Source: Thermomonas flagellata (GTDB lineage Bacteria > Pseudomonadota > Gammaproteobacteria > Xanthomonadales > Xanthomonadaceae). Taken from it: DNA of 64,000 nt. The stretch is taken from NCBI RefSeq assembly GCF_022419185.1, contig NZ_JAJOZK010000002.1:228884-292883 (forward strand), written 5' to 3'. Under the pieces are notes generated by a model. It saw nothing but the letters and a program-made list of their open reading frames with translations. It had not been told where the DNA came from and did no database searches. The position numbers and the translations under genes are program-made. Positions 1 through 64,000 of the stretch are shown here, one piece after another. The number at the start of each line of letters is the position of its first letter. The stretch's first letter is position 1.

Positions 1-174
1 GCGCTGGCGCCGGCGCGCGAACTGCCGGTGGTGATGGTGTGCCGGGTCGGGCAGACCGCGAGCGTCGCCGCCGCGCGCCTGCGCAAGGCCGGCTTCAGCA
101 ACGTGGCGGTGCTGGAGGGCGGCATCCACGCCTGGCAGGGCGCCGACCTGCCGCTGGTCAAGGGCCGGCGCTGA
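1..174 (+). CDS. Rhodanese-like domain protein, C-terminal part
   Basis: This is the 57-residue C-terminal end of a gene that begins before the window. It contains the rhodanese active-site loop: a cysteine followed by a basic residue and glycine (VCRVGQTA), then the typical ending in which a glycine pair precedes a tryptophan (EGGIHAWQGADLP). Rhodanese domains carry persulfide sulfur on the loop cysteine. In E. coli the rhodanese YibN lies upstream of grxC-secB-gpsA. Here secB follows after about 115 bases with no grxC between. The N-terminus, including any membrane anchor, is not visible. Confidence 0.85.
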   Translation, partial: ALAPARELPVVMVCRVGQTASVAAARLRKAGFSNVAVLEGGIHAWQGADLPLVKGRR

Positions 175-288
175 GGCCGGCGGTCGGGCCGGCGCGGCCG
201 CGGCGCCGGGCCGTGCGATAATCCCGCCCCTGTTCGCGGTCCCGTTCCGTTCATCCTGCGCCGCGCGGCGCATCCACTGGAGTCCCCG

Positions 289-825
289 ATGTCCGACGAA
301 ACCCTCAATGGCGGCGCGCCCGTCGCCGACGCCCAGCCGCAGCCGGCCGGCCCGACCTTCGCGGTCGAGAAGCTGTACGTGAAGGACCTGTCCTTCGAAG
401 TCCCCGGCGCGCCGCAGGTGTTCACCGAACAGGGCCAGCCGGACCTGCAGATGAAGCTGGCGCAGAAGGTGCAGCGCCTGAACGAGGCCGCCTACGAGGT
501 CAGCCTGGGCATCACCCTGACCTGCACCCTGAACGGCAAGACCGCCTACCTGGCGGAGATCGAGCAGGCCGGCGTGTTCATCCTGGCCGGGTTCGACGAG
601 CAGACCGTGGACGCGCTGCTGGGCATCCAGTGCGCCAGCATCCTCTACCCCTACGCCGGCGCCGCGCTCGGCCAGCTGGTGCAGTCCGGCGGCTTCCCGC
701 CGTTCCCGCTGCAGCCGATCAACTTCGAGGGGCTGTACGCCGAGACCCTGCGCCAGCGCGCCGCGCAGCGGCAGGGCCAGGGCGACGCCGGGCTGGCCGG
801 CACCGAGACCGCGGGCAACGCCTGA
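289..825 (+). CDS. secB: SecB protein-export chaperone
   Basis: Cytosolic tetrameric chaperone that holds preproteins unfolded and delivers them to SecA. The 178-residue product has the family core from about residue 24 ([19 protein letters not shown]), the acidic-hydrophobic middle and the conserved LYPYAR-like segment ([11 protein letters not shown]), followed by the [14 protein letters not shown] ending. It is slightly longer than E. coli SecB (155 aa) because of a polar N-terminal extension and a Gln/Gly-rich tail. A GATAAT -10-like element lies at 217-222. gpsA follows after 10 bases, so the two are probably cotranscribed, as in many proteobacteria. Confidence 0.97.
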
Positions 826-835
826 GCCGGCGCGG

Positions 836-1867
836 ATGGCTGCCGGCACGCCGACCGTCGCGGTGCTCGGCGCGGGCTCCTGGGGCACCGCGCTGGCCGC
901 GCTGATCGCGCGCCACGGCCATCCCACCGTGCTGTGGGGCCGCGACCCGGAGACGGTCGCGGCCATCGCCGGGCGCGGCGAGAACCCGCGCTACCTGCCC
1001 GGGATCGCGCTGCCGCCCGCGCTGCGCGCCACCAGCGCACTGCCGGAGGCACTGGCCGAGGCCGGCCTGGTGCTGGTGGTGGTGCCCTCGCATGCGTTCG
1101 CCGAGACCCTGCGCGCGCTCGCCCCGCTGCGGCCGCCGGCGGCCGGGGTGGCATGGGCGACCAAGGGCTTCGAGCCCGGCAGCGGGCGCTTCCTGCATGA
1201 GGTCGCCGCCGCCGAACTCGGCGCGGACGTGCCGCTGGCGGTGGTCACCGGCCCGTCGTTCGCGCTGGAGGTCGCGCGCGGGCTGCCGACCGCGCTGACC
1301 GTGCATTCGGAGGACGCCGCGTTCGCGCAGCGGGTCGCCGACCTGCTGCACGGCCCGGCGTTCCGCGCCTACACCGGCGACGATCTGCTCGGCGCCGAGT
1401 TGGGCGGCGCGATGAAGAACGTGCTGGCGGTCGCCACCGGGGTGGCCGACGGCATGGGCCTGGGGCTGAACGCGCGCGCCGGCCTGATCACCCGCGGCCT
1501 GAACGAGATGTTGCGCCTGAACCTCGCCATCGGCGGCCGTCCGGAGACGCTGATGGGCCTGGCCGGGCTGGGCGACCTGGTGCTGACCTGCACCGGCGAC
1601 CTGTCGCGCAACCGCCGCCTCGGGCTGGCGCTCGGGCGCGGCGCCAGCATCGCCGAGGCGGTGCGCGAGATCGGCCAGGTGGTGGAATCCATCCAGACCG
1701 CGGACGAGGTCATGCGCCAGGCCGAGCGCCACGGCGTGGAGCTGCCGATCTCCAGCCACGTGCGCGACGTGCTGCACGGGCGGATCACCCCGGCCGAGGG
1801 CCTGCGGCGGCTGATGGCGCGCGAGCGCAAGCCGGAATACCCCAGCGGCCTGTTCGGCGGCCACTGA
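836..1867 (+). CDS. gpsA: Glycerol-3-phosphate dehydrogenase [NAD(P)+]
   Basis: Cytosolic enzyme that reduces dihydroxyacetone phosphate to sn-glycerol 3-phosphate, the backbone for phospholipids. The 343-residue protein opens with the dinucleotide-binding glycine loop GAGSWGT (residues about 12-18). It carries the conserved ATKGFE lysine, the [11 protein letters not shown] segment, and the C-terminal catalytic block with [15 protein letters not shown] and [17 protein letters not shown]. Length is normal for the family. It follows secB with a 10-base gap. A strong inverted repeat downstream (2016-2043) probably ends transcription. Confidence 0.97.
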
Positions 1868-2015
1868 CGCGCCGCCGGGCGTGCCTGCTGCTGGCCCGGA
1901 GCGGCCGCTTCACCCCAGCCGTGCGCGCCTGCACCGCGATGCGACCGGACCGCTGCCGGGCCAGGGCGGCGGTCGGCCCGCTGCCATTCGTACCAAATGG
2001 CCGGCCCGGAAAAGG

Positions 2016-2043
2016 CGGTGCCCGGCCTTGCGGCCGGGCACCG
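2016..2043. terminator. Inverted repeat between convergent gpsA and Ax21-like gene
   Basis: A perfect 12-bp stem (left arm 2016-2027, right arm 2032-2043) with a TTGC loop. It lies in the 259-base gap between the convergent gpsA (plus) and the Ax21-like gene (minus). No clear U-tract follows on either side, so bidirectional terminator activity is inferred from position and stem strength. Nothing else is recognisable in this gap. Confidence 0.55.
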
Positions 2044-2126
2044 GTGTCGGGCGGAGGGGGACTGCCGCTCGACCGAGGGGCGCGACGCCGGGACAGGAAC
2101 CGGCGGCCGCGCCCTTTTCGAGGCGC

Positions 2127-2693
2127 TTACCAGGTCAGGCGCGGGCCGACCATCCACTGGGTGTCGCCACCCTTGGCCAGCTTGACGTCCGCGGCCACGC
2201 CCCAGTTCGGGTTGAACTTGACCTGGGCGCCGAGGCGGCCGTAGACCTCGCCGCTGATCTTGTGGCCGTCCTCGTAGCCGAGCAGGGCATAGCCCTCCAG
2301 CTGCGGCAGCAGGGCCGAGCGCACACCGCCCTCGACGCTGTAGCCGTCGTACGACGGGCCGCCGTGGTGGCCCTTGTACTTGTCGTAGGCCACGTCGGCC
2401 ACGAAGTCGGTGTTCTGCGAGATCGCGGTGTTGTAGCCCGCGCCCAGCCGCCACTGGTCGTAGCCGGTGCTGGTGTGCTTGATGTCCTGGTTGGCGTAGC
2501 TGCCGAACAGGAACACGTTTGGGTGGACCGCGACCGAGCCGTTCAGGCCCCAGCCGTCGGCATCGCCGGACTTGGTGTTGGTGTAGGCGTAGTTGCCCTG
2601 CACGTAGTTGTAGGACAGCCCGTCGGCCGCGGAGGCGGCGAACGGCAGGGCGGCCAGCAGGGCCAGGGCCAGCATGGAGCGCTTGGTGGTCAT
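2127..2693 (-). CDS. Ax21-family outer-membrane protein
   Basis: A 188-residue exported protein with a clear Sec signal peptide (MTTKRSMLALALLAALPFAASA, cut before ADG). The rest is a run of alternating aromatic and polar beta-strands ending in tryptophan (VGPRLTW), as expected for a small outer-membrane beta-barrel. The stretch LSYNYVQGNY and the later DADGWGLNGSVAVHPN match Ax21-family proteins of xanthomonads from memory. Early claims that Ax21 is a secreted elicitor or quorum signal were retracted; a structural envelope role is safer. The start is chosen at the methionine before the signal peptide, behind a GCGAGG ribosome site and an A/C-rich leader. Confidence 0.88.
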   Translation of the reverse strand: MTTKRSMLALALLAALPFAASAADGLSYNYVQGNYAYTNTKSGDADGWGLNGSVAVHPNVFLFGSYANQDIKHTSTGYDQWRLGAGYNTAISQNTDFVADVAYDKYKGHHGGPSYDGYSVEGGVRSALLPQLEGYALLGYEDGHKISGEVYGRLGAQVKFNPNWGVAADVKLAKGGDTQWMVGPRLTW

Positions 2694-2788
2694 GGGGGAG
2701 ACCTCGCTTCGGTTGTTGTGTTGTTGTGGCACGCCGCCGTGGGGTGGCGGCGTGGGGCGCATTCTCGGCGCGCCGTTGCAACCGGCGA

Positions 2789-2815
2789 TGAATACAAAAC
2801 TTTTCGGTACAGGAA
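2789..2815 (-). promoter_or_regulatory. Candidate promoter for the Ax21-like gene
   Basis: On the minus strand, TTCCTG (2810-2815) and TATTCA (2789-2794) are separated by 15 bases inside one of the few AT-rich patches here. They lie about 95 bases before the Ax21-like start. The intervening leader is rich in ACAAC repeats and should be unstructured. The spacing is short, so this is a weak call. Confidence 0.3.
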
Positions 2816-2848
2816 CTATTCGGGTCCAGCGCGGTCGTGCCCCGGGCC

Positions 2849-3328
2849 TCAGCCGCCGCCGGCGTAGCCGTGCTGGCGCCAGGCCTCGAACACCATCACC
2901 GCCACCGCGTTGGACAGGTTGAGGCTGCGGTTGTGCGGGCGCATCGGCAGCCGCAGCCGCTGCGCCGCGGGGATCGCCGCCAGCACGTCCTCCGGCAAGC
3001 CGCGGCTCTCGCTGCCGAACAGGAAGGCATCGCCGGCGGCGAAGCGCGGCGCGTCGAAGCGCACCTGCCCGCGCGTGCTCAGAGCGTACACGCGCACCGG
3101 CGCACCGGTGGCAGCGGCGATCGCCGTCAGCGCGGCCGGCAGGTCGGGGTGGACCTGCACCTGCGCGTATTCGTGGTAGTCCAGCCCGGCGCGGCGCAGC
3201 AGGCGGTCCTCGAGCACGAAGCCGAGCGGCTGCACCAGGTGCAGGCGGGCGCCGGTGTTGGCGCACAGCCGGATCACGTTGCCGGTGTTGGGCGGGATCT
3301 CCGGCCGGTGCAGGATGACGTGGAACAT
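2849..3328 (-). CDS. trmL: tRNA (cytidine/uridine-34 2'-O)-methyltransferase
   Basis: A SPOUT-family enzyme that methylates the ribose of the wobble base in tRNA-Leu isoacceptors, using S-adenosylmethionine. The 159-residue protein is the minimal TrmL form without extra domains. It shows motif 1 (RPEIPPNTGNVIRLCANTGARLHLV), motif 2 (LFGSESRGLPEDVL) and motif 3 (IPMRP...SLNLSNAVAVMVFEAWRQ), which together form the knotted SAM site. It starts 13 bases after the stop of the upstream dehydrogenase on the same strand, so the pair is probably one operon. Confidence 0.95.
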   Translation of the reverse strand: MFHVILHRPEIPPNTGNVIRLCANTGARLHLVQPLGFVLEDRLLRRAGLDYHEYAQVQVHPDLPAALTAIAAATGAPVRVYALSTRGQVRFDAPRFAAGDAFLFGSESRGLPEDVLAAIPAAQRLRLPMRPHNRSLNLSNAVAVMVFEAWRQHGYAGGG

Positions 3329-3341
3329 CCGCGCGCGCGGC

Positions 3342-4043
3342 TCACCACGGCAGCGGCTGGCCCTGCCAGTCGAGGAAGGCGCCGGACTGCGCCGGCGTCG
3401 CCGCCGCGATCACCTCCAGCAGGCCGGCCACCGCATCGCGGGCGGCCAGCGGCGCCTGCGGCCCGCCCATGTCGGTCTGCACCCAGCCCGGATGCAGCTG
3501 CAGCACCACGATGCCGCGCGGCGCCAGCGCCCGCGCCAGCTGCGCGCCGAGCATGTTGAGCGCGGCCTTGCCGGTGCAGTAGCTGGGCGTGCCGAAGCGG
3601 TCCACCCGTGCGATCGACCCCAGCTGCGAGCTCAAATTGGCCACGGTCGCGCCGTCGCGCAGCTGCGGCGCCAGCGCCTGGGCGAGCAGGAACGGGCCGA
3701 CCGCGTTCACCCGCAGGCTGTGCTCCAGCGCGGCTTGGGTGACCGCGCCGAAGCGTTCGCCCGCATGCAGCACGCCGGCGTTGTTGACGAGCAGGTCGAG
3801 GGGGGCGCCGTCCAGCACCAGCGCCAGCTCGCGCACCAGTTCCGCGCGTGCGCCCTCGCTGGCGACGTCCAGCGGCAGCACGTGCAGCCGGCCCGGATGT
3901 GCGGCGGCCAGCGCGGTCAGCGCATCCGCGGCGGCCGGGCGCCGGCAGGTGGCGATCACCGCATCGCCGCGCGCCAGCAGCTGGCGGGTGAATTCCAGAC
4001 CGAGGCCGCGGTTGGCACCGGTGACGAGGACCCGGGCGGACAT
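3342..4043 (-). CDS. Short-chain dehydrogenase/reductase (SDR)
   Basis: A 233-residue classical SDR oxidoreductase. It has the Rossmann glycine motif TGANRGLGLEF near the N-terminus, the NNAG motif (LVNNAGVLHAGE), the catalytic serine in ANLSSQLGS and the catalytic pair YCTGK. The substrate cannot be told from sequence; the family includes carbonyl reductases of the CsgA/sniffer type that share the NRGLGLE signature. It is divergent from the M16 peptidase gene, 96 bases apart, and is followed closely by trmL. Confidence 0.88.
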   Translation of the reverse strand: MSARVLVTGANRGLGLEFTRQLLARGDAVIATCRRPAAADALTALAAAHPGRLHVLPLDVASEGARAELVRELALVLDGAPLDLLVNNAGVLHAGERFGAVTQAALEHSLRVNAVGPFLLAQALAPQLRDGATVANLSSQLGSIARVDRFGTPSYCTGKAALNMLGAQLARALAPRGIVVLQLHPGWVQTDMGGPQAPLAARDAVAGLLEVIAAATPAQSGAFLDWQGQPLPW

Positions 4044-4139
4044 GAACGCGAGACTCCCGGCAGTGGCTTTAGGCCTAGTGTATCGGCGCGCCTGCGCCCA
4101 TAACATCCGGCCATCGCCCATCCCGTTCCGGAGTCGCGC

Positions 4140-6986
4140 ATGTCCCTGTTCCGTCCCGCCGCGCTCGCCGTCGCCCTCGCCGGCGCGCTCGCCGGCGCCG
4201 CCTATGCCCCGGCCACGCGCGCCGCCACGGCGCCGGCCGCCGCCGCGGTCGACATCCCCTACCAGACCTTCACCCTGCCCAACGGGCTGCGGGTGGTGGT
4301 GCACACCGACCGCAAGGCGCCGATCGTGGCGGTCAACGTCTGGTACCACGTCGGCAGCAAGGACGAGCCGGCCGGGCGCACCGGCTTCGCCCATCTGTTC
4401 GAGCACCTGATGTTCAACGGCAGCGAGAACGCGCCGGGCGAGTTCTTCACCCCGTTCAAGGCGGTCGGTGCCACCAACCAGAACGGCACCACCAATTCCG
4501 ACCGCACCAACTACTTCGAGAACGTGCCCACCACCGCGCTGGACATGGCGCTGTGGATGGAGTCCGACCGCATGGGCCACCTGCTCGGCGCGATCGACCA
4601 GAAGACCCTGGACGAGCAGCGCGGCGTGGTCCAGAACGAGAAGCGGCAGGGCGAGAACCAGCCCTACGGCCTGGTCTGGGACACGCTCGGCAAGGCGATG
4701 TACCCCAAGGGCCACCCGTACCACCACAGCACGATCGGCTCGATGAACGACCTCAACGCGGCCTCGCTGGAGGACGTGAAGACCTGGTTCCGCACCTGGT
4801 ACGGGCCGAACAACGCGGTGCTGGTGCTGGCCGGGGACATCGACCTGGCCACCGCCAAGGAGAAGGTTGCCAAGTACTTCGGCGACATCCCGGCCGGGCC
4901 GACCATGGCCCAGCCCAAGGTGGACGTGGCCGCGCACACCACCGACACCCGCGCGACCATGACCGACCGCGTGCCGCAGGCGCGCATCTACCGGCTGTGG
5001 AACGTGGCCGAGTTCGGCCAGCCGGACCTGGACCGCCTGCAGCTGTTCGCGCAGGTGCTCGGCGGCGGCAAGTCCTCGCGCCTGGACCGCCGGCTGGTGC
5101 ACCAGGACAAGCTGGTGGACAACGTCACCGCCGGGGTCAACGGCTCCCAGCTGGGCAGCAATTTCTACGTCATCGCCAGCGTGAAGAAGGGCGTGGATCC
5201 GGCCAAGGTCGAGGCCGCGATCGATGAGGAGCTCAAGCGCCTGCTCAAGGACGGCCCCAGCGCGGACGAACTGGCGCGCGCGCGCACCACCCTCGAGGCC
5301 GGCTGGATCCGCGGCATCGAGCGCATCGGCGGCTTCGGCGGCAAGGCCGACGTGCTGGCCGAGTGCACCGTCTACACCGGCAACCCCGGCTGCTTCCGCG
5401 ACAGCTTGAAGACCCTGGCCGCGGCCACCCCGGCCAGCCTGCGCGCCACCGGCGAGCGCTGGCTCGGCGCCGGCAAGGGCAGCCATACCCTGGTGGTGGT
5501 GCCCGGCGAGCGCCAGCCGGTGGTGGAGGAGCCGGCGGTCACCCCGGCCAAGCTCGCGCTGCCGGCGGTCGATCCCAAGTACAAGACCCTGCCGAGCACG
5601 GTCGACCGCAAGGCCGGCCCGCCGATGCCCAGCCGCTTCCCCGACTTGGTGTTCCCGGCCCAGCAGCACGCCACCCTGCGCAACGGGACGAAGGTGATCC
5701 TCGCCGAGCGCCACGACGTGCCGGTGGTGCAGATGAGCTACGAGTTCCGCGGCGGCAGCGCCGCCGACCCGGCCGGCAAGCCGGGGCTGGCCGCGTTCGC
5801 CGCCGGCCTGCTGGACGAGGGCGCGGGCAAGCTCGACGCGCTGGCGTTCGCCGACCGCGCGCAGGCCCTCGGCGCCAACATCGGCGCCAGCGCCGGCCAG
5901 GACAGCAGCAGCGGCTACCTGTCCGCGCTCAAGCAGAACCTCGAGCCCTCGCTGGCGCTGTACGCCGACATGCTGCGGCGGCCGCGCTTCGACCAGGCCG
6001 ACATCGACCGCGTGAAGGGCCAGTGGATCGCCGGCATCCAGCAGGAGAAGGCCAACCCGAACGGGATCGTGCAGCGGGTGCTGCCGGCGCTGGTGTACGG
6101 CCCCGGGCATCCCTACGCCGCGCCGCGCAGCGGCACCGAGGCCTCGATCGCCGCGCTCACCCGCGCCGACCTGCAGGCCTGGCACGCGCAGGCGCTGCGC
6201 CCGCAGGACGCGACCCTGGTGGTGGTCGGCGACACCACGATGAAGGAGATCCTGCCGCTGCTGGAGAAGTACTTCGGCGACTGGCTGGCGCCCGCCGCGG
6301 CGACCACCGCCAGCATCCCGCCTGCGCCCGCGCAGGCCAAGCCGCGGGTGTTCCTGATCGACCAGCCGGGCGCGGTGCAGGCGACCATCGTCGCCGCCAA
6401 GCCGCTGCCGCCCAGCACCGACCCGAAGACGGTCGAGTACGACATGGCCAACATGGTGATCGGCGGCGACTTCACCGCGCGCCTGAACATGAACCTGCGC
6501 GAGGACAAGCACTGGTCCTACGGCGCCCGCAGCGGCGCCGGCGGCGCGGTCGGCCCGCGCCTGTGGACGGCCTCGGCCCCGGTGCAGATCGACAAGACCG
6601 GCGAGGCGATGGCCGAGATGCAGCGCGAGATCGCCGACTATGCCAGCGGCAAGCGCCCGGCCAGTGCGGACGAGGTCGAGGGCATGGAGAAGATCCTGAC
6701 CCTGAGCCTGCCCGGCGCCTACGAGACCGCCGCCGCGGTGATGAACACCATCGCCAGCAACGCCCTGTACGGCCGCCCGGACGACTACGTGCTGCAGCGC
6801 AAGGCGCAGATCGAGGCGATGACCCCGGCGCAGGTGAATGCCGCCGCCAAGGCCCTCGCCCCCGATGGCCTGACCTGGGTGGTGGTCGGCGACCTGTCCA
6901 AGACCGCCGGCCCGGTGCGTGCGCTCAACCTGGGCGAGGTGCAGGTGATCGACGCCGACGGCAGGCCGGTCGCCGCCAAGCCGTGA
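4140..6986 (+). CDS. Secreted M16-family zinc metallopeptidase (pitrilysin-like)
   Basis: A 948-residue exported peptidase. Residues 1-29 form a signal peptide ending AYAPATRA. The N-terminal half carries the inverted zinc motif HLFEH (HXXEH, residues about 85-89) followed by LMFNGSENAPGEFF, plus the downstream glutamate region (NEKRQGENQPYG). The C-terminal half is a second M16 domain without the zinc motif (AERHDVPVVQMSYEFRGGSAADPAGKPGLAAF), as usual for two-domain periplasmic members. Substrates are likely unfolded peptides in the periplasm. A 12-bp stem hairpin lies directly after the stop. Confidence 0.94.
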   Translation: MSLFRPAALAVALAGALAGAAYAPATRAATAPAAAAVDIPYQTFTLPNGLRVVVHTDRKAPIVAVNVWYHVGSKDEPAGRTGFAHLFEHLMFNGSENAPGEFFTPFKAVGATNQNGTTNSDRTNYFENVPTTALDMALWMESDRMGHLLGAIDQKTLDEQRGVVQNEKRQGENQPYGLVWDTLGKAMYPKGHPYHHSTIGSMNDLNAASLEDVKTWFRTWYGPNNAVLVLAGDIDLATAKEKVAKYFGDIPAGPTMAQPKVDVAAHTTDTRATMTDRVPQARIYRLWNVAEFGQPDLDRLQLFAQVLGGGKSSRLDRRLVHQDKLVDNVTAGVNGSQLGSNFYVIASVKKGVDPAKVEAAIDEELKRLLKDGPSADELARARTTLEAGWIRGIERIGGFGGKADVLAECTVYTGNPGCFRDSLKTLAAATPASLRATGERWLGAGKGSHTLVVVPGERQPVVEEPAVTPAKLALPAVDPKYKTLPSTVDRKAGPPMPSRFPDLVFPAQQHATLRNGTKVILAERHDVPVVQMSYEFRGGSAADPAGKPGLAAFAAGLLDEGAGKLDALAFADRAQALGANIGASAGQDSSSGYLSALKQNLEPSLALYADMLRRPRFDQADIDRVKGQWIAGIQQEKANPNGIVQRVLPALVYGPGHPYAAPRSGTEASIAALTRADLQAWHAQALRPQDATLVVVGDTTMKEILPLLEKYFGDWLAPAAATTASIPPAPAQAKPRVFLIDQPGAVQATIVAAKPLPPSTDPKTVEYDMANMVIGGDFTARLNMNLREDKHWSYGARSGAGGAVGPRLWTASAPVQIDKTGEAMAEMQREIADYASGKRPASADEVEGMEKILTLSLPGAYETAAAVMNTIASNALYGRPDDYVLQRKAQIEAMTPAQVNAAAKALAPDGLTWVVVGDLSKTAGPVRALNLGEVQVIDADGRPVAAKP

Positions 6987-6993
6987 CGCGGGC

Positions 6994-7021
6994 GACGCGG
7001 CCGCCGTGCGGCGGCCGCGTC
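6994..7021 (+). terminator. Terminator-like hairpin after the M16 peptidase gene
   Basis: A perfect 12-bp inverted repeat (6994-7005 and 7010-7021) with a GTGC loop, starting 8 bases after the peptidase stop codon. There is no T-run, which is common for terminators in very GC-rich genomes. Confidence 0.6.
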
Positions 7022-7091
7022 CTGCGGCTGCGCGAGGGTTCAGCCCGCGCCGGCCACACTGGCGGCCCGCGTCCGCCCGGAGCCTCAGCAC

Positions 7092-7418
7092 ATGCGCCGA
7101 TCCCTCCGCCTGCTGCCCGTGCCGCTGCTGCTGGCCGTTTCGGCCTGCACCTTCGTGCATCTGGCCCCGGACGCGGCGCGGGTGCGCGTGCTCGGCGCCG
7201 CCCCGGCCGGCTGCCTCCCGCGCGGGGAGGCCAAGGTCTCGGTCCAGGACCGGGTACTGTACTACCGCCGCAGCGAACTGCAGGTGCGCGACGAGCTGGA
7301 GACCCTGGCGCGCAACGCCGCCCCCGGCGCCGGTGCGGACGCTATCAGCCCGCTCGGGCCCCCGGAGGACGGGCGCCAGCGCTGGGCGCTGTGGCGCTGC
7401 GGCGCGGGACCTGGCTGA
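7092..7418 (+). CDS. DUF4156-like small lipoprotein
   Basis: A 108-residue predicted lipoprotein. The N-terminus is a lipoprotein signal ending in a lipobox (LLLAVSAC, cysteine near residue 19). The mature part resembles DUF4156 proteins: a short V(R)VLG segment, a conserved cysteine (AAPAGCLPRGE), a central RVLYYRR strand and a terminal WRCG. Membrane destination would be set by the residues after the lipidated cysteine (TF), which suggests the outer membrane. Function is not known for this family. Confidence 0.75.
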   Translation: MRRSLRLLPVPLLLAVSACTFVHLAPDAARVRVLGAAPAGCLPRGEAKVSVQDRVLYYRRSELQVRDELETLARNAAPGAGADAISPLGPPEDGRQRWALWRCGAGPG

Positions 7419-7508
7419 ACAGGGCGCCCCCTACGCCGGCGTACTGAGGCGAAAACCGCTATGCTGTGCGGTTCCGGCGCCTTGCGCCTGCTTCCGTGAG
7501 CCCGCTCC

Positions 7509-8525
7509 ATGCTGTTCCATCACGTCGCCATCGCCGGTCTGGCCCATATCGATGCCCCGCGCCGGCTGACCACCGAGGAGATCAACGCGCGCCTGAAGCC
7601 GACCCTCGACCGCCTCGGCATCCGGGTGGACGTGCTCGGCGACATCGCCGGGGTGCAGGCGCGGCGGCTGTGGGACGGTGACGTGCAGGCCTCCGACGCC
7701 GCCACCCTGGCCGGGGTGAAGGCGCTGGCCGACGCCGGGATCGCCCCGGAGCGGGTCGGCCTGCTGGTCAACACCTCGGTCAGCCGCGACTACCTGGAGC
7801 CGTCCACCGCCTCGATCGTGAGCGGCAACCTCGGCCTGCCCGACACCTGCCAGAACTTCGACGTGGCCAATGCCTGCCTGGCCTTCATCAACGGCATGGA
7901 CATCGCCGCGCGCATGATCGAGCGCGGCGAGATCGAGTACGCCCTGATCGTGGACGGGGAGACCGCCAACCTCGCCTACGAGAAGACGATCGAGCGCATG
8001 ACCCGCGCCGACGTCACCGAGGAGGACTTCAAGAACGAGCTGGCCACGCTCACCCTCGGCTCCGGCGCTGCCGCGATGGTGCTGGCGCGCGCCGAGCTGG
8101 CCCCGGGCGCGCCGCGCTACAAGGGCGGCGTCACCCGCGCCGCGACCGAGTGGAACAAGCTCTGCCGCGGTAATCTCGACGGCATGATCACCGATACCCG
8201 CCTGCTGCTGGTGGAGGGCATCAAGTTGGCGACCAAGACCTTCGAGGTCGCCAAGCAGAAGCTCGGCTGGGCGGTGCACGAGCTGGACGAGTTCGTGATC
8301 CACCAGGTCAGCAAGGTGCACACCGCCGCCTTCACCAAGGCGATGGGCATCGACCCGCGCAAGGTCATGACCATCTTCGGCGAGCACGGCAACATCGGCC
8401 CGGCCAGCGTGCCGATCGTGCTGTCCAAGCTGCGCGAGATGGGCCGCCTGCAGAAGGGCAAGCGGATCGCCCTGCTGGGCATCGGTTCCGGCCTGAACTG
8501 CTCGATGGCCGAAGTGGTCTGGTGA
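7509..8525 (+). CDS. oleA: OleA, acyl-CoA head-to-head condensing thiolase
   Basis: First enzyme of long-chain olefin biosynthesis. It condenses two fatty acyl-CoAs to a 2-alkyl-3-ketoacid by non-decarboxylative Claisen condensation. The 338-residue thiolase-fold protein resembles FabH but has the OleA hallmarks: catalytic cysteine C123 (VANACLAFING) and catalytic base E97 (SRDYLEPSTAS). These correspond, with a 20-residue offset, to Glu117 and Cys143 of the published Xanthomonas campestris enzyme. HEGN-like EHGNIGPAS and GSGLNCSMAE close the active site. oleB, oleC and oleD, which complete the pathway, are all in this window but not adjacent to one another. Confidence 0.96.
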   Translation: MLFHHVAIAGLAHIDAPRRLTTEEINARLKPTLDRLGIRVDVLGDIAGVQARRLWDGDVQASDAATLAGVKALADAGIAPERVGLLVNTSVSRDYLEPSTASIVSGNLGLPDTCQNFDVANACLAFINGMDIAARMIERGEIEYALIVDGETANLAYEKTIERMTRADVTEEDFKNELATLTLGSGAAAMVLARAELAPGAPRYKGGVTRAATEWNKLCRGNLDGMITDTRLLLVEGIKLATKTFEVAKQKLGWAVHELDEFVIHQVSKVHTAAFTKAMGIDPRKVMTIFGEHGNIGPASVPIVLSKLREMGRLQKGKRIALLGIGSGLNCSMAEVVW

Positions 8526-8618
8526 GGCGGCCGCCGGGATCGGCCGGCGCGCCGAGGGCCTGCATGCCGCACTGACCGTCCCCCGCGGTCGCAGGACTGC
8601 GGCGCCCCGGACACCCAC

Positions 8619-9722
8619 GTGGGCGGTCCGTGGCGGGACGCGGACGACTTCGCCGAGGCGCTGCTGGAGGCGCTGGTGGCCGCCGACCGCGCGCTCGGCA
8701 GCCGCGTCATGGGCGACGCGGTGCGCACGCTGGCGCTGCTCGAACTCGGGCCGCGCGCCTGGCTGCGCGCCTCGCAGGCCTGGCATGCCGCCCTGCAGCG
8801 GCAGCCGGCGGTGGCGCCTGCCGCGCAGGCGCCGCCCGCAGAGGACACGGGTGTGGCGGACGCAGCCGCATGGCCGGCGGTCCTGGGGCAGGGCGAGGCC
8901 GCCGGCGTGCACTGGCGCGAGTTGCCGGACCTGGCCGCGCTGGCGGAGGAGGGCGCGCGCATGCGGCACTGCGTCGGCAGCCTGGGCTATGCCCAGGCCT
9001 GCCGCCTACGCGGGCACCGCATCGTGCATCTGCACCATGCCGCCCGCGACGTGCGCGCGACCGCGCAATTCGCGCCTGAGCCCATGGGGGAGGGCGAGAT
9101 CCGCTGGTCGCTGGCGCAGCTGCGCGGTGTGCGCAACAGCGCGGCGGACGATGCGCTGGCGGAGGCGGCGGATGGCCTATTGCAATGGCTCAATTCCCCC
9201 GCGGCAGCGGCGGCCAGCCGCGCCGCGCTGGCGGCGGCCAAGATCGCGGCGGAGCGCGACGCCTCCCGGTGCCGGCGGCCGGCGGTGCAGGCGGAACGGC
9301 GCCGCCCTGCGCCGCTGGATGCCGCCAGCCAGGCCCTGCTCGCGCGCCTGCTGCCGCGCCTGCGCGCGCAGGTGCTGGCGCCTTGCGCGCTGCCGCTGGA
9401 CTGGGACTGCCGGATGGTGGGGTTCGAACACCTCGGGCTGACCGCCGAGGCGTTCGCCCCGGGCCAGGCGCTGACCCTGGCGGCGGTGGCGGAGGAGGAT
9501 CCGTTCGATCCGTGTGCCGTGCGGCTGTATCACGATGGCCGCCAGGTCGGCTGGGTCACGCGCGGGCGCGCGGCAGGCGTGCAGGCCCATCTGCGCGCGG
9601 GCCGGCGGCTCATCGCGCGGGTGCGCGCGGTGCAGCCGGCGCCGGGTGTGGACGCGCCGCTGGCGGTGTGGATCCGGATCGCAGCGGAGGATCCCGCGCC
9701 CCCGCCTACAATGCACGGATGA
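8619..9722 (+). CDS. PcfJ-like / HIRAN-like domain protein between oleA and oleB
   Basis: A 367-residue protein of unknown function. Around residues 105-170 it has the PcfJ-type signature (EEGARMRHCVGSLGYAQACR... then a hydrophobic strand), known from conjugative-plasmid PcfJ proteins. Residues about 260-350 resemble a HIRAN domain (EEDPFDPCAVRLYHDGRQVGWVTR), a fold that binds 3'-OH DNA ends in repair proteins. The N-terminal region normally seen in PcfJ-like proteins is short, so the gene may be trimmed. The GTG start is the only candidate, since the frame is open back to the oleA stop codon. Its stop overlaps the oleB start (ATGA). Confidence 0.6.
   Translation: MGGPWRDADDFAEALLEALVAADRALGSRVMGDAVRTLALLELGPRAWLRASQAWHAALQRQPAVAPAAQAPPAEDTGVADAAAWPAVLGQGEAAGVHWRELPDLAALAEEGARMRHCVGSLGYAQACRLRGHRIVHLHHAARDVRATAQFAPEPMGEGEIRWSLAQLRGVRNSAADDALAEAADGLLQWLNSPAAAAASRAALAAAKIAAERDASRCRRPAVQAERRRPAPLDAASQALLARLLPRLRAQVLAPCALPLDWDCRMVGFEHLGLTAEAFAPGQALTLAAVAEEDPFDPCAVRLYHDGRQVGWVTRGRAAGVQAHLRAGRRLIARVRAVQPAPGVDAPLAVWIRIAAEDPAPPPTMHG
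9707..9718 (+). promoter_or_regulatory. TACAAT -10-like element immediately before oleB
   Basis: TACAAT at 9707-9712 is followed by only six bases (GCACGG) before the oleB ATG. If used as a -10 box, transcription would begin at or next to the start codon, giving a leaderless mRNA. The same GCCTACAAT block recurs before ubiJ, arfB and the 47720 SDR gene. No good -35 is seen. Confidence 0.4.
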
Positions 9723-10621
9723 CGCGCCCCGACTATCCGTTCACCCCGCAGCGCTTCACGGTCCGCCCCGGCATCGGCCTGTCCTTCCTCGACGAGGGCC
9801 CGCGCGACGGCGAGGTGGTGCTGATGCTGCACGGCAATCCGTCGTGGAGCTACTACTGGCGGCATCTGGTGCTGGGCCTGCGCGACCGCTACCGCTGCGT
9901 CGTGCCCGACCACGTCGGCATGGGCCTGTCCGACCGCCCGGACGATGCCCCGCACGCCGTGCCGCGCTACGACTACACCCTGCAGTCGCGGATCGACGAC
10001 CTCGACGCCCTGCTGCGCCACCTGCGCATCGACGGCCCGCTGACCCTGGCGGTGCACGACTGGGGCGGCGGCATCGGCTTCGGTTGGGCGCTGCGCGATC
10101 CCGCGCGCGTGCGCCGGCTGGTGATCACCAACACCGGCGCGTTCCCGCTGCCGGCGGGCAAGCGCTTCCCGCGCCGGCTGGCGCTCGGCCGCGACTCCCG
10201 CCTCGGCGGCTGGTTGATCCGCCGCTACAACCTGTTCGCGCGCGGCGCCGCCCACTTCGGCACCACCCGCCGCCTGCCGCGCGCCGTGCGCGCGGCCTAT
10301 GCCGACGTGTACGCCGGCTGGGACAATGCCATCGCCACCCTGCGCTTCATGCAGGACATCCCGCTGCGCGCGGACGACCGCGCGATGCCGCTGGTGCAGG
10401 CGATGGCCGCGGCGCTGCCCGGCTATGCCGACCGCCCCGCCCTGATCGGCTGGGGCCTGCGCGACTTCGTGTTCGACCGCCACTTCCTCGACGGCTTCCG
10501 CCGCGCCCTGCCGAACGCCGAGGTGCACGCCTACCCGCACGCCGGGCACTACGTGCTGGAGGACACCCACGAAGTGCTGGTGCCGCGCATCCGCGCGTTC
10601 CTGGACGGGCATCCGGTGTGA
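9719..10621 (+). CDS. oleB: OleB, beta-lactone decarboxylase (alpha/beta hydrolase)
   Basis: Last step of olefin synthesis: it converts the cis-beta-lactone made by OleC to a cis-alkene and CO2. The 300-residue protein has the haloalkane-dehalogenase-type fold. The nucleophile is D114 in VHDWGGGIGFGWA, matching the Asp114 reported for X. campestris OleB. An oxyanion-hole HGNPSWSYYW and the catalytic histidine in HAGHYVLED are also present. The ATG overlaps the stop of the preceding gene. oleC, normally nearby, is displaced 11 kb downstream by the CRISPR-Cas locus. Confidence 0.94.
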   Translation: MTRPDYPFTPQRFTVRPGIGLSFLDEGPRDGEVVLMLHGNPSWSYYWRHLVLGLRDRYRCVVPDHVGMGLSDRPDDAPHAVPRYDYTLQSRIDDLDALLRHLRIDGPLTLAVHDWGGGIGFGWALRDPARVRRLVITNTGAFPLPAGKRFPRRLALGRDSRLGGWLIRRYNLFARGAAHFGTTRRLPRAVRAAYADVYAGWDNAIATLRFMQDIPLRADDRAMPLVQAMAAALPGYADRPALIGWGLRDFVFDRHFLDGFRRALPNAEVHAYPHAGHYVLEDTHEVLVPRIRAFLDGHPV

Positions 10622-10640
10622 GCCGCAGCCCCGCGGGCAG

Positions 10641-10892
10641 TCACGGCGCGTCGTCTGCCTCGTCGTTTTGCGCGCCGTGCCGCCGGTGCCAGGTCAGCCA
10701 GCGGTACGCCTTCAGCGCCCACGGCTTGCCGAGACCGGCGCCGATCCCGACCGCGATCGAACCCCCGACGATCAGCAGCACCAGCGCCGCCGCCCACCAC
10801 CACGCATCGAACCGGGCGACCAGCAGCAGCGCCAGCAGGACGCCGGCCATCGTCAGCATGTAGCCGATCCACTGGAACAGCATTCCGAACAT
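10641..10892 (-). CDS. Small membrane protein of unknown function
   Basis: An 83-residue protein with two predicted membrane segments: residues about 5-26 (FQWIGYMLTMAGVLLALLLVAR) and about 30-53 (WWWAAALVLLIVGGSIAVGIGAGLG). A basic-acidic tail follows (WHRRHGAQNDEADDAP). The ATG sits behind a good GGGAGG ribosome site. It is convergent with oleB (19-base gap). I do not recognise the family. Confidence 0.6.
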   Translation of the reverse strand: MFGMLFQWIGYMLTMAGVLLALLLVARFDAWWWAAALVLLIVGGSIAVGIGAGLGKPWALKAYRWLTWHRRHGAQNDEADDAP

Positions 10893-11185
10893 GTGCGCCT
10901 CCCTCGTATGGGCCGCTGTGACCCCGTGTGCGCGCATGATGCGATGCCGCGGCGTCGAGGGGGCGCGAGCCCCAGGCAGGCTTGGCAGCGGGAGAGGGAG
11001 AGGCGGAAGGCGTTGCGACGCGGGAAGAGCCGACGCGAGCCGCGGCCCCGCAGCGGTCATGGCGCGGCGCGCGGTTGGTCTTGTGCCAGGCAAGCTGCCG
11101 GGCCGGAAGGGGCGATCTCCTGTGCGTGTGCGCTGGGCAGACCTCCCGCATGAAGCCGCGCCTATATCCAGGTCAACCCGCCGCG
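10893..11185. other. Non-coding stretch at the leader-distal end of the CRISPR array
   Basis: Nearly 300 bases without a convincing gene. Bases 11115-11142 resemble a decayed CRISPR repeat in their right half (13 of the last 15 positions agree with the consensus), 43 bases before the outermost intact repeat. No transposase, tRNA or terminator is evident. Confidence 0.4.
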
Positions 11186-11213
11186 GGTCGATCCCCGCGT
11201 GCGCGGGGGAGAC
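11186..11213 (-). repeat. Outlying CRISPR repeat, identical to the array consensus
   Basis: A full 28-base repeat with no mismatches to the main array units. It lies 572 bases beyond the next repeat (11786). As the array is read from the leader at its right end, this is the oldest, terminal repeat. It is not degenerate, although terminal repeats often are. Confidence 0.9.
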
Positions 11214-11225
11214 GTAGAGGACGCC

Positions 11226-11342
11226 ATGGCCGACATCGCGGTGGTGTTCCACTGGCCGCCGGCAGCGATGGACGGCATGTTCCTCGATGAACTGATGGCA
11301 TGGCGGGAGCGTGCCCGCGAGCGGCATGAGGCGTCGGAATGA
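11226..11342 (+). CDS. P2 GpE-family phage tail protein
   Basis: A 38-residue product that fits the short P2 GpE family over its whole length. It has the conserved ADIAVVFHWPP start, a variable acidic-methionine middle (MDGM) and the ELMxWRERARER ending. In P2-like phages, GpE and its frameshifted longer form chaperone tail assembly on the tape-measure protein. An AGAGGA ribosome site lies just upstream, directly after a CRISPR repeat. The gene is intact, but its phage context is gone except for the two frames that follow. Confidence 0.85.
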   Translation: MADIAVVFHWPPAAMDGMFLDELMAWRERARERHEASE

Positions 11343-11357
11343 TGGTAGGATCGAATC

Positions 11358-11591
11358 ATGGACGCGCTGGTCTTTCTGGTGGTGGTGATGCTCGCCGTAG
11401 GCGTGCACTCAGCGCTCAACGGCGTGATCAAGCCCCTGGTCGACCGCGCCTATCCCGTGGAGGCCACTCCCCCGCCGCTGCCGCCGACCCCGGCGGCCGT
11501 GGCGGTGAGCCGCCGCAGGCGTCGCCGCATCTGGTTCTGGCTTGCCGTGTGGATCCTGGTCGGCAACCTCATGCAGTTCGTCCCGTTCTGA
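11358..11591 (+). CDS. Small phage-encoded membrane protein (unknown function)
   Basis: A 77-residue protein with two membrane segments, residues about 4-21 (LVFLVVVMLAVGVHSALN) and about 60-76 (IWFWLAVWILVGNLMQF). They are joined by a proline-rich stretch and an Arg-Arg-Arg-Arg-Arg-Arg cluster. It lies between the GpE gene and the tape-measure fragment, so it probably came from the same phage. I do not recognise a family. A second start (GTG/ATG) is not needed; an AGGATCG-like site precedes the ATG. Confidence 0.6.
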   Translation: MDALVFLVVVMLAVGVHSALNGVIKPLVDRAYPVEATPPPLPPTPAAVAVSRRRRRRIWFWLAVWILVGNLMQFVPF

Positions 11592-11618
11592 CGCTGGCGC
11601 GGCCGGCAGAGGCCGGCC

Positions 11619-11828
11619 ATGGCTGACACCCTGCGTTTACAGGTCATCCTGGACCTGGTGGATCGGGCGGGGGCCAAGCTCCGCGCCATCACCGGCGGGA
11701 GCCACACCGCCGACAAGGCCATGGCCGCGCTGCAGGACAGGCTGCGCGGGTTGCAGGCCCAGCAGCAGCAGATCGCCCGGCATCGGGTCGATCCCCGCGT
11801 GCGCGGGGGAGACAATTTAACGCGTTAA
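11619..11828 (+). pseudogene. Phage tail tape-measure protein, 5' fragment cut by a CRISPR repeat
   Basis: The first ~56 codons read as the N-terminus of a P2-type tail tape-measure protein (MADTLRLQVILDLVDRAG, then an ITGGS turn and a coiled-coil-like DRLRGLQAQQQQI). At 11786 the frame enters the CRISPR repeat and stops at 11826-11828. Complete tape-measure proteins are many hundreds of residues long, so this is a remnant. It lies on the strand opposite to CRISPR transcription, so pre-crRNA through this interval would be antisense to it. Confidence 0.8.
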
Positions 11829-12911
11829 ATTCCCAATCACGCCTAAGGTCGATCCCCGCGTGCGCGGGGGAGACCGCTGCGGGCGCTGGGCATGCCCTGG
11901 GCCGAAGGGTCGATCCCCGCGTGCGCGGGGGAGACGATGATGGCCATGGATCAGGTCTCCGGAGTGGAGGTCGATCCCCGCGTGCGCGGGGGAGACTTCA
12001 TACGCGGTTTACACGCCTCACAGGGGTGGGGTCGATCCCCGCGTGCGCGGGGGAGACCGGGCGCTGATACCTGATATGGCTATTTTCCGGGGTCGATCCC
12101 CGCGTGCGCGGGGGAGACGCCACCTCGTCGCCGGTGGCGGTGACGGGCAGGGGTCGATCCCCGCGTGCGCGGGGGAGACGCCAGGCGGCCGGCGGCGTAG
12201 CTGGTGGCCTGGGGTCGATCCCCGCGTGCGCGGGGGAGACCTGGTGGAACTGGACGGCACGCGGGTGGCGACGGGTCGATCCCCGCGTGCGCGGGGGAGA
12301 CGAAGAACCCCCCCCCGCGGGGCGCTGATCCTGAGGTCGATCCCCGCGTGCGCGGGGGAGACTATCCGAGCATTGAGGTGTCGATATGCAGCAGGGGTCG
12401 ATCCCCGCGTGCGCGGGGGAGACGGTTCGCCGCGGTCGGCACGCTGGCGACATACGGGTCGATCCCCGCGTGCGCGGGGGAGACGCGGACAGGTGCTCGC
12501 CGGAAATCTCCGGCGAGGGTCGATCCCCGCGTGCGCGGGGGAGACGATCTGCCGACCAGCACGCGGTATCCGGGTTCGGGTCGATCCCCGCGTGCGCGGG
12601 GGAGACCTGGAGATCGGCGATGCCCGCGACATCGAACGGGGTCGATCCCCGCGTGCGCGGGGGAGACTCGGGGCCTGCCTCGCCGAACACGCCGACGCCG
12701 GGTCGATCCCCGCGTGCGCGGGGGAGACCCGCAGGCATCCAGTGCCGCGTTGTTCGTGGGGGGTCGATCCCCGCGTGCGCGGGGGAGACCAGCAAAAGTA
12801 TGGTGCGACGATCCGACCGTGGGGTCGATCCCCGCGTGCGCGGGGGAGACCTGGGGGCGTGGCATGGCCTGCTGGCCTCTGGAGGTCGATCCCCGCGTGC
12901 GCGGGGGAGAC
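11786..12911 (-). CRISPR. Type I-E CRISPR array, 19 repeats and 18 spacers
   Basis: Nineteen identical 28-base repeats begin at 11786 and recur every 61 bases to 12884-12911, leaving eighteen 33-base spacers. On the plus strand the repeat begins GGTCGATCCCCGCG and ends GCGGGGGAGAC; its CCCCGCG...CGCGGGG arms form the Cas6e hairpin. Read from the cas2 side (minus strand), it matches the direction of E. coli I-E arrays, with GATCGACC at the 3' end. The base next to each repeat on the spacer 5' side (crRNA sense) is C in most units and T in the rest. Spacers 1 and 12 contain strong inverted repeats; spacer 15 resembles tape-measure coding sequence. Confidence 0.98.
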
Positions 12912-12972
12912 CCTAGTATCTAAGTCTCTGGCGATAAAGCCAAATTGTCAAAGAACCCTATTTCGCTCGGTA
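12912..12972 (-). promoter_or_regulatory. CRISPR leader with candidate promoter
   Basis: The 61 bases between the cas2 stop and the newest repeat are clearly AT-richer than the surroundings. Read on the minus strand they contain a perfect TTGACA (12946-12951) pointing into the array. No equally good -10 box is seen at 17 bases, so the exact promoter is uncertain. The leader is short; recognition elements may extend into the 3' end of cas2. Confidence 0.6.
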
Positions 12973-13266
12973 TCAGCGTCTGCACGCAAGGAGCAGGCCG
13001 TCGGCTTCTTGGAAGTGGATGGGTGGGGTGCCCAATACGCGTATGGCCTGCCCACCGGGGATGCCACGCTCTTGCCACAGGAGGATCAGCGCGGCATCGC
13101 GTTCGTTAGGAAACCATTGTTCGAGCACCTGCCAGACGCGATTCCGTACTGCGGGGGAGAGGCGAGGGGCGCTATAGACGCCAGGTGCCAGTTCAAGCAT
13201 TACAGAGGCCAAAAAACCGCGTATCCGCGGGGATACGTTACGGGTCACCACCACCGTCATCGACAT
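12973..13266 (-). CDS. cas2: Cas2e, CRISPR adaptation subunit
   Basis: A 97-residue type I-E Cas2 protein. It forms the central dimer of the Cas1-Cas2 integrase that measures and inserts new spacers. The I-E form is recognised by the MTVVVTRNVSPRIRGFLASVMLELAPGVY start and by WQVLEQWFPNERDAALILLWQ. It is the last gene of the cas operon and overlaps the 3' end of cas1 by 29 bases, which suggests translational coupling. The array leader begins directly after its stop. Confidence 0.95.
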   Translation of the reverse strand: MSMTVVVTRNVSPRIRGFLASVMLELAPGVYSAPRLSPAVRNRVWQVLEQWFPNERDAALILLWQERGIPGGQAIRVLGTPPIHFQEADGLLLACRR

Positions 13267-14137
13267 CGAAGAGCTCCTTGATGCGGTCGATCATGCGGGG
13301 GATCAGCTTCTCCTGCCGGAAGAGCCTGGCGGCGCGTTGTCGAACCTCACGCTCCAGATGAGCGGCCTTGCCATCAGCGAGTGCACGCACTGCGCCAAAC
13401 GCCAGCGGAAGGGTGATGTCGACACGGTACAGATCGGCCACATCCAGAGTGAAGGCATTGCTCGAATCTTCGTGGATGAAGCCCAGCGGTGGCAGCGCGC
13501 CGACGGCAGCGACGGCAATGTCGGCGGCGGCTTCCACGAACGTTGCCGCATGGTTGATTGCCTGGTTCGCCGGGTCTGCGCTGTTTGGATTGTCACGGTC
13601 ATAGCGGCGCCCCTGCCAGGGAATGCCGAACCGTTGCGCAACGAGCTTGTAGCTCTCCTTCATGCGCGCGCCTTCGATGCCGCGCAGGGTTTCGATGTCG
13701 CGATGCGGCAGCACGCGCCCGAAGCGCCAGGCGTAGAGGCGGCGTGCGGTGTCGAGCCGCAGTTTTGCGTCGGCCCAGCGCTCGGCGTGGCGGCGGGCGA
13801 CGTCGGAGCGGCCTTGCCCCATCGGCGGTGCGGTGTAGCTCTTGACGCCGCCTTCGCCGACGGCGGCGATCAGGGTGCCGTGGCGGGCGCAAAGGCGCAG
13901 CACATCCTGCGTCAGGCTGGTGCCCGGGCCGAGCAGAATCATCGACACCGCCTGATAGGGGATGGCGTAGTCGCCAGCGTCGAGCGTCTCGCTTTTGGCC
14001 GCCACGAAGCGCAGCGTGCCGTCCTCCACCGACAGCCTGCCGTACTCCAGCCACAACAGGCCGTGGCGGTCGGCGTGCGGGATGCGCGAGGCGGCCAGTC
14101 CCAGCCGCCCGTGCAACAGGCCAGGCGCGGGGCTCAT
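13238..14137 (-). CDS. cas1: Cas1e, CRISPR integrase
   Basis: A 299-residue Cas1 of the I-E type, the catalytic half of the spacer integrase. The metal-binding glutamate lies in IEGARMKESYK. The histidine and aspartate are in LGFIHEDSSNAFTLDVADLYR, matching Glu141, His208 and Asp221 of the E. coli protein. The open frame continues upstream of this start into cas6e. The ATG at 14137 is chosen because family similarity begins here (PGLLHGRLGLAASRIPHADR) and because it overlaps the cas6e stop as ATGA. Confidence 0.97.
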   Translation of the reverse strand: MSPAPGLLHGRLGLAASRIPHADRHGLLWLEYGRLSVEDGTLRFVAAKSETLDAGDYAIPYQAVSMILLGPGTSLTQDVLRLCARHGTLIAAVGEGGVKSYTAPPMGQGRSDVARRHAERWADAKLRLDTARRLYAWRFGRVLPHRDIETLRGIEGARMKESYKLVAQRFGIPWQGRRYDRDNPNSADPANQAINHAATFVEAAADIAVAAVGALPPLGFIHEDSSNAFTLDVADLYRVDITLPLAFGAVRALADGKAAHLEREVRQRAARLFRQEKLIPRMIDRIKELFDVDDGGGDP

Positions 14138-14832
14138 CGCGGCGGGCTGAGCAGGACCATGCCAAAACCGAAGGCGCGATGGCGGCCGATGCCGCGGGCC
14201 AGTTGCGCCGCGAAGGCCGTGCCGTCCTGCACCACGGCATCCGCGCCAAACAGGGCCTGCGGCCGCTCGACGAGGCGGAGGCGGTTGCCGCCGTTGCGGG
14301 CGCGGCGCAAGAGCCGGCTGCGGGCGCTCATTCCCAGCAGTTCCACCTGTTCCAGCCGCAGCGCCTCGCCCCATTGGGCCATGAACCATTGGCGATAGAC
14401 CTCGGCGCGTGGCGGTGTGGCCGCGCCCGTGCGGTCCAGCGCCCGCAGGTACACGTCTTTCTCCTCGTCGTCCTTGCGCGAAACGGGGCAGACCAGAACC
14501 TCCAGCCGCAGGCGCTGGCCACGACGCCACTCACCGGGCATGGGCTTGCTGGCCAGGCCTTCGGCATCCAGGGCCGCCCAGCCGCCGGGGGAGGCGAAGG
14601 CCTGCGCCCGCGCCAGAAGTTCTTCGGCGGGGATCCGGGCGTAGCCCAGCACCTCGTCGCGCCGCTCGAAGTAGCGGAAGGGCTTGGGCGCGTGTTCCCC
14701 GAACAGGGCCGCGAACCAAGCGTGCAGGGTGTAGCCCAGGGTTTCGTCTTCCTGGGCGATGCCGTGTTCATGGGCGAAGCGCAGCAGGCGCGGTGCATGG
14801 ACGGGAATGCGCACGAGATGCAGCGCGCTCAT
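14134..14832 (-). CDS. cas6e: Cas6e (CasE), pre-crRNA endoribonuclease
   Basis: Cleaves the long CRISPR transcript at the 3' base of each repeat hairpin and stays bound in Cascade. The 232-residue protein ends in the characteristic glycine-rich loop (GIGRHRAFGFGMVLL). The N-terminal half carries the histidine of the active site (HEHGIAQEDETLGYTLH). It is joined by four-base overlaps to cas5e upstream and cas1 downstream. Confidence 0.95.
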   Translation of the reverse strand: MSALHLVRIPVHAPRLLRFAHEHGIAQEDETLGYTLHAWFAALFGEHAPKPFRYFERRDEVLGYARIPAEELLARAQAFASPGGWAALDAEGLASKPMPGEWRRGQRLRLEVLVCPVSRKDDEEKDVYLRALDRTGAATPPRAEVYRQWFMAQWGEALRLEQVELLGMSARSRLLRRARNGGNRLRLVERPQALFGADAVVQDGTAFAAQLARGIGRHRAFGFGMVLLSPPR

Positions 14833-15545
14833 GCCAGTACCTCCAGAAAGCCCACGGCATGGCGCTGCGTGCCGCGGTGGATGTTGTTGCGCCAGTCGCG
14901 CGGGGCGTAGCGCTCTTCGACCTGGGCACCTTGCCCCTCATCCAGCGGCCACAGGGCCGGGATGGGGCCGGGGCGCCGGCGCGGGCCGATATCGGCCAGT
15001 GGCTCGGCGGCGAGCGCGGCCCGCACCCCCTCCGCCTCGCGCCGCCCCAGCAGCAAGGGGCTCGCGGGCAGGCAGGGCTTGCGGCCGAGGAACAGCGGCC
15101 GGGCGGGAAAGCGCAATGCCTGCTCCAGGGCCGCAAGGCCGAGGTCGCCTTCTCCGTCCAGCGCCAGGGCGATGGTGGCGACGCCGTTGGCCCAGTGGTC
15201 GCGGTGGCGGATATGGGTGCCGGTGGCGTTCTTTTTGTCGCCTTTCCGATCCTCCCGGCGCCCACGCGTGGTCCAGCCGGTATCGACCAGGAAATCCTGC
15301 CCCAGGTCCACGGTCTGGTAGTCAGTCAGCAACTCCGGTTCGGCATCCCAGCGGGCGGCGAAGCGCAGCCGGTCCTGCAGGGCCTGCAGCCGGTGGGTGT
15401 CGCGGTGATCCCAGCCCAGGGCATTGCCCAAGAGGCCCGTGAGCATGGCCACGCCGGGGAAACGCCAGACCGGATGGTTCTGGTCCACCACCACGGCGCC
15501 GAAGCTCATCAAGGGCGCATCGAGGCGCAGCAGCAGTACGTCCAT
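14829..15545 (-). CDS. cas5e: Cas5e (CasD), Cascade subunit
   Basis: A 238-residue Cas5 of the I-E type that caps the 5' handle of the crRNA within Cascade. It starts LLLRLDAPLMSFGAVVVDQNHPVWRFPGVAMLTGLLGNALGW, the standard CasD opening, and has the flexible glycine/lysine-rich thumb (TRGRREDRKGDKKNATGTHIRHR). A C-terminal DWRNNIHRGTQRHAVGFLEV block follows. Spacing: 9 bases after the cas7e stop, and a 4-base overlap with cas6e. Confidence 0.95.
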   Translation of the reverse strand: MDVLLLRLDAPLMSFGAVVVDQNHPVWRFPGVAMLTGLLGNALGWDHRDTHRLQALQDRLRFAARWDAEPELLTDYQTVDLGQDFLVDTGWTTRGRREDRKGDKKNATGTHIRHRDHWANGVATIALALDGEGDLGLAALEQALRFPARPLFLGRKPCLPASPLLLGRREAEGVRAALAAEPLADIGPRRRPGPIPALWPLDEGQGAQVEERYAPRDWRNNIHRGTQRHAVGFLEVLA

Positions 15546-15554
15546 GCCGGGGCC

Positions 15555-16697
15555 TCATGCCTGGGGGCCAAAGATGGCATCCAGCGCCGCCGCCACGGCC
15601 TGCGGCACCGGCTGTTTGGGCGGGAGCTGCGCGGGCTGCTCGAGCGTGGTGGAGAGGTGTCGCGTCTCGCCCTCGGCTGGGTCGCCGTACATCGCATCAA
15701 GCTGCTTGACATAAGCCGCCAGGCGGCTGAGTGCCGCGTTGCGCAGGTCGCTCTTGCCTTCCGGGCGCAGGGCATCGAGGAAGGCGTTCGACAGCGCCCG
15801 CGGCTGGCTGCGTCCCGTTTCGAGGTAGAGCGCATCGGCCCAGGCGTAGGGCGCGGTGCTGCCCTTCTTCGCGCCGGGGCTCTGGCGCAGGATGCTGTCG
15901 ATCAGGGCCTCCAGCACGCGCCGGGCGGTGCTGCCATCCTGGGCGCGCCAGTCCCTCGCCTCGCAGCCGGTGAGGTTGGAAACCAGCAGCGGTACATCCA
16001 CGGCCACGTAGCCGTAGTACAGGCCGGCGCCCAGTTCAGCTTGGTTGGCGTGCGCCGCGCCAGTTTCATCTTCGCGGTTGAGGTCGTCCACCACCGTGAA
16101 ATAGTCCATCTCGGTGTTGGCGGTGTGCACAGTGAAGGCATGCGCGACATGCACCGGGGCATCGACGCGGGCGAGCAGGTCGGAGGTGACCATGCGGCCG
16201 AAGAGTGCGGCGGTCAGGCCCGCGGCCGACTTGCTCATCGCCTTCAGGTTGTCTTTTTCCTCCTTGGATTTCAGCCGCTCCTCCAGCGCTTTCTTTGGGT
16301 CACCCGCCTGGCTGGCCTCGCGCAGCAGTTGCACGAAGTAGTCGGCTTCACGCAGCCCAAAGAGCACCGGCTGGTTCAGATCGCCACCTTCCTTGACGCC
16401 GCCGTCGATCACGGCTTTGGCCAGCGGCTCGATCAGGCTCTTGGCCAGGTCTTCTGGCACGCCGGCCGCGACGGCGCGCGGCAGCACAGTTCGGGTAAAG
16501 AAGGCGCGGGTGCGCTGCCCGTCAGGGAGTTCGGGCAGCCGGGGGGCGAGGTCCTCGCGCCAGTGCCGCTTCAGGCACTGCGAGGAGACGCGCAGCCGCA
16601 CGGCGTTGCCGAAGGGAATGCGCTTGGCCAATCCTGCGTCATCGCGGTTCAGCAGGCTGGCGGGGTAGGCGGTGAGGGTGTGGATCTGCAGAAACAT
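15555..16697 (-). CDS. cas7e: Cas7e (CasC), Cascade backbone subunit
   Basis: A 380-residue Cas7 of the I-E type; six copies coat the crRNA spacer in Cascade. Recognised from FLQIHTLTAYPASLLNRDDAGLAKRIPFG, the RVSSQCLKRHWR segment and the conserved ALFGRM and VAHAFTVH stretches. The product is close to the family length (E. coli 363 aa). The ATG at 16697 fits the family start; cse2 ends 22 bases before it. Confidence 0.95.
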   Translation of the reverse strand: MFLQIHTLTAYPASLLNRDDAGLAKRIPFGNAVRLRVSSQCLKRHWREDLAPRLPELPDGQRTRAFFTRTVLPRAVAAGVPEDLAKSLIEPLAKAVIDGGVKEGGDLNQPVLFGLREADYFVQLLREASQAGDPKKALEERLKSKEEKDNLKAMSKSAAGLTAALFGRMVTSDLLARVDAPVHVAHAFTVHTANTEMDYFTVVDDLNREDETGAAHANQAELGAGLYYGYVAVDVPLLVSNLTGCEARDWRAQDGSTARRVLEALIDSILRQSPGAKKGSTAPYAWADALYLETGRSQPRALSNAFLDALRPEGKSDLRNAALSRLAAYVKQLDAMYGDPAEGETRHLSTTLEQPAQLPPKQPVPQAVAAALDAIFGPQA

Positions 16698-16719
16698 CAG
16701 CGGCTCCTTGCGGTGAGGA

Positions 16720-17238
16720 TCAGTCGTTCTTGGGCAGATGGCGGTAGAAGGCCTGGGCGATGCGGCGATGCACGGCTTCGCGCTTGTCGGCGTCGGTGGT
16801 GAGCAGGAAGCGGGCGGCCTCGGTGAGGTCGAAGCGCTCGCCCTTGGCGGCGAGGAAGCGCACGGCGGCCATGAACAGGTCTGGCCGCACGTCGTCGGGG
16901 GCGGAGAGCAGCCGTTCCAGCCGGCCTTCGGCAAAGCCGCTTTCGGCCAGCGCTTGGCCCCAGGGGCGCCCGGGTGTGTGGGCCTCCGCGCCCAGCGTGG
17001 CAAGGCTCCAGGCCAGCTGCATCCAGGCTTGGGTCGCAGCCTCGGCGGGAAGGTCGGCGTCGATCTGGCGCAGCCACAGGCGGTAGAAGGCCAGCGGCAG
17101 CGGCTGGCCCGGCGCCCAGCGGCGCAGCGCGGCGCGGTCGCCATTGGGATAGTGCTCGGCGCCGATGGCATGCGCCAGGCGGCCCACGGTGCTGGCGAGG
17201 GGCGATGCCTTGGGGGATGTGGGGGCGGGTTCGCTCAT
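16720..17238 (-). CDS. cse2: Cse2 / Cas11e (CasB), Cascade small subunit
   Basis: A 172-residue, mostly helical protein that forms the two-copy belly of I-E Cascade and stabilises the displaced DNA strand. Typical features are the GDRAALRRWAPGQPLPLAFYRLW segment and the TEAARFLLTTDADKREAVHRRIAQAFYR ending. Its ATG overlaps the cse1 stop by four bases. Confidence 0.92.
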   Translation of the reverse strand: MSEPAPTSPKASPLASTVGRLAHAIGAEHYPNGDRAALRRWAPGQPLPLAFYRLWLRQIDADLPAEAATQAWMQLAWSLATLGAEAHTPGRPWGQALAESGFAEGRLERLLSAPDDVRPDLFMAAVRFLAAKGERFDLTEAARFLLTTDADKREAVHRRIAQAFYRHLPKND

Positions 17239-18836
17239 ACCGTTTGCTCCTCGGGTTCGGGGGTTTCGGTGGCGGCGCGCCCCGGCAGGGGCAGGCCGGC
17301 CTTGTGCAACATGCCGCGCCAGGCGCTCTGCGCCTGCGTCAGCGCCCGCCAGCGCCGGTTGGACGGCAGCGGCAGACGGGCGGCGGCCGCATCGAGCAGG
17401 GCCTGGCCGGCATCGACGAGGCGCTGCTGCCAGTCATGGCGCACCGCCTCATGGGCCTCGTCGGCGCCGCGCCAGAGGGTGGGGAAGTAGTGCGGTTCCC
17501 AGGTCTTTGCAAAGCCGGCGCGTGCCGCCTTGATCCATGTCTCGACGCGCTCGAAATCCGCTTTGTCCGGCCCGCCCTCGCTCAAGACCGTCAGCGCCGT
17601 GGCCAGGGCCCGTTGCACGTCCTTGGCATCGCCCAGCAGCTGCTGCCCGAGTTTCCCCAGCGTCTCCCGGTTCGCCTTTTGCAGCAGGGCGCGGCGGGCT
17701 TTGGCGGGAACGGGGATCTGGGCGCGGTGAAAGCCTTCCGTGGTGCCCTGCCCGCGCACCAGGCAGGACGCCACGAACCAGCCATCGCCCTCACCTGCCG
17801 GTGGCCGTTGCAGCGGGGTGAGCTCGAAGCCCTGTTCGAACAGCAGGTCGGTTAGGCGCTGGGGGGTGAATCCGTCATCGGAAAGGGTGAGGGCGGATCG
17901 ACCTTTCTTTTTGTCGCCGACGTTGATGGCGGTCCAGGGGTCGCCGATGTCGCCGTTCTCGGCCGTCTTGGGGCCGATCTGCCGCGCCTCGCTGGTGGCC
18001 CCCAGTGCCATCAACCCGCCCTCTGCACGCGGCCACAGGCGGATCGGGCGGGCGGCTTCGATGAACCAGGGTTCGAGCTGATCGAGGCTAAGGTGGTGCT
18101 GCTTGCGGTTCCAGTGGGTCAGCCAGGTGAGCACGATGCCGCGCTGCGGATAGCGCGACTCGCGGCAGACTGGCTCGCGAAGGCGGGCGAGCGCCCGGGT
18201 TTCGTCGGCGAATCGGGCCGAGGGGTGGAGGTCGCGCACCCAGGCGGCGATGCTGCGGCTGGCAAATCCGCCGTTCATGCGCACGATGCCGTAGTTGCCC
18301 TTGCCGAGAAAACCACTGGTGGTCTGCAACACCACCAACGCGAAAATCCAGGCCTCCACCGAATCCGCCGTGACGCGCGCCATCTTGACGTCGTGGTTCT
18401 TGGCGGTGACGAGCACGTCCAACTCATCCGGCGAGCTGGCCTTGGGGTCGAACACGGTCTGCCCGCGGCTGGTTTTCACCCCGTAATCTGCCGCCTCGGC
18501 CTCCCAGCTTTTCCACGGGTGCTGCATGAAGGCCGGCTTGGTTACGTCCTCCACCACCAGCTGCCAGGCCTCGGGAATACCGTCGGACAGATCGAGCAGT
18601 CCCTCGCGCCAGTAGGCCGCGTCGGTGGGCAGGGCGTTGGTGGGGCGTCGCGCCTGGATGCTGGCGGCCAGCTGCACCAGGAACACATGCCAGGGGTCGG
18701 CCTGATGGGCGCGCAGCCCGGTGTAGCCCTCGATCTGGCCGGCGCTCAGCGCAGCCAATAACTCGGGCAAATTCAGGCGCTGCGATCCCTGCGCGGTGCG
18801 CACGCCGATCAAGGGGTCATTGAGCAAGTCGTGCAT
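17235..18836 (-). CDS. cse1: Cse1 / Cas8e (CasA), Cascade large subunit
   Basis: A 533-residue PAM-reading large subunit. It opens with the standard MHDLLNDPLIGVRT, in which the frame-defining ATG is at 18836; the frame continues upstream but only as a shadow of cas3. Downstream it has GLLDLSDGIPEAW, AFMQHPW and GFLGKGNYGIVRMNGGFASR. These are the conserved loop L1 region and the segment that contacts DNA in E. coli CasA. A C-terminal four-helix bundle follows. It overlaps cas3 by 20 bases and cse2 by four. Confidence 0.95.
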   Translation of the reverse strand: MHDLLNDPLIGVRTAQGSQRLNLPELLAALSAGQIEGYTGLRAHQADPWHVFLVQLAASIQARRPTNALPTDAAYWREGLLDLSDGIPEAWQLVVEDVTKPAFMQHPWKSWEAEAADYGVKTSRGQTVFDPKASSPDELDVLVTAKNHDVKMARVTADSVEAWIFALVVLQTTSGFLGKGNYGIVRMNGGFASRSIAAWVRDLHPSARFADETRALARLREPVCRESRYPQRGIVLTWLTHWNRKQHHLSLDQLEPWFIEAARPIRLWPRAEGGLMALGATSEARQIGPKTAENGDIGDPWTAINVGDKKKGRSALTLSDDGFTPQRLTDLLFEQGFELTPLQRPPAGEGDGWFVASCLVRGQGTTEGFHRAQIPVPAKARRALLQKANRETLGKLGQQLLGDAKDVQRALATALTVLSEGGPDKADFERVETWIKAARAGFAKTWEPHYFPTLWRGADEAHEAVRHDWQQRLVDAGQALLDAAAARLPLPSNRRWRALTQAQSAWRGMLHKAGLPLPGRAATETPEPEEQTV

Positions 18837-21384
18837 CGTTTTTCTCCAGGCCGAGGCGGGTATAGCGGAAGGCCGTCTCACCGATTGAGAACGAGAAGCC
18901 CGCAGCCTCCTGTCGTCCCTGCACTTGCTCGGGCACGTTGCGCTCGCCAAGCCAATGCGCGGGGATCGAGATGCGCGAGATCATCGCGCCAAGGGGCGAA
19001 CGCATCGGCGCGGCCAACGGGATGTCGAAGGTCGGTCGGCCAAGGCGGGTGAGCACGCGTTCGCCTTTGTCGGCGTAGTGCAGGTCGCCGAACGGCCGGT
19101 CGTCGACGACCGAGCGCAGCGCCTGGCGGATTTCGCTGAGTTCTTTGCCTTCGATGGCCGCGCCGTGCGCCGGCCAAGGTTCGGGCAACCGGGCGAAGCA
19201 CTCCGGATGGGTGGCGGCTTCGATGCGCGCGCGGGCCTGGGCCGGGAGCCGCAAGACGGGATCTGCGGCCAGCGATTGCCAGGTCAGCGCGAGGACGCGC
19301 CCGTCCGGGTAGACGCTGCCCAGCCCGGCCGGGCCGCACAGCAACCCATCGCGGGTAAGGAGGGCGTCGAGGTCGCGGTCGGGCACGCGCACCAGCACCC
19401 GCGGCGTCTCGAAGCCCTTGGGGCGCTCGGCACGGGTGTGCCGGTGCAGGCGGCCGATGCGCTGAATCAGCACGTCCATCGGCGCCAAGTCGGTGATCAG
19501 CCAGTCGGCATCGATGTCCAGGCTCTGCTCCAGGGTCTGCGTGCCGACGAGCAGGCGAGGGCCGGCGGGGGAACCTTTGCCCAGCTGTGCCGTCACGGCC
19601 GCATCGAGCCGTTCGCGGTCTTCGCGCGCGAAGCGGCCGTGATGCGGACAGCGCACGCCATCGAGGCCGAACAGGGCGGGTAGCAGCTCGGGGTGATGTT
19701 GCTCCAGATACGCCTCGACGCCGCGGAACAACGCATTGGCCCGCGCCACGGTGTTGCACACCACCAGCACCCGCGCGCCGGCTTGCAGCGCCGCGGCCAG
19801 ATCCGGCAATAGCGCGTCGTCGTGCGTCAATGTCGGCGATGTCGTCACCTCGATACGGCGCTCGCGCGGGGCGGGCATCGGCCAGGCGCCTTGCCGCGCG
19901 GACAGCAAGGGATAGGGTCGTTGCACGGCCTGGGCAAACGGCACCGGGTCGCGTTCGAAATACGCCGCGGCAGCGGATTCGCCGAGGGTCGCCGACAGCA
20001 GCAGCGCCCAGCCGCCGCGGGCGAGATGCCCGCGCAACAGCGCGCGCAGCACCTCGCGCATGTAGGGGTCGGAAGCATGGACTTCATCGACCACCAGCAG
20101 ATGCCGATCCAAGCAGACCGAGCGCAGCAGGCTGTGCTTGACCTGCAGGGCCGACAGCAGCGCCTGGTCGATGGTGCCGACCGCGATCGGCGCGGCGAGG
20201 AAGCGCTTGGGCCGCTCGGCCGACCACAGGCGCTCGCGGCGCTGATCGGCCGCGCTGTCGTCCCACAGCGTGCCCTGCGGGTCGGTCAGCATCGTGCCGA
20301 CCGCCTGTCCGTCCACCTGGACATAACCAGGGGCGGCCAGCAGCACCGGTCCAGGACGGTCGTCACCGTCGAAAGCGGAGTGCACGGCCGCGAGTACCCG
20401 GCCATACAGCTCGCGCGCCGCTACGCGCGTGGGCAAGGCGAAGTACAGCCCATCGACCTTTCCTTGCGCGTACAGACGGAAGAACCAGGCCAATGCCGCT
20501 TCGGTCTTGCCCGAGCCGGTGTCGGACTCGGCCAGCAGCAGCCGGGTGTCCTCATCGGGGGCGATCTCCCCGGCCAGCGCGGCTTGCAACGGCGTGGGGC
20601 AGAACTTGAACGTGTCTTTGAACGGCTTGGGCTGGCGATGCGGCGGAGGCGACAGCCCGATGCTGCGCAAGGCCCGCCGCGCTGCCGCCCGAGCCAGCGC
20701 CATGCGGTCTTCGGTCGGGCTGGCCCGATAGGGGAAGAACTGCGTGTCCGAGCCGATCCAGTCGGCCAGCATCACCAGCCCGGCAAAACGCTGTTGCAGC
20801 GCAGCAGTGGCGTCGATCGGCGGAATGTCGGGGTCGAAAGCCGCAGGAAACACGTTGCGTGCGGCCGCTGCCAGGGCATCGAGCGCCGCCAGCGGGTCGT
20901 AGCCAGAAGCAGCGGTCCACCAGCGCCTGGCCGAGCGGTCGATGCCAGCACCGCGATAGTCGTTTTTCGATACCGGGCGGCCGTGATGGGAGACGCTGGC
21001 CAGCAGCACTTGCAGCGCCTGTTCCTCGTCGCCGAACCAGCCGGCAATATCGGTCAGCAGCGCGGTCCATCCGGGCGGCCGGAGGTCTTGCAGGTCGAAC
21101 AGCAGGGCCGCGGCTTCAAGCACATGCCCCGCGGTGTCGCGCGGGGCTGGATCGATCTTGGCCTGGAAGCCGCGGTTGCACTTGCCGAAGTCATGCAGGA
21201 AAGCGACGACGGCAAGGCGGTCACACTGGGTGGGGCTGAGGGTTCCGAGCCGTGCGATCAGTGGCAGATCGCACAGATGGCGGAATGTGACGGCGACATC
21301 CAGGCAATGGTCGGCCAGCGGGTGACGATCACCGCCGGCTGGACGGAATTTTCCCCAGGGCGGCTGCGGCTTCATGGCATCCAT
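18817..21384 (-). CDS. cas3: Cas3, CRISPR helicase-nuclease
   Basis: An 855-residue protein recruited by Cascade to unwind and degrade target DNA. The N-terminal HD nuclease contains H26 and the HD pair H64-D65 (FLHDFGK). The helicase part has Walker A SDTGSGKT near residue 295, a DEVH box (VVDEVHASDPYM) near 430, SAT, and motif VI (QRIGRLHRH). The start at 21384 is preferred over upstream codons because an AAAGGGGGTG ribosome site precedes it. It is the first gene of the eight-gene cas operon. Confidence 0.95.
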   Translation of the reverse strand: MDAMKPQPPWGKFRPAGGDRHPLADHCLDVAVTFRHLCDLPLIARLGTLSPTQCDRLAVVAFLHDFGKCNRGFQAKIDPAPRDTAGHVLEAAALLFDLQDLRPPGWTALLTDIAGWFGDEEQALQVLLASVSHHGRPVSKNDYRGAGIDRSARRWWTAASGYDPLAALDALAAAARNVFPAAFDPDIPPIDATAALQQRFAGLVMLADWIGSDTQFFPYRASPTEDRMALARAAARRALRSIGLSPPPHRQPKPFKDTFKFCPTPLQAALAGEIAPDEDTRLLLAESDTGSGKTEAALAWFFRLYAQGKVDGLYFALPTRVAARELYGRVLAAVHSAFDGDDRPGPVLLAAPGYVQVDGQAVGTMLTDPQGTLWDDSAADQRRERLWSAERPKRFLAAPIAVGTIDQALLSALQVKHSLLRSVCLDRHLLVVDEVHASDPYMREVLRALLRGHLARGGWALLLSATLGESAAAAYFERDPVPFAQAVQRPYPLLSARQGAWPMPAPRERRIEVTTSPTLTHDDALLPDLAAALQAGARVLVVCNTVARANALFRGVEAYLEQHHPELLPALFGLDGVRCPHHGRFAREDRERLDAAVTAQLGKGSPAGPRLLVGTQTLEQSLDIDADWLITDLAPMDVLIQRIGRLHRHTRAERPKGFETPRVLVRVPDRDLDALLTRDGLLCGPAGLGSVYPDGRVLALTWQSLAADPVLRLPAQARARIEAATHPECFARLPEPWPAHGAAIEGKELSEIRQALRSVVDDRPFGDLHYADKGERVLTRLGRPTFDIPLAAPMRSPLGAMISRISIPAHWLGERNVPEQVQGRQEAAGFSFSIGETAFRYTRLGLEKNDARLAQ

Positions 21385-21444
21385 GCAATACACCCCCTTT
21401 GGGTGGCCGCGTGAGGCGATTATTCCTTGATCGCAGCGCTCACG

Positions 21445-21463
21445 GATACCAAGCAACGGTATC
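21445..21463. promoter_or_regulatory. Inverted repeat upstream of the cas operon
   Basis: GATACC (21445-21450) and GGTATC (21458-21463) form a perfect dyad with a 7-base centre. It lies about 60 bases before the cas3 start, in an AT-rich gap of ~115 bases that must hold the cas promoter. An operator for a dimeric repressor or activator is a reasonable inference; no regulator gene is in the locus. Confidence 0.4.
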
Positions 21464-21500
21464 AGAACTGTGGTCTGAAGGATGACCCTGAAGCCTGCCG

Positions 21501-21881
21501 CTATCCCCTAGGCAGCGGATTCTTCTCGCTTTCCGCCACGCCGATCCAGTCGTCCGGCGTCAGCACCGGCAGGCCGTGGGCGCGGCGGGCCTTGTCGCAC
21601 TGCGGGCTGGGCTGGCCGAATTCCCAAGAGGCGGGCACTTCGCGGCAGACCGAGGGGCGGTGGGGATGGATGGTGCAGCGCGCGTGGCGGCCGATGTCGG
21701 CGTCCAGCGCCACGCAGCGGATCGGCGGGGCGTAGGTGCCACGCATGCACAGGCGGTGGGCGTCCACGCGTTCGGTGAGCGCGGCCGGCACCCCGCCCGG
21801 GGTCACCGCGTCCGATTCCATCCAATGGAAGGCGACGCGGTATTGGGTGCAGCAGGCGCCGCAGGTCAGGCAGGGATGCAT
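21501..21881 (-). CDS. YkgJ-family cysteine-cluster protein
   Basis: A 126-residue protein with the UPF0153/YkgJ metal-binding pattern: CLTCGACC at residues 4-11, a central CVALD, then CTIHPHRPSVCREVP, and a late CDKARRAHG. The clustered cysteines probably bind zinc or an iron-sulfur centre. The biochemical role is not established for the family. The ATG at 21881 puts the first cysteine cluster next to the N-terminus, as in relatives. It lies between the cas operon and oleC, divergent from oleC with 98 bases between. Confidence 0.85.
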   Translation of the reverse strand: MHPCLTCGACCTQYRVAFHWMESDAVTPGGVPAALTERVDAHRLCMRGTYAPPIRCVALDADIGRHARCTIHPHRPSVCREVPASWEFGQPSPQCDKARRAHGLPVLTPDDWIGVAESEKNPLPRG

Positions 21882-21967
21882 GCGCGGGCGATGCGCGGCG
21901 GGCGGGGCGGTGATTGTTCGCCGCGGGATGCCGCCGCGCAAGCCGCGGGCGTGGGCGCGCGAGCGGC

Positions 21968-21979
21968 GATAATGCCGGC
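21968..21979 (+). promoter_or_regulatory. GATAAT -10-like element immediately before oleC
   Basis: GATAAT (21968-21973) sits six bases before the oleC ATG, the same spacing as TACAAT before oleB and ubiJ. It suggests a start-codon-proximal promoter, and shows that oleC-oleD could be transcribed independently now that the CRISPR-Cas locus separates them from oleB. Confidence 0.4.
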
Positions 21980-23635
21980 ATGAGCGAACCCTGCAACATC
22001 GCCGCGGCGCTGCCGCGGCTGGCGCGCGAGCGCCCGGACCAGGTGGCGATGCGCTGCCCCGGCGCCGGCGGCCGCTACGATCTGGCGCTGACCTATGCCG
22101 AGCTCGATGCGCGCAGCGATGCGATCGCCGCCGGCCTGGCGCGGCGCGGGATCGTGCGCGGCACCCGCACGGTGGTGATGGTGCGGCCCACCCCGGAGTT
22201 CTTCCTGCTGATGTTCGCGCTGTTCAAGGCCGGCGCGGTGCCGGTGCTGGTGGATCCCGGGATCGACAAGCGCGCGCTCAAGCAGTGCCTGGACGAGGCA
22301 CGGCCGCAGGCGTTCATCGGCATCCCGCTGGCGCTGCTGGCCAAGACGCTGCTCGGCTGGGCGCGCGCGGCGCGGGTGCGCATCAGCACCGGGCGCTGGC
22401 CGCTGCTGGCGGATGCGACCCTGGCCCGGGTCGAGGCCGAGGGCGCCGGCGCCGGGCCGCAGCTGGCCGCGACCGACGGCGAGGAGGTTGCGGCGATCGT
22501 GTTCACCAGCGGCAGCACCGGCGTGCCCAAGGGCGTGGTGTACCGGCACCGCCACTTCGTGGCGCAGATCGCCATGCTGCGCGAGGCGTTCGGGATCGCG
22601 CCGGGCGGGGTGGATTTCCCCACCTTCCCGCCGTTCGCGCTGTTCGATCCGGCGCTCGGCCTGACCAGCATCATCCCGGACATGGACCCCACGCGCCCGG
22701 CGCGCGCCGACCCGCGCAAGCTGCACGCGGCGATCGCGCGCTTCGGCGCCGACCAGCTGTTCGGCTCGCCGGCCCTGATGCGCGTGCTCGCCGACCATGG
22801 CCAGCCGCTGCCGACCCTGCGCCGGGTCACCAGCGCCGGTGCGCCGGTGCCGCCGGACGTGGTGGAGCGGATGCTGGCCCTGCTGCCGGAGCAGGCGCAG
22901 TTCTGGACGCCCTACGGCGCCACCGAATGCCTGCCGGTGGCGGTGATCGAGGGCCGCGAGCTGCTGACCCTGCGCGCCCGCACCGAGCATGGCGCCGGCA
23001 CCTGCGTCGGGCGCCCGGTGGCGGGCAATACGGTGCGCATCATCCGCATCGACGACGGCGCGATCCCCGACTGGCACGATGGCCTGCAGGTCGCGCCGGG
23101 GCAGGTGGGCGAGATCACGGTCGCCGGCCCCAGCGCCACCGATGCCTACTTCAACCGCGACGCGCAGACCGCGCTCGCCAAGATCCGCGAGGCCCTGCCC
23201 GGCGGCGGCGAGCGCATCGTGCACCGCATGGGCGACCTCGGCTGGTTCGACGCCGAGGGCCGGCTGTGGTTCTGCGGGCGCAAGTCGCAGCGGGTGGTGG
23301 TGGACGCGCACACCATCCTGTGCACCGAGCAGGTGGAGCCAGTGTTCAACAGCCATCCCGAGGTGGCGCGCAGCGCGCTGGTCGGGGTGGGGGCGAAGGG
23401 CGCGCAGGTGCCGGTGCTGTGCGTGGAGCTGGCGGAGGGCGTGCGGGCGGGCGCCTGGCCGCGGATCGCCGGGGAGTTGCGCCAGCGCGCCGACGGCTTC
23501 GTGCACACCGCCAAGATCGCGCACTTCCTGCACTATCCCAGGCCGTTCCCGGTGGACATCCGCCACAACGCCAAGATCGGCCGCGAAAAACTAGCGGCCT
23601 GGGCGGCGCGCCAGCTGCACAAGGAGATCGCATGA
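21980..23635 (+). CDS. oleC: OleC, beta-lactone synthetase (ANL superfamily)
   Basis: ATP-dependent enzyme that converts the 2-alkyl-3-hydroxyacid from OleD into a beta-lactone, with release of AMP. The 551-residue protein has the adenylate-forming P-loop [19 protein letters not shown], the YGATE motif ([13 protein letters not shown]) and the [19 protein letters not shown] hinge region; the last 100 residues form the mobile lid. The ATG at 21980 begins the family-like [15 protein letters not shown]. oleD overlaps its stop by ATGA. Confidence 0.96.
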
Positions 23636-24630
23636 ACGTGTTGGTGACCGGCGGCGGTGGCTTCCTCGGCCAGGCGCTGTGCCGCGCGCTGCTGGCGCGC
23701 GGGGCGCGGGTGACCAGCGTCAGCCGCAGCCGCTATCCGGCGCTGGATGCACTCGGCGTGCAGCAGGTGCAGGCCGATCTGGCCGACCGCGAGGCGGTGC
23801 TGCGCGCATTTTCCGGCGGCTACGACGCGGTGCTGCACAACGCCGCCAAGGCCGGGGCCTGGGGCCCGCAGGCCGAGTACTTCCGCGCCAACGTGCTCGG
23901 CACCCGTCACGTGCTGGAGGCCTGCCGCATGCATGGCATCCGCCGGCTGGTCTACACCTCGACCCCGAGCGTGACCCACCGCGCCACCCGTCCGGTGGCC
24001 GGCGGCAGCGCCGACACGGTGCCCTACGGCGAGGACGTGAAGGCGCATTACGCCGCGACCAAGATCGTCGCCGAGCGCGAGGTGCTGGCGGCCAACGACG
24101 CGACGCTGGCCACCGTCGCCCTGCGCCCGCGCCTGATCTGGGGGCCGGGCGACAACCACATCCTGCCGCGGCTGGTCGCGCGCGCGCGCGCCGGGCGCCT
24201 GCGCCTGGTCGGCGACGGCAGCAACCTGATCGACTCGACCTACATCGACAACGCCGCGCAGGCGCATCTGGACGCCCTCGAGCATCTCGCGCCCGGTGCG
24301 GCCTGCGCCGGGCGCGCCTACTTCATCAGCAACGGCGATCCGCGCAGCCTGCGCGAGACGCTCAACGCGCTGTTGCGCGCGGCCGGTGCGCCGGAGGTGC
24401 AGGCCTCGCTCCCGTTCGGCGCCGCCTATGCGATCGGCGCGGTCTGCGAGGGCCTGTGGCGGGCGCTGCCGCTGCGCGGCGAGCCGCCGCTGACGCGCTT
24501 CCTGGCGGAGCAACTGGCCACCACCCACTGGTATTCGATGGCCCCGGCGCAGCGCGACTTCGGCTATGTGCCGCGGGTCGGGTTCGAGGAGGGGCTGCGC
24601 CGGCTGCAGGCGGCGTGGCAGGGCGGCTGA
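23632..24630 (+). CDS. oleD: OleD, NADPH-dependent 2-alkyl-3-ketoalkanoate reductase
   Basis: Reduces the OleA ketoacid to the 3-hydroxyacid used by OleC. The 332-residue extended-SDR protein has the TGGGGFLG nucleotide loop at residues 6-13, the catalytic serine/threonine in YTSTPSV and the YxxxK pair in [10 protein letters not shown]. It resembles 3-beta-hydroxysteroid dehydrogenases, as known OleD proteins do. It is translationally coupled to oleC. Confidence 0.95.
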
Positions 24631-24653
24631 GCGCGGCGGCCGGCCACGCCGCC

Positions 24654-24665
24654 TACAATGGCGCG
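24654..24665 (+). promoter_or_regulatory. TACAAT -10-like element immediately before ubiJ
   Basis: TACAAT (24654-24659) is followed by six bases and the ubiJ ATG. The surrounding GCCTACAAT matches the block before oleB and arfB. Confidence 0.4.
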
Positions 24666-25304
24666 ATGACGCCGCTGCCCTTCGACTGGAAGCCACTCGC
24701 CGGGCGCGCGCTGGAGCGTGCGCTCAACCGCCTGCTGGCACTCGATCCGGACACCCGCGCCGCGCTGGCGGCGCTGGACGGGCGCCGGGTGTCGCTGCAG
24801 TTGGCGGCGCCGCCGCTGGCGCTGCAGATCCGGGTGGACGGCGCGGCGCTGCGGGTCGGCCCGCCGGATCCGGCGCAGGCCCCCGACCTCGGCGTGCGCG
24901 CCACCCTCGGCGCGCTGCTGCGCCAGCTGCCGCCGCTGCGCGAGGCCGGCGCCGCGCCGGTCGGGCAACTGCGGATCGAGGGCGATGCCGAGCTGGCGCG
25001 CCGCTTGCAGCAGCTGGCGCGCGGCTTCGATCCGGACTGGCAGCAGCCGTTCGTGCAGGTGTTCGGCGAAGTGCTGGGGGTGCAGGTGGCGGATGCGCTG
25101 GCGGCCGCGCTGCGCGGGGCTGGCCGCGCCGGGCGCGGACTGGCGCAGATGGGCGCCGAGTACCTGACCGAAGAGGGCCGCGACGTGGTCGGGCGCGCGG
25201 AGCTGGAGGCCTTCCACGACGACGTGGACGCGCTGCGCGACGATGTCGAGCGGCTGGCGGCGCGGATCGCGCGCCTGCGCCGCGCGCGGGGCCTGCCGGC
25301 ATGA
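24666..25304 (+). CDS. ubiJ: UbiJ, ubiquinone biosynthesis accessory factor (SCP2 domain)
   Basis: A 212-residue lipid-binding scaffold of the soluble ubiquinone-biosynthesis metabolon. The N-terminal ~110 residues form an SCP2-like sterol-carrier domain ([20 protein letters not shown]). The middle has the [16 protein letters not shown] helix, and the last 60 residues are a charged coiled coil ([23 protein letters not shown]). It is followed by ubiB with an ATGA overlap, the usual pairing in gammaproteobacteria. Ubiquinone genes ubiK (41244-41510) and this pair are the only ones in the window. Confidence 0.9.
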
Positions 25305-26965
25305 GGCCGGCGCTGCGCGCGTGGCGGATCGGCCGGGTGCTGCTGCGCTACCGCCTCGACACCCTGCTCGACGATACCCCGGCCGAGCGCTGGCTGCGGC
25401 TGATGCGGCCGCTGGTGCCGCGCGCCTCCGGCGAGGTCGCGCGGCTCGGGCGCGGCGCGCGCCTGCGCCTGGCGCTGCAGGAGCTGGGGCCGATCTTCGT
25501 CAAGTTCGGGCAGGTGCTGTCCACCCGCCGCGACCTGGTGCCGGCGGACATCGCCGACGAACTGGCGCTGCTGCAGGACCGGGTGGCGCCGTTCCCCGGC
25601 GCGCAGGCGCAGGCGCTGGTGGAACAGGCGCTGGGGCGGCCGATCGCCGAGCTGTACGAGGCGTTCGACCCGCAGCCGCTGGCCTCGGCCAGCATCGCCC
25701 AGGTGCACGCCGCGCGCCTGCCCGGCGGGCGCGAGGTGGTGGTCAAGGTGCTGCGCCCGGACATCGGCGCGCAGATCGCCGCCGACATCGCGCTGCTGGC
25801 GTGGCTGGCGCAGCTGGTCGAGCGCACCCATCCCAACGCCGACAAGATCCGTCCGCGCGCGATCGTGGCCGAGATCGAGAACACCCTCGCCGCCGAGCTC
25901 GACCTGCAGCGCGAGGCCGGCAACGCCAGCCTGCTGCGGCGCAACTGGGCCGGCTCGCCCGACCTGTACGTGCCGGAGGTGATCTGGAGCCACACCGGCG
26001 AGCGCGCGCTGACCATGGAGCGCGTGCGCGGCATCCCGGCCGACGACATCGCCGCGCTGGATGCCGCCGGGATCGACCGCAGGGCGCTGGCGGCCAAGGG
26101 CGTGCGCGTGTTCTACCAGCAGGTGTTCCGCGACAACTTCTTCCACGCCGACGCCCACGCCGGCAACATCTGGGTCGATCCCGACCCGCAGCGGCGCGCC
26201 AACCCGCGCTTCATCGCGCTGGACTTCGGGATCATGGGCCAGCTCTCGCGCGAGGATCAGTACTGGCTGGCCGAGAACTTCATGGCCATCTTCAACCGCG
26301 ACTACCGGCGGATCGCGGAGCTGCACGTGCAGGCCGGCTGGATGCCGGCGCACATCCGCCTCGACGAGCTGGAGGCGGCCGCGCGCGCGGTGTGCGAGCC
26401 GTACTTCACCCGCCCGCTGGCGCAGATCTCGCTGGCGGAGGTGCTGTCCAAACTGTTCCGCACCGCGCAGCGCTACGAGCTGACCCTGCAGCCGCAGCTG
26501 ATCCTGCTGCAGAAGACCCTGCTCAACATCGAGGGCGTCGGCCGCCAGCTCGATCCCGACCTCGACATCTGGGCGGTGGCGCGCCCGGTGCTGGAGCAGA
26601 TCCTGGCCGAGCGCTACAGCCCGCAGCGGCTGCTGGCCGAGTTCCGGCGCCGGCTGCCGGAGCTGGTCACCCACGCCCCGGAGATGCCCGGGCTGGTGTA
26701 CGCCTGGCTGCAGCAGCAGGTGCAGGGCCGGCACGAACTGCAGATGCGCTCGGCCGACGTGCGCGCGATCGCGCAGGGCCTGCTCGGCCTGCAGCGGCGG
26801 GTGGTGGCCTCGATCCTCGGGGTCGGCCTGTTGATCGTGGCGGCGGTGCTGTACGTGATGGATGCCGGCGGCCCGCGCCTGCTGGCGCTGCCGGTCTCGA
26901 CCTGGATCGCCGGCCTCGGCGGGCTGTGGGCGCTGCTGGCGGCGTGGCCGCCGCGGCCGCGCTAG
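25301..26965 (+). CDS. ubiB: UbiB, atypical kinase of ubiquinone biosynthesis
   Basis: A 554-residue UbiB/ABC1 ATPase that helps extract or present ubiquinone precursors at the membrane. It carries the family KxGQ motif ([13 protein letters not shown]), the Ala-rich nucleotide loop ([10 protein letters not shown]), the ADxHxGN catalytic motif ([11 protein letters not shown]) and DFG ([10 protein letters not shown]). The C-terminal 60 residues hold two membrane segments ([16 protein letters not shown] and [15 protein letters not shown]), as in E. coli UbiB. Confidence 0.96.
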
Positions 26966-26967
26966 GC

Positions 26968-27687
26968 ATGGCGGCTCCCTGCGCGGATCCGCTGCCGGTG
27001 CTGTACCGCGATGCTTGGCTCGCAGTGGTGGTCAAGCCGGCCGGGCTGATGGTGCACGCCAGCGCATTGGCGCGCGGCGAGACCGACTTCCTGGCCGACC
27101 GCCTGCGCGCGCAGTTCGCCGCGCCGGTGCACCTGCTTCACCGGCTGGACCGCGCCACCAGCGGCTGCCTGCTGCTGGCGTTCGACGCGGAGACCGCCGG
27201 GGCGCTCGGGCGTGCGTTCATGGCGCAGGCGGTGGAGAAGGACTATTGGGCGATCTGCCGCGGCTGGCCGCGCGAGTGCGCATTCGTGGTCGACCACCCG
27301 CTGGACGGCGGGCCCGGCAAGCCGGCGAAGAAGCCCGCGCTGACCGAGTTCGAGGTGCTGGCCACCTGCGAGTTGCCGCTGCCGTCGGCGGGGTTTACGA
27401 CCTCGCGCTATGCCTGGCTGCGCGCGCGCCCGCGCACCGGGCGCTTCCGCCAGATCCGCCGCCACCTCAAGCACATCTCGCACCACCTGATCGGCGACAC
27501 CAGCCACGGCGACGGCCGCCACAACCGCCAGTTCCGCCAGCTCGGCATCCACCGCATGCTGCTGCACGCGCGCCGGCTGGCGTTCGCGCACCCGCACGGC
27601 GGCCACGCGGTCGTGGTCGAGGCGCCGGTGGATGCCGAGTTCGCGCGCGCGCTGGCGCTGTTCGCGCCGCCCGCGGCCGGCGGATGA
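26968..27687 (+). CDS. truC: tRNA pseudouridine-65 synthase
   Basis: A 239-residue RluA-family pseudouridine synthase. The catalytic aspartate is in HRLDRATSGCLLLAF. The sequence starts directly with the catalytic domain and lacks the S4 domain found in RluC/D, which fits TruC. Further support comes from the DHPLDGGPGKPAKKPALTEF insert and the RTGRFRQIRRHLKHISHHLIGD block typical of TruC. It begins 2 bases after ubiB and is probably cotranscribed. Confidence 0.92.
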   Translation: MAAPCADPLPVLYRDAWLAVVVKPAGLMVHASALARGETDFLADRLRAQFAAPVHLLHRLDRATSGCLLLAFDAETAGALGRAFMAQAVEKDYWAICRGWPRECAFVVDHPLDGGPGKPAKKPALTEFEVLATCELPLPSAGFTTSRYAWLRARPRTGRFRQIRRHLKHISHHLIGDTSHGDGRHNRQFRQLGIHRMLLHARRLAFAHPHGGHAVVVEAPVDAEFARALALFAPPAAGG

Positions 27688-27720
27688 GGTCGCCGGCGTG
27701 GTGCTGGCCGCCAACCCGCC

Positions 27721-27733
27721 TACAATCCGCCGC
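27721..27733 (+). promoter_or_regulatory. TACAAT -10-like element immediately before arfB
   Basis: TACAAT (27721-27726) lies seven bases before the arfB ATG, again within GCCTACAAT. Confidence 0.35.
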
Positions 27734-28147
27734 ATGCGGGTGGGGACCCTGGACATCGACGATGCCGAACTGGTCGAGCGCTTCGTGCGCGCGTCCGGCC
27801 CCGGCGGGCAGCACGTCAACAAGGTCGCCACCGCGGTCGAACTGCGCTTCGACGTCGCCGGCTCGCCGTCCTTGCCGGACGCCGTGCGCGTGCGCCTGCT
27901 CGCGCGCCGCGACCGCCGGGTGACCGCGGACGGCGTGCTGGTGATCGCCGCGCAGCGCTTCCGCACCCAGGAGCGCAACCGCGCCGATGCGCGCGCACGC
28001 CTGGCCCACTTCATCGAAGCCGGCCTGCAGGCGCCGAGGCCGCGGATCGCCACCCGGCCCACCCGCGCTTCGAGGGAGCACCGCCTGGGCGAGAAGCGCA
28101 GCCGGGCGGCGATCAAGCAGGGCCGCGGCGGGCGGGGCTGGGAGTGA
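27734..28147 (+). CDS. arfB: ArfB (YaeJ), peptidyl-tRNA hydrolase for ribosome rescue
   Basis: A 137-residue class-I release-factor-like protein that frees ribosomes stalled on truncated mRNA. It contains the GGQ catalytic loop (SGPGGQHVNKVATAVELRFD). It lacks codon-recognition domains and ends in a basic tail (KRSRAAIKQGRGGRGW) that enters the empty mRNA channel. The ATG is chosen from the short N-terminal strand MRVGTLDIDDAELVERFVR. Confidence 0.94.
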   Translation: MRVGTLDIDDAELVERFVRASGPGGQHVNKVATAVELRFDVAGSPSLPDAVRVRLLARRDRRVTADGVLVIAAQRFRTQERNRADARARLAHFIEAGLQAPRPRIATRPTRASREHRLGEKRSRAAIKQGRGGRGWE

Positions 28148-28152
28148 GGCCG

Positions 28153-28773
28153 ATGCCGGAGGCCGCGCCGCCGCGGATCCCGCCGCTGCCGCCGCAGGTG
28201 CCGCGGATGCCGCGCAACCGCGTGCTGGAATGGCTCGGGCGCGCGGTGCTGCGGCTCGGCGGCTGGCGCATCGAGGGCCAGTTCCCGGACCTGCCGCGGG
28301 TGGTGGTGATCGCCGCGCCGCATTCCTCGAACTGGGACGGCATCTGGGGCTTCGCCGCCAAGCTCGCGCTCGGCATCCGCCTGACCGTGCTCGGCAAGCA
28401 CACCCTGATGCAGGTGCCGCTGCTGGGCCCGCTGCTGCGCTGGCAGGGCGTGATCGGGGTCGACCGGCGCGCGCCGCACGGCGTGGTCGAGCAGGCGATC
28501 GCGCTGCTGCGCGGGCAGCCGCGGCTGTGGTACGCGATCGCGCCGGAGGGCACGCGCAAGCCGGTGGAGCGCTGGAAACCCGGGTTCTGGCGGATCGCCA
28601 AGGGGGCCGGGGTACCGGTGCTGCCGGCCTATTTCGACTACCCGCGGCGGGTGATCGGGATCGGCCCGCCGTTCACGCTGGGCGAGGACATGGCCGCCGA
28701 CATCGCGCGCATCCAGCGCTGGTACCGGCCCTGGCGCGGCCGCCACCACGACGTGGTGCAGCCGCCGGACTGA
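28153..28773 (+). CDS. Lysophospholipid acyltransferase family protein (PlsC-like)
   Basis: A 206-residue acyltransferase of the LPLAT/PlsC superfamily. The HX4D motif is HSSNWD with IWGFAAKLAL after it, and the second block is APEGTRKPVERWKPGFW. This compact form without an N-terminal membrane span resembles putative 1-acyl-glycerol-3-phosphate or ornithine-lipid acyltransferases; the acceptor is not predictable. ATG at 28153 has a GTGAGG ribosome site; a GTG at 28144 overlapping the arfB stop is a less likely alternative. Confidence 0.85.
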   Translation: MPEAAPPRIPPLPPQVPRMPRNRVLEWLGRAVLRLGGWRIEGQFPDLPRVVVIAAPHSSNWDGIWGFAAKLALGIRLTVLGKHTLMQVPLLGPLLRWQGVIGVDRRAPHGVVEQAIALLRGQPRLWYAIAPEGTRKPVERWKPGFWRIAKGAGVPVLPAYFDYPRRVIGIGPPFTLGEDMAADIARIQRWYRPWRGRHHDVVQPPD

Positions 28774-28775
28774 GG

Positions 28776-28802
28776 GCGCGGGCCGCGGTGCGCGACCCGC
28801 GC
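28776..28802. terminator. Possible hairpin between convergent acyltransferase and TonB-receptor genes
   Basis: GCGCGGG (28776-28782) and CCCGCGC (28796-28802) can pair with a 13-base loop in the 37-base gap between convergent genes. The stem is short and there is no U-tract. Confidence 0.3.
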
Positions 28803-28810
28803 CGCCGCGC

Positions 28811-31800
28811 TCAGTCGAGCCGGCCGCCGCCGAACTTGTAGGTGAACTCGAGGAAGTAGGTGCGGCCCTGGGTGTCGAACCAGGCGATGTCGTAGTACGG
28901 GTAGCTGGTGTAGGTCGGGTCCTTGGGCGGCATCGCGTCGGTCAGGTTGACCACGCTCAGCGCCAGCCGCGCGTGCTCGCCGAAGCGGTACTGCACGCTG
29001 CCGTTGTAGCGCCAGGTCGCCGGGATCCACGGGCCGGGGTCGCCGGGCTCCCACACCTTGTCGTACGACCAGCCGTTGGGCAGGCGCCCGAGGCGGTTGC
29101 CGGTGAGCGAGACCGTCCACGCCTCGCGGTCCCACCACAGGCGCGCGCTGGCCTTGGTGCGCGGGATGTCGTAGCCGCTGTTGACGGCGAACTGGTCGAT
29201 CACCGGCTCGTCCGGATACACCCGGATCTCGTGCCGGCGCACCCAGGTGTAGCTGCCGCTGAAGCCGAAGCGGCCCCAGCCGGTGTCCCACTTCAGGTTG
29301 GCGCTGGCGTCCACGCCGCTGGTGCGCTCGCGGGCGATGTTGATCGGGTTGACGTACACGCTGTAGATGCGCCCGGTGGGGGTGCGCACGATCCGCGCGA
29401 AGGTGTCGCGGCAGATCGCCGAGGCCGGGTCCAGCTGGCCGGTGCGGCAGCGCCATTCGTTCTGCATCACCTCGTTCGCGCGCAGGTCCTCGACCTGGTT
29501 GCGCATGTCGATGTCGAACCAGTCCAGCGAGACGTCGACCGCCGCCGACGGCGACCACACCAGCCCGGCGGTCCAGGAGGTGCTGGTCTCGGCGTTCAGG
29601 GCGCGGTTGCCGGCGCGGCCGCGGATGATGCCCTGGTCGTTGTAGCTGCAGTCCTCGATCGGCACGCCCGGCTCCTCGCTGGCGCAGCGGTAATAGTCGA
29701 TCACCGTGGTCTCGTCGTTGCCGGGGCCGGCGAACACATAGTGCAGGTCGGGCGCGCGGAACGCGGTGCCGTAGGAGCCGCGCACCAGCAGGCTGCGCAG
29801 CGGGCGCCACTCGATCCCGCCGCTCCAGGTGGCCTTGCCGAGGCTGCGCCCGGCGAAGCGGTACTGGTCGTAGCGGCCGGCCAGGCTGAGGTTGAGCGAG
29901 GCCAGCACCGGCATGCGCAGCTCGCTGGCCAGCGCCCAGCGGTCGCGGCTGCCCTTGCCGTCGGAATCCTTCCAGCTGTAGTAGTAGTACTGCAGCGCCA
30001 GCGGGTCGGGCTTGAGGTCGTAGCGCTGGTGCCCGAGCTCGGCGGTGGCGGCGAAGCCCGCGCTGCCGCCGGGCAGCGCGAACAGCTCGCCCTGGGTCAG
30101 GGTCAGGGCCAGGGTCTGGGTCGCCGATTCGGGGTGGTAGGTGGTGGTGGCGGCGATGCTGTCGTACTCGGCGCGGGTGAGCGGGGTGTACAGCCGCGCC
30201 GGATCGGCGTCGTAGATCGGCAGGCCGTCGCCGTCGTAGCCGAGCAGCGGACCGAGGAACAGCGCGTTGGCCTTGGCCGCCACGATCTGCGGCCAGCGGA
30301 TGCGGGCCTTGTACTGCGAGTGGCTGAACGACAGCTCCCAGTCCCAGTCGCGGGCAAAGGTGCCGCGCAGGCCGGTGGTGGCGCCGAAGGTGTTCTGCAC
30401 CGTGCGCACCATGCCGTTGCCGAGGCCGCCCATCTCCTCCAGGGTGAACACCCGCTGCCAGTACTCCACCTGGTCGGTGGCCTGGTTGTAGAAATAGCCC
30501 TCCTCGTTGCCGTCGGCCTGCATCAGCGACCACGAGCGCGGGCTGCGGAACAGTGCCACCGAGTGCCGGCCCAGCTGCAGGTCGGCGAACCAGCGGGTGC
30601 CGCCGGCGAAGTCGTAGTGCAGCGAGGCGTAGGTGTTGATCCCGTCGCGCTTGCTCAGCATGGTGCGGTAGGCGACCGAGGCCGGGCTGCCGCAGTAGTA
30701 GCCGTAGCCGCGCCGGCGGCTGTACTGCATGGTGCCCTGGTTGAGGTAGGCCAGCGCATCGCAGGTGGCCTGGCCGGGGTCGATGTAGTCGTCGTAGTAG
30801 TCGGTGATCAGGAAGTTGCGCGGCGGGTAGCCGTAGCGCGCCGGGTTGGGCGCGTCCAGGCTGGAATCCTGCTGCTTGCGCTGGAAGCCCCACAGCGGTT
30901 CCTGGCGGCGGTATTCCAGCCCGGCGATCAGGTCGAAGCCGCCGCGGCTGAAGCCGCCGGACAGGTTGAGCACGTTCGAGATCGCATCGTTGCGCGCGGT
31001 CGCGCCGATCCGGTAGCTCAGGGTGGTGCCGTCGGCGCGCTGCTTGAGGATGAAGTTGACCACCCCGGAGATCGCGTCGGAGCCGTAGATCGCCGAGGCG
31101 CTGCCGGTCAGGATTTCGATGCGGTCGATCATGCCCAGCGGGATGCCGGAGACGTCGGTGAAGTTGCTGCGGCCCTGGAACGGCAGCGGGAAGTCGGCGA
31201 TCCGGCGGCCGTTGACCAGCACCAGCGTGTGGTTGGGGCCGAGCCCGCGCAGGTCCACCTGCTGCGCGCCGGGCGAGAAGTCGGCGCCGCCCGCGGACTG
31301 CTGGCTCTGGGTCTCGCCGCCGTTCTGGGTCAGCGCGCGCAGCACCTCCGGCACCGTGGTGTAGCCGGCGGCCTGGATGTCCTGCGCGGTCATCACCGTG
31401 ATCGGCGCCGGCCCTTCCACCTCGCTGCGCGGGATGCGCGAGCCGGTCACCTGCACGGTCTGCAGCTCGGTCACCGGGGCGGCCGGTTCGGCCGCGGCCG
31501 CCGGCGGGCGGGACGCGGCCGGGCGCGCCGGCGGCGCGGCCTGCGGCACGATCAGCACCGCCCCGGAGGCGTCCGTGCGCGCGGCGAAGCCGCTGCCGGC
31601 CAGCACCCGCGCCAGCCCGTCGCCGGGGCTGAGCGCGCCGCGCACGCCATTGCTGCGCGCGCCCCGGAGCTGGTCGGCGCGGTACACCAGCTGGGTGCCG
31701 GACTGACGGGCGTAGGCGTCCAGCGCGGCGGCGAGGTCGCCGGCCGGGATGTCGAAGCGGACGATCGGGCTTTGCGCCTGCGCGGCGAGCGCGGCCGAAC

Positions 31801-31846
31801 AGGCCAGCGCCAGCAGCACGGCGCGCAACGGGCGGTGCGACGGCAT
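28811..31846 (-). CDS. TonB-dependent receptor with N-terminal STN signalling domain
   Basis: A 1011-residue outer-membrane active transporter. Order: signal peptide (LLALACSAALAAQAQ), STN domain (about residues 30-80, FDIPAGDLAAALDAYARQSGTQLVYRADQ), an Ala/Pro linker, the TonB box/plug (LQTVQVTGSRIPRSEVEGPAPITVMTAQDIQAAG... with LVLVNGRRIADFPLP and SASAIYGSDAISGVVNFIL), and a long beta-barrel ending in an aromatic-rich strand (YFLEFTYKFGGGRLD). STN domains pass the ligand signal to a FecR protein, and fecR- and sigma-like genes follow in the divergent direction of reading. The substrate is unknown; plug sequences of this style occur in TBDTs for saccharides and peptides as well as siderophores. 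Confidence 0.93.
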   Translation of the reverse strand: MPSHRPLRAVLLALACSAALAAQAQSPIVRFDIPAGDLAAALDAYARQSGTQLVYRADQLRGARSNGVRGALSPGDGLARVLAGSGFAARTDASGAVLIVPQAAPPARPAASRPPAAAAEPAAPVTELQTVQVTGSRIPRSEVEGPAPITVMTAQDIQAAGYTTVPEVLRALTQNGGETQSQQSAGGADFSPGAQQVDLRGLGPNHTLVLVNGRRIADFPLPFQGRSNFTDVSGIPLGMIDRIEILTGSASAIYGSDAISGVVNFILKQRADGTTLSYRIGATARNDAISNVLNLSGGFSRGGFDLIAGLEYRRQEPLWGFQRKQQDSSLDAPNPARYGYPPRNFLITDYYDDYIDPGQATCDALAYLNQGTMQYSRRRGYGYYCGSPASVAYRTMLSKRDGINTYASLHYDFAGGTRWFADLQLGRHSVALFRSPRSWSLMQADGNEEGYFYNQATDQVEYWQRVFTLEEMGGLGNGMVRTVQNTFGATTGLRGTFARDWDWELSFSHSQYKARIRWPQIVAAKANALFLGPLLGYDGDGLPIYDADPARLYTPLTRAEYDSIAATTTYHPESATQTLALTLTQGELFALPGGSAGFAATAELGHQRYDLKPDPLALQYYYYSWKDSDGKGSRDRWALASELRMPVLASLNLSLAGRYDQYRFAGRSLGKATWSGGIEWRPLRSLLVRGSYGTAFRAPDLHYVFAGPGNDETTVIDYYRCASEEPGVPIEDCSYNDQGIIRGRAGNRALNAETSTSWTAGLVWSPSAAVDVSLDWFDIDMRNQVEDLRANEVMQNEWRCRTGQLDPASAICRDTFARIVRTPTGRIYSVYVNPINIARERTSGVDASANLKWDTGWGRFGFSGSYTWVRRHEIRVYPDEPVIDQFAVNSGYDIPRTKASARLWWDREAWTVSLTGNRLGRLPNGWSYDKVWEPGDPGPWIPATWRYNGSVQYRFGEHARLALSVVNLTDAMPPKDPTYTSYPYYDIAWFDTQGRTYFLEFTYKFGGGRLD

Positions 31847-31940
31847 GCGTGGGTTCCCCGGCGCGCCCGACGGGGCGCGTTCCTGTGCTGGTGACGAACC
31901 AGCCGCGCGCATCCCCCAAGCGCAGCGCCGGCGCGCGGCC

Positions 31941-33017
31941 TCAGCGCGGGTAGAGCAGGATGCGCTCGCCCTGGCGCTCGGCGCGCACCGGCCAGCCGGC
32001 CTCCAACAGGCGCACGAAGCCGGCCTGGTTGTCGCGCCGGAAGCGCCCGCCGATGCGCAGCGTGGCCAGCGCGGGATCGGCCAGCACCAGCGGCTGCGGC
32101 GCGTAGCGGTTGAACTCGGCCACCGCTTCCGCCAGCGGGGTGTCGGCGAACACCAGCCAGCCCTGCTGCCAGTCGAGCAGGCGCGCGGCCGCGTCCGCCG
32201 GCAGGCTGCGCAGCAGCACTCGTCCGGCCTCGACCTCGGCCACGCTGCCGGCCGGCAGCAGGGTCGAGGGCTGCGCTGGGTCGGCCGCCTGCAGGCGCAC
32301 GCGGCCTTCGGTCACCACCACCCGCAGGGTGCCCGGCAGGTCGTGGCGGACCGCGAAGCGGGTCCCGACCGCGGTGACCGCATAGCCACCGGCGCTGACC
32401 ACGAACGGACGCGCCGGATCCTTGGCGACCGCGAACAGCGCCTCGCCGCGCTCGAGGGTGACCGCGCGGCGATCCGGCGCATAGCGCACCGCGATCCGGC
32501 TGGCGCCGGCCAGGGTCGCCTGCGAGCCGTCGGCCAGGGCGTGGGTGGCGACCTCGCCGCGCGCGCTGGCGTACACCACCGGCGCAGGCGGCCGCGGCGC
32601 GGGCGCCTGCGGCTGCAGCAGCAGGAGCAGGAGCGCCGCCACCCCCAGCAGGCCCGCGGCCAGGGCGCGCCACGCGCGGCGCTCCCCCCGCCCGGCGGGC
32701 GATGCGGACGGTGGCCGCATGGCGACCGCGGCCAGCAGTTGGGCGCGCCGGTCCGCCGGCGGTGCCGCCCACTGCCCGCGCGCCGGCACCCCCTTGCCGC
32801 GCCAGCCGGCGCCCAGCGCTTGCAGCCGATCGCTGGCCTGCCAGGCGTCCTGCAGGCGCAGGAAGGCGACCCGGTGGCGCGCATCCTGTGCCAGCCATGC
32901 CTCCAGCGCGGCGGCATCGGCATCCGCCCATGCGCCGGCGTCGCGGCGCGCCAGCCACGCCGCGGCCGCAGCCTCGATCCGCGCGGCCGCGCCGGTGTCA
33001 GTCGGAGGACTGGCCAT
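31941..33017 (-). CDS. FecR-family anti-sigma / signal-transfer protein
   Basis: A 358-residue inner-membrane protein that links the STN domain of the receptor to the ECF sigma factor. It has an N-terminal cytoplasmic anti-sigma part with the conserved WLARRDAG...ADADAAALEAWLAQDARHRVAF pattern. A single membrane span follows at about 130-148 (ALAAGLLGVAALLLLLLQ), then the periplasmic FecR domain (LADGSQATLAGASRIAVRYAPDRRAVTLERGEALFAVAKDPARPFVV...AVGTRFAV). ATG at 33017 overlaps the sigma gene by 20 bases. Confidence 0.9.
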   Translation of the reverse strand: MASPPTDTGAAARIEAAAAAWLARRDAGAWADADAAALEAWLAQDARHRVAFLRLQDAWQASDRLQALGAGWRGKGVPARGQWAAPPADRRAQLLAAVAMRPPSASPAGRGERRAWRALAAGLLGVAALLLLLLQPQAPAPRPPAPVVYASARGEVATHALADGSQATLAGASRIAVRYAPDRRAVTLERGEALFAVAKDPARPFVVSAGGYAVTAVGTRFAVRHDLPGTLRVVVTEGRVRLQAADPAQPSTLLPAGSVAEVEAGRVLLRSLPADAAARLLDWQQGWLVFADTPLAEAVAEFNRYAPQPLVLADPALATLRIGGRFRRDNQAGFVRLLEAGWPVRAERQGERILLYPR

Positions 33018-33579
33018 TCCGATGTTCCGCGCCGGAGCGCGCCTCCGCGACGGCGGCATCCACCGCGCCCTCGCCGCCGAACAGGGCGTCGGCGAGCAGG
33101 CGCATGCCGCGGGCGATGTGGTTCTCCACGGTCTTCTCGCTGATCCCCAGGCGTTCGGCCACGTCCTTCTGCGACAGTTGCTCGACCCGCCGCAGCCACA
33201 CCACCTCGCGGCAGCGGTCGGGCAGGGCGTCGAAGGCGCGCGCCAGCCGCTGCAGGGCCTGGCGGCCGCCGCACCAGCGGTCGGGCGCGCACTCGTCGAT
33301 CAGGACGAACGACGGGTCGAGATCACCCAGCGGCTCGATCGAGACCACCCGCGCCCGCCGCAGGCGGTCGGTGAGCAGGTGGCGGGCGCAGGTGAACAGG
33401 AACGCGCGCGGCTGCGCCGGGCGCTGGCGCGCCGCGGCCTCGTACACCCGCGCATAGGCCTCCTGGCACAGGTCGCGGGCGTCCTCGCGCCCGGGCAGGT
33501 GGCGCTGCAGGTAGCGCAGCAGCGCCGCCTCGTGCACCAGCACCTGCTCCACGAACCAGCGGTCGAGCCCCTCGGACAT
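32998..33579 (-). CDS. ECF sigma factor (FecI type)
   Basis: A 193-residue sigma-70 family factor with region 2 (LCQEAYARVYEAA, PRAFLFTCARHLLTDRLRRARV) and region 4 (LPDRCREVVWLRRVEQLSQKDVAERLGISEKTVENHIARGMRLLADAL). With the following FecR-type and TonB-receptor genes it forms a complete surface-signalling set. A TATGGT box lies six bases before its ATG. It is divergent from the cyanophycinase fusion gene with 87 bases between, so that enzyme may belong to the same regulon. Confidence 0.92.
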   Translation of the reverse strand: MSEGLDRWFVEQVLVHEAALLRYLQRHLPGREDARDLCQEAYARVYEAAARQRPAQPRAFLFTCARHLLTDRLRRARVVSIEPLGDLDPSFVLIDECAPDRWCGGRQALQRLARAFDALPDRCREVVWLRRVEQLSQKDVAERLGISEKTVENHIARGMRLLADALFGGEGAVDAAVAEARSGAEHRNGQSSD

Positions 33580-33666
33580 GCCCGCACCATAGCCGAGCCG
33601 GCATGGCTGGGGGAAATCGGGCCACACTTCGTCCCAAGCCAGAGGCAAGCGACGCGAGGGGACGCG

Positions 33667-35598
33667 ATGGGCTGGATCCGGGGCATGGCATGGGGGCTGG
33701 CGGCGCTGCTGGCGTGGGCGCCGGCGCGCGCGGCGGACGTGGACCACTACCTGCTCGGCGATCCGGCCGCGCCGACCCCGGGCGCGGTCAGTCCCGGCCT
33801 GCTGCTGATGGGCGGCGGCGACCGCAACCTGGATGCGCTGCGCTGGTTCATGGCCAAGGCCGGGCACGGCCACATCGTGATCCTGCGCGCCTCGCAGGGC
33901 GGGCAGATCGGCGAGGAGTTCTACCGCCAGGTCGGCGGGATCGCCTCGGCGGAGACCTTCGTGTTCAAGGACCGCGCCGGGGCCTCCGACCCGCGCGTGC
34001 TGCGCGCGCTGGCGCGCGCCGACGGCATCTTCATCGCCGGCGGCGACCAGTCGCGCTACGTGCGCTTCTGGCGCGACACCCCGCTGGCGGCGGCGCTGGA
34101 GGCGCACGTGCGCGCCGGCAAGCCGCTCGGCGGCACCAGCGCCGGGCTGGCCATGCTCGGCGAATACCTATACGGCGCGATGGACGGCGGCAGCCAGATC
34201 GCGCCGCGCGCGCTGCTCGATCCGCTCGGCGACGGCAACACCATCGAGACCGACTTCCTGCGCCTGCCGCTGCTGCAGGGGGTGATCACCGATACCCACT
34301 TTTCCGAGCGCGGGCGGCTTGGGCGGCTAGTCGCGTTCCTGGCCAAGGCCGAGCAGCTCGCGGGGCGGCCGCTGGTCGGGCTGGGCGTGGACGAGGATGC
34401 CGCGGTCGCGGTCGAGGGCGACGGCCGCGCGCGGGTCTATGCCGCCGCGCCGGGCGCCGGCGCGACCGTGATCCGCGGCCGCCTGCTGCCGGCGCAGGAG
34501 GACGGCAAGCCGATGCAGCTGGCGCCGTTCACCGTCACCGTCGCCGGGATCGGCTCCACCCTGTGGCTGCCGGAGGGGCGGGTCGAGCAGCCGCTGCGGC
34601 AGGACCGCTACGCCGTGCGCGACGGCGTGCTGGTGCGGCTGGACGCGCCGCTGCTGGTGATCCACGGCGGCGCCGGGGTCGAGCCGGGCGATCTCAGCGC
34701 GGAGGAGGAGGCCGCGGCGCGGCGCGCGCTGGAGGCCGCCCTGCGCGCCGGGCATGCGCGCCTGCAGGGCGGCGGCGGCGCATTGGACGCGGTCACCGCC
34801 GCGATCACCGTGCTCGAGGACGCGCCGCAATTCAACGCCGGCCGCGGCGCGGTGTTCACCCACGACGGCCGCAACGAACTGGACGCGGCGATCATGGACG
34901 GCGCCACCGGCCTGGCCGGCGCCGCCGCCGGGCTGCACCGGGTCAAGAACCCGATCCTGCTGGCGCGCGCGATCCTGCAGCACTCGCAGCACGTGATGCT
35001 GATCGGCGCGGGCGCCGAGCGCTTCGCCCGCGAGCACGGCATCGCCCTGGTCGATCCGGCCTACTTCCGCACCGAGAAGCGCTGGCGCGCGCTGCAGAAG
35101 GCGCGGCAGGAGGAGCGCGCGGCGGCCGCGCGCAAGGCGGTGCTGGTGCTGCCGGGCAAGGCCTACTTTGGCACCGTCGGTGCGCTGGCGCAGGACGCGG
35201 CGGGGCACCTGGCGGCCGGCACCTCGACCGGCGGGATGACCAACAAGCGCTACGGGCGGGTCGGCGACACCCCGATCATCGGCGCCGGCACCTGGGCCGA
35301 CGCGCGCTGCGCGGTCTCCGGCACCGGCTGGGGCGAGTACTACATCCGCAGCGCCGCCGCGCACGAGATCTGCGCGCGCGTGCGCCTGGCCGGGCAGCCG
35401 CTGGCGCAGGCAGCGGAGGGCGTAATCGACCGCGACATCCCCAGGGCCGGCGGCGACGGTGGCGCGATCGCGCTCGGCGCGGACGGCAGCGTGGCGTTCC
35501 CGTTCAACACCCCGGGCATGTACCGCGGCTGGATCGGCGCCGACGGCGTGCCGCACGTGGCGATCTACCGCGACGACCCGCTGCCGCTGCCGCGCTGA
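33667..35598 (+). CDS. Exported fusion: cyanophycinase-like (S51) plus isoaspartyl peptidase / L-asparaginase
   Basis: A 643-residue protein. Residues 1-22 form a signal peptide (WGLAALLAWAPARAAD). Residues ~25-325 are a peptidase S51/cyanophycinase domain: nucleophile S158 in GGTSAGLAMLGEYLY, with MGGGDRNLDALRWF, GIFIAGGDQSRYVRFW and the histidine block ITDTHFSERGRLGRL. Residues ~330-643 are a plant-type asparaginase (Ntn-hydrolase) starting LLVIHGGAG; it contains FNAGRGAVFT, and T503 (FG-TVGALAQD) is the predicted self-cleavage nucleophile, followed by GTSTGGMTNKRYGRVGDTPIIGAGTWA. The first family cuts cyanophycin to beta-Asp-Arg, the second hydrolyses beta-aspartyl dipeptides. An alternative is that the N-terminal domain acts on other alpha/beta-Asp peptides. 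Confidence 0.9.
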   Translation: MGWIRGMAWGLAALLAWAPARAADVDHYLLGDPAAPTPGAVSPGLLLMGGGDRNLDALRWFMAKAGHGHIVILRASQGGQIGEEFYRQVGGIASAETFVFKDRAGASDPRVLRALARADGIFIAGGDQSRYVRFWRDTPLAAALEAHVRAGKPLGGTSAGLAMLGEYLYGAMDGGSQIAPRALLDPLGDGNTIETDFLRLPLLQGVITDTHFSERGRLGRLVAFLAKAEQLAGRPLVGLGVDEDAAVAVEGDGRARVYAAAPGAGATVIRGRLLPAQEDGKPMQLAPFTVTVAGIGSTLWLPEGRVEQPLRQDRYAVRDGVLVRLDAPLLVIHGGAGVEPGDLSAEEEAAARRALEAALRAGHARLQGGGGALDAVTAAITVLEDAPQFNAGRGAVFTHDGRNELDAAIMDGATGLAGAAAGLHRVKNPILLARAILQHSQHVMLIGAGAERFAREHGIALVDPAYFRTEKRWRALQKARQEERAAAARKAVLVLPGKAYFGTVGALAQDAAGHLAAGTSTGGMTNKRYGRVGDTPIIGAGTWADARCAVSGTGWGEYYIRSAAAHEICARVRLAGQPLAQAAEGVIDRDIPRAGGDGGAIALGADGSVAFPFNTPGMYRGWIGADGVPHVAIYRDDPLPLPR

Positions 35599-35619
35599 AC
35601 GGGCGGCCCACGGCGGGCC

Positions 35620-36588
35620 TCAGCGTTCGGAGTGGCCGCTCTCGTCGTAGCCGCGCGGGGCCAGCGCCTGCGGCTGGATCAGGGCGACGAACGCGCGCGC
35701 CTGCGGCGAGAGCACCTTGCCGCGGCGCAGCACCACGCCGTAGCTGCGCGCCGGGAACCAGCGCGCCAGCGAACGCGCGGCCAGCCGCTGGCGGTCGGCC
35801 TCGGTCAGGCAGATCGCGGTGACGATGCTGATCCCCAGCCCCATCGCCACGTACTGCTTGATCACCTCCCAGCCGCCGACCTCCAGCGCCACCGTGTACG
35901 GCACCCGGTTCTGCTGGAACACCAGGTCCACCAGCCGGTAGGTGGTCAGGCGCTTGGGCGGCAGGATCAGCCCGTACGGCGAGAGGTCCTCCAGCGCCAG
36001 TTCCGGCTTGGCCGCCAGCGGATGGTCGGGTGGGGTGATCAGCATCGGCTCGTAGCGTCGCGCCGGGGCGTAGGCGAGGTCGGCCGGGACGTCCAGCATG
36101 GAGCCGACCGCCAGGTCCACCGCGTCGCTGCGCAGCAGGTCCAGCCCGCTGGCGCCGGTGACGTTGTGCAGGCTCAGGCGCACGTCCGGGTGCTGGCGCC
36201 GGAACGCCTCCACGATCGGCGGCAGCAGGTACAGGATGGTCGAGCTGCCGGCGGCCACGTGCAGCTCGCCGGCATCCAGCCCGCGCACCTGCTCGCGGAA
36301 GCGGCTGGCCAGGGTGTCCAGCCCCTCCACCAGCGGGCGCGCCATCGCGTACAGCAGCTCGCCCTCGCGGGTCGGCGTCAGCCGGCGCCCGCTGCGCTCG
36401 AGCAGGCGCACCCCGAGCTCGCGCTCCAGCGCCTGCAGCTGCAGGGTGACCGCCGGCTGGCTCAGGAACAGGGCCTCGGCGGCGCGGCTGACCGAGCCCA
36501 GCCGCGCCACCTGGCAGAACGCGCGCAGCGGCTTCAGGCGCGAGCCTTTGTAGGAAAACCGCGGGGGGCTGGCGTCGGTGCCGGACAT
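35620..36588 (-). CDS. LysR-family transcriptional regulator next to aceBA
   Basis: A 322-residue LysR-type regulator. The N-terminal winged helix-turn-helix is RLKPLRAFCQVARLGSVSRAAEALFLSQPAVTLQLQALERELGVRLLER; the rest is the periplasmic-binding-like effector domain. It is transcribed away from aceB, with 108 bases between. That gap contains a LysR-style dyad at 36610-36629, so control of aceB-aceA is likely. The effector is unknown; relatives near glyoxylate-shunt genes have been linked to acetate/fatty-acid growth by position only. Confidence 0.9.
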   Translation of the reverse strand: MSGTDASPPRFSYKGSRLKPLRAFCQVARLGSVSRAAEALFLSQPAVTLQLQALERELGVRLLERSGRRLTPTREGELLYAMARPLVEGLDTLASRFREQVRGLDAGELHVAAGSSTILYLLPPIVEAFRRQHPDVRLSLHNVTGASGLDLLRSDAVDLAVGSMLDVPADLAYAPARRYEPMLITPPDHPLAAKPELALEDLSPYGLILPPKRLTTYRLVDLVFQQNRVPYTVALEVGGWEVIKQYVAMGLGISIVTAICLTEADRQRLAARSLARWFPARSYGVVLRRGKVLSPQARAFVALIQPQALAPRGYDESGHSER

Positions 36589-36609
36589 GGTTGCGATGAT
36601 TATTTTTAA

Positions 36610-36629
36610 ATCAAATATCTGGCATTGAT
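36610..36629. promoter_or_regulatory. LysR-type operator between the regulator and aceB
   Basis: ATCAA (36610-36614) and TTGAT (36625-36629) are a perfect dyad with a 10-base AT-rich centre, containing the T-N11-A core expected for LysR-type sites. The whole patch 36599-36650 is strikingly AT-rich compared with both genes, so the divergent promoters probably lie here too. Confidence 0.5.
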
Positions 36630-36696
36630 AAATCTCGGTTGTCAAATACCACACGCAGGCGGATGGTGACAGTCCCGTGTCACTACCCCGCCTGCG

Positions 36697-38343
36697 ATGT
36701 CCGCCGTCCTGCATGCCCCTGCCGCCCAGCCCAAGCCCGACCCCGCGCCGGCCCCCGTCGAGGTGCTGGCGGCCGCCGTCCCCGGCCAGGACGCCCTGCT
36801 GACCCCGGCCGCCTTGGCCTTCCTCGTCGACCTGCACCGCCGCTTCGAGGGCGAGCGCCAGGCGCGGCTGGCCGCCCGCCGCGCGCGCCAGCAGGCCTTC
36901 GATGCCGGCGCGCTGCCGGACTTCCGCGCCGACACCGCCGCCCTGCGCGCTGGCGACTGGACGGTGGCCCCGGCCCCGGCCGCGCTGCGCGACCGCCGGG
37001 TGGAGATCACCGGGCCGGTGGACCCGAAGATGGTGATCAACGCGCTGAACTCCGGCGCCAACTGCTACATGGCCGACTTCGAGGACTCCACCGCGCCGAC
37101 CTGGGGCAACCTCGTCGCCGGCCAGCAGGCGCTGCGCGCGGCGGTCGCCGGCACCCTCGCGTTCACCGCGGACAACGGCAAGCACTACGCGCTCAAGCCC
37201 GCGGCGGAGCAGGCGGTGCTGATCGTGCGCCCGCGCGGCTGGCACCTGGACGAGAAGCACGTGCGGGTGGACGGCGCGCGCCTGGCCGGGGCGCTGTTCG
37301 ACGCCGGGCTGTTCTGCTTCCACAACGCGCAGGCGTTGGCCGCGCGCGACCGCGGGCCCTACCTGTACCTGCCCAAGCTGGAGGCGATGGAGGAGGCCGC
37401 GCTGTGGGAGGCGGTGCTGGCCCACGTCGAGGACGCGCTCGGGCTGGCGCGCGGGCAGATCCGGGTCACCGTACTGATCGAGACGTTGCCGGCCGCATTC
37501 GAGATGGACGAGATCCTGCACGCGCTGAAGGGCCGCGTGGTCGGCCTCAACTGCGGGCGCTGGGACTACATCTTCTCCTACATCAAGACCCTGCGCCGGC
37601 ACCGTGACCGGGTGCTGCCCGAGCGCAGCCAGGTGACGATGGTGCAGCCGTTCCTGCGCGCGTATTCGGAGCTGCTGATCCAGACCTGTCACCGCCGCGG
37701 CGCGCACGCGATGGGCGGGATGGCCGCGCAGATCCCGATCGCGCACGATCCGCAGGCGAACGCCGAGGCGCTGGCGCGGGTGCGCGCGGACAAGCTGCGC
37801 GAGGTCAGCGCTGGCCACGATGGCACTTGGGTGGCGCACCCGGCGCTGGTGCCGCTGGCGCGCGAGGTGTTCGACGCGCGCATGCCCGGCCCCAACCAGC
37901 TGCACGTCGCCCGCGCGGACGTGCACGTGGAGGCCGCCGATCTGCTGCAGCCGTGCCGCGGCACCATCACCCGCGCCGGCTTCGACGGCAACGTCGAGGT
38001 CTGCGTGCGCTACCTCGCGGCCTGGCTGGACGGCAACGGCTGCGTGCCGATCCACCACCTGATGGAGGACGCCGCCACCGCCGAGATCGCGCGCGCGCAG
38101 CTGTGGCAATGGCTGCACCACGCGGACGGCGGCGGCGAGCCGCTGGCGCTGGACGACGGCACCCCGGTCGATTTTGCCCTGTTCGAGCGCGCCCTGATCG
38201 CGCTGCCCAGCCGCCTGCGCGCCATCCCGGGGCTGCCCGGCGCGAGCCGGGTGGCGGAGGCGATCGGGATCCTCGACCGCCTCACCCACGCCGACGAACT
38301 CGCCCCGTTCCTGACCCTGCCGGCCTACGAACGGCTGGACTGA
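36697..38343 (+). CDS. aceB: Malate synthase A
   Basis: Condenses glyoxylate with acetyl-CoA to malate, the second step of the glyoxylate shunt. The 548-residue length fits isoform A. Visible signatures: TGPVDPKMVINALNSGANCYMADFEDSTAPTW, RPRGWHLDEKHV, GRWDYIFSYIKTLR (active-site arginine/aspartate region) and QLWQWLHH near the C-terminus. An Ala/Pro-rich N-terminal tail of about 25 residues precedes the core. aceA follows 39 bases later. Confidence 0.97.
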   Translation: MSAVLHAPAAQPKPDPAPAPVEVLAAAVPGQDALLTPAALAFLVDLHRRFEGERQARLAARRARQQAFDAGALPDFRADTAALRAGDWTVAPAPAALRDRRVEITGPVDPKMVINALNSGANCYMADFEDSTAPTWGNLVAGQQALRAAVAGTLAFTADNGKHYALKPAAEQAVLIVRPRGWHLDEKHVRVDGARLAGALFDAGLFCFHNAQALAARDRGPYLYLPKLEAMEEAALWEAVLAHVEDALGLARGQIRVTVLIETLPAAFEMDEILHALKGRVVGLNCGRWDYIFSYIKTLRRHRDRVLPERSQVTMVQPFLRAYSELLIQTCHRRGAHAMGGMAAQIPIAHDPQANAEALARVRADKLREVSAGHDGTWVAHPALVPLAREVFDARMPGPNQLHVARADVHVEAADLLQPCRGTITRAGFDGNVEVCVRYLAAWLDGNGCVPIHHLMEDAATAEIARAQLWQWLHHADGGGEPLALDDGTPVDFALFERALIALPSRLRAIPGLPGASRVAEAIGILDRLTHADELAPFLTLPAYERLD

Positions 38344-38382
38344 ACCCACCCGCCCCACTCACCGACACACCACGAGGTCACC

Positions 38383-39684
<1,302 letters not shown>

Positions 39685-39714
39685 GCGGTCGGCACCGCCG
39701 GGGCGAGGGCGGGC

Positions 39715-41232
39715 TCAGGCGGCCGTGCGCGCGCGCCCGCGGTCCAGGTTGCGGTAGCCGATGGCTTCGCTGAGGTGGGCGGTGGCGATGGCCTCGCTGC
39801 CGGCGAGGTCGGCGATGGTGCGGGCCACGCGCAGGATGCGGTGCAGCGAGCGCGCGGAGAGCTGCAGGGCTTCCACGGCGCGCTCGAGCAGGGCGGCGTC
39901 GCGCGGGGCGAGCCGGCAATGCGCGTCGGTGCCGGCGCGGTCGAGCGCGGCGTTCATGCAGCCCGCGCGCGCGAGCTGGCGCGCACGCGCGGCGACCACG
40001 CGCGCACGCACGGCGGCGCTGGATTCCCCCGGCGGGCCGTCGCCGCGCAGCTGCGCCGGCGGCACCCGCGGCACCTCCACGTGCAGGTCGATCCGCTCCA
40101 GCAGCGGGCCGGAGATGCGCGCGCGGTAGCGGCGGATGGCCTCGTCGTGACACAGGCAGCGGCCGGAGGGGTCGCCGGCCCAGCCGCAGGGGCAGGGGTT
40201 CATCGCCGCGACCAGCTGGAAGCGCGCCGGGAACTCGCACTGGCGCGCCGCGCGCGAGATGTGCACGCGCCCGGATTCGAGCGGCTCGCGCAGCACTTCC
40301 AGCGCGTGCCGGCTCCACTCCGGCAGCTCGTCGAGGAACAGCACGCCGTGGTGGGCGAGCGAGATTTCGCCCGGCCGCGGGTCGGCGCCGCCGCCGACCA
40401 GCGCCACCGCGCTGGCGGTGTGGTGCGGCGCGCGGAACGGACGCTGGCGCCAGCGCGCCAGATCCAGCCCGCGCCCGCTGGCCGAGGCGATGCTGGCGGC
40501 TTCCAGCGCCTCGGTCTCGTCCGGTTCCGGCAGGAGGCCCGGCAGCCGCGAGGCCAGCAGGGTCTTGCCGCTGCCGGGCGGGCCGACCAGCAGCAGGTGG
40601 TGGCCGCCGGCGGCGGCGATCTCCAGCGCGCGCCGTGCCTGCGCCTGTCCGCGCACGTCGGCCAGGTCCGGCAGCGCCGCGGCGGCCGGTTCGGCGGGCG
40701 GGACGGCCCGCGCCAGCGTGCGCCGGCCTTCCAGCGCGGCGCAGGCTTCCAGCAGGGAGCGCGCCGGATGCACCGCGCACTGGCGCGCGAGCGCGGCCTC
40801 CGCGGCGTTGCCGGGGGCGACCAGCAGGCGCCGCCCGGCCTCGCCCGCGGCGAGCGCCGCGGCCAGCACGCCGTCCACCGCGCGCAGCTCCCCGGTCAGC
40901 GCCAGCTCGGCGATGCACTCCCAGCCCTGCAGCGCCTCCACCGGCAGCTGGCCGCTGGCGGCGAGGATGCCCAGCGCGATCGCGAGGTCGTAGCGCCCGC
41001 CGTCCTTCGGCAGGTCCGCCGGCGCGAGGTTGACCGTGATCCGGCGCGCCGGGAACTCGAACTGCGCGCACTGGATGGCGGCGCGCACCCGGTCCTTGGC
41101 CTCGCGCACGGCGGCCTCGGGCAGGCCGACGATCGACATCGCCGGCAGCCCGCCGGCCAGGTGCACTTCGACCCGGACTTCCGGCGCGCGCACGCCCACC
41201 CGTGCACGCGCGTGCACGACCGCAAGGCCCAT
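39715..41232 (-). CDS. YifB/ComM-type Mg-chelatase-like AAA+ ATPase
   Basis: A 505-residue ATPase with an N-terminal Lon-like fold (VHLAGGLPAMSIVGLPEAAVREAKDRVRAA), an AAA+ module with Walker A GPPGSGKT and Walker B GVLFLDELPEW, and a C-terminal Mg-chelatase domain (SARSLHRILRVARTIADLAGS). Members include ComM, a helicase that extends D-loops during natural transformation. Naming it comM would need context that is not in the window. A CXC-X-C zinc-type cluster is visible (CPCGWAGDPSGRCLC). Confidence 0.9.
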   Translation of the reverse strand: MGLAVVHARARVGVRAPEVRVEVHLAGGLPAMSIVGLPEAAVREAKDRVRAAIQCAQFEFPARRITVNLAPADLPKDGGRYDLAIALGILAASGQLPVEALQGWECIAELALTGELRAVDGVLAAALAAGEAGRRLLVAPGNAAEAALARQCAVHPARSLLEACAALEGRRTLARAVPPAEPAAAALPDLADVRGQAQARRALEIAAAGGHHLLLVGPPGSGKTLLASRLPGLLPEPDETEALEAASIASASGRGLDLARWRQRPFRAPHHTASAVALVGGGADPRPGEISLAHHGVLFLDELPEWSRHALEVLREPLESGRVHISRAARQCEFPARFQLVAAMNPCPCGWAGDPSGRCLCHDEAIRRYRARISGPLLERIDLHVEVPRVPPAQLRGDGPPGESSAAVRARVVAARARQLARAGCMNAALDRAGTDAHCRLAPRDAALLERAVEALQLSARSLHRILRVARTIADLAGSEAIATAHLSEAIGYRNLDRGRARTAA

Positions 41233-41243
41233 GGCGGCGGCCC

Positions 41244-41510
41244 TCAGTGCTGCGGCGGGGTCGGGGCGTCGCCGCCTGCGGCGAGGGCGTCGAGCTGGCG
41301 TTCCAGCGCCTCCAGCTTCTCGCGGGTGCGCGCCAGCACCAGGCGCTGCACCTCGAATTCCTCGCGGGTCACCAGATCGAGGCGGGCCAGTCCCGCCTGC
41401 AGCACGGCCTTGAAGTTCTGCTGCAATTCCTCGCGGGTGTCGCGCAGGCCCGGCGGCACCAGGGCGCTGAGGCGGCGGGCGAGGTCATCCAGTTGCGCGA
41501 GGTCGATCAT
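41244..41510 (-). CDS. ubiK: UbiK, ubiquinone biosynthesis accessory factor (YqiC/BMFP)
   Basis: An 88-residue coiled-coil protein that with UbiJ organises the ubiquinone-biosynthesis complex. The core LDDLARRLSALVPPGLRDTREELQQNFKAVLQAGLARLDLVTREEFEVQRLVLARTREKLEALE follows the family throughout. The start MIDLAQL (41510) matches relatives. An upstream in-frame ATG at 41525 would add five residues (MSPVP); neither has a strong ribosome site. It lies just upstream of the YifB-type gene on the same strand (11-base gap). Confidence 0.9.
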   Translation of the reverse strand: MIDLAQLDDLARRLSALVPPGLRDTREELQQNFKAVLQAGLARLDLVTREEFEVQRLVLARTREKLEALERQLDALAAGGDAPTPPQH

Positions 41511-41710
41511 CGGGACGGGGCTCATGGCAGCGGGATCCGGCGTGGCGGGTGTGCGGCCAGCCTGCACCGGGCGTAGGCCGCCTGCCGTCGGCGCGCGGCC
41601 CGGCGGCGGGTCGGGGAACCGCCCGCCGCGCGGCCAGTATGCACCGCCGCGGCGCGCTATGCTCGGCGCCGGCGCGCGCGGCGCGCGCAGGCAGGCATCG
41701 GAGGACGCGG

Positions 41711-42049
41711 ATGAAGATGGTGATGGCGGTCATCAAGCCGTTCCGGCTGGACGACGTGCGCGAGGCGCTGGCGGAGGTCGGGGTGACCGGCATCACCGCC
41801 ACCGAGGTCAAGGGGTTCGGCCGCCAGAAGGGGCACACCGAGCTCTACCGCGGTGCCGAGTACGTGGTCGACTTCCTGCCCAAGATCAAGCTCGAGGTGG
41901 CGGTGACCGACGACCAGGTGGAGGCGGTCACCGATGCGATCATGCGCGCGGCCGGCACCGGCAAGATCGGCGACGGCAAGATCTTCGTGTGGGACCTGGA
42001 GCGGGTGGTGCGCATCCGCACCGGCGAACTGGACGCCGACGCGCTCTGA
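41711..42049 (+). CDS. PII nitrogen regulatory protein
   Basis: A 112-residue PII trimer subunit that reports 2-oxoglutarate, ATP/ADP and nitrogen status. The T-loop Y51 (TELYRGAEYVVDF), site of uridylylation, is present, as are GFGRQKGH and the C-terminal GKIFVWDLERVVRIRTGE. Distinguishing GlnB from GlnK by sequence alone is unsafe; no amtB follows, which leans towards GlnB or a stand-alone PII. The ATG at 41711 follows a GAGGACG ribosome site. Confidence 0.94.
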   Translation: MKMVMAVIKPFRLDDVREALAEVGVTGITATEVKGFGRQKGHTELYRGAEYVVDFLPKIKLEVAVTDDQVEAVTDAIMRAAGTGKIGDGKIFVWDLERVVRIRTGELDADAL

Positions 42050-42074
42050 GCCGGCGCGCGCCGCAGCGCGGCGC

Positions 42075-43994
42075 TCAGCGCTCGCAGCGGTCGCGCCCGC
42101 GCTGCTTGGCGCGGTAGAGCGCGGCGTCGGCGCGGTCGAGCAGGACGGCCAGGCTCTCGCCGCGCTCCCACTGCGCGATGCCGATGCTGACCCGCACCTG
42201 CAGCTGCGGATCGACCGCGGGCAGGCGCAGCGCGCGGGTCGCCTGCAGCAGGCGCGCGGCGACCGCGGCGGCGGCCTCGGCGTCGGTCTGCGCGCACAGC
42301 ACGCAGAACTCCTCGCCGCCGGTGCGGGCCAGCAGGTCGCTGCCGCGCAGCTGCGCCTGCCAGGCCGCGGCGCAGGCGCGCAGCACCGCATCCCCGGCGG
42401 CATGCCCGTAGCGGTCGTTGACCGCCTTGAAGTGGTCCAGGTCCAGCAATAGCGCCGACAGCGGCCACTGTTCGCGGCGCGCCGCGGCCAGCCAGCGCGC
42501 CGCGGTCGCTTCCAGAGCGGCGCGGTTGGCCACCCCGGTCAGGGGGTCCTGCAGGGCCAGCCGCGCCAGCGCGCGCGAGCGTGCGCGCTGGCGCCAGGCG
42601 AGCGCGGCCAGCAGCGCCAGCAGCAGGCCGGCGGAGACCAGCGCCAGCGCCTGCCAGCGGCGCACCCGCCGCGCCGCGTCCAGCTCGGCCTGGCGCAGGG
42701 CGGCCTCCGCGCGCAGGCGCTGGTTCTCCAGGTCGCGGCGGTGGATCTCGTTCTCCTGCTCGAGCAGGCGGCTCTGCTCCAGCCGCATGCGCGCCTGCAG
42801 CGCCGCCTGCAGCTCCATGTAGCGCTGGTAGTCGGCCAGCGCCTGCGGCAGCCGGCCCAGGGCCTGCGCACTGGCCGCGCGCGCACGGTACAGCAGCGCC
42901 TGGTAGCGCAGGTTGCCGTCGCGTTCGATCAGCGGCTGCGCGCGCCGGTAGCGCTCGAGCGCCTGGGCGTGCCGCCCCTCGCGGGCGAGCGCCTGGCCTT
43001 CCAGCAGCAACAGCAGGGCATCGGATTCGTCGTCGCGGTCGGCGTGGAAGCCGGCCGCGGCCGCGCGCAGGCTGGCCTGCGCGCCGGCGGTGTCGCCCTG
43101 CGCCAGCTGCGCCTCGGCCAGGCCGAGGCGGGCGGCGTTGGCGGAATAGCGGTTCTGCAGCGGCGCCGCCGCGGCCAGCGCGGCGCGGAACTCGCGCGCC
43201 GCGCGGTCGGCGTGCCCGGACTCGACGGCGAGATAGCCGAGCTGGATGCGCACCGTCGCGATGCCCTCGGCATCGCCGCGCTGCGCCCGCAGCGCCAGCA
43301 GCGGCTGCAGCAGGCGCGCGGCCTGGTCCCAGTCGCCGATCCGGCGGTAGCTGGCCGCCAGCTGCAGCTGCAGCGATTCGACCTCGCCGGGGATGCCGGC
43401 GCGCCGGTAGGCGGCGCGCGCGCGCTGGAAGTCGAGCAGGGCGCGCGCCTGCTCGCCCAGGTCCGACAGCAGGCTGCCGCGCAGTTCCAGCGCCTCCGCC
43501 TGCAGGCGCGGGAAGCGGCCGTCGTCCAGGCGTGCGATCGCGCGCGTAAGCAGCGGCAGCGCGCGCACGCTGCCACGGGTGCGGCCGAGGTAGACCGCCT
43601 GGCACAGCAGCGCGCGGGCCTCCGACTCGTGGTCGCGCATCGCGCGCGCCAGCGCCACCGCCTGTTCGGAATAGGCCAGCCTGGCCTGCGCGTCCTGCCA
43701 GCGCAGGCTGCCGCAGTCGTAGGCGCGCAGGCGCGCCTCGCGCGCGCGGTCGCCGGGCGGCAGCTGCACGCGCAGGCGCTGCAGCTCGGCCTCGTAGGCG
43801 TCACTGGACAGGTTCAGCGACGCCGGGGCCTGTAAGCGCGCGAGGGTGGCGTCGAACGCCTGCGCGCGGGTCGCGGCGGGCGGATCGGCGCGGGCCGGCG
43901 CGGCGGGTAGCGTCAGCCACAGCGCGCACGCCAGCGCGGCGGCCCCTGCCACACGCCGCCGCCGACCGCCGCACGCTGGCTGCCTGCCCTGCAC
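42075..43994 (-). CDS. TPR-sensor diguanylate cyclase (GGDEF)
   Basis: A 639-residue membrane protein that should make cyclic di-GMP. The signal/anchor is ACGGRRRRVAGAAALACALWLTLPAAPARAD. A long periplasmic helical-repeat (TPR-like) region of about 390 residues follows, then a coiled coil (LEQSRLLEQENEIHRRDLENQ...), a membrane span (ALALVSAGLLLALLAALAW) and the GGDEF domain with intact active site GGEEF (ARTGGEEFCVL) and DLDHFKAVNDRYGH. The GTG at 43994 is chosen because it supplies the basic n-region of the signal; the frame is open further upstream. It is convergent with the PII gene. Confidence 0.88.
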   Translation of the reverse strand: MQGRQPACGGRRRRVAGAAALACALWLTLPAAPARADPPAATRAQAFDATLARLQAPASLNLSSDAYEAELQRLRVQLPPGDRAREARLRAYDCGSLRWQDAQARLAYSEQAVALARAMRDHESEARALLCQAVYLGRTRGSVRALPLLTRAIARLDDGRFPRLQAEALELRGSLLSDLGEQARALLDFQRARAAYRRAGIPGEVESLQLQLAASYRRIGDWDQAARLLQPLLALRAQRGDAEGIATVRIQLGYLAVESGHADRAAREFRAALAAAAPLQNRYSANAARLGLAEAQLAQGDTAGAQASLRAAAAGFHADRDDESDALLLLLEGQALAREGRHAQALERYRRAQPLIERDGNLRYQALLYRARAASAQALGRLPQALADYQRYMELQAALQARMRLEQSRLLEQENEIHRRDLENQRLRAEAALRQAELDAARRVRRWQALALVSAGLLLALLAALAWRQRARSRALARLALQDPLTGVANRAALEATAARWLAAARREQWPLSALLLDLDHFKAVNDRYGHAAGDAVLRACAAAWQAQLRGSDLLARTGGEEFCVLCAQTDAEAAAAVAARLLQATRALRLPAVDPQLQVRVSIGIAQWERGESLAVLLDRADAALYRAKQRGRDRCER

Positions 43995-44067
43995 CTGCGC
44001 CGCTCCCCCGCGCCGGCCGCGCCGGCGTCTTCGCAGAGCATACGCCGCGCCGGCGGCGCGGCGGCGG

Positions 44068-44928
44068 TCAGCCGCCGAGGGCCTCCGCCACGAACGGCGG
44101 CAGCGCCTGCGCGCCCTTGTGCACGTCGGCGCTGTAGTAGCGGGTGGGGAAGGGCTTGGCGCGGGCATCGGCCTCGCGGAAGGCGAAGCTGGCGTTCGCG
44201 GCCTTCTTCGCCATCGTGCAGCTCCACCAGCCGGTGGGGTAGCAGGGCTGCGGGAACGGCAGGGTCTGGAAGCTCCCGAAGCCGGCCTTGCCCATCTCCG
44301 CGCGCAGCGCCTGGATCAGGTCCAGCAGCGCCAGCGGCGACTCGCTCTGCTGGACCAGGATGCCATCGTCCTTCAGCGCGCGGTGGCAGCTCTCGAAGAA
44401 CGCCCGGTTGAACAGCCCCTCGGCGGGGCCGACCGGATCGGTGGAGTCCACGATCACGATGTCCACGCTGGCCGGCGCGCAGTGGGCCATGTAGGCGATG
44501 CCGTCGTCCCACAGCAGCTCGGCGCGTGGATCACCGTTGGACTCGCACAGCTCGGGGAAGTACTTCTCCGCCATGCGCGTGACCTGCTCGTCGATGTCGC
44601 ACTGTACGGCCTGCTCCACGCCCGGGTGGCGCAGCACCTCGCGCAGGGTGCCGCAGTCGCCGCCGCCGATGATCACCACCCGCCTGGGATCGGGATGGGT
44701 GAACAGCGCCGGGTGCGCCATCATCTCGTGGTAGAGGAAGTTGTCGCGGCTGGTCAGCATCATCGCGCCGTCGATCAGCATGACGTTGCCCCAGTCGCTG
44801 GAGCGGTAGATCTCGATGTGCTGGAACGGCGAGCGCACCTCGTCGAGCTTGGCCTCGACCCGGAAGCCGATCGCCGAGCCGGTCTTGTCGAAGCATTCGT
44901 GCAGCCAGCGGGCGTCGGGCATGGGCAT
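44068..44928 (-). CDS. speE: Spermidine synthase
   Basis: Aminopropyltransferase that joins putrescine and decarboxylated SAM. The 286-residue protein has the GGGDCGTLREVLRHPGVEQ nucleotide site, YHEMMAHPAL, DGIAYM and the catalytic aspartate in IVDSTDPVGPAEGLF. A closer in-frame ATG at 44922 would remove two residues. A TACAAT box (44951-44956) lies 22 bases before the start on this strand. It is divergent from speA, so the two polyamine genes share a 108-base control region. Confidence 0.96.
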   Translation of the reverse strand: MPMPDARWLHECFDKTGSAIGFRVEAKLDEVRSPFQHIEIYRSSDWGNVMLIDGAMMLTSRDNFLYHEMMAHPALFTHPDPRRVVIIGGGDCGTLREVLRHPGVEQAVQCDIDEQVTRMAEKYFPELCESNGDPRAELLWDDGIAYMAHCAPASVDIVIVDSTDPVGPAEGLFNRAFFESCHRALKDDGILVQQSESPLALLDLIQALRAEMGKAGFGSFQTLPFPQPCYPTGWWSCTMAKKAANASFAFREADARAKPFPTRYYSADVHKGAQALPPFVAEALGG

Positions 44929-45036
44929 CGGTTCCGGGGAAGGGGGCCGGATTGTAGCGGAGCGGCGATGGCGGCCACGACCGCGCCGCGGGCAGGCCCT
45001 ACAATGCGCCTCCCCCACGCCGCAGGCGCCGCCGCC

Positions 45037-46926
<1,890 letters not shown>

Positions 46927-46929
46927 CCA

Positions 46930-46951
46930 CCGGGGCCGCGCGCGGCCCCGG
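46930..46951. terminator. Perfect palindrome between convergent speA and SDR genes
   Basis: A perfect 22-bp palindrome (arms 46930-46939 and 46942-46951 with a 2-base centre) fills the 32-base gap between the two convergent stop codons. It could act as a bidirectional terminator. Confidence 0.5.
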
Positions 46952-46958
46952 CGCCGGG

Positions 46959-47720
46959 TCAGCCCTCGCGCGCGACCTGGAACCCGGCGAACGACTGGGT
47001 GGTGGGCATCAGCTCGAGCCGGTTGATGTTGACGTGCGCGGGCAGGTGCGCGATCCAGTGCACCGCCTCGGCGATGTCGTCGGCGCGGAGCGGATGCGCG
47101 CCGGCGTACAGGCGGTCGGAGGCGGCCTGGTCGCCATGGGTGCGCACGAGGGTGAACTCGGTCTCGGCCATGCCCGGCTCGATGCTGGTCACGCGCACGC
47201 CGGTGCCGTGCAGGTCGGAGCGCAACCCGAGCGAAAACTGACTGACGAAGGCCTTGGTGCCGCCGTATACGTTGCCGCCGGGGTAGGGGTAGTGGCCGGC
47301 GACCGAGCTGATGTTCACGATCGCGCCGCGGCGGCGGATCATGGTCGGCAGCAGGGCGTGGGTGAGGGTCGCCAGCGCGGTGACGTTGGTCGCGATCATG
47401 GTCGTCCAGTCCGCCAGTTGGGCCTCCTGCGCGGGCCGGGTCCCGAGCGCGAGGCCGGCGTTGTTCACCAGCAGGTCGATGTCGCGGAAGCCGGCCGGCA
47501 GCGCTTCGAGCGCGGCGCGCTGCGCGTCGGCGTCGCGGATGTCGAAGCAGGCCGGGTGCAGGCGCTCGCCCAGTTCTGTTTGCAGCGCGTCGAGGCGTTC
47601 GCGGCGGCGGCCGGTGGCGATGACCTGCCAGCCGGCGGCATGCAGGCGGCGGGCGATGGCGAGGCCGAAGCCGGCGGTGGCGCCGGTGACCAGGGCGGTG
47701 CGCGGGGCGGGGGTGTCCAT
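46959..47720 (-). CDS. SDR oxidoreductase, YdfG-like (3-hydroxy acid dehydrogenase type)
   Basis: A 253-residue classical SDR. The nucleotide loop is TGATAGFGLAIARRL. NNAGLALGTRPAQEA, the catalytic ISSVAGHYPYPGGNVYGGTKAFVSQFSLGLRSDL (serine, tyrosine, lysine) and the EPGMAETEFTLVR segment closely match YdfG-type NADP-dependent L-allo-threonine/3-hydroxyacid dehydrogenases. TACAAT on the minus strand (47727-47732) is six bases before the ATG. Confidence 0.92.
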   Translation of the reverse strand: MDTPAPRTALVTGATAGFGLAIARRLHAAGWQVIATGRRRERLDALQTELGERLHPACFDIRDADAQRAALEALPAGFRDIDLLVNNAGLALGTRPAQEAQLADWTTMIATNVTALATLTHALLPTMIRRRGAIVNISSVAGHYPYPGGNVYGGTKAFVSQFSLGLRSDLHGTGVRVTSIEPGMAETEFTLVRTHGDQAASDRLYAGAHPLRADDIAEAVHWIAHLPAHVNINRLELMPTTQSFAGFQVAREG

Positions 47721-47726
47721 CGCGCG

Positions 47727-47732
47727 ATTGTA
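47727..47732 (-). promoter_or_regulatory. TACAAT -10-like element immediately before the YdfG-like gene
   Basis: Same GCCTACAAT block and six-base spacing to ATG as at oleB and ubiJ, here on the minus strand. Confidence 0.4.
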
Positions 47733-47880
47733 GGCAAGGCAGCGCCCGCGGCGGAGCGCAGCACAGGCGGATCGCCGCGGTGCGCCCAGGCCCCGGGCGA
47801 ACGGCGGCGGGGCGCGGGCGGCTCCGGTGCGGTCGCCGCGTCGGGGCGGCGGCGTGCGTGCGCCGTGCTGCAGGGTTGCG

Positions 47881-48116
47881 GCAGTGCTTGCGCAGCATCG
47901 CCTCGGCCAGCAGCACGTCGGCGGACAGCAGGCCGGCCGCGCGGGCGATCGCGATCTTGGCCTGCACCCGGTTGTGGTCGGGGTCGGCCAGCATTCGCGG
48001 ATGGCCTCGCGCACCGCTGCCTCGGCATGGCGCCGCAGGCGCGCCTCGCGGCCGCGGCGCAGCAGCGCGAGCACGGCCGCCAGCGCCGGTTTGATCAGCG
48101 CCGCCTCGATCGCCAT
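47881..48116 (-). pseudogene. Probable frameshifted small gene of unknown function
   Basis: Two overlapping frames join into one sensible protein. From ATG 48116 the frame reads MAIEAALIKPALAAVLALL and continues as a charged helix to AIRE. The coherent sequence then moves to the next frame at 47994 (MLADPDHNRVQAKIAIARA, then a hydrophobic AEAMLRKHC helix). After each point of departure the original frame turns into low-quality Pro/Arg/Thr sequence. A single missing base near 47995 would explain it; sequencing error is possible. The C-terminal end is not definable. The remaining ~160 bases up to the SDR gene show nothing recognisable. Confidence 0.4.
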
Positions 48117-48178
48117 CGCGCCCTCCGCGCCGCCAGCCGGCGCGGCGGCTGGCGCAGGCGCTGCGACCGGCGCGGCGC

Positions 48179-48946
48179 CTACTGGGTCTTGACCGCGATC
48201 GCCGGCAGCCCGCCGTCGGCGAGCTTGGCCTTGGCCTCGGCCAGTTCGGCGGCGCTGCCGTACGGCCCCAGGCGCACGCGGTAGACGGTCTTGCCGCCGA
48301 TCTGCGCGGATTCCACCCGGGCGTTCAGGCCGAGCAGGGCGATCTTGGCCTTGATCGCCTCGGCATCGCCGGAGGCGCCGTAGGCGCCGGCCTGCAGCAG
48401 GTAGCGGGCCGGCGCGGGTGCGCTGGCCGCCGGGGTGGGGGTGCTGGCGGGCGCGGACGCCGGTGCCGGCGCGGCGGTCGTGGCGGTGCCCGCTGCCGGG
48501 CTGGCGGCCGCGTCCTCCAGCGGGGCCGGCAGCGCGGCCTGGCCGGCGGCCTGGGCCGCGGCGGCGGCCTCGCGCGCGGCGCGCGCCTGCGCGGCGGCCT
48601 CGGCCTTGGCGCTGGCGGCCAGCTCGGCATCGCTCATCGCCACTTCCTGCCCCGGCAGCAGGGTGTAGAAGTCGAACTGCGGCGCCTTGGGCTTCTCCGG
48701 CGCGGCTGCCGGGGCGACGTCGGGGGCGATCGCCTCGCCCTCCGCGCTCGGCGCGGCCGGGCGCGCGTCCGGGTTCGGGGTCGGGGTCGGGCGGAAGAAG
48801 CCGTCGCCGCCGCCGGACTTCAGCCAGCGCGGCACCAGCAGCACCGCCAGCAGGGCGATCAGCACGCCCAGCAGCAGCCAGGCCCAGCCGGGCAGGCCGC
48901 CGCTGCCGTGCCGGCGCGCCTGCGATTTGCCGCGCCGCGCCGCCAT
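48179..48946 (-). CDS. SPOR-domain membrane protein
   Basis: A 255-residue protein with a cytoplasmic basic N-terminus (ARRGKSQARRH), one membrane span at about 20-40 (WAWLLLGVLIALLAVLLV), a long Ala/Pro-rich periplasmic linker, and a C-terminal SPOR domain (YLLQAGAYGASGDAEAIKAKIALLGLNARVESAQIGGKTVYRVRLGPYGSAAELAEAKAKL). SPOR domains bind denuded peptidoglycan at the septum, so a cell-division role is likely (FtsN/DedD-like class). The ATG overlaps the argS stop (TGATG), implying coupling with argS. Confidence 0.88.
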   Translation of the reverse strand: MAARRGKSQARRHGSGGLPGWAWLLLGVLIALLAVLLVPRWLKSGGGDGFFRPTPTPNPDARPAAPSAEGEAIAPDVAPAAAPEKPKAPQFDFYTLLPGQEVAMSDAELAASAKAEAAAQARAAREAAAAAQAAGQAALPAPLEDAAASPAAGTATTAAPAPASAPASTPTPAASAPAPARYLLQAGAYGASGDAEAIKAKIALLGLNARVESAQIGGKTVYRVRLGPYGSAAELAEAKAKLADGGLPAIAVKTQ

Positions 48947-50634
48947 CACATGCGCTCCGGGGCGGACACGCCCAGCAGGTCGAGGCCATTGGCCAGCACC
49001 TGGCGGGTGGCCAGCGCCAGCGCCAGACGCGCGTCGCGCAGGTCGGCGTCGTCCACCAGCACCGGGCTTTGGTGGTACCAGCCGTGGAAGGCCTGCGCCA
49101 GCTCGCGCAGGTACTGCGCCACCAGGTGCGGCTCGAGCGTCGCGCCGGCCGCCTCCACCACCTCGGGGAAGCGCGACAGCGCGCGCAGCAGCTCCAGCGC
49201 GGGGGTGTCGTCCAGGCGGGCGAGCGCGGCCTGCCCGCGCGCGGGATCGTGCGCCAGCCCCTTCTCCTCGGCCTGGCGCAGCAGGCTGCAGATGCGCGCA
49301 TGCGCGTACTGCACGTAGTAGACCGGGTTGTCGTTGCTCTGCGCGCGCGCCAGGTCGATGTCGAACACCAGCTGCGAATCCGGCTTGCGCGCGACCAGGA
49401 ACCAGCGGGTGGCATCGCGCCCCACTTCGTCGATCAGGTCACGCAGGGTCAGGTAGCTGCCTGCGCGCTTGGAGAGCTTCACCTCCTCGCCGCCGCGCAT
49501 CACCGTGACCATCTGGTGCAGCACGTAGTCCGGGTAGCCCGGCGGGATGCCGCAGTCCAGCGCCTGCAGCCCGGCGCGCACGCGCGCCAGCGAGCCGTGG
49601 TGGTCGGCGCCGAGCTCGGTGACCGCGCGCACGTAGCCGCGCTGCCACTTGGACAGGTGGTAGGCCACGTCCGGCACGAAGTAGGTGTAGCTGCCGTCGG
49701 ACTTGCGCATGACGCGGTCCTTGTCGTCGCCGAAGTCGGTGGTGCGCAACCACAGTGCGCCGCCCTCCTCGTAGGTGTGGCCGTTGGCGACCAGGCGCCG
49801 CACGGTCTCCTCCACCTTGCCGTCGGCGTACAGCGAGGACTCCAGGAAATACACGTCGAACGCGACCCCGAACGCGGCCAGATCCGCGTTCTGCTCGCGC
49901 CGCAGCCAGGCCACCGCGAACCGGCGGATGGCGTCGAGGTCGTCGGCGTCCGCCTGGGCGACGACCACGTGGCCGTCCACCTCCACGCGCTCGCCGCGCA
50001 GGTAGGCGGCCGCGACCTCGGCGATGTAGTCGCCGTTGTAGGCCTCCGCCGGCCAGCCGGCGTCGCCAGGCTTCACGCCCTTGGCGCGCGCCTGCACCGA
50101 ACGCGCCAGGTTCTCGATCTGCACCCCGGCGTCGTTGTAGTAGAACTCGCGCCGGACGTCCCAGCCGTTGGCGGCCAGCACCCGCGCGATGCAGTCGCCG
50201 ATCGCGCCGGCGCGGCCGTGGCCGACGTGCAGCGGGCCGGTCGGGTTGGCGGAGACGTATTCCACGCCCACCGTCCTGCCGCCGCCGCTCGTGTTGTGGC
50301 CGTAGCGGTCGGCCTCGGCGTGGATCTGGCGCACCTGCTGCTGCCAGGCGGCGGCGCTCAGGTGGAAGTTGATGAAGCCGGGGCCGGCGATTTCGGCGCG
50401 CGCGACCAGGTCCGAGGGCGGCAGCGCGTCCAGCAGTGCCTGCGCCAGCGCGCGCGGGTTGCTGCGCGCGGCCTTGGCCAGCAGCATGGCGACGTTGGTC
50501 GAGAAGTCGCCGTGCGCGCGCTCCTTCGGGCGTTCGACCACGTACTCCGGCGTGGGTAGGTCGGCCGGCAGGGTGCCGGCGGAACGCAGGGCGGTCAGGC
50601 CCTGGTCGATCAGGGCGCGCAGCGGGGCTTTCAC
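48946..50634 (-). CDS. argS: Arginyl-tRNA synthetase
   Basis: Charges tRNA-Arg. The 562-residue protein has the N-terminal Add1 domain, the HIGH-type motif as HVGH ([18 protein letters not shown]), the KMSKS-type loop as KLSKRAG, and the C-terminal anticodon-binding DALR domain ([19 protein letters not shown]). A TACAAT box (minus strand, 50668-50673) lies 33 bases before the ATG. Confidence 0.97.
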
Positions 50635-50695
50635 GGGACGCGGACGACGGCGGTTCGACGGACGCGCATTGTACGCGAGCCGCCCGCCGCGGCCG

Positions 50696-51370
50696 TCACA
50701 GCAGGCCGCGCGCCGCCAGCGACACCGGCGGGCCGTCGCCGATCACCAGGTGGTCGAGCAGGCGGATGTCCACCAGCGCCAGCGCCTGCGCCAGGCGCCG
50801 GGTGAGCGCGTGGTCGGCGGCGCTCGGCTCCGGGTTCCCGCTCGGGTGGTTGTGGCCGGCGATCACCGCCGCCGCGCCGTGCGCCAGCGCGCGCTGCACG
50901 ACCACCCGCGGGTGCACCTCGGCGCCGTCGAGGCCGCCGTGGAACAGCTCCTCGAAGCCGAGCGCGCGGTGGCGGGTGTCGAGGTAGAGCAGGGCGAACA
51001 CCTCGCGCTCGCGCGCGCGCAGGCGCTGCGCGAAGTAGCGCCCGGCCGCGGCCGGATCCGCCAGCAGTTCGCCGCGCGCCAAGCCGGCGGCGAGGTGGCG
51101 CTGGCCGAGCTCGAGCGCCGCCGCCAGTGCGCAGGCGCGCGCCGGCCCCAGCCCCGGCAGTGACGTCAGGGCCCGCGGCGGGCGGTCCAGCAGCCCGCGC
51201 AGCCCGCCCTGCGCCGCCAGCAGCGTGCGCGCGCAGGCCACCGCGTCGCGCCCGCCGCTGCCGGAGCCGAGCAGCACGGCCAGCAGCTCGGCGTCCGAGA
51301 GCGCGCCGGCGCCGCGCGCGAGCAGCTTCTCGCGCGGGCGTTCCTCGCAGGGCCAGGTGCGGATCGACAT
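50696..51370 (-). CDS. radC: RadC/JAB domain protein
   Basis: A 224-residue RadC-family protein: N-terminal helix-hairpin-helix region ([24 protein letters not shown]) followed by a JAB1/MPN metalloprotease-like domain with H-N-H-P-S-G ([24 protein letters not shown]). The family is conserved beside coaBC in many bacteria, and was once linked to DNA repair; the true activity is unsettled. It is divergent from coaC with 94 bases between. Confidence 0.93.
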
Positions 51371-51464
51371 GCCGCCAGCATCGCCCCGCGCGCGCATCGG
51401 CAGGATCGGAAGCGGCGGGCGCATCGGGTAAGCTGCGGCCCGAGCCGTCAGTCAGGGAACCCCG

Positions 51465-52028
51465 ATGTCCGCCGCCGCGTCCGGCCCCTTGCGCGATCGC
51501 CGCGTGCTGCTGTGCGTGTGCGGCGGGATCGCCGCCTACCGCAGCGCCGAGCTGGTGCGCCGGCTGCGCGAGGCCGGCGCCGAGGTGCAGGTGGCGATGA
51601 CCGAGAACGCGCAGCGCTTCGTCGCGGCGCAGACCTTCCAGGCGCTCTCGCACCGGCCGGTGCGCACCACGCTGTGGGACGCCGCCGCGGAGGCCGCGAT
51701 GGGCCATCTGGAGCTGGCGCGCTGGGCGCAGCAGCTCGTGGTCGCCCCGGCCACTGCGAACACGCTGGCGAGGCTGGCGCACGGGCTGGCCGACGATCTG
51801 GTCAGCACCCTGTGCCTGGCCAGCGAGGCGCCGCTGCTGCTGGCGCCGGCGATGAACCACCGGATGTGGCGGCACCCGGCCACCCAGGCCAACGTGGCCA
51901 CCCTGCAGGCGCGCGGCGCGCGCCTGGTCGGCCCGGACGACGGCCCGCTGGCCGAGGGCGAATCCGGCCCCGGACGGATGGCCGCGCCGGAGGCGATCGT
52001 GGCCGCGCTGGCGCAGGTGGCGGCATGA
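51465..52028 (+). CDS. coaC: CoaC, phosphopantothenoylcysteine decarboxylase (separate gene)
   Basis: FMN enzyme that decarboxylates 4'-phosphopantothenoylcysteine in coenzyme A synthesis. The 187-residue protein shows the family's SGGIAAY-type [16 protein letters not shown], the active-site histidine in MGHLEL, the PAMN motif (APAMNHRMW) and the flap GPGRM. The position of the E. coli flap cysteine (Cys158) is E164 here ([11 protein letters not shown]); actinobacterial enzymes also appear to lack it. In most bacteria this is the N-terminal half of fused CoaBC. Here it ends in a stop that overlaps the coaB start as ATGA. Confidence 0.9.
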
Positions 52029-52684
52029 GCGGCCTGCTCGCCGGGCGGCGGGTGCTGGTCAGCGCCGGCCCCACCTACGAGGACATCGACCCGGTGCGCT
52101 TCCTCGGCAACCGCAGCAGCGGCAAGATGGGGTTTGCGATCGCCGCCGCCGCGCAGGCCGCCGGCGCCCAGGTGCAGCTGGTGGCCGGCCCGGTGCAGCT
52201 GCCCACCCCGCCCGGGGTGGCGCGCACCGACGTGCGCAGCGCCGCGCAGATGCACGCCGCGGTGCTGCAGGCGCTGCCCTGCGACGTCTATGTCGGGGCC
52301 GCCGCGGTGGCCGACTTCACCCCGCGCACGGTCGCGCGCGAGAAGCTCAAGAAGGCGCCCGGCCAGGACGGGCTGGTGCTGGAGCTGGTGCGCACCGCCG
52401 ACATCCTGGCCGCGGTCGCCGCGCACCCGCAGCGGCCGCGGCTGGTGGTCGGCTTCGCCGCCGAGACCCACGACGTGGCCGCCTACGCGCGCGCCAAGCT
52501 GGAGCGCAAGGGCGTGGATCTGGTGTGCGCGAACCGGGTCGGCCCCGGCGCGCAGGGCTTCGAGAGCGACGACAACGCGCTGCTGGTGCTCGACCGCGCC
52601 GGCACGGCGCAGGCGCTCGGGCCGGCGCCGAAGGCGGTGCTGGCCGCGCAGCTGGTGCGGCTGTTCGCGGAGCGGCTGGCATGA
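52025..52684 (+). CDS. coaB: CoaB, phosphopantothenate-cysteine ligase (separate gene)
   Basis: CTP-dependent ligase that adds cysteine to 4'-phosphopantothenate. The 219-residue protein starts exactly at the domain boundary: [31 protein letters not shown]. It continues with [20 protein letters not shown] (catalytic lysines and asparagine/aspartate region) and [29 protein letters not shown]. It is in the -1 frame relative to coaC and coupled by ATGA; dut follows with another ATGA. The frames are clean on both sides, so an old, stable split is as likely as a sequencing error. Confidence 0.9.
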
Positions 52685-53142
52685 GCCCGCACCAGTTGCA
52701 GGTCAAGCTGCTCGATCCGCGCTTCGGCGCGGAATGGGATCTGCCGGCCTATGCCACCGCGCACAGCGCCGGCCTCGACCTGCGCGCCGCGCTGGAGGCG
52801 CCGCTGCGGCTCGCGCCCGGGGATGCCGCGCTGGTCCCCAGCGGGCTGGCCATCCACATCGCCGATCCCGGGCTGTGCGCGGTGATCCTGCCGCGCTCCG
52901 GGCTCGGGCACAAACACGGGATCGTGCTCGGCAACGGCACCGGCCTGATCGACGCCGACTACCAGGGCCCGCTGCTGATCAGCGTCTGGAACCGCGGGCG
53001 GATGCCGTACACCGTGATGCCGGGCGACCGCATCGCGCAGCTGGTGCTGCTGCCGGTCGTGCGCGCGATGCTGCAGGTGGTGGATACTTTCGACGCAACG
53101 GCGCGCGGCGCCGGGGGCTTCGGCCATACCGGGCTGCGCTGA
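52681..53142 (+). CDS. dut: dUTP diphosphatase
   Basis: Hydrolyses dUTP to dUMP, keeping uracil out of DNA and feeding thymidylate synthesis. The 153-residue trimeric enzyme shows the five motifs: [41 protein letters not shown] and the C-terminal [10 protein letters not shown] arm. The coaBC-dut-algC order resembles that of Pseudomonas. Confidence 0.97.
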
Positions 53143-53152
53143 AGGGGAGCGC

Positions 53153-55486
53153 ATGGACGAGCAAGACAAGCGCGGGCTTCCGATCCGGCTCGGCCGCGAG
53201 CAGTCGCTGCGCGCGCTGCCGTGGCTGGCGCTGCTGCTGCTGGGGCTGGGGCTGTGGATGGCGGTCAGCGGCGGCCTGCGCTGGTGGGACCAGGCGCGGG
53301 TGGACACCCTCACCCTGGCGCGCGACGAGGCCGCCTCCGGCGTCCAGCGCGCGCTGGCGGCCGACACCGGCAAGCTGCAGGCGCTGCTGGCCAGCCCGGC
53401 GGTGCGCGCCGCGCTGCAGGCCGGGGATCCGGCCGCGGCCGCGCAGGCGCTCCGCCAGGGCTGGCCGGAGGCGCGCCAGGCGGAGGTCTGGCCGCAGGAC
53501 CTGGATGCGCAGTACGCCGGCCTGCCGCGCACCGGCTACGGCCGGCTGGCGGTGGCGGAGGCGGCGCTGGCGGCCGGCAAGCCGGTGGCGCGCGCGGTGC
53601 GCCACGATGGCCGCGACTGGCTGGCACTGGCCGCGCCGGTCGCGGATGCCGATCCTCCCGTGCTGGCCTACGTCGAGCTGCCGCTGGGGCGGATCGCCGA
53701 TGCGGTGACCGCGGTGGCGCTGCCGGAGCACACCTATCTGGCCCTGCGCCAGGGCGGGCGCAGCGTGGTCGCGCGCGGCGAGGACGCGCGCGCGGATGCC
53801 GCCGAGGCGCTCGGCACCCCGGTGCCGGGGACCGATCTGCGCATTGCCGCGGCCGCGCCGGACGTGGCGCACACCCCGTTCGACCTGCCGGGCGGGGCGG
53901 CGCTGGTCGCCGGCGGAGTGCTGGTCGGGCTGGCGCTGATGCTGTGGCTGGTGGTGCGTCCGCGCCTGCTGCAGGCCGGCGGCGAGGCCGGCCCGCCCGC
54001 GCCGACCCTGGCCGAACTGCAGGCCCAGCAGCCGGCCCCGGCGCCGGCGGCCGCGCCCAAGCCCGCGCCGGTGGCGGCGCCCGCCGCGGCCGCGCCGACC
54101 GCCGCGGTGGCGATCGACCGCGGCATCTTCCGCGCCTACGACATCCGCGGGGTGGTCGGGCAGACCCTGGACGCCGGGGTGGCCGAACTGATCGGGCAGG
54201 CGATCGGCAGCCTGATGCACGAACAGGGCCTGGACGAGATCGTGGTCGGCCGCGACGGCCGCCACTCCGGGCCGATGCTGGCCGAGGCGCTGATCGCCGG
54301 CCTGCGCAAGGCCGGGCGCAACGTGGTCGACATCGGCCTGGTGCCGACCCCGGTGGTCTACTTCGGCACCTACCACCTGCGCACCGGCTGCGGGGTGGCG
54401 GTCACCGGCAGCCACAATCCGCCGGACTACAATGGCTTCAAGATCGTGGTCGGTGCCGAGACCCTGTCCGGCGACGCGATCGCCGACCTGCACGCGCGCA
54501 TCGCCGAGGACCGCCTGTACACCGCGTCGCACCCGGGCGGGCTGGAGCAGCGCGACATCGGCGAGGACTACGTGGCGCGGATCGCCGGCGACATCCAGCT
54601 CGGGCGCCGCCTGAAGGTGGTGGTGGACGCGGGCAACGGCGCCGCCGGCGAACTCGGCCCGCGCGTGCTGGAGGCGATCGGCGCCGAGGTCGAGCGGCTG
54701 TACTGCGACATCGACGGCGACTTCCCCAACCACCATCCCGACCCCGGCGACCCGCGCAACCTGGAGGCGCTGGTGCAGATCGTGCAGCGCCTGCAGGCCG
54801 ACCTCGGGATCGCGTTCGACGGCGACGGCGACCGCCTCGGCGTGGTCACCGCGAGCGGCAAGGTGATCTACCCCGACCGCCTGCTGATGCTGTTCGCGGC
54901 CGACGTGCTGCAGCGCAACCCGGGGGCGACCGTGATCTACGACGTCAAGTGCAGCGGCCAGCTGGCCGGGCACATCCTGCGCCACGGCGGCAGCCCGCTG
55001 ATGTGGAAGACCGGGCACTCGCTGATCAAGGCCAAGATGCGCGAGACCGAGGCGGCCCTCGCCGGCGAGATGAGCGGCCATTTCTTCTTCGGCGAACGCT
55101 GGTACGGCTTCGACGACGGGCTCTATGCCGCCGCGCGCCTGCTGGAGATCGTGGACGCCGCGGACCAGCCGGCGACCGCGCTGCTGGAGTCGGTGCTGTC
55201 GGGGGTGTCCACCCCGGAGCTGAAGCTGCCGGCGCCGGATGCCGACCCGCATGCGTTCGTGGAGCGCTTCCGCGCGCAGGCGCGCTTCGAGGGCGCGCGC
55301 ATCACCACCATCGACGGCGTGCGCGTGGACTGGCCGGACGGCTGGGGCCTGGTGCGCGCCTCCAATACCACCCCGGTGGTGGTGATGCGCTTCGACGCCG
55401 ACAGCCCGGCGGCGATGGCGCGCATCCAGGAGGCCTTCCGCGCCCAGTTGCTGGCGCTGGATCCGGGGCTGGCGCTGCCGTTCTGA
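53153..55486 (+). CDS. Membrane-anchored phosphomannomutase/phosphoglucomutase (AlgC type)
   Basis: A 777-residue enzyme of the alpha-D-phosphohexomutase family that supplies mannose-1-P and glucose-1-P for exopolysaccharide and LPS. Unlike the classical 460-residue form, about 320 residues precede the catalytic core: a membrane span (LPWLALLLLGLGLWMAVSGG), a periplasmic domain, a second span (AALVAGGVLVGLALMLWLVV) and an Ala/Pro linker. The core has the phosphoserine loop TGSHNPPDYNGFK, metal site DGDGDR and sugar-binding GEMSGHFFF. Long-N-terminus forms are known in pseudomonads and xanthomonads; the periplasmic part could be a sensor. Confidence 0.93.
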   Translation: MDEQDKRGLPIRLGREQSLRALPWLALLLLGLGLWMAVSGGLRWWDQARVDTLTLARDEAASGVQRALAADTGKLQALLASPAVRAALQAGDPAAAAQALRQGWPEARQAEVWPQDLDAQYAGLPRTGYGRLAVAEAALAAGKPVARAVRHDGRDWLALAAPVADADPPVLAYVELPLGRIADAVTAVALPEHTYLALRQGGRSVVARGEDARADAAEALGTPVPGTDLRIAAAAPDVAHTPFDLPGGAALVAGGVLVGLALMLWLVVRPRLLQAGGEAGPPAPTLAELQAQQPAPAPAAAPKPAPVAAPAAAAPTAAVAIDRGIFRAYDIRGVVGQTLDAGVAELIGQAIGSLMHEQGLDEIVVGRDGRHSGPMLAEALIAGLRKAGRNVVDIGLVPTPVVYFGTYHLRTGCGVAVTGSHNPPDYNGFKIVVGAETLSGDAIADLHARIAEDRLYTASHPGGLEQRDIGEDYVARIAGDIQLGRRLKVVVDAGNGAAGELGPRVLEAIGAEVERLYCDIDGDFPNHHPDPGDPRNLEALVQIVQRLQADLGIAFDGDGDRLGVVTASGKVIYPDRLLMLFAADVLQRNPGATVIYDVKCSGQLAGHILRHGGSPLMWKTGHSLIKAKMRETEAALAGEMSGHFFFGERWYGFDDGLYAAARLLEIVDAADQPATALLESVLSGVSTPELKLPAPDADPHAFVERFRAQARFEGARITTIDGVRVDWPDGWGLVRASNTTPVVVMRFDADSPAAMARIQEAFRAQLLALDPGLALPF

Positions 55487-55528
55487 ACCCGGCGCGGTCG
55501 CGCGCGCGGACCGGGCGCTGGCGCAGGC

Positions 55529-56218
55529 TCAGGGGGTGACGTTGGCGGTGGCCGCCGGCGCGACCGGCTGGCCGGCCTTCATCGCGCGGTAGCGGGCGAG
55601 CGCGTCGTTCAGCTCGGCGTCCAGGCTCGCGCGCTCGCGTTCCTGGTCGGCGAGGATGCGCTGCTGCAGCAGCAGTTCGCCGTGGCGCGACTGGATCGCG
55701 TCGGCCAGCCCCTTGGGCACCGGCTCGCTGCCCAGCTCGCGGTCGCCGGCCTGGCGCAGCAGGCTGCTCAGGCTGTTGCGCAGGTTGGCCACGCCCAGCC
55801 GGCTGGTCTTGATCGCCTCGTCCACCAGCGCGATGCGCTCGCCGAAGGCGCGCCGCAGGTCGGCCTCGGTCTGGTACGACTCCACCATCGCCAGGTCGCG
55901 GCGCTTGGCCTGCGCCAGCGCCTCCTGCTGGCGGCGCGCGGCCTCCTCGGCCTGCTGCGCGGCCAGCCGCTCCTCGGGGGTCAGCGCGCGCCCGATGCGC
56001 GCGGTCGCCAGCCCGCTCTTCGGGTTGATCTCGGTGCGCGCGCGGTCGGCGGCCTCGGCCGGCAGGGCGTCGCCGCACACCCGGCGCCCGCCCTCGTCCC
56101 AGCAGTAGATCTTCTTCTGTGCGGGCGAGGACTGCGGGGTGGCGCCGGCCATGCCGGCGGCCAGCAGGCCGGCGGCGACCAGCAGGGACGGCGGCAGGAG
56201 GCGAGGGGCGGCACGCAT
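55529..56218 (-). CDS. Exported DUF4124-like coiled-coil protein
   Basis: A 229-residue protein with a signal peptide (LLVAAGLLAAGMAGA). A short DUF4124-like domain follows (KKIYCWDEGGRRVCGDALPAE, two cysteines that could form a disulfide), then about 150 residues of charged, Gln/Arg/Glu-rich coiled coil (ERLAAQQAEEAARRQQEALAQAKRRD). Function is unknown; the location is probably periplasmic. It is convergent with algC and lies downstream of pyrE on the same strand. Confidence 0.75.
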   Translation of the reverse strand: MRAAPRLLPPSLLVAAGLLAAGMAGATPQSSPAQKKIYCWDEGGRRVCGDALPAEAADRARTEINPKSGLATARIGRALTPEERLAAQQAEEAARRQQEALAQAKRRDLAMVESYQTEADLRRAFGERIALVDEAIKTSRLGVANLRNSLSSLLRQAGDRELGSEPVPKGLADAIQSRHGELLLQQRILADQERERASLDAELNDALARYRAMKAGQPVAPAATANVTP

Positions 56219-56236
56219 GCGGGCTCTCCGGCGGGA

Positions 56237-56890
56237 TCAGGCGCTGCCGTGGCGCGCGCGGTAGGCGCGCAGGGCGTCGCGGTGCGCCACAAGTTCCGCG
56301 CTTTGCCCGGCGAACGCAAGCAGGTCGTCGAGCCCGGCCACCGCCAGCACCGGCAGGCCGTACTCGCGGCGCAGCGCGGCCGCCGCGGATTCGCCGTCCG
56401 CCTCGTGCAGGCGCTCCTGGCGGTCGAGCGCGACCACGATCCCGGCCGCGGTGGCGCCGGCCTCGCGCAGCAGCGCCAGCGCCTCGCGCACCGCGGTGCC
56501 GGCGGTGATCACGTCGTCCACCAGCAGCACCCGGCGCCCGCCCAGCGGGGCGCCGATCAGGTGCCCGCCCTCGCCGTGGTCCTTGGCCTCCTTGCGGTTG
56601 AACGCCAGCGGCAGGTCGCGCCCGCGGCGGGCGTATTCGCAGGCCAGCGCGGTGGCCAGCGGGATGCCCTTGTAGGCCGGGCCGAACAGCAGGTCGAACT
56701 CGAGCCCGGCGGCGTCCACCGCGTCGGCGTAGCAGGCCGCCAGCGCCGCCAGCGCGGCGCCGGAGTCGAACCGCCCGGCGTTGAAGAAGTACGGGCTGCG
56801 CCGCCCGGACTTCAGGGTGAACTCGCCGAAGCGCAGGGCCCCGGCGGCGAGCGCCAGGCGCAGGAAGCGGGTGCGGTGGTCCTCGGTCAT
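56237..56890 (-). CDS. pyrE: Orotate phosphoribosyltransferase
   Basis: Forms orotidine 5'-phosphate from orotate and PRPP in pyrimidine synthesis. The 217-residue protein has FTLKSGRRSPYFFNAG, the flexible loop RKEAKDHGEGG with the catalytic lysine, and the PRPP motif LLVDDVITAGTAVREA. Its start is only 35 bases from a 17-copy minisatellite (56926-57180), so its promoter must lie in or next to that repeat. Confidence 0.97.
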   Translation of the reverse strand: MTEDHRTRFLRLALAAGALRFGEFTLKSGRRSPYFFNAGRFDSGAALAALAACYADAVDAAGLEFDLLFGPAYKGIPLATALACEYARRGRDLPLAFNRKEAKDHGEGGHLIGAPLGGRRVLLVDDVITAGTAVREALALLREAGATAAGIVVALDRQERLHEADGESAAAALRREYGLPVLAVAGLDDLLAFAGQSAELVAHRDALRAYRARHGSA

Positions 56891-56925
56891 GCCGGGATTG
56901 TCCCATGCCGCAGGTGATCCGCTGC

Positions 56926-57180
56926 GGCGGGAGCAGCGATGGCGGGAGCAGCGATGGCGGGAGCAGCGATGGCGGGAGCAGCGATGGCGGGAGCAGCGAT
57001 GGCGGGAGCAGCGATGGCGGGAGCAGCGATGGCGGGAGCAGCGATGGCGGGTGCGGCGATGGCGGGTGCGGCGATGGCGGGTGCGGCGATGGCGGGTGCG
57101 GCGATGGCGGGTGCGGCGATGGCGGGTGCGGCGATGGCGGGTGCGGCGATGGCGGGTGCGGCGATGGCGGGTGCGGCGGC
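56926..57180. repeat. 15-bp minisatellite, about 17 copies, between pyrE and the exonuclease gene
   Basis: Eight perfect copies of GGCGGGAGCAGCGAT (56926-57045) are followed by eight perfect copies of GGCGGGTGCGGCGAT (57046-57165) and one partial variant (57166-57180). The change from one unit type to the other is abrupt. The array lies between the divergent pyrE and exonuclease starts. In the plus frame it is open and in phase with the exonuclease gene, reading as GGSSD then GGCGD pentapeptides from an ATG at 56905. The unit length is a multiple of three, so copy-number changes would not shift that frame. Confidence 0.95.
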
Positions 57181-57225
57181 GGCGGGGTTCGGCTACCCTC
57201 GCCGCTTTGCGGCCGGCGGACGCGC

Positions 57226-58044
57226 ATGCGCATCCTCACCTTCAACGCCAATGGCCTGCGCTCGGCGGCGAGCAAGGGCTTCTTCGACTGGTTCGCCGCG
57301 CAGGACGTGGACGTGCTGTGCGTGCAGGAGACCAAGGCCCAGGAACACCAGCTGGACGTGCCGGCGCTGCGCCCGGCCGGCTACCGCGCCTGGTTCAAGG
57401 ACGCGACCACGCGCAAGGGCTACAGCGGGGTGGCGATCTACAGCCGGCACGCGCCCGACGCGGTCCGCGACCGCCTCGGCTGGGACGCGTTCGACGACGA
57501 GGGCCGCTACCTCGAGCTGCGCTTCGGTGCGCTCAGCGTGGTCAGCCTGTACCTGCCCTCGGGCAGCTCGGGGCCGGAGCGGCAGGCGTTCAAGGAACGG
57601 GTGATGGCTTGGCTGCGGCCGATCCTCGACGGCTGGCTGGCCAGCGGCCGCCAGTACGTGCTGTGCGGCGACTGGAACATCGTGCGCTCGCGCCGCGACA
57701 TCAAGAACTGGAGCGGCAACCAGAAGAACTCCGGCTGCCTGCCGCACGAGCGCGCCTGGCTCAATGCGCTGATCGCCGATCCCTACGGCGACGGCCTCAC
57801 CCCGCCGCCGGCGTACGGCTGGAAGGACGCGTTCCGGGTCGCGCGCGGCGAGGCGGTGGAGTATTCGTGGTGGTCGCAGCGCGGCGCCGCGCGCGCCAAC
57901 AACGTGGGCTGGCGGATCGACTACCAGCTGTGCACGCCGGGGATCGCCGCCGGCATCCGCGCCGCGGCGATCTTCCCGGAGCCGAAGTTCTCCGACCATG
58001 CGCCGGTGCTGGTCGACTACGGCGCCCCGGGGCACGCGCGATGA
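57226..58044 (+). CDS. Exodeoxyribonuclease III family AP endonuclease
   Basis: A 272-residue DNase I-fold enzyme that incises at abasic sites and trims 3' ends. Motifs: FNANGLRSAASKGFFDW, VQETKAQ (metal glutamate), YSGVAIYSRHAPD, GDWNIVRSRRDIKNW, NVGWRIDYQLCTP and SDHAPVLVDY. The RILTFNANGLRSA start is more like XthA2/ExoA-type proteins than E. coli XthA. ATG 57226 is chosen because family similarity begins there. The in-frame upstream extension through the minisatellite would add 107 low-complexity residues. Confidence 0.93.
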   Translation: MRILTFNANGLRSAASKGFFDWFAAQDVDVLCVQETKAQEHQLDVPALRPAGYRAWFKDATTRKGYSGVAIYSRHAPDAVRDRLGWDAFDDEGRYLELRFGALSVVSLYLPSGSSGPERQAFKERVMAWLRPILDGWLASGRQYVLCGDWNIVRSRRDIKNWSGNQKNSGCLPHERAWLNALIADPYGDGLTPPPAYGWKDAFRVARGEAVEYSWWSQRGAARANNVGWRIDYQLCTPGIAAGIRAAAIFPEPKFSDHAPVLVDYGAPGHAR

Positions 58045-59336
58045 GCCGCGCGGCGCGCCCGCGGGTGTGGCAGGCGTTCGCACAGCCGGCGGCGTGGACG
58101 ATGTTCTTCTTCGGCTTCGCCTCCGGGCTGCCGTTCCTGCTGGTCGCCGGCACCCTGGCCTACTGGCTCAAGGAGCGCGGGATCGAGCTGAAGGAGATCA
58201 CCCTGATCGCCAGCGCCGGCCTCGCCTACACCCTGAAGTTCCTGTGGGCGCCGCTGGTCGACCGCTGGCGGCTGCCGCTGCTGGGGCGGTTCGGGCAGCG
58301 CCGCGGCTGGCTGCTGCTGGCGATGGCGGCGGTGATCGCCGGGCTGCTGGTGATGGCGCAGCTGACTCCGCTGCGGCTGGCCGGCTTCGTGTGGGTGACG
58401 GTGGCGGTCGCGTTCGCGGGCGCGACCCTGGACATCGCGGTGGACGCCTACCGGGTGGAGATCGCCCCGGCCGAGGCGCAGGGCGCGCTGGTCGCCACCT
58501 ACTCGCTGGGCTACCGGATCGCGCTGATCATGACCGGCGCGCTGGCGCTGGTGCTGGCCGACCACATCGACTGGAGCAGCGTGTACCGGCTGATGGCGGC
58601 GCTGATGCTGGTGCCGGTCGCGGCGGTGCTGCTGGCGCGCGAACCGGCGGTGGCGCGGGTGCGCGCGGCCGGCTGGCGCGCCGGCCTGCGCGAGGGCGTG
58701 GTGGAGCCGTTCGCGGACTTCTTCCGGCGCTTCGGCGGCGCGCTGGCGCTGGCGGTGCTGGCCTTCATCCTGCTGGCCAAGGTCTCCGACCAGTCGCTCG
58801 GCGGTGGCATCCTCGCCCCGTTCTACCTCGACCAGGGCTACAGCAAGACCCAGATCGCGGCGATCAGCAAGGTCTACGGCATCTGGGTCGGGATCGGCGG
58901 GGTGTTCCTCGGCGGCGTCGCGGTGGCGCGCTGGGGCATCCGCGGGCCGCTGTTGGCCGGGTTGGTGCTGGGCGCGGCCAGCAACCTGCTGTACGTCTGG
59001 CTGGTCGGCGCGCACGGCGACCTGCTGCGGTTGACCGTGGTGATCTCCGGCGAGAACCTCGCCCAGGGCTTCCAGGGCACCACCCTGGTCGCGTTCCTGT
59101 CGGCATTGGTCAACCAGCGCTTCACCGCCACCCAGTACGCGCTGTTCTCCTCGCTGGTGATGCTGCCGGGCAAGCTCTTGGGCGCGGTGTCCGGCGCGAT
59201 CGTGACCGTCACCGGCTACGGCACCTACTTCTGGATCACCGCGCTGGCCGGGGTGCCGGCGATGCTGCTGTTCTTCCGGGTGCTGCCGCGGCTGGACCTC
59301 GGCGGCGACGGCCGCGCCGCGCACGCCGATGGATGA
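58041..59336 (+). CDS. AmpG-like MFS permease
   Basis: A 431-residue major-facilitator protein with about twelve membrane segments. The opening WTMFFFGFASGLPFLLVAGTLAYWLKERGIELKEITLIASAGLAYTLKFLWAPLVDR is the AmpG signature. AmpG imports anhydromuropeptides for peptidoglycan recycling. anmK, the kinase that handles anhydro-MurNAc from the same pathway, and an M23 peptidoglycan peptidase lie just downstream, which supports the assignment. It overlaps the exonuclease stop as ATGA. Confidence 0.88.
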   Translation: MSRAARPRVWQAFAQPAAWTMFFFGFASGLPFLLVAGTLAYWLKERGIELKEITLIASAGLAYTLKFLWAPLVDRWRLPLLGRFGQRRGWLLLAMAAVIAGLLVMAQLTPLRLAGFVWVTVAVAFAGATLDIAVDAYRVEIAPAEAQGALVATYSLGYRIALIMTGALALVLADHIDWSSVYRLMAALMLVPVAAVLLAREPAVARVRAAGWRAGLREGVVEPFADFFRRFGGALALAVLAFILLAKVSDQSLGGGILAPFYLDQGYSKTQIAAISKVYGIWVGIGGVFLGGVAVARWGIRGPLLAGLVLGAASNLLYVWLVGAHGDLLRLTVVISGENLAQGFQGTTLVAFLSALVNQRFTATQYALFSSLVMLPGKLLGAVSGAIVTVTGYGTYFWITALAGVPAMLLFFRVLPRLDLGGDGRAAHADG

Positions 59337-59400
59337 CCTTGCCGGCGCCCCGGCGCGCGGGTACACAATCCCCTTGCTGCCGCGTCCCGCAGGAGGCCCG

Positions 59401-59670
59401 ATGACCGACCTGGTGCTGCGCGATCTGTCCCCGGAGCTGGCCGGCCGCCTGCGGCGGCTGGCCGAGGCCCAGGGCATCACCACCCACGCGGTGCTGGTGG
59501 AGGTGCTGGAGCAGGGCCTGCGCGCCTGCGAGGACGCGCTGCGCCGGCGTCTGGATGCGGAGGAGGAGGATGCCCTGCGGCGCGCGATCAGCGCCCTGCA
59601 GCAGGTGCCCGACGACCCCGGCTTCGGCCTGATCGGGCGCCTGCCGGGGATCCCGCCTCAGGCCGGGTAG
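59401..59670 (+). CDS. Ribbon-helix-helix protein, FitA-like antitoxin (orphan)
   Basis: An 89-residue protein whose N-terminus resembles FitA/Arc-type DNA-binding antitoxins ([37 protein letters not shown]), followed by an acidic tail that would hold a toxin ([23 protein letters not shown]). It has a strong AGGAGG ribosome site. No PIN-domain toxin follows; instead its 3' end overlaps the convergent anmK gene by 13 bases. It may be an orphan antitoxin or a stand-alone repressor. Confidence 0.7.
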
Positions 59671-60776
59671 ACCGCGCCCAGCACGCGCGGGCCGGCGGCG
59701 CCGGTCACGCTGGCGAGGTTGCCGGGCGCGCCGCGCAGGGTCTGCCGCGCCAGCCAGGCGAAGCCCATCGCCTCCACGTGGTCCGGGTCCAGCCCGAACG
59801 CGGCGGTGGACTGCACCGCAAGCTCCGGCAGCGCCTCCGCCAGCGCCTGCAGCAGCACCGGGTTGTGCACGCCGCCGCCGCACACCAGCAGGCGGCGGGT
59901 GTCCGGCTGCTCGCGCCGCAGCGCCTCGGCGACCGTGCGCACGGTCAGCGCGCGCAGGGTGGCCTGCACGTCCGCCGGGCGCAGGCCGGGCTGCAGGCGC
60001 GCGGCCAGCCAGCGGCGCTGGAAGTGCTCGCGGCCGCTGCTCTTGGGCGGCGGCTGGGCGAACCAGGGGTCCTCGAGCAGGCGCTCCAGCAGCGCCGGAT
60101 CGACCTGCCCGGTCGCCCCCCAGGCGCCGGCCTCGTCGTAGGGGCGGCCGGTGTGCTCGTGGCACCACAGGTCCATCAGCGCGTTCGCCGGGCCGGTGTC
60201 GAAGCCGCGCACCGGGCCGTGCGCAGGCAGCAGGGTGAGGTTGGCGATGCCGCCCAGGTTGAGCACTGCGCGCGGCTCCTCGGCGGCATGCAGCAGGGCG
60301 TGGTGCAGCGCGGGCAGCAGCGGCGCACCGTGGCCGCCGGCGGCGAGGTCGCGGCGGCGGAAGTCGGCGACCGTGGTGATCCCGGTGCGTTCCACGATCC
60401 GCCCGGCATCGCCGATCTGCAGGGTGAACGGATGCGCGGCGTACGGGCGGTGGCGCACGGTCTGGCCGTGCGAGCCGATCGCGCGGATCGCCGCCGGCGG
60501 CAGCCCGGCCTGCGCCAGCACCGCCAGCGCGGCGGCGGCGAACGCCTCGCCGACCTGCGCGTCGAGTTCGCCCAGCTCGTCCAGCGAATCCAGCGCGCCG
60601 CCCTGGCCCAGCCAGACCAGGCGCGCGCGCACCGCCGGATCCCAGGGCCGGGTGTGGGCCGCGACCAGCCGCGCCTGCAGGCGGCCGTCGGCGCCGTCGT
60701 CGAACTCCACCACCGCCGCGTCGATGCCGTCCGCGCTGGTGCCGGACATCAGGCCGAGGTACAGCTCGCCCGGCAT
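59658..60776 (-). CDS. anmK: Anhydro-N-acetylmuramic acid kinase
   Basis: Phosphorylates and opens 1,6-anhydro-MurNAc released during cell-wall recycling. The 372-residue protein has the family start [44 protein letters not shown] and [12 protein letters not shown]. It lies downstream of an M23 peptidase on the same strand (24-base gap), so the two form a probable peptidoglycan-turnover operon. Confidence 0.96.
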
Positions 60777-60800
60777 CGGGATGGCCTGTGGCGGGGCGGA

Positions 60801-62243
60801 TCAGCCGCGGCGGCCGTGGCGGCCGGCGGGCGTGGTGTCGGCGACCCGGGTGTCGTCGAGCTGGAACACCACGTCCTCGACCTCGCGGATCTTCTCCAGC
60901 GCGCGCCGGGTCTCCTGCTTGAAGGCGACCAGCGCCGGCCCGGACAGCGGCGCCGGCGGTGGCAGGGTCATCTTCAGCGGATTGACGTGCACGCCGTTGA
61001 GGCGGAATTCGTAGTGCAAGTGCGGCCCGGTGGCGAGCCCGGTGCTGCCGACGTAGCCGATCACCGTGCCCTGCGCCACGTGCTGGCCGACCCGCAGCTT
61101 GGCGAAGCGTGACATGTGCCCGTACAGGGTGGTGCGCCCGCCGCCGTGGTCGAGGATCACGGTGTTGCCGTAGCCGCCCTTGCGCCCGACGAACGCCACC
61201 CGCGCGTCGCCCGCGGCCATGATCGGGGTGCCGGTGCCGGCCGCATAGTCGATGCCCATGTGCCCGCGCATCAGCCCGAGCACCGGGTGCCGGCGCATGC
61301 CGAAGCCGGAGGTCACGCGGGCGTACGGGATCGGCATGCGAATGAACGGGCGCCGCAGCGAGCGTCCGTCGGCGGTGAAGTACTCCGGCTTGCCGTCGCG
61401 CTCGAAGCGGAACGCGCTCTTGAGCTGGCCGTCCACGGTGAAGGTCGCCGCCAGCACCGGCCCGGTGTGCACCAGCTGGCCGTTCTTCCAGGTCTGGTCG
61501 ACCACCACGCTGAAGCGGTCGTTGGCGTCCAGGTCCGAATCGAAGTCGATGTCGTACTTGAACATCTCGTCGGTCAGCTGGCGCAGCTGCTCGCGCCCGA
61601 GCCCGAGCTTGCGCGCGGAGGCGAACAGCGAGCGCCCGACCTTGCCGGTCAGGACCACGGTGCGGGTGGTGACTTCCTGCGGCAGCGCCTGCTCGCGCAC
61701 CGCGCTGCCGTCGAACTGCAGCTCGACCGGGTCGTCGCCGATCGCGGGGGCGGCCTCGATCCGCATCGCGCGCACGGTGCCGTCGGCCGGCAGGTTGAAG
61801 CTCAGCTGGGTGCCCGGGCGCAGCCGGCGCAGGGCCGGCGCGATCTTCGGATGCTGCATCACCGCCTGCAGCTGGCTGTAGGGGATGCCCAGTTCGGCGA
61901 ACACCTCGCTCAGGGTCTGGCCCGGGCGCAGGGTCACCGACTGCCAGCGGTCGCCGTCGTCGGCGCCGGCCTTCAGGCGCGGCAGCGGCAGCGCCAGCAC
62001 CATGCGCTGGGTGTGCGCCGGCGCGGGCGCCAGCGCGCCGGAGAAACCCGGCACGATCGCGGCGCACAGCATGCCGATGGTGGCGAACAGGCTGGCATGC
62101 GCCCAGTGGCGGCGCGTCCAGCGGCCGTTGAAGGCGCGCGCCAGCGGCGGCTGCGCGGCATCACGGGCGGCGTCGGCACGGGCGCGGGCGAGGTTGTGCT
62201 GGAGAACGGCCTCGTGCGCCGCAGCCTGCGTCGGATCCGTCAT
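60801..62243 (-). CDS. M23-family peptidoglycan endopeptidase (MepM-like)
   Basis: A 480-residue, membrane-anchored cell-wall hydrolase. After a cytoplasmic N-terminus of about 45 residues there is one span (HASLFATIGMLCAAIVPGFSG). A LysM/OapA-like segment follows (VTLRPGQTLSEVFAELGIPYSQLQAVMQ), then a Csd3-type domain and the LytM zinc domain. The zinc ligands are in RVTSGFGMRRHPVLGLMRGHMGIDYAAGTGTPI (HxxxD) and GPHLHYEFRLNG (HxH). All ligands are present, so it should be active. It is divergent from tyrS. Confidence 0.92.
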   Translation of the reverse strand: MTDPTQAAAHEAVLQHNLARARADAARDAAQPPLARAFNGRWTRRHWAHASLFATIGMLCAAIVPGFSGALAPAPAHTQRMVLALPLPRLKAGADDGDRWQSVTLRPGQTLSEVFAELGIPYSQLQAVMQHPKIAPALRRLRPGTQLSFNLPADGTVRAMRIEAAPAIGDDPVELQFDGSAVREQALPQEVTTRTVVLTGKVGRSLFASARKLGLGREQLRQLTDEMFKYDIDFDSDLDANDRFSVVVDQTWKNGQLVHTGPVLAATFTVDGQLKSAFRFERDGKPEYFTADGRSLRRPFIRMPIPYARVTSGFGMRRHPVLGLMRGHMGIDYAAGTGTPIMAAGDARVAFVGRKGGYGNTVILDHGGGRTTLYGHMSRFAKLRVGQHVAQGTVIGYVGSTGLATGPHLHYEFRLNGVHVNPLKMTLPPPAPLSGPALVAFKQETRRALEKIREVEDVVFQLDDTRVADTTPAGRHGRRG

Positions 62244-62414
62244 TGGGTGATGGCCTCGCGTGACGATGGCGTCAACGCGCTACCATAGGGGCCGGCCATG
62301 GGTGCGTCAACCCATTGAATCCGCAAGACTTTTTCGTCGAGCGGATTTAACGCTACCTTAACCCCTTCCAAACACTCCGGTCACGCTCCGGGCGTGCCCG
62401 CCAGCGAGATCGCC

Positions 62415-63626
62415 GTGTCCGACATCGCCCATGCCCTCGACCTGATCGCCCGCGGCAGCGAGGAAATCCTCAAGCCCGAGGAGCTGCAGGCGCGCCTGGC
62501 GCTCGGCCGCCCGCTGCGGGTCAAGGCCGGCTTCGATCCCACCGCGCCCGACCTGCACCTGGGCCACACGGTGCTGCTCAACAAGATGCGCCAGTTCCAG
62601 GACCTCGGGCACCAGGTGATCTTCCTGATCGGCGACTTCACCGGGATGATCGGCGACCCCACCGGCAAGAGCGCCACCCGCAAGCCGCTGACCCGCGAGG
62701 ACGTCGAGGCCAACGCCCGCACCTACGCCGAGCAGGTGTTCAAGGTGCTCGACCGCGCGCGCACCGAGGTGCGCTTCAACAGCGAGTGGTTCGGGCAGAT
62801 GGGCGCGGCCGACATGATCCGGCTGGCCGCGCAGCACACCGTGGCGCGCATGCTCGAGCGCGACGACTTCGCCAAGCGCTACGCGGCGCAGCAGCCGATC
62901 GCCATCCACGAGTTCCTGTATCCGCTGGTGCAGGGCTACGACTCGGTCGCGCTCAACGCCGACGTCGAGCTCGGCGGCACCGACCAGAAGTTCAACCTGC
63001 TGATGGGCCGCGGCCTGCAGGAGCACTACGGGCAGCCGCCGCAGGTGGTGCTCACCATGCCGCTGCTGGAAGGGCTCGACGGCGTGCACAAGATGAGCAA
63101 GTCGCTCGGCAACTACATCGGCATCAACGAGCCGGCGATCGACATCGTGACCAAGGCGATGAAGATCGGCGATGCGCTGATGTGGCGCTGGATCGAGCTG
63201 CTCAGCTTCGAGATCGGGATCGGCGAAGCGCGCCGGCTGCGCGCCGAGGTCGAGGCGGGCGCGCTCAACCCGCGCGACGTCAAGCTGCGGCTGGCGCGCG
63301 AGCTGGCCGCGCGCTTCCACGGCGCGGAAGCCGCCGAGCGCGCGGTCGCCGGCTGGCATGCCGCGGTGCGCGGCGAGGGCGACCTGTCCAGCCTGCCGCT
63401 GCAGGAGGTGGTGGTGCCGGCCGAGGGGCTGCGGATCGCCGCGCTGCTGGTCGCGGCCGGGCTGATGCCCAGCAACTCCGAGGCCCACCGCAAGCTCAGG
63501 GAGCGCGCGGTGCGGATCGACGGCGTGGTGTTCGAGGACGCGGCGCGGGTGTTCGCGCCCGGCTTCGAGGGCGTGCTCGCCGTCGGCAAGCGCACCTTCG
63601 CGCGCGTGCGCCTGCGCACGGCCTGA
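62415..63626 (+). CDS. tyrS: Tyrosyl-tRNA synthetase
   Basis: Charges tRNA-Tyr. The 403-residue class-I synthetase is the TyrZ-like long type: HLGH ([24 protein letters not shown]), [19 protein letters not shown] ([15 protein letters not shown]) and a C-terminal S4 RNA-binding domain ([21 protein letters not shown]). The GTG at 62415 ([13 protein letters not shown]) matches relatives best; an upstream in-frame GTG at 62394 would add seven residues and has no better ribosome site. The rRNA operon promoter follows, a synteny seen in Xanthomonas. Confidence 0.95.
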
Positions 63627-63698
63627 GCCTTGCGCTCGCGGCCGGCGCGGCGTCCGCCCGCTGGGCGCCATGGCGACCGTGCCGGTGGCGAACAGGGC

Positions 63699-63728
63699 TT
63701 GCTGCGGCGCCGCAGGGTGCGCTATTCT
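63699..63728 (+). promoter_or_regulatory. Possible upstream rrn promoter
   Basis: TTGCTG (63699-63704) and TATTCT (63723-63728) are 18 bases apart, upstream of the stronger promoter below. rRNA operons often carry tandem promoters. The call rests on hexamer match alone. Confidence 0.35.
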
Positions 63729-63787
63729 TTTCGACCCGGCGCCGCAGACCTGCGGCACCGGGCCGCAAAAAACCGGCATCTAGGGTG

Positions 63788-63815
63788 TTGACGTTCTTGC
63801 AAAGCCCTGTATGAT
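63788..63815 (+). promoter_or_regulatory. Strong sigma-70 promoter of an rRNA operon
   Basis: TTGACG (63788-63793) and TATGAT (63810-63815) are 16 bases apart, a near-consensus promoter in the AT-rich gap after tyrS. It is followed by a GC-rich discriminator-like run and a boxA-like element. It points out of the window towards the expected 16S gene. Confidence 0.8.
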
Positions 63816-64000
63816 GTGCGGCTCCCTCGGGCGGTAAGCGATCTGAGGGGATGGGAGACGGCGCTGAGGCTGGTCTTTCGGATCTTTGACAGTGTGCGCA
63901 GGTGACTTGTGCGGGCGTCTGGCAGTGGACGGTTGTCCATGGCAGACGTTCGAACAGAACCTCAATTCTTGAAGTATTCGTACGCAAGTACACGTACAGC
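63816..64000 (+). other. rRNA operon leader with boxA-like element
   Basis: About 185 bases without coding potential. GATCTTTGACA (63881-63891) resembles the boxA antitermination site of rRNA leaders, where NusB/S10 load. GTGGAC...GTCCAT (about 63926-63942) can form a small stem. The tail becomes AT-richer, as expected just before 16S. The first bases of mature 16S rRNA are not in the window. Confidence 0.6.

Follow-up and report, generated by a model that had tools for sequence, protein, structure and literature searches.

How did a stretch of phage tail DNA come to lie between two perfect repeats of a bacterial CRISPR array, at many times the length of a spacer? The question is raised by a locus of Thermomonas flagellata, of which 64,000 nucleotides (the window, to which all positions refer unless otherwise indicated) were analysed. 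By exact matching, the array comprises 20 type I-E repeats of 28 bp, all 20 identical (GGTCGATCCCCGCGTGCGCGGGGGAGAC on the plus strand), which span 11186-12911 and start at 11186, 11786, 11847 and so on to 12884. Eighteen intervals are 33 bp in length and one is 572 bp, and both repeats bounding the latter match the array repeat at 28/28 bases (Table 1). The same 28-bp repeats around 572 bp, with eighteen other intervals of 33 bp, had been described in the initial annotation, and the exact matches bear this out. A complete type I-E cas operon adjoins the array on the minus strand. Because the right-hand neighbour of the array is cas2e, the leader is placed on that side, and the 572-bp interval is therefore leader-distal, i.e., the oldest.

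Of 24 congeners, 21 strongly match the hydrolase gene on the left of the CRISPR-Cas island (10620-21511), and in 20 of these 21 a gap of 20-1357 bp separates this match from the match to the gene from ~21.5 kb, the exception being G008, in which the two matches are 246 kb apart. Since the flanking genes are nearly adjacent in 20 congener loci, the island looks like an insertion between them. The array sits between chromosomal genes beside the full cas operon, and not in a phage genome, where the repeats of phage-borne mini-arrays are located. A search for decayed repeats past the terminal repeat of the window was negative (P=0.32). Just past this repeat, there is a small membrane gene (10641-10895, minus strand) that resembles DNA of another phage type, and an overlapping stretch of 224 bp (10679-10902) has 79% identity to the DNA adjoining the tape-measure start in the prophage of congener G007.

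Table 1. Features of the array and cas locus in the window, and oversized intervals found in other type I-E arrays
Feature	Position	Strand	Remarks
Terminal leader-distal type I-E repeat	11186..11213	-	Identical to the other 19
Phage-derived 572-bp interval	11214..11785		
Arm A, 33 bp adjoining the distal repeat	11214..11246	-	Spacer-like length
GpE tail gene	11226..11342	+	38 aa; PF06528, E=3e-20; phrog_1756 in frame from the first codon at 11214
Retained PAM, AA (TT on +)	11247..11248	-	Immediately 5' of arm A (crRNA strand)
Small membrane protein	11358..11591	+	77 aa, intact
Tape-measure protein, first 55 residues	11619..11785	+	Cut by the repeat; phrog_28, E=6e-10
Leader-proximal repeat bounding the 572-bp block	11786..11813	-	
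Remaining array	11814..12911	-	18 spacers of 33 bp and 18 repeats
Leader side, between array and cas2e	12912..12972	-	Placed by cas2 position and repeat orientation
cas2e	12973..13266	-	TIGR01873
cas1e	13238..14140	-	TIGR03638
cas6e, cas5e, cas7e, cse2, cas8e, cas3	14134..21456	-	cas6e below the curated cut-off
L200, Tepidimonas fonticaldi	Interval 96/96		488 bp; phage content from the IMG/VR match
L184	Interval 13/13		950 bp; moderate phage content (phrog_220, PBECR3)
L174	Interval 20/20		386 bp; weak phage content (phrog_26)
L189	Intervals 18 and 19 of 19 (of 20 with a further decayed repeat)		890 and 941 bp
L234, Hydrogenibacillus schlegelii	Interval 14/18		445 bp; phage origin unproven

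What lies between the two perfect type I-E repeats is one uninterrupted piece of phage-like tail DNA. Family matches agree with the initial reading of a GpE tail gene, a small membrane protein and the 5' end of a tape-measure gene in phage order, and all three genes are antisense to pre-crRNA transcription, as had also been stated. P2-like phages (e.g., Dobby) have this order except for the small membrane gene, which is an addition between GpE and the tape measure; a gene of this kind was seen at the same place in some congeneric prophages that were read by eye. In the family search the GpE also touches phrog_10636, and hydropathy places hydrophobic segments at both ends of the 77-aa protein. 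Matches to phage records, to families and to congeneric prophages give the interval the invader origin of a type I-E spacer, but its length is far from the 32-33 bp of such a spacer.

Phage homology extends to both bounding repeats, in agreement with the earlier claim that phage sequence reaches them. At the left edge, DNA matches to congeneric prophages start at base 1 of the block (G017, 78%; G012, 71%) or at base 4 (G019, 76%), and in 19 phage records the match starts at 11210-11225, 17 of the 19 at 11213-11214. To the left of the distal repeat no trace of the upstream phage E gene was found; at that place the E gene is 83% identical between two of the matching congeneric prophages. At the right edge, the match to P0005, a tape measure from Logan, includes the final residue of the block (...QQQQIARH), after which P0005 continues with Arg; 44/55 residues are identical by hand count, including 8/10 of the last ten.

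A search for the parent phage, as suggested in the initial annotation, gave only distant relatives of the block in IMG/VR, phage records and plasmids. The 2.52-Mb assembly, a draft in 15 contigs, contains no other copy of the block and no second GpE, the GpE of the block being the sole match. Among 5.8 billion proteins, the 77-aa membrane protein has one relative besides itself at E<=0.01 (P0002, 81%), and G008 is the only one of the 24 congeners with a long match to the membrane-gene part (75% DNA identity). In G008, phage debris beside the hydrolase (L038, 8180-11600) contains an intact homologue of the window membrane protein among scrambled pieces. Relatives carrying the block outside any array and with no phage context, which the initial annotation had named as evidence against its view, were not found, and neither was a fault in the assembly, which it had also named, as far as the assembled contigs show.

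Several other origins were tried and rejected. There is no transposase in the reading frames of the block, which excludes an insertion sequence, and an N-gap was also rejected as the origin of the interval. A whole prophage was rejected as well, and the earlier proposal that a prophage had entered a spacer and was almost wholly lost finds no support: the sequence on the left is not the phage gene expected upstream, the right side is the array, and GpE, the gene of this phage type that was sought in the assembly, is single in a genome with no other copy of the block. Moreover, random deletion is not expected to stop at repeat edges at both ends, which also counts against a lost prophage.

Nine of the 18 ordinary spacers match one prophage of G007 (C1:253.8-268 kb) with 0-5 mismatches, all on one strand. 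This prophage looks lambda-like (portal, terminase, fibre J and tape measure), and the clustering on one strand is as primed adaptation would give. In 8/9 of these protospacers AA is located directly 5' on the crRNA strand (S07 has GC), and AA is taken as the PAM of the array. This set was limited to the nine G007 spacer matches at <=5 mismatches; matches at 6-9 mismatches were left out, as were those at <=5 mismatches of S12 (seven other loci) and S17 (one), 1/8 of which has AA. In the block, at a distance of exactly 33 bp from the distal repeat, AA is followed by the C with which arm A starts, which is how a spacer would stand in its phage, and AAY occurs at 7/570 block positions (1.2%). The boundary position of arm A was recorded before the PAM was derived. 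The PAM of arm A is therefore at the right spacer distance, yet it has been kept inside the array. No resemblance to a second spacer is seen at the leader-proximal end, which is predicted not to be PAM-derived: AA beyond this edge is predicted by 0/9 aligned tape-measure homologues, in which the residue after the conserved Arg is E, D, A, E, T, T, N, A or T, respectively. No codon of these residues starts with T, so the homologues predict no AA outside this end.

The closest parallel is found in Tepidimonas fonticaldi AT-A2. Its last interval is contiguous in IMGVR_UViG_3300029892_000144 with 97.8% identity, and it is 94-95% identical to two more IMG/VR contigs. The homology between interval and phage ends at both repeat edges, within one base. 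The matching phage is P2-like, with a phrog_23 sheath (in the sister contig L313), a PF04985 tube protein FII and a PF10109 chaperone E, and its tape measure, as the full gene from the IMG/VR contig, matches phrog_28 at E=5e-121. The 64-residue tape-measure piece in the array, taken alone, gave no match in the family search or phage records. In the phage, the DNA of the slice is unbroken and leads from a GpE-like ORF through an opposite-strand small membrane gene to the tape measure; no exact copy of the repeat pattern is present in the phage stretches L312-L314 (4.2 kb each). The ORF at the GpE place has no PF06528 match but matches phrog_8286 and, weakly, phrog_10636, the family also touched by the window GpE, so that the two are connected by a weak family match only. 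The slice starts inside this ORF and ends after ~64 tape-measure residues. Its cut therefore differs from that of the window but covers the matching tail region, and the tape measure is again antisense to the crRNA. However, Tepidimonas fails the PAM-offset test, with GA before A at the offset and an AA before T at 30 nt from the repeat. Of the ordinary spacers in this array, 94 have 33 bp and one has 44; none of these 95 matches the 4.2-kb phage stretches at <=6 mismatches. Past its terminal repeat (L200, 17579-20000) there are further phage pieces: a small membrane ORF, a weak start of a tape measure, and a phrog_26 tail-completion gene with a seemingly repeated start. Chance does not explain why two hosts captured matching parts of the tail region, a coincidence noticed post hoc among few cases.

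About 115 type I-E arrays outside the window were surveyed (26 + 63 + 26), a few genomes being represented twice and many arrays being cut by contig ends. The first 26 arrays came from 29 other genomes over the cut-off, after one non-CRISPR repeat and one repeated locus had been dropped. The 63 arrays came from a contig scan with Cas1e alignment, in which 80 of 372 confirmed loci were kept, and the last 26 came from 29/29 new places over the cut-off. Seven oversized intervals of ~400-950 bp in six arrays, including the window, were retained (Table 1), and in 4/6 arrays the oversized interval is the last one. One of the two L189 intervals matches phrog_2266 (E=1.5e-26) and the other weakly matches a tape measure; both (L189a and L189b) share one array with decayed repeats, and the phage origin of L189a is weak. 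For the intervals of G427 and G511, the matches are to head or tail-completion genes. A decayed repeat past the terminal repeat was sought in six arrays and was clear only in L189, with P=0.06 in L184.

AA is present at the ruler offset in 4/7 oversized intervals (window, L234, L189a and L189b), against 1.9-5.4% expected from the AA frequency of each interval (P=3.5e-5); without the window the count is 3/6 (P=8e-4). The misses are L200 of Tepidimonas, L184 and L174, the dinucleotides at the offset being CG before C in G427 and GG before A in G511, besides that given above for Tepidimonas. When the prediction was fixed beforehand and applied to 29 further loci (26 arrays), it held in 0/3 odd intervals, i.e., those that were neither gaps, nor second arrays, nor the product of one lost repeat. 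In these three (L303 and two in L291), one of the bounding repeats is degenerate, and no phage gene is clearly recognisable. With these three less similar intervals added, the count is 4/10 (P=7e-4), and in this ten-interval set offset 38 scores 3, so that the peak at the ruler offset is clear but not clean. The intervals of L250 (1142 bp, 45/45) and L267 (256 bp, 1/69), which were set aside for chance, decayed or leader-side repeats, would add two further misses.

Other long intervals were also set aside. In L172, an interval of 1194 bp holds an IS-like transposase ORF, as read by eye, and one of 499 bp has scrambled repeats. N-gaps account for L239, L244, L259 and L300, a cas1 gene between repeats for L271, and second arrays over long distances for L179, L243, L251, L254, L261, L266, L274 and L288. 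Intervals of ~63-95 bp in L173, L180, L183, L191, L226, L267 and L288 were attributed to one lost or degenerate repeat, by eye in L173, L180, L191 and L288 and by length in L183, L226 and L267. Unit lengths vary strongly in L240 and L196 (mostly 57-61 bp and 53-63 bp, respectively), and the Cas1e of L240 is 90% identical to that of the window. A 42-kb IMG/VR phage contig, L278, carries a mini-array of five repeats of this family, three of them exact copies (1656-1927), just after a gene that by eye resembles a tail-fibre assembly gene. In another IMG/VR contig, L277, the repeat family is present at the end (43-70) and is followed by what by eye is a phage tail operon; this may be a host array with a phage interval or a phage mini-array.

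Spacer length is held to be set by the Cas1-Cas2 ruler together with trimming, and no spacer as long as the present interval is reported in the literature searched. The explanation that we favour, tentatively and at a little below an even chance, is that Cas1-Cas2 integrated a long phage fragment, a step that we infer, with the non-PAM end measured normally and the PAM side never trimmed. According to a review (PMC10011333), integration in E. coli starts at the leader side with the trimmed non-PAM end, whereas trimming of the PAM end comes late and is followed by its joining at the spacer side. With this order of events, a failure of the late trimming would give the geometry of the window. The PAM side, with ~540 bp of phage DNA attached, would become joined to the opposite side of the repeat, and two perfect repeats would result once the gaps were filled. 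Late trimming that fails with a long tail would thus leave leader, repeat, far end ... PAM, 33 bp, repeat, as in the window. The 20/20 identical repeats, the location of both edges on repeats, the position of the PAM, the excess of AA at the ruler offset among the oversized intervals, the predicted lack of a PAM at the leader-proximal end and the Tepidimonas case with 97.8% identity are all in support of an untrimmed PAM side. On the other hand, only 4/7 intervals (4/10 in the enlarged set) have AA at the offset, and the structure of Cas1-Cas2 argues against full-site integration of such a long fragment. The recurrence of the matching tail region in Tepidimonas, which chance does not explain, also counts against this reading.

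An untrimmed fragment would also have consequences for the function and position of the interval. Its crRNA would have its start within the tape measure, where no PAM is predicted, and would therefore be a poor guide. Since no crRNA would start at arm A, a chromosomal PAM-bearing copy of A would escape attack. The preference for the oldest end may arise because priming is not available for the very first acquisition of an array; alternatively, spacers behind such an interval might fall silent and be lost, leaving it in the oldest slot.

Among the origins first proposed, the aberrant long prespacer fits best, because the PAM is one spacer length from the distal repeat and both ends are on repeat edges. 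Recombination between an array and a phage, which had also been proposed, is unlikely, although it deserves consideration. A phage would have recombined with a resident spacer A through 33 bp of identity, and most of the inserted phage would later have been deleted, for example by self-targeting, leaving phage-PAM-A-repeat. Spacer-target recombination was reportedly observed in staphylococci by Varble and colleagues in 2019, in Nat Microbiol. Recombination of spacers with phage targets is on record, at second hand, in a review (PMC8616872). Such an event predicts the same PAM-A-repeat junction, and at arm A of the window a spacer-length stretch next to a repeat does continue, on its PAM side, into phage DNA; the absence of a copy of A able to self-target would also be explained. 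However, the other end would have to hit a repeat edge by luck, whereas the window and Tepidimonas both have the two ends there. Recombination also gives no reason for the last position, and the single block and single GpE of the assembly do not favour it. The exact location of both edges on repeats would be accounted for if two ordinary spacers, A and B, had served as homology arms for a double crossover that swapped the intervening repeat for the phage stretch. Arm A does carry a PAM, and the first base of B in the window is C, as in most spacers. We nevertheless consider this improbable, as AA outside B is predicted by 0/9 tape-measure homologues, and in Tepidimonas the phage has GG outside the leader-proximal 33 bp (B) and B starts with A, while B of G427 starts with G.

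An error of assembly, in which array and phage reads were joined, could be suspected in a draft genome of 15 contigs, but judging from the assemblies alone it is very improbable: the independent Tepidimonas assembly has the same architecture, a chimera is not expected to end at both repeat edges, and the assembly contains no other copy of the block. A further possibility, compatible with any route of entry, concerns why the slice was kept. From the gene content, retention for phage exclusion is possible, in that an intact membrane gene beside the tape-measure start might exclude the same phages, but we regard this as doubtful. Intact small membrane genes do adjoin the tape-measure start in the window, in Tepidimonas and in L189a (two ORFs; the L189 tape measure is weak), and the G008 copy is intact inside phage debris, with a dN/dS of 0.29 against the window gene. 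A superinfection-exclusion protein such as HK97 gp15 is a membrane protein that blocks DNA injection; in the 77-aa protein, hydropathic segments were observed. However, a simple consensus scan of 11150-13000, which also concerns the earlier idea that the block could give a long antisense RNA, found no promoter-like match, and no terminator; in G427 and G511 the intervals give matches to head or tail-completion genes instead; and selection inside the array is inseparable from selection in the phage. The wider proposal that type I-E arrays capture whole phage genes, with Cas1-Cas2 able to store invader DNA in slices the size of a gene, and that hosts keep slices with a tape-measure-linked membrane protein that blocks the entry of the same phages, appears equally speculative and is probably incorrect. 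If it were true, the array would bank protein-coding immunity besides RNA guides. Under the untrimmed-prespacer explanation, slices of ~400-950 bp, some with a PAM at ruler distance, would be natural products of failed trimming. Through them the trimming step could be studied from genome sequences, and phage DNA that codes for protein would be shown to be a possible content of arrays. Tepidimonas offers a testable pair in this respect, i.e., an array slice and a phage with 97.8% identity.

Compared with known systems, the interval resembles an ordinary type I-E spacer in being phage DNA between identical repeats and in the distance of one spacer length between its AA PAM and the distal repeat; it differs in being 17 times too long, in retaining the PAM and in having a leader-proximal end predicted to be non-PAM. 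As in spacer-target recombination, ascribed to Varble and colleagues, phage DNA is connected to an array through a match of spacer length beside a PAM. There, however, according to the review, array DNA moves with the phage, whereas here a short phage slice is inside the array with repeats at its edges. Phage-borne mini-arrays and solitary repeats, as presented in two reports (PMC11656645, PMC10651486), likewise combine host-type repeats with phage DNA, as in L278. In the present case, however, the phage slice is inside a host array beside a complete cas operon, and L312-L314 are without an exact repeat. The insertion of an IS into an array would similarly lengthen one interval, as in L172, the example read by eye in the survey, but the window block is without a transposase.
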